Shown: one piece after another, positions 1 to 11,770 of the stretch
Layout: every line of letters starts with the position of its first letter
How positions within the stretch are numbered: the stretch's first letter is position 1
DNA from: Kocuria sp.
GTDB taxonomy: Bacteria > Actinomycetota > Actinomycetes > Actinomycetales > Micrococcaceae
Length of the DNA: 11,770 nucleotides
Assembly (NCBI GenBank): GCA_030453435.1
Contig: JAKDKI010000044.1
Span: 1 to 11,770 of the forward strand
Direction: 5' to 3'
Translations under genes and position numbers: made by a program
Notes under the pieces: model-generated
Database searches by the model: none
What the model was told of the DNA's origin: nothing
What the model saw: the letters and a program-made list of their open reading frames with translations, nothing else

Positions 1-901
1 TCCGCACCGCACCGCGGGCAAAGTGACGCTCCACGTAGTACTGAATGATGTTGAGGACGGTCGTGATGATCACGTACCACAGCGTGGCCACCAGCAGCAT
101 GGGAATGACCTCATTGGTGCGGGCGTAGATCACCTGGATCGTGTAGAAGAGCTCGTTGTACGCGAGCACGTAGACCACCGAGGTGCCCTTGACCAGGCTG
201 ATGATCTCGTTGAATGCCGGCGGCAGGATGGAACGCAGCGCCTGGGGCAGCACGATGTGCGTGGAGCGGCGCCAGCGCGGAATACCCAACGACGCCGCTG
301 CCTCCTGTTGGCCTTGGTCCACGGCCAGGATGCCACCGCGAATGATCTCCGCGGAGTAGGCGGCCTGGTGCAGCGTCAGCCCCAGCACCGCGGCGCCGAA
401 CTTGTTCACGATGTCCGTGGTGGGCACCTGGAAGAACGTCACGTCCGTGCCCGGAATACCCACGCTGATCACCTCGTAGAGATAGCCCACGTTGTACCAG
501 AGCAACAGTTGAACCAGCAGGGGCACGGAGCGGAAGATCCAAATGTAGAACCACGCCACCGAGGACAGCAGACCCGAATTGGACATCCTCATGAGTGCCA
601 GGATGAAGCCCAGGAGGAACCCGCCCACGGCCGCGATGACGGTGAGCAGCAGGGTGTTGCCCAGGGCGTTGATCACCGACTCCGCGGTGAGCCATTGGGC
701 CACCACGTCCCATTGCCATCGGGGATTGGTCAGGAGTGACCACACGATGCCGAACAGCACCAGTGCCACCAGCGCGGTCCCAACCCAGCGCCAGGGATTT
801 CGTGCGGGTACCACGGTCAAGGTCTCGGGCCGCTGTTGCGGTGTGCCGGGTGGCCCCGAGCGCTCTGTGTCCGCGGGCGCGGCGGTGGATGACGGTGTCA
901 C
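1..901 (-). CDS. Amino-acid ABC transporter permease (HisM/GlnP type), 3' end cut by window
   Basis: Inner-membrane permease subunit of a polar amino-acid ABC importer. It would pair with a periplasmic-type binding lipoprotein and an ATPase, neither of which is in the window. The 300 visible codons start at GTG 901, with AGGAG six bases upstream. Residues 1-35 are a Pro/Thr-rich cytoplasmic tail. Hydrophobic segments follow at about 40-57, 80-104, 112-136 and 167-182, and near 262-282. The ATPase-contacting EAA loop lies near residues 199-225, with EAAASLGIPRW, then LPQALRSILP and a conserved FNEIISLVKGTS tail. This loop is diagnostic for the HisM/GlnP family. No stop is reached, but the length suggests only a few residues are missing. 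A second in-frame GTG lies 21 bases upstream with a poorer ribosome site. The gene is separated from the TetR gene by 159 bases, so it is probably a separate transcription unit. Substrate cannot be told. Confidence 0.93.
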   Translation of the reverse strand, partial: MTPSSTAAPADTERSGPPGTPQQRPETLTVVPARNPWRWVGTALVALVLFGIVWSLLTNPRWQWDVVAQWLTAESVINALGNTLLLTVIAAVGGFLLGFILALMRMSNSGLLSSVAWFYIWIFRSVPLLVQLLLWYNVGYLYEVISVGIPGTDVTFFQVPTTDIVNKFGAAVLGLTLHQAAYSAEIIRGGILAVDQGQQEAAASLGIPRWRRSTHIVLPQALRSILPPAFNEIISLVKGTSVVYVLAYNELFYTIQVIYARTNEVIPMLLVATLWYVIITTVLNIIQYYVERHFARGAVR

Positions 902-1060
902 GCGATACTCCTGGACTGTCACGGGTAGGACTCACCGCCGGAGGCGGCAACGGCATTCACCGTAGGAGGTTCGGCGTCCGTGAACCCAAACGTCAGACAC
1001 AAAACTTCATAGTCGGGTTTTCAGCACGCGATCCGTCGTGAGTTGGAGACGGTATGAGTG

Positions 1061-1657
1061 TCACTCCCCACCCTCAACCGCCACGAGGTTCGTCAGCGTG
1101 GCGTGCACTCGGGCCGGCCAGTCGTCGCCCAAACTGCCAAACCTGGCCACGTGGGCGTAGGAAGCACCCAGCATGAAATCGATCACCACGTCCAGGTCAA
1201 CGTTCTCGCGGATCAGCCCGAGTTCCACATCGCGCTGCAGAAGGTTGCGAAGAATTTCCATGCGCGGCCTGATGATCTTGCGACGCAGTACTTCCGAAAT
1301 CGTTGAACCCGGGTCCTGAAGCAGTGTCAGAGCCACGCCCTTGCCCATGTCCTCGAACAGCACCTCGATGGCCTCGCGCATGCTGTCTTCCCAATCCCCC
1401 GAGGTGGGCGGGACCGGTGGAAGTGTGGAGTACACCTGCTCCAGAACGGCCTCGAGCAACTCGTCGCTGTTGTTGTAGCGACGATAGATCGAGGTCTTGG
1501 CAACGCCGGAGACTACCGCCACCGCTTCGATCGTGACCTTTTGGGGACCTGACTCGCGCAGCAGTTTCAACGCACCCGCCAGAATCTTCCGGTCGGTGCG
1601 AGCGGTGCGCGGGTCCGTTGCCCCTCCCTGTTCCGGCGTGGTCGTATCGGCCACCAT
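1061..1657 (-). CDS. TetR/AcrR-family transcriptional regulator
   Basis: A 198-residue predicted DNA-binding repressor, the usual size for the family. The N-terminal helix-turn-helix spans about residues 22-70, with the recognition region VSGVAKTSIYRRYNNSDELL, a classic TetR signature. The rest is the alpha-helical ligand-binding and dimerisation domain, about residues 75-195. The ATG lies two bases after the TGA of the upstream diiron gene, and I see no clear Shine-Dalgarno sequence, so translation is probably coupled. As the last gene of the lipid operon, it is the obvious candidate to control the divergent promoter at 5725-5813 in response to an acyl or lipid ligand. That role is inferred from position; the effector is unknown. 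The family call is secure. Confidence 0.95.
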   Translation of the reverse strand: MVADTTTPEQGGATDPRTARTDRKILAGALKLLRESGPQKVTIEAVAVVSGVAKTSIYRRYNNSDELLEAVLEQVYSTLPPVPPTSGDWEDSMREAIEVLFEDMGKGVALTLLQDPGSTISEVLRRKIIRPRMEILRNLLQRDVELGLIRENVDLDVVIDFMLGASYAHVARFGSLGDDWPARVHATLTNLVAVEGGE

Positions 1658-1659
1658 AC

Positions 1660-2475
1660 TCAGGCCGTTACGGTTTCCGACCGGTGAGACTCGCGCGCGT
1701 GCGCGGTCGCGTTATGGAAGATCCGCAGCCCGTCCATTCCCGGCAATCTGGCAATGTTGTGGTCCAGTCGATCAATCTCGCGGGCACCGTCCGCACCGCC
1801 GAAAAGCTCGCGCATCACATGGTCCACCTCGTCCGGGTCCATGACGCCGGACCCCACGGGCGCCCAGAATTTCCGCAGCGCGAACCGCGTGAGGCGCTGG
1901 GCCTTGCGGGAAGATTCCAAGCGGCGTCGGGCCTGTGTCGCGTAGAAAGCCACGTGACGCGATTCCTGCGCCGCGATCCGCTTGAGCAGAACCGCGAGCA
2001 CCGGGTGCTTCTCCAGATCGGCCAGCCGCCGGTAGGCAGCGACCGCGGACCACTCATTGGCCGCGCCCCACGCCATGTGGGTCGCAATGAAGTCCGCGCC
2101 CACCATGTTGGACAACAGCGACTGTTTGAGCGGCTTGAGCGCCTCGGACCACCCGAGCTTCATGCGTTTGGCCTTGAGCTCGTCGTAGTCGACCACGATG
2201 CCGTGCAAGCCCAGCACCTCGGCGAGCGCCTCACCATGCCAATACTCCTCGCGGTTCCACATGGTCATGAACGTGGAGACGTCCTTGTCCTGGTGCGAGG
2301 GAGTCACCAACATGTCTCGCATGTAGCACACCGTGTGGTACTCCACATCGCACATGTACCGCAGGCAGCGCAGCGTTTTCTCGGGCAAGGGACGGGTGAT
2401 GAATTCACCCATGTCCAGGTCAGCCCATTTCACTCGCTGCGAAGTCTCTGCGAACTTGTCGATGTTGAAGGCCAT
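1660..2475 (-). CDS. Ferritin-like diiron protein, putative lipid desaturase/oxygenase
   Basis: A 271-residue soluble, mostly helical protein with six well-placed diiron ligands: Glu45 (helix 1), Glu77-x-x-His80 (helix 2), Glu141 (helix 3) and Glu171-x-x-His174 (helix 4). This E, ExxH, E, ExxH order is that of acyl-ACP desaturases, AurF-type N-oxygenases and cyanobacterial aldehyde-deformylating oxygenase. The ligand spacing here (32, 64 and 30 residues) does not match any of these closely. I infer an O2-dependent enzyme acting on a fatty chain, given its place three bases after the acyl-reductase/HAD gene. Desaturation of an alkyl or acyl chain, or removal of an aldehyde carbon, are both possible. 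No membrane segment or signal peptide is seen. ATG 2475 is preceded by GGAGG at a long 12-base distance inside the upstream gene. A degenerate paralogue lies two genes upstream. Confidence 0.8.
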   Translation of the reverse strand: MAFNIDKFAETSQRVKWADLDMGEFITRPLPEKTLRCLRYMCDVEYHTVCYMRDMLVTPSHQDKDVSTFMTMWNREEYWHGEALAEVLGLHGIVVDYDELKAKRMKLGWSEALKPLKQSLLSNMVGADFIATHMAWGAANEWSAVAAYRRLADLEKHPVLAVLLKRIAAQESRHVAFYATQARRRLESSRKAQRLTRFALRKFWAPVGSGVMDPDEVDHVMRELFGGADGAREIDRLDHNIARLPGMDGLRIFHNATAHARESHRSETVTA

Positions 2476-2478
2476 GAC

Positions 2479-4737
2479 TCAGGCTTTCCTCCAGTCTTCG
2501 ATGGGCCAGTGCGACTTCTTGGCACGGCGGTACAACGGAAGATCGGGATTCACGGCGTACGCGTGCCCGATCTGGGACAGCCAGCTGGCATCGGCCACCG
2601 AGTCGCCGTAACCGTAGGAACGGCTCAGGTCGTAACCGTTCTCCTCCGCGTAGCGCTTGAGCCACTGGGCACGGGCCTCGTCCACGAGCGGCGGGGTGGC
2701 CAGGTAGCCGGTGAGCTTGCCGTCGGTGACTTCCATGCGTCCGGCCACCACGTGGTCGAACAGATCCGCGATGGGGCTCACCAACAGGTCCAGGGAACCG
2801 GTGACCAGCACGGTGTGGTGGCCGGCCGCGCGGTGCTCCTCGATCCGTTGCAGGGCCCCCGGTCGCAGGCTTTTCTCCATGGCCCGGCCCAACGAACCGT
2901 TCATGAGCTCTTCCACTCGTTCCACGGACACGCCCTCGTAGCGGCGCAGGAACGCGCGGATGAATTCACCGCGGTCGCGGCGTTCTGCCTTGACGTAAGT
3001 GGGTGCGTTGCCGAGCAGTTCGGTGATCTCGCCGGGCCACTGCACCGGGCTCAGTTCCCTGCGGCGCAGCTTGGCGTACTGCGTGATGATGTTGCCGGAC
3101 ACCACCGTGCCTTCGAGGTCGAAGATCGCCACCACGTCGGTTCCGGACTTGAGTCCGCGCGGTCGGGATTCACGCTTGCGCGAGGCGGCTTTCAAACGAC
3201 CGTAGGCGCGGGTCATCTCGGTGAGCGCTGGGAGATGTACGTTCTGCCAGTAGTCCCGCCAGTCGATGGCGCGCGGGTCGAAGTGCTGATCCTCGGGTGC
3301 GGACTCAGGAAGTGCCCGGTCCAAACGACGCGTGTGCGTATCGTCGAAAATCATTTCGGTGCGCGTGTAGTTCTGGTAGAGGTCCACGTAGGTGCGCAGC
3401 GACCCCAGACCTGTCTGCATCCGGTGCAGCGAGTTGGTCCACTCCCGGGTACGAGCCGTGGCGGGCAGGACGGCGCTCAGTTTGCCACCCGCGGCGGCGA
3501 GCTTCTCCTTGAGTGCGAGGCCGCGCTCCACGGCATTGTTGGCGGGGAACTTCCACTCGGGAACAGCAATGGGGTTTCCGTTGGAGTCCTCGAGCGGCTG
3601 TGCGAGGAAGAACTCCCGCACGTTCTCGTACATCTGGTGGAAGGGCAGGGGGTTCGAGGCCCCCGAGCACACCTGGTAGTAGGCCGCTTGCGGGTCGATA
3701 TCCGTTTCTTCGGTCAGCTCGCCGGACGGCGCTCGGTGCCCCTGGGTGACCAGGGCCACGATGGCATTGACCACGAAGTCCACCGGGATCACGTCTAGAA
3801 CGGAGTCGGGTAGACCCGGGAACTCGGGCAGCGCGCCCTTGGCATAGGCCATGATGAGCGGGTCCGCCACCTTGTAACCGTCGATCCAGCCCGGGAACGG
3901 GTAGCGCAGTGCGGATTCGATGATTGCCGGACGCACGATGGACAGCTGGTGTCCCGCGCCGGCCCACTTCTCCTCCGCTACACGCTCACCCAGGGCCTTG
4001 GTGAAGGTGTAGATGTCGGTCCAGCCCAGCGACTGTGCACGGGTGCGTCCGTGGTCGACCAGTCGTTCCTGGACCCATGCCTGCCGAGCCTCTTCCGCGG
4101 CGCGGGCCACTGACTTGGGACCTTCCTTGCCGAACTGGGAGGTGGCTTTCTCAATGAAGGACTGCAGCCGCTCCGGAGAGCGGGATTCCACCTGGGCGGT
4201 GTCCGCGGCACGGACCGCGGCCTGGAACTCCACGTCCCAGTCCACGCTGTGATCCACGGGTGCTTCTGGACGCAGGCCCTTGGCGATACCACCCACGTAG
4301 CACGTGGACACGTGCACTACGTGGGGGTTCTGGCCCGTTGCCCGCAGCGACTCGTAGAGGCCCACGGCGCCGCCCACGTTGGTCTTGAAGGCCTCATCGA
4401 TGGGCGGGTCAAAGGACACGGTCGAAGCGGAGTGCACGACCACGTCGAAAGGTTCCGTAATGCTCGCCAGACCGGTGAGATCGCCCTCGAGGACGCTCGT
4501 GCGCTCCGTGAAGATCTCCTCCGCACGTTCCTTCCCCACCGATTCACGCCACGTCTTGAACACGGGCTTGCGCAGCAGCTGCTTCAGTCGAGCCTGCCCG
4601 GACAGAGATCCCCTGGGCCGGATCACCGCGGTGACATGGATGTCGTCGTGGCTGGACAGCAAGCGTTCCAGGACCGCCTGCCCTAGGAACCCGGTGGCTC
4701 CCGTGAGCAGTACGCGCTTGGTGGTGGTCTGGGTCAA
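2479..4737 (-). CDS. Fatty acyl reductase (extended SDR) fused to HAD-IB phosphatase domain
   Basis: A 752-residue, two-domain enzyme. The N-terminal domain (about 1-360) is an extended short-chain dehydrogenase of the fatty acyl-CoA reductase/male-sterility group. It has the NAD(P) glycine motif TGATGFLG at 12-19, catalytic Ser144 in VHVSTCYVGG, and Tyr243/Lys247 in YTFTKALGE, a motif typical of alcohol-forming acyl reductases. A linker (about 360-530) leads to a HAD-IB hydrolase domain (about 533-752). That domain has nucleophile Asp540 in FDLEGTV, motif II VTGSLDLLV, and Asp712/Asp716 in GDSVAD followed by AVNPD. The usual second Asp of motif I is Glu542. The likely role is making fatty alcohol for the AGPS reaction. 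The HAD substrate is unknown; a lipid phosphate is a guess. I chose TTG 4737 because GGAGG lies six bases upstream; GTG 4803 would add 22 residues. Confidence 0.88.
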   Translation of the reverse strand: MTQTTTKRVLLTGATGFLGQAVLERLLSSHDDIHVTAVIRPRGSLSGQARLKQLLRKPVFKTWRESVGKERAEEIFTERTSVLEGDLTGLASITEPFDVVVHSASTVSFDPPIDEAFKTNVGGAVGLYESLRATGQNPHVVHVSTCYVGGIAKGLRPEAPVDHSVDWDVEFQAAVRAADTAQVESRSPERLQSFIEKATSQFGKEGPKSVARAAEEARQAWVQERLVDHGRTRAQSLGWTDIYTFTKALGERVAEEKWAGAGHQLSIVRPAIIESALRYPFPGWIDGYKVADPLIMAYAKGALPEFPGLPDSVLDVIPVDFVVNAIVALVTQGHRAPSGELTEETDIDPQAAYYQVCSGASNPLPFHQMYENVREFFLAQPLEDSNGNPIAVPEWKFPANNAVERGLALKEKLAAAGGKLSAVLPATARTREWTNSLHRMQTGLGSLRTYVDLYQNYTRTEMIFDDTHTRRLDRALPESAPEDQHFDPRAIDWRDYWQNVHLPALTEMTRAYGRLKAASRKRESRPRGLKSGTDVVAIFDLEGTVVSGNIITQYAKLRRRELSPVQWPGEITELLGNAPTYVKAERRDRGEFIRAFLRRYEGVSVERVEELMNGSLGRAMEKSLRPGALQRIEEHRAAGHHTVLVTGSLDLLVSPIADLFDHVVAGRMEVTDGKLTGYLATPPLVDEARAQWLKRYAEENGYDLSRSYGYGDSVADASWLSQIGHAYAVNPDLPLYRRAKKSHWPIEDWRKA

Positions 4738-4824
4738 CGGGATCCTCCGGAGGTAGGGGTGTTCTGGCACGCTCGTGGCGTGAAGACGAGGGCGGTTGGC
4801 CACCGTCTCCTTGGGTTCAACAAC

Positions 4825-5724
4825 TTAGAAAAGAGCGTAGCGGTTCACCACTTGATCGCGTTCGAGCGCCCTGCGCAGCGGTTCCGTACCGGCGGTCTCG
4901 TGCGTTCGTTGCAACGGTTCATCGGCTCGTTGCAGCAGTCGGTTGGTGTCGCGCACCGTGGGGCACAAGCTGACGACGAACTCTCGGAAGGCCCCCCGTG
5001 AGACACCCACCGGTCGCAGCGGATTGAAGCCAAAGGACACGTATCGGCGCGCAAAGGATGCCGCCCGGGGAGAGCGACGCACTCGCTCGCTTGTTTCCAC
5101 CGCTAAGAATCGTTGATGAACGGACTTGAGCTCGACCACGCGCCGAAGGAGGGCTGAAAGATCGGGATGGGCTGCGGCGTCGTCGAACGTCTCCAGGGCC
5201 GCTCGCACTGCGGCCTCGCGGGCCCAGCCGCGCGCCATCTGCCCGGCCACGACGTCCTCGCCGAAAAGGTTGGTCCACACGGAATCCGTCATGGGGGCCA
5301 GGTTGTCGAGCGCCCGTTCCACGCGGTCGAGGAGCAAGTGGTCGTGTTCCACAGGGCCGGAAACATCCTGGCCGTGTGCCTCGAGAACGGCCTGATAGGC
5401 ATCGGCGATCCAGTGGCGTTCGTAGGCCCACGTGGTGAGGAAAGCCGCGACGCGCGATTCCTTGTTCGTATAGCTGACCACCACGTGGCGGACCTGCCCC
5501 ATGGTGGAGCGTTCCACGTCCCACAGATAGCGCAGCTCTCGGAGCCGTTCCTCGCTCAACGGATTTTGGTGGAAGGCGGTCATATCGATGTCCCCGCGCA
5601 GGCTTCCCTGGGCGTCGCGGGTGAATTGTCGGACCTCGAAGGGAGTTCGTAGGACAAGTTCGTGGTCCGTGGGCCCGTACAACCTGCCCTGCCGGTGCAA
5701 TGCCAGGTAGGACTCCTCTGTCAC
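4825..5724 (-). CDS. Degenerate ferritin-like paralogue lacking half its diiron ligands
   Basis: A 299-residue protein alignable almost without gaps to the diiron protein at 1660-2475 across all four core helices; for example it shares the LRY..DVE and HP.L..LL.R segments. At the six ligand positions it keeps Glu71, Glu170 and His203. It has Arg103 and Ile106 in place of the helix-2 Glu and His, and Lys200 in place of the helix-4 Glu, so a normal diiron site is unlikely. It may be a non-catalytic partner subunit, a scaffold, or a protein with another cofactor. The reading frame is intact, which argues against a pseudogene. GTG 5724 has an AGGAGG just upstream (four-base gap). ATG 5772 would add 16 residues but has no clear ribosome site. 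It is the first gene of the minus-strand operon, 87 bases before the reductase start. The function is unknown. Confidence 0.78.
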   Translation of the reverse strand: MTEESYLALHRQGRLYGPTDHELVLRTPFEVRQFTRDAQGSLRGDIDMTAFHQNPLSEERLRELRYLWDVERSTMGQVRHVVVSYTNKESRVAAFLTTWAYERHWIADAYQAVLEAHGQDVSGPVEHDHLLLDRVERALDNLAPMTDSVWTNLFGEDVVAGQMARGWAREAAVRAALETFDDAAAHPDLSALLRRVVELKSVHQRFLAVETSERVRRSPRAASFARRYVSFGFNPLRPVGVSRGAFREFVVSLCPTVRDTNRLLQRADEPLQRTHETAGTEPLRRALERDQVVNRYALF

Positions 5725-5813
5725 TGTCCCTCCTCGATGACTCCGAGCAAAATCTGTGCCCGCACGGGCCATGAACCCGATTCGCTACGCCTACCGTAGT
5801 GTATCTTAGTGGC
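5725..5813. promoter_or_regulatory. Divergent promoter/operator region between the two lipid operons
   Basis: This short gap must drive both the minus operon and the plus operon. On the plus strand, TATCTT (5802-5807) ends six bases before ATG 5814, so a leaderless mRNA is likely. On the minus strand the same bases read TAAGAT (5808-5803), next to TACACT, so the two -10 elements may overlap. No convincing -35 was found. CTACG-N5-CGTAG (5785-5799) is a 15-base inverted repeat just upstream of the plus -10, and a candidate TetR operator. A second palindrome, GCCCG-CA-CGGGC (5758-5769), sits in the probable leader of the minus operon. The direct repeat TAGTG occurs at 5797-5801 and 5807-5811. 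All assignments are by eye. Confidence 0.5.
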
Positions 5814-6596
5814 ATGCTTACCGCTCTTGTGACCGGTGGAACGTCAGGCCTAGGAGCCGCGTTCGCACGCTCGTTAGCCCGTGAGGGCTTCAACCTGATC
5901 CTGGTGGCCCGCAACGAGGATCGGCTCCGGGAAGTAGCCGAAGATCTGGCCGGCGAGTACAGCATTCATGTGGAGGTCATAGCGGCAGATCTGTCCGACC
6001 GTGAACACGTGGAGCGCGTTGCACAGCGCCTGGCAGACACTTCAGCCCCCGTTGATTTGCTGGTCAACAACGCCGGTTTCTCGGTGGGAACACCCTTCTT
6101 GAGTGAGGACTTCTCCCCGCACGATGTGGGCACGGATGTCATGTGCCGCGCAGTAGCCCTGCTCTCCGGTGCCGCTGGCCGATCCATGATGCACCGTGGC
6201 ACCGGTTGGATCGTCAATATCGCCTCTATCGCCGGCTGCGTGACCATGGGCCAGTATTCGTCCATCAAGGCCTATGTCACGTCCATGACCGAATCGCTGG
6301 CGGTCGAACTGCATGGAACGGGCGTGCAGGTAACCGCCGTTCTGCCCGGCTGGGTGCGCACCGAGTTCCACAGTCGCGCGGGCATCGCGGGGTCCTCGAT
6401 CCCCAACTTCATGTGGCTCAATGCAGACAACGTCGCGGATGAAGCCCTCGCCGACGTCGCTCGGGGCAAGGTCATCTCGATTCCCACCGTCCGCTACAAA
6501 GCAGTTTTCACAGCGCTGCATCACCTGCCCCGCCCCACGGTACGTTGGATTTCTCGGCAGGTTTCCGGGGCACGCAAGCGCGAGAAGAAGGCCTGA
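5814..6596 (+). CDS. Short-chain dehydrogenase/reductase, candidate acyl/alkyl-DHAP reductase
   Basis: A 260-residue classical SDR. The Rossmann cofactor motif TGGTSGLG is at 7-14, an acidic turn Ala-Asp-Leu at 58-60, NNAG at 85-88, and the catalytic residues appear to be Ser138 in NIASIAG and Tyr148/Lys152 in YSSIK. Arg33 after strand 2 suggests NADPH preference. The Ser-to-Tyr distance is 10 residues rather than the usual 13, and the usual structural Asn near position 111 is not obvious (Met110-Cys111 instead), so the active-site loop is unusual. The mammalian acyl/alkyl-DHAP reductase is also an SDR. With the acyltransferase and AGPS directly downstream, reduction of the 2-keto group of alkyl-DHAP is my best inference. 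Start: ATG 5814 fits a leaderless transcript; GTG 5799 would add five residues and overlap the palindrome. Its stop is three bases before the next start. Confidence 0.88.
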   Translation: MLTALVTGGTSGLGAAFARSLAREGFNLILVARNEDRLREVAEDLAGEYSIHVEVIAADLSDREHVERVAQRLADTSAPVDLLVNNAGFSVGTPFLSEDFSPHDVGTDVMCRAVALLSGAAGRSMMHRGTGWIVNIASIAGCVTMGQYSSIKAYVTSMTESLAVELHGTGVQVTAVLPGWVRTEFHSRAGIAGSSIPNFMWLNADNVADEALADVARGKVISIPTVRYKAVFTALHHLPRPTVRWISRQVSGARKREKKA

Positions 6597-6599
6597 TCC

Positions 6600-7505
6600 A
6601 TGGCACCGCAGGACGATCAGCCGAACCCCCCTCAGGATCGGACCGACCGGTTTCGAGGGAAACACGCGCGCCGGCTCAACGAACAGCCGGGCCAGCCCAA
6701 GGAGCCGAGCGGTCGGGCACGCGGTAAGCACACCCGCCAGCCGGTCGAGCGGCCCCACATCATGGAGTCGCTGGAGGGGCCAGTTGCACAGGCCGATCCC
6801 GCTCCCCCGGCCCCGCCGGCTGAATCGGCCAAGGTAGGTACGGCCTACTACACACATACCGGCCGGAGGATCGCCCGGAAGATCGCACAAACCATCTTCT
6901 TCAAGGGTTTGGTCAATCGCCTGATCACCCGAACCAATGTGGTGGATCCCGCCGCGTTCGGTGTGAAGGGCGGCTGCGTAGTGGTGGCCAATCACTCGAG
7001 TCACCTGGATGCCCCGCTGGTCATGAGCGGGGTACCCCACTACATCTCCCGTTATCTGGCCACTGGTGTTGCCGCAGACTATTTCTTTACGGCCTGGTAC
7101 AAAAAGCTGTTCACGCAGTTGATCTTCAATGCCTTCCCCATTGACCGCACCGGAACCGGGGCGAACCGCGGCCTGTCCAAGAAGTTGTTGGCCGCGGGAA
7201 TCCCCATTTTGATCTTCCCCGAAGGCACACGCTCCAAGACCGGCAAGATGGCCCCCTTCAAGGTGGGCGCGGCCAGTTTGGCTCACTCGCTGGAGATACC
7301 CGTAGTGCCCGTGGCCTTGATCGGTGCCCACGAAGCCATGCCCAAGGATTCAAGCTGGCCGCGCCCCGGTAGGCCACCGGTTGTCGTTGCCGTGGGGGCG
7401 CCCCTACGAGCACGCGGAAACGAAACCGTTGCCGGGTTCAACGAACGCATCGAAGCAGCGGTTCGTGCACTGTACGCTTCGAACCGAAGCAAAATTCAAG
7501 ACTGA
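6600..7505 (+). CDS. PlsC-type acyltransferase, candidate DHAP or lysophosphatidate acyltransferase
   Basis: A 301-residue glycerolipid acyltransferase of the PlsC (LPLAT) family, transferring an acyl group to a glycerol-phosphate-type acceptor at the membrane. Motif I NHSSHLD contains His132 and Asp137 (HX4D, the catalytic pair). Motif II is FPIDRTG with Arg183, motif III FPEGTRSKTG at 206-215, and motif IV VPVALIG at 236-242. Residues 1-78 are an extra hydrophilic tail, rich in Pro, Gln and Arg and probably disordered. It contains RGKHARR (19-25) and RGKHTRQ (41-47), a repeated basic motif that could bind membrane phosphates. ATG 6600 has AGAAGG about eight bases upstream. The position between the SDR and AGPS genes suggests it supplies acyl-DHAP to AGPS, or acylates sn-2 of alkyl-glycerol-3-phosphate. 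The motifs do not separate these. Confidence 0.9.
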   Translation: MAPQDDQPNPPQDRTDRFRGKHARRLNEQPGQPKEPSGRARGKHTRQPVERPHIMESLEGPVAQADPAPPAPPAESAKVGTAYYTHTGRRIARKIAQTIFFKGLVNRLITRTNVVDPAAFGVKGGCVVVANHSSHLDAPLVMSGVPHYISRYLATGVAADYFFTAWYKKLFTQLIFNAFPIDRTGTGANRGLSKKLLAAGIPILIFPEGTRSKTGKMAPFKVGAASLAHSLEIPVVPVALIGAHEAMPKDSSWPRPGRPPVVVAVGAPLRARGNETVAGFNERIEAAVRALYASNRSKIQD

Positions 7506-7534
7506 ATACCCCCGAAGAAAGAGGTCGCACAGCA

Positions 7535-9211
7535 GTGGCACACGTAAAACACCAGAAATGGTGGGGCTGGGGCGAAGAAGGCGTTTTCTTCAATTACGAG
7601 AACAAGCCCGCTTTTGCACCCTTCGTCAAGGAGGCCATCGGGGTGACGCTGCGTCCGCGCGAGCGGGACACCGTGGATTTCTCGACCGCGAACGTTCCCG
7701 CTTCACAAGCTCCGGACAAGATTCTCGAGCTACTGGGCAACATCAGCGGCGCGGACAACGTGAGCACCGACGACGAGCTGCGTGTGGTCCACTGGGCCGG
7801 CAAATCCGTTCTGGAACTACTCCAGACATTGCGCAACGATTTTCACCGCATCCCGGATGTCGTGATCTACCCGGGCACCGAGGACGAAGTTGCTGCGCTC
7901 ATGCGCGCAGCGGTCGAGCACGATCTGGTTCTCATCCCCTTCGGTGGCGGCAGCAGCATCTCACGCAGCCTGCAGCCGGATCCTTCGGAAGATCGCTGCA
8001 TTGTCTCCGTGGACCTCGGCCGTCTCAACAAGGTCCTCGAGATTGACGAAACCTCAGGGCTCGCCACCATTCAGGCCGGTGTGCTCGGCCCCGACATGGA
8101 AGAGCAGCTCAATGCTCGCGGCTGGACCCTGGGCCACTTCCCGGACTCCTTCACGTACTCCACACTGGGGGGTTGGGCCGCGACTCGCTCCTCGGGCATG
8201 CAATCGGACAAGTACGGGGACATCGCAGACATTATTCGCGGGCTTCGCATGGTGCGTGCCACCGGAACCGTGGTGCTGCGGCCCTTGCCGTCCACTTCCA
8301 CGGGCCCGAGCTTGCGCGAAATGATCATCGGTTCCGAGGGGCGGTTGGGCATCATTACGGAACTGACCGTTCACGTCCATCGTTTGCCCGAGAAGCACCA
8401 GGTCATTGCTTACATGTATCCCACATGGCAGCAGGCGCTCACTGCAGTTCGACAGTTCACCGAAGCGGAGATTCCGCTCGCGTTCGCCCGTGTTTCCGAT
8501 GCGCACGAGACGGCTTTCTCGCTCGCAACGCAGAAAGAGCCGACGTCGACCAAGGGCAAGCTCGCGGCCAAGGGCCAAGAGGCACTCTGGGCCGTGATGC
8601 GTAAACGCGGCTGGGACACGGAAGACATGTGCATCTCTTACGTGTGTTTCGAAGGATCCCCCAAGAATGTGGAAGCGCGTAAGAAGGCGGTGTCCAGCAT
8701 CGCCAAGAAGAACGGGGCCATCGTGCTCGGTTCAGGCCCCGGGGCCCTCTACGACCAGAAGAAGTTCGACACCCCCTACCTGCGCGACTTCCTGCTCGAG
8801 CAGAACACCGTGGGTGACGTGTCCGAGACGGCAGCGCCCTGGTCCAAGCTCACCACGGTCCACAAGGCCGTCTACGACGCCGCCGAACGCGCCTATGCGG
8901 CCCTGGGCAAGAAGGGGTGGATCATGTCGCACATGTCCCACTCCTACCATTCGGGAGCTTGCCTGTACTTCACGTTCGGTTACGTTTACAACGACGAGAA
9001 CCCCTACGAGGAGTACCACACCGTCAAGAGTGCTATTCAGCAGGCATTCATCGACAACGGTGGCACACTGTCCCACCACCACGGTGTTGGCCTGGAGCAC
9101 CAGCCGTGGATGGAGCAGGACATTTCCCCCGAGGGCGCAGACATCATGCGAGCCTTGTTCACCAGCACGGACCCCGGGAACAACCTGAACCCCGGAAAGG
9201 TCATCTCCTAA
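7535..9211 (+). CDS. Alkylglycerone-phosphate synthase (alkyl-DHAP synthase), FAD-dependent
   Basis: A 558-residue flavoprotein of the vanillyl-alcohol oxidase superfamily. The family reaction is 1-acyl-DHAP plus fatty alcohol giving 1-alkyl-DHAP plus fatty acid, the ether-forming step. Marks of the subfamily: N-terminal KWWGWG (8-13); FAD-binding PFGGGSS (135-141); PDSFTYSTLGGWAATRSSGM (203-222), very close to the mammalian enzyme; GSEGRLGIITELTV (266-279); Arg319 in an FARVSD segment; YHSGACLYFTF (471-481), with a candidate catalytic Tyr; and SHHHGVG (513-519), the histidine cluster. The C-terminus ends NPGKVIS, typical of the superfamily. GTG 7535 follows GAGG by ten bases, and no better start is seen. 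It lies 29 bases after the acyltransferase gene, in the same operon. Some actinobacterial relatives are annotated AGPS without proven ether lipids, so activity is inferred. The family call is strong. Confidence 0.92.
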   Translation: MAHVKHQKWWGWGEEGVFFNYENKPAFAPFVKEAIGVTLRPRERDTVDFSTANVPASQAPDKILELLGNISGADNVSTDDELRVVHWAGKSVLELLQTLRNDFHRIPDVVIYPGTEDEVAALMRAAVEHDLVLIPFGGGSSISRSLQPDPSEDRCIVSVDLGRLNKVLEIDETSGLATIQAGVLGPDMEEQLNARGWTLGHFPDSFTYSTLGGWAATRSSGMQSDKYGDIADIIRGLRMVRATGTVVLRPLPSTSTGPSLREMIIGSEGRLGIITELTVHVHRLPEKHQVIAYMYPTWQQALTAVRQFTEAEIPLAFARVSDAHETAFSLATQKEPTSTKGKLAAKGQEALWAVMRKRGWDTEDMCISYVCFEGSPKNVEARKKAVSSIAKKNGAIVLGSGPGALYDQKKFDTPYLRDFLLEQNTVGDVSETAAPWSKLTTVHKAVYDAAERAYAALGKKGWIMSHMSHSYHSGACLYFTFGYVYNDENPYEEYHTVKSAIQQAFIDNGGTLSHHHGVGLEHQPWMEQDISPEGADIMRALFTSTDPGNNLNPGKVIS

Positions 9212-9236
9212 CGCCGTCTCTCGACAGTCACTTGCG

Positions 9237-9285
9237 CTGCTCCCCTGCTGCGATCCGAAACCTTTGGTTCGTACCAGGGGAGCAG
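9237..9285 (+). terminator. Hairpin between convergent genes, likely terminator of the AGPS operon
   Basis: An 11-base perfect inverted repeat, CTGCTCCCCTG (9237-9247) and CAGGGGAGCAG (9275-9285). The 27-base loop itself contains an imperfect inner hairpin (CCGAAACC/GGTTCG around 9255-9270). It lies 25 bases after the AGPS stop and is followed on the plus strand by TTCGTTT, a weak U-rich tail. It may also stop transcription from the acetoacetyl-CoA synthetase gene arriving from the right, though that side has no T-tract. Confidence 0.65.
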
Positions 9286-9361
9286 TTCGTTTCCTGAGCC
9301 ACCACGGAGGCGATGACACTTGGTTGCGTTACCGCCTCAATGTGGTGTCACAGCGCCCGAT

Positions 9362-11371
9362 TCATGCAGACGGGCGCGTTTTCCGAGCCGTGTATTCATT
9401 TGCGGTTCGGGCATACCAATCGAGGACCTCGGCATCCTCGGCGGTTGCACGATTGAGACTGCTTGGATCCGCACCCTGGAACAACTTTTTGACCGGAATC
9501 TCCAGTAGCTTGCCCGTTCGAGTCTTGGGAACGGCCGGGGCCTCAATGATTTCGTCCGGCACGTAACGCGGCGATATCTCGTCCCGAATGGCTGTCACGA
9601 TCCTTTCCCGCAGCTCATCCGTGAGGTTTGTTGCGGGGTCCGGGACTACGAAAAGCGGCATGTAGTAATCACCGCCGGCCAGCTCGGCACCAATCACCAT
9701 GGACGCCGACACCCCAGCCACCTGGTCCACCACGTGGGTGATGTCCGCAGAGCCCATCCGGATGCCGCCCCGATTGATCGTTGAGTCGGAGCGGCCATGC
9801 ACGATGAACGGGCCATCACTCAGTTGCGTAACCCAGTCCCCGTGTCGCCACACGCCCGGGAACATGTCAAAGTACGCCGACCGATATCTCGAGCCATCGG
9901 CATCGTTCCAGAAGTACACCGGCATGCTGGGTAGCGGTTGAGCGATGACCAGCTCCCCCACCTCATCCCACACACGTTCCCCGCGAGCGTTCCAGGACTG
10001 GGCATCCACGCCCAGGTAAGGGCCCTGGATCTCACCTCGGTACACCGGCTGGTAGGGGTTCGAGCCGATGAAGGCACTGGTGATGTCAGTACCACCGGAA
10101 TCAGATCCGGGCCGGACATTGTCGGACACCGACTCATATACCCAATCCCATGTGGAGTCAGGCAACGGCGACCCCGTGACCAGGATGGACTTCAACGCGG
10201 AGAAATCCTGGTGCACATTAGGAACCACGCCCGATCGTTCGATCATGGTCAGCACACCTGCTCCCGTGCCGAAGAACGTGGCTTTGTTCTTGGCCACCAA
10301 GTCTAGCGACTTCTGAGGACCGCCGAATGTGGGAGCGCCGTCGTAGGTGATGATCGTGGCGCCAGTGAGAAGAATGCCAACCAACATGTTCCACACCATC
10401 CACGTGGTGGCCACCGCGAAATAGGCGACATCGGTTGGGCCCAGACCAGCATGGAGGCCCAGTGCCTTGAGAAACTCCACCACCACGCCTCCGTGCGAAT
10501 GCACGATCCCCTTCGGTTTACCCGTGGTCCCGGACGAATACAGGATCCAGAGTGGATGTTCGAAGGGGACCTGCTCGTATGCGGGTTCCGCGGGTGAATT
10601 TATGATCTCCGAATAGCGCAGCGCATCAACCGGCAACTGCCCCACCCGACCGACGGGTTGTTGATCCACCACAATCAGGTGCTCCACGGTCGGCAATACG
10701 CCGCGCAGAGCCTGGTAGCAGTCGGTCATATCCCGCAGCTTGCCACCGAATTCATACCCGTCGACTGTGAAGAGGACTTTCGGTTCGATCTGGGCAAAAC
10801 GATCCGCGACGCCGCCCGGGCCGAAGTCGGTGTTCACCACGGACCAGATTGCGCCCACGGACGCGGCGGCCAAGAGAGCCACGGTCGTTTCCGGAATATT
10901 CGGCAAGACGCCGGCTACACGATCCCCGGGCACCACCCCGATCTCACGCAGTCTGCGGGCCACGGACGCAACCTGTGATTCCAGCTGACCCCACGTCAGG
11001 CGAGTGAATTCTCCACTCTCGTGCTCGCCTCTGATGGCAACGGCTTCAGGACGCGACCGCGCAGCGCGCAGCGTGTTCTCCGCGTAGTTCAGTTTGGCAC
11101 CGGGAAACCAGCGGGCGCCGGGCATCGACGCCCCATCCAAGACGACATCCGCAGACTCCGACGCAACGATGTCGAAGTAATCCCACACTCCCCGCCAGAA
11201 TTCCTCGGGGTACTCCACAGACCAACTGTGCAGGGAACGAAAATCGGCTATCTGGCGTCCGTTCCTGTTCGAGACCCACCGGGCAAAGTCAAACATTCGC
11301 GACGTCTGGACGTCGTCCTGAGAGGGAGTCCACAGCGGCGTCCGTTGGCTCTGACTGTTGATGGGGTTCAT
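9362..11371 (-). CDS. Acetoacetyl-CoA synthetase (acetoacetate-CoA ligase)
   Basis: A 669-residue ANL-superfamily adenylating enzyme. It would convert acetoacetate, ATP and CoA to acetoacetyl-CoA, AMP and PPi in the cytosol, feeding ketone-body carbon into lipid synthesis or beta-oxidation. The N-terminal cap has WFPGAKLNYAENTL (88-101), shared by acetyl- and acetoacetyl-CoA synthetases. The ATP-binding loop YSSGTTGKPKG covers about 278-288, an SGGTDI segment follows near 425-430, and GDW and GRSDSTINRGGIRMG mark the hinge. The catalytic lysine is Lys621 in KTRTGKLLE. Length and N-terminal pattern fit the acetoacetyl rather than the acetyl enzyme. ATG 11371 has GAGGAG nine bases upstream; an upstream in-frame GTG at 11410 would overlap the palindrome and lacks a good site. 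It is convergent with the AGPS operon, so a functional link to ether lipids is not implied. Confidence 0.88.
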   Translation of the reverse strand: MNPINSQSQRTPLWTPSQDDVQTSRMFDFARWVSNRNGRQIADFRSLHSWSVEYPEEFWRGVWDYFDIVASESADVVLDGASMPGARWFPGAKLNYAENTLRAARSRPEAVAIRGEHESGEFTRLTWGQLESQVASVARRLREIGVVPGDRVAGVLPNIPETTVALLAAASVGAIWSVVNTDFGPGGVADRFAQIEPKVLFTVDGYEFGGKLRDMTDCYQALRGVLPTVEHLIVVDQQPVGRVGQLPVDALRYSEIINSPAEPAYEQVPFEHPLWILYSSGTTGKPKGIVHSHGGVVVEFLKALGLHAGLGPTDVAYFAVATTWMVWNMLVGILLTGATIITYDGAPTFGGPQKSLDLVAKNKATFFGTGAGVLTMIERSGVVPNVHQDFSALKSILVTGSPLPDSTWDWVYESVSDNVRPGSDSGGTDITSAFIGSNPYQPVYRGEIQGPYLGVDAQSWNARGERVWDEVGELVIAQPLPSMPVYFWNDADGSRYRSAYFDMFPGVWRHGDWVTQLSDGPFIVHGRSDSTINRGGIRMGSADITHVVDQVAGVSASMVIGAELAGGDYYMPLFVVPDPATNLTDELRERIVTAIRDEISPRYVPDEIIEAPAVPKTRTGKLLEIPVKKLFQGADPSSLNRATAEDAEVLDWYARTANEYTARKTRPSA

Positions 11372-11391
11372 GACGCATATCTCCTCAGCGC

Positions 11392-11411
11392 GGCGTGTCC
11401 TGGAACACACC
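11392..11411. promoter_or_regulatory. Imperfect 20-base palindrome upstream of acetoacetyl-CoA synthetase
   Basis: GGCGTGTCCTGGAACACACC reads as two arms, GG(C/T)GTGT(C/T)C and its inverse. It lies between the ribosome site of the synthetase gene and a weak minus-strand -10-like CAGAAT (11418-11413), where a repressor would block transcription. No good -35 was found. Operator function is a guess. Confidence 0.3.
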
Positions 11412-11516
11412 TATTCTGCTGTACTGCGCAAGGGTCCCCGACGGCGAAACGCACATCGGAGATGAATGTTCACAAATACCACCGTGTCCTTGAGGCGACC
11501 TCCCAAACCGGCGCGG

Positions 11517-11594
11517 CTGTTAAACAACGAAAGCCATGGGCAGCTGCCCCGCTGATGCAGAGCAACCACTCATGGCTTCGACATGCCTGTTAAA
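11517..11594. other. Structured non-coding segment bounded by CTGTTAAA repeats
   Basis: This lies within the 348-base non-coding stretch between the synthetase start and the 5S rRNA. Direct repeats CTGTTAAA are at 11517-11524 and 11587-11594. Between them an inverted repeat, CGAAAGCCATG (11528-11538) and CATGGCTTCG (11571-11580), pairs with one bulged A, enclosing a 12-base perfect palindrome GGGCAGCTGCCC (11538-11549). I tried to fold it as a tRNA and could not. It could be a small RNA, a processing or terminator structure of the rRNA operon, or a remnant of a small mobile element. I see no convincing coding sequence in 11372-11598; the long plus-strand frame entering from 11021 is a shadow of the synthetase gene. 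Confidence 0.35.
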
Positions 11595-11598
11595 TGCG

Positions 11599-11638
11599 AA
11601 GAGGAGGGGTACCAGCGTGAGCCGGTACCCCTCCTCTT
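11599..11638 (-). terminator. Second hairpin downstream of the rRNA operon
   Basis: A 15-base perfect inverted repeat, AAGAGGAGGGGTACC (11599-11613) and its complement (11624-11638), with a 10-base loop. It is the strongest hairpin in the window. On the minus strand it lies about 80 bases after the 5S end and is followed by GCATTT, only a weak U-tract. It is probably a backup terminator protecting the genes to the left from read-through of the rRNA operon, and could work in both directions. Confidence 0.7.
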
Positions 11639-11664
11639 GGCCACCGCGCTACATAGGCGATGTT

Positions 11665-11710
11665 AAAAGCGTTGAGGGGACACACACCAACAGGCGTGTA
11701 TCCCCTCAAC
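11665..11710 (-). terminator. Intrinsic terminator just after 5S rRNA
   Basis: GTTGAGGGGA (11671-11680) pairs perfectly with TCCCCTCAAC (11701-11710). The stem continues inward through ACAC/GTGT with two mismatches to a small loop. In the minus-strand direction the stem is followed by GCTTTT, a short U-run. It begins about ten bases after the 5S 3' end, the expected place for the rRNA operon terminator. Confidence 0.85.
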
Positions 11711-11719
11711 TAACGTTAA

Positions 11720-11770
11720 TTCCGGCGGTGACTTACTCTCCCACACCCTCCCGAGTGCAGTACCATCAGC
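11720..11770 (-). rRNA. rrf: 5S ribosomal RNA, 3' part, continues beyond window
   Basis: About 51 bases of the 3' half of 5S rRNA. On the minus strand it reads GCTGATGGTACTGCACTC, then GGGAGGGTGTGGGAGAGTAA, then GTCACCGCCGGAA. This matches the conserved 3' half of actinobacterial 5S rRNA (helices IV, V and the closing helix I strand). The exact 3' end is uncertain by one or two bases. The 23S and 16S genes should lie beyond the right edge. Confidence 0.93.

Follow-up and report, generated by a model that had tools for sequence, protein, structure and literature searches.

The mammalian peroxisomal pathway comprises FAR1, GNPAT, AGPS, an acyl/alkyl-DHAP reductase and PEDS1. Among bacteria, Myxococcus xanthus is an aerobic plasmalogen producer that, in the portions of the published accounts available, forms the vinyl ether by CarF and groups AGPS, a FAR1-GNPAT fusion and an epimerase/dehydratase in the MXAN_1674-1676 operon, with a HAD protein, ElbB, in the elb operon; there, MXAN_1676 is ascribed only a minor role. 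A different, reductive route, starting from diacyl lipids, is encoded by the two-gene operon PlsA/PlsR, associated with plasmalogens in anaerobic bacteria including, according to the accessible part of the source, some Actinobacteria (PMC9702350). A review from 2022, in the sections available, states that hardly any aerobic bacteria apart from myxobacteria have plasmalogens, and places CarF homologues outside this group in Leptospira only (PMC9131029).

The window analysed here, a stretch of 11,770 nucleotides from Kocuria sp. that is closest to Kocuria carniphila/atrinae, contains at positions 1061-9211 a seven-gene cluster arranged in two divergent arms (Table 1). The seven genes that an earlier note had read from the DNA were recovered with the same positions and strands, and its domain calls (TetR, FAR plus HAD, SDR, PlsC-type acyltransferase and AGPS) were borne out by Pfam. 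The cluster offers candidates for the same four early activities as the mammalian pathway, from which it differs in carrying a HAD domain on its FAR, an acyltransferase of PlsC type, and the ferritin-like proteins FL1 and FL2 in place of the membrane desaturase. It shares with M. xanthus the grouping of AGPS, FAR, acyltransferase and dehydrogenase and, through elb, the presence of a HAD protein, whereas the available descriptions of the M. xanthus operons mention neither a ferritin-like pair nor a TetR regulator; the proposed route also differs from that of PlsA/PlsR. The best explanation of the whole, to which we give a probability of roughly 0.55, is a TetR-controlled ether-lipid pathway with a vinyl-ether step carried out by FL1/FL2. 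Such a cluster could explain plasmalogen-type signals in aerobic relatives, and it provides a testable gene set and possibly a vinyl-ether desaturase of a new class. If the pair does form the vinyl ether, plasmalogen producers would include a large group that has been overlooked, the aerobic actinobacteria.

Table 1. Features of the divergent cluster, in coordinates of the window.
Feature	Position	Strand	Basis and remarks
TetR-family regulator	1061..1657	-	PF00440/PF16859 (TetR_N/TetR_C_11); linked to palindrome across loci
FL1, diiron desaturase-like	1660..2475	-	Ligand-type residues E45, E77xxH80, E141, E171xxH174
FAR-HAD, putative fatty acyl reductase fused to HAD-IB phosphatase-like domain	2479..4737	-	NAD_binding_4, weak Sterile; longest ORF to 4803
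FL2, FL1 paralogue without full ligand set	4825..5724	-	Start inferred; longest ORF to 5772
Palindrome CTACG-N5-CGTAG, 15 bp, probable TetR operator	5785..5799	.	
-10-like TATCTT, 6 bases 5' of ATG 5814	5802..5807	+	Sequence
SDR, proposed alkyl-DHAP reductase	5814..6596	+	PF00106 (adh_short); longest ORF from GTG 5799
PlsC-type acyltransferase, proposed DHAP acyltransferase	6600..7505	+	PF01553; start uncertain
AGPS, alkylglycerone-phosphate synthase homologue	7535..9211	+	FAD_binding_4 and FAD-oxidase_C; PDB matches

The real starts of FAR-HAD, FL2 and SDR probably lie downstream of those of the longest reading frames. TTG 4737 was chosen for FAR-HAD because the N-terminal stretch of the longest frame was present in none of 13 aligned relatives, GTG 5724 for FL2 from comparison with loci L001 and L002, and ATG 5814 for SDR because a start at GTG 5799 would overlap the conserved palindrome by one base. 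Given the -10-like TATCTT 6 bases before ATG 5814, the SDR transcript is probably leaderless. FAR-HAD proteins of the Brachybacterium type carry a separate N-terminal extension of their own.

By sequence comparison, AGPS is plainly homologous to alkyl-DHAP synthases of known structure. Along with both FAD domains it showed long similarity to solved ADPS structures (2uuu, E 7e-109; 4bby, E 2e-82), which places it in this family, and it has, at the aligned positions, the same residues as R419, Y578 and H615-H617 (a His triplet) of guinea-pig ADPS, which we take to be catalytic. It might be argued that this protein has some other FAD-dependent function, glycolate/lactate oxidase-like, within a locus for fatty-acid remodelling, since its best NCBIfam model was GlcD, even if far under the cut-off (150 vs 568 bits); however, the best PDB matches were ADPS (368 and 281 bits) as against 86 bits for D-lactate dehydrogenase, and the C-terminal half aligned with ADPS as well, so that we regard this alternative as most improbable. 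Regarding FAR-HAD, NAD_binding_4 was matched with 154 bits, and Sterile, at 32.9 bits, fell just short of the 35.4 needed; the cofactor motif and YxxxK were invariant in all 14 aligned sequences, and the FAR structure 7eoz matched residues 29-530. The best NCBIfam model for SDR, mycolate reductase, scored 168 bits where 380 are required. We propose SDR as a candidate alkyl-DHAP reductase and PlsC as a candidate DHAP acyltransferase (the GNPAT role), although PlsC may instead act at sn-2 (the AGPAT role).

According to this proposal, PlsC would acylate DHAP, FAR would convert acyl-CoA into fatty alcohol, AGPS would exchange the acyl for the alkyl chain, and SDR would reduce alkyl-DHAP to alkyl-glycerol-3-phosphate, which would then enter normal phospholipid synthesis. 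The HAD domain might strip phosphate from a lipid intermediate, an assignment of low confidence.

The divergent core order (FAR-HAD, SDR, PlsC, AGPS) was conserved in 72 of 80 loci, these being the best 80 of 378 FAR-HAD relatives, many from the same genera and collected through FAR-HAD rather than through AGPS; this recurrence indicates that the arrangement is not due to chance. SDR was present in 78 of the same 80 loci. In locus L101 the core formed a single co-directional run (FAR>SDR>PlsC>AGPS), and in two genomes (L102 and L104) PlsC and AGPS were fused into a single protein. These fusions parallel the mammalian GNPAT-AGPS complex, as described in the available part of its source (PMC9131029).

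In a separate survey of 196 genomes of the class, of unstated completeness, close-type AGPS (at least 53% identity, a cut-off set after a gap down to 40% had been seen) was found in 25, with FAR-HAD at most 6 kb away in 17 and on another contig in one. FAR-HAD (at least 51%) thus occurred in 18 of the 25 genomes with close AGPS vs two of the 171 without, although the co-occurrence Fisher p-values overstate the evidence, as they treat genomes as independent. Distant-type AGPS-like proteins were detected in 63 further genomes, none of them within reach of FAR-HAD among the matches listed. The earlier note had asked whether the two arms occur together: the AGPS arm did accompany FAR-HAD in most close-AGPS genomes, whereas the ferritin-like genes proved optional. 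Its ether-lipid reading was strengthened for the core by synteny, co-occurrence, the PlsC-AGPS fusions and the conserved AGPS residues, lipid production itself still being an inference. Altogether, the core likely constitutes an AGPS-type alkyl-ether lipid pathway. A hydrocarbon or wax pathway, where FAR would supply aldehyde or alcohol to an FL1 resembling an aldehyde-deformylating oxygenase and AGPS would be a redundant neighbour, is made very improbable by the fusions.

FL1 scored 20.8 bits against the Pfam soluble acyl-ACP desaturase family PF03405, under the cut-off of 22.7, and this model matched 35 of 40 relatives at E <=0.1 (best 8.8e-06); FL2 gave no Pfam match, not even below threshold. 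Both predicted folds were all-helical, nearest to ferritin-like diiron proteins and, among these, closest to soluble acyl-ACP desaturases, and the FL1 model fitted this fold together with its diiron ligand pattern. The six ligand-type residues, which would bind the metal, were kept in all 65 FL1 sequences compared, whereas none of 53 FL2 sequences had all six, and position 77 was K or R in 51 of them. FL1 and FL2 are paralogues, and FL2 is probably a non-catalytic partner that has lost metal ligands. The description of the pair as diiron-type, made in the earlier note, consequently holds for both folds and for the ligand set of FL1, but FL2 lacks the full set. Structural alignments with castor stearoyl-ACP desaturase and M. 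tuberculosis DesA2 gave identities of 8-20%, and FL1 differs from soluble acyl-ACP desaturases in falling under the Pfam cut-off and in being paired with a ligand-poor paralogue.

FL1, often with FL2, would use O2 to introduce a 1'-double bond into the alkyl chain, giving rise to plasmalogens. The earlier note had assigned no function to either protein. That the pair forms the vinyl ether is a tentative assignment, held at somewhat under even odds; more tentative still is that it represents a third, unrelated solution besides membrane CarF/PEDS1 and the anaerobic Pls route, a soluble O2-dependent diiron alkyl-ether desaturase that is often accompanied by a catalytically dead partner. PF10520 (Lipid_desat, of CarF/PEDS1 type) had no match in the cluster proteins, nor in whole genomes (0/30 and 0/196), in a search where control genomes gave no match either. 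DUF2229 (PF09989), presumably a domain of anaerobic PlsA, was matched in 0/21 genomes and in 4/14 controls. A literature search found no paper on a ferritin-like desaturase tied to plasmalogens.

The FL pair was optional and in some genomes located away from the cluster. FL1 was near FAR in 43 of the 80 loci (best 80 of 378 FAR-HAD relatives), and among the 196 genomes FAR-HAD was present in 24 of 28 with strong FL1 vs 25 of 168 others, counting unlinked cases and leaving out of the strong set four weaker matches (G125, G176, G205 and G220) of 32. Gene calls came from our own script, which missed some FL2 genes visible by tblastn. The core also occurred without FL1 in 12 of 30 genomes searched, which we had picked mostly for lacking FL genes near FAR; eleven had no match and one (G009) an FL2-type match only. 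Kocuria varians NBRC 15358 has the core and no FL match, and Kocuria carniphila CCM 132 and Herbiconiux ginsengi have both FL1 and FL2. These cases favor a cluster making saturated alkyl-ether lipids only, with FL1/FL2 acting otherwise, e.g. in mid-chain desaturation or hydroxylation of a lipid or alcohol; the desaturase-like fold leaves the FL1 substrate unfixed, and several relatives have been reported to contain the hydroxy acid 14:0 2-OH. We consider this alternative unlikely, partly on account of what such peaks can represent. The MIDI 14:0 2-OH peak of Kineococcus rubinsiae corresponded by GC-MS to anteiso-15:0 dimethylacetal, and the '2-OH 14:0' values of S. boreus and S. frigoramans (10.4 and 9.9) are close to earlier ones for anteiso-15:0 dimethylacetal (11.0 and 10.3). 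On the other hand, no such agreement is seen for S. vilae (15.6 vs 3.2) or for S. lobariae (3.9 vs 9.7), for which the earlier table also has a separate 14:0 2-OH of 10.3. The proposed plasmalogen pathway gives reason to re-read '14:0 2-OH' peaks in routine MIDI profiles.

Dimethylacetals, taken as a sign of plasmalogens (PMC7472656), have been reported in the aerobic relatives Subtercola, Kineococcus (by GC-MS), Frigoribacterium adelgis and F. faeni, the report for aerobic Microbacteriaceae carrying a citation from 2000. Their presence in Frigoribacterium, Subtercola and Kineococcus is consistent with the vinyl-ether reading, and F. faeni encodes an FL2 homologue (P0273). Salinibacterium metalliresistens has the cluster, yet its profile leaves little room for dimethylacetals, and Subtercola did not appear among the matches listed (best 120 of 787) in a protein search with Frondihabitans FL2. 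The literature found, in its available portions, offers no gene for the dimethylacetals of Microbacteriaceae or Kineococcus, and titles and abstract openings revealed no ether-lipid data for Kocuria.

Loci with unlinked FL1 (L081-L100) had neighbours in common within a lineage (L085-L089; L093-L096; L097-L098), and no partner family was seen across different lineages. One of these, L100, was FL2 by score and FL1-like in a tree with long-branch warnings on several FL2 sequences. Seven FL neighbours in L090/L091 were compared with Pfam, one remaining without family and six matching peptidyl-tRNA hydrolase, RNase H, PMSR, flavin reductase-like, PLDc_N/SHOCT and ABC transporter families; the PLDc_N/SHOCT gene adjoins FL2 in L091. 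No FL2 relative was found in the viral contigs searched.

As for regulation, of the 39 loci that carry the palindrome, 38 had a linked TetR homologue, and none of the 39 lacking it did. TetR is thus a probable regulator of the cluster and the palindrome its probable operator; by binding between the arms, TetR would repress both.

Analysis of the window sequence bore out the positions of the seven open reading frames of the cluster proposed in the earlier note, and Pfam and NCBIfam matches agreed with the domains assigned there to their products. On sequence grounds, the core genes are best read as an ether-lipid pathway of the type based on AGPS (alkylglycerone-phosphate synthase). Pathways of this kind are already known in animals and myxobacteria, and the one described here is found in a widely conserved actinobacterial arrangement; AGPS homologues have also been reported by an environmental survey in Actinobacteria, among other phyla (PMC11868695). 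The gene order in Kocuria carniphila (L001) was identical to that of the window cluster, with the fatty acyl reductase FAR at 98%, and the permease-like ORF at the window edge also adjoins the cluster in L001 and in a second surveyed locus, L003. The acetoacetate-CoA ligase gene was left out of the cluster because it adjoins AGPS in only part of the Kocuria loci.

Features located in and around the cluster (window positions)
Feature	Position	Remark	Source
ABC-transporter permease-like ORF	2-922	cut by window edge	read by eye from sequence
FL1 (ferritin-like protein)	1660-2475	96% identity to a Kocuria atrinae protein	
Palindrome CTACG-N5-CGTAG	5785-5799	followed by TATCTT, then ATG 5814 six bases on	window sequence
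Acetoacetate-CoA ligase	9362-11410	convergent with AGPS	NCBIfam match

Searches of the PDB matched AGPS with the alkyl-DHAP synthases of Dictyostelium (2uuu, E 7e-109, residues 55-557) and guinea pig (4bby, E 2e-82, residues 25-549), the next class of matches scoring 86 bits. In the alignment, AGPS was identical to the guinea-pig enzyme at R419, Y578 and the His triplet, which we take to be active-site residues. FAR-HAD (longest ORF 2479-4803), the reductase fused to a HAD phosphatase-like domain, matched NAD_binding_4 at 154 bits and the Sterile family slightly under the cut-off, with a HAD-IB domain at the C-terminus. The cofactor motif and YxxxK were invariant in the 14 aligned rows, as was Asp562, by its motif presumably the HAD nucleophile. 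The activity of the HAD domain is nevertheless uncertain, since the residue two positions past Asp562 is Glu in 10 rows (DLEGT; Kocuria, Propionibacteriaceae and similar) and Asp in 4 (DLDGT; Brachybacterium and Devriesea included); judging from these motifs, the phosphatase step may differ or have been lost. Acyltransferase and AGPS are joined in one continuous open frame in two loci, L102 (801 residues) and L104 (796 residues), the PlsC-type acyltransferase forming the N-terminal part and AGPS the C-terminal part. In M. xanthus, the FAR1-GNPAT-like protein MXAN_1675 is encoded next to the AGPS MXAN_1676 (PMC9131029).

Scanning genome contigs with a FAR-HAD alignment yielded 378 confirmed relatives, and in 72 of the best 80 of these, AGPS, PlsC and the short-chain dehydrogenase SDR were divergent from FAR. 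Contig ends account for three of the eight remaining loci (L003, L029, L042); PlsC was not found in four Propionibacteriaceae loci (L016-L019) with AGPS and SDR, and one locus of the 80 (L069) had neither AGPS nor SDR. In a second survey, 196 genomes from the class were queried with AGPS, FAR-HAD and FL1. AGPS-like proteins (E up to 1e-60) were present in 88 genomes, 25 with a close type (53% and more) and 63 with a distant type only (31-40% identity). FAR-HAD was found in 49 genomes, in 20 of them at 51% and more, and any AGPS-like protein accompanied it in 42/49 genomes, versus 46/147 of the others. The earlier note had held that the pathway would be refuted if a neighbourhood survey showed the two arms rarely occurring together. 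This does not apply to the close AGPS type, since FAR-HAD lay within 6 kb of it in 17 of the 25 genomes (7 pairs are divergent; the other 10 are co-directional and about 1.6 kb apart); distant AGPS-like proteins, on the contrary, occur without the arrangement. A co-directional case read gene by gene (L101) showed the order FAR>SDR>PlsC>AGPS. The two genes were on separate contigs in genome G218, and FAR-HAD at 51% or more was missing from seven close-AGPS genomes, five with a 43-47% copy far off or on another contig and two without any.

A second, distant (26%) AGPS-like stretch was observed in Streptomyces sp. NBC_01549 (L071) at 18685, about 12 kb from the cluster AGPS, with an SDR-like stretch past it.

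The new part of this reading concerns the paralogous ferritin-like proteins FL1 and FL2. We propose that FL1/FL2 may form the vinyl ether, based on the predicted fold, the ligand pattern, an optional but co-occurring distribution, and dimethylacetal reports in relatives; within open-licence PubMed Central, searched by title and abstract start, no experiment or paper linking FL1/FL2 to vinyl ether was found. Regarding other routes, DUF2229 (PF09989), which we take to be a domain of the anaerobic plasmalogen protein PlsA, was not found in any of 21 cluster-bearing genomes, with 4 of 14 controls positive. The domain of the CarF/PEDS1 desaturases gave no match in 30 and in 196 genomes, which is not proof of absence, as control genomes gave no match either. 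In Kocuria soli, FL2 is present (L013:3736-4605) and the genome has no FL1 match, so that FL2 could be either an orphaned paralogue or a protein with a separate role.

Four Subtercola species are reported to contain iso-16:0 (6.9-17.0%) and anteiso-15:0 (3.2-11.0%) dimethylacetals (PMC5945732). In Kineococcus rubinsiae, GC-MS identified as anteiso-15:0 dimethylacetal (2.9%) a peak that MIDI had named 14:0 2-OH, and the authors regard dimethylacetals as indicative of plasmalogens (PMC7472656). Both 14:0 2-OH and anteiso-15:0 aldehyde/dimethylacetal are described in Frigoribacterium adelgis and F. faeni and as absent from the two other species compared in that report (PMC12823222), and MIDI 14:0 2-OH values for four Subtercola (PMC9287328) are close to those of anteiso-15:0 dimethylacetal in two. 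FL2 homologues were found in F. faeni, Glaciihabitans tibetensis, Galbitalea soli and several Frondihabitans, among the matches listed; 14:0 2-OH values of 17.0% and 4.2% are given for F. faeni and G. tibetensis, respectively (PMC7033078). On the other hand, three ordinary fatty acids make up 94% of the profile of Salinibacterium metalliresistens, which carries the full cluster (PMC10713820), 14:0 2-OH is below 1% in Lacisediminihabitans profunda (PMC7033078), and Frondihabitans is stated to be without dimethylacetals (PMC5945732). Among nine tabulated Kineococcus strains, 14:0 2-OH exceeds trace levels in two (PMC7601052). These published profiles suggest that the 14:0 2-OH named by routine MIDI in Microbacteriaceae and Kineococcus may partly be anteiso-15:0 dimethylacetal.

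Immediately 5′ of SDR, the palindrome CTACG-N5-CGTAG was common to the 16 Kocuria loci examined. SDR was located in 78 of the 80 loci; of these, 39 had a site with at least 9 of the 10 fixed bases at the equivalent position, and the other 39 matched at 6-7 bases only; 9 or 10 bases matched in 18 of 4000 random 170-base stretches, a figure that includes real sites. A linked TetR homologue (tblastn over 60 bits) accompanied the palindrome in 38 of 39 loci, the sole exception (L002) being at a contig end, versus none of the 39 loci without it. This pattern is a phylogenetic footprint of a putative TetR operator, with binding and its sign inferred. Three Plantibacter loci (L073, L077, L080) have a 9/10 site on the SDR side and a second, perfect palindrome near 3950-4060 in locus coordinates, directly 5′ of tetR, a location consistent with possible autoregulation.
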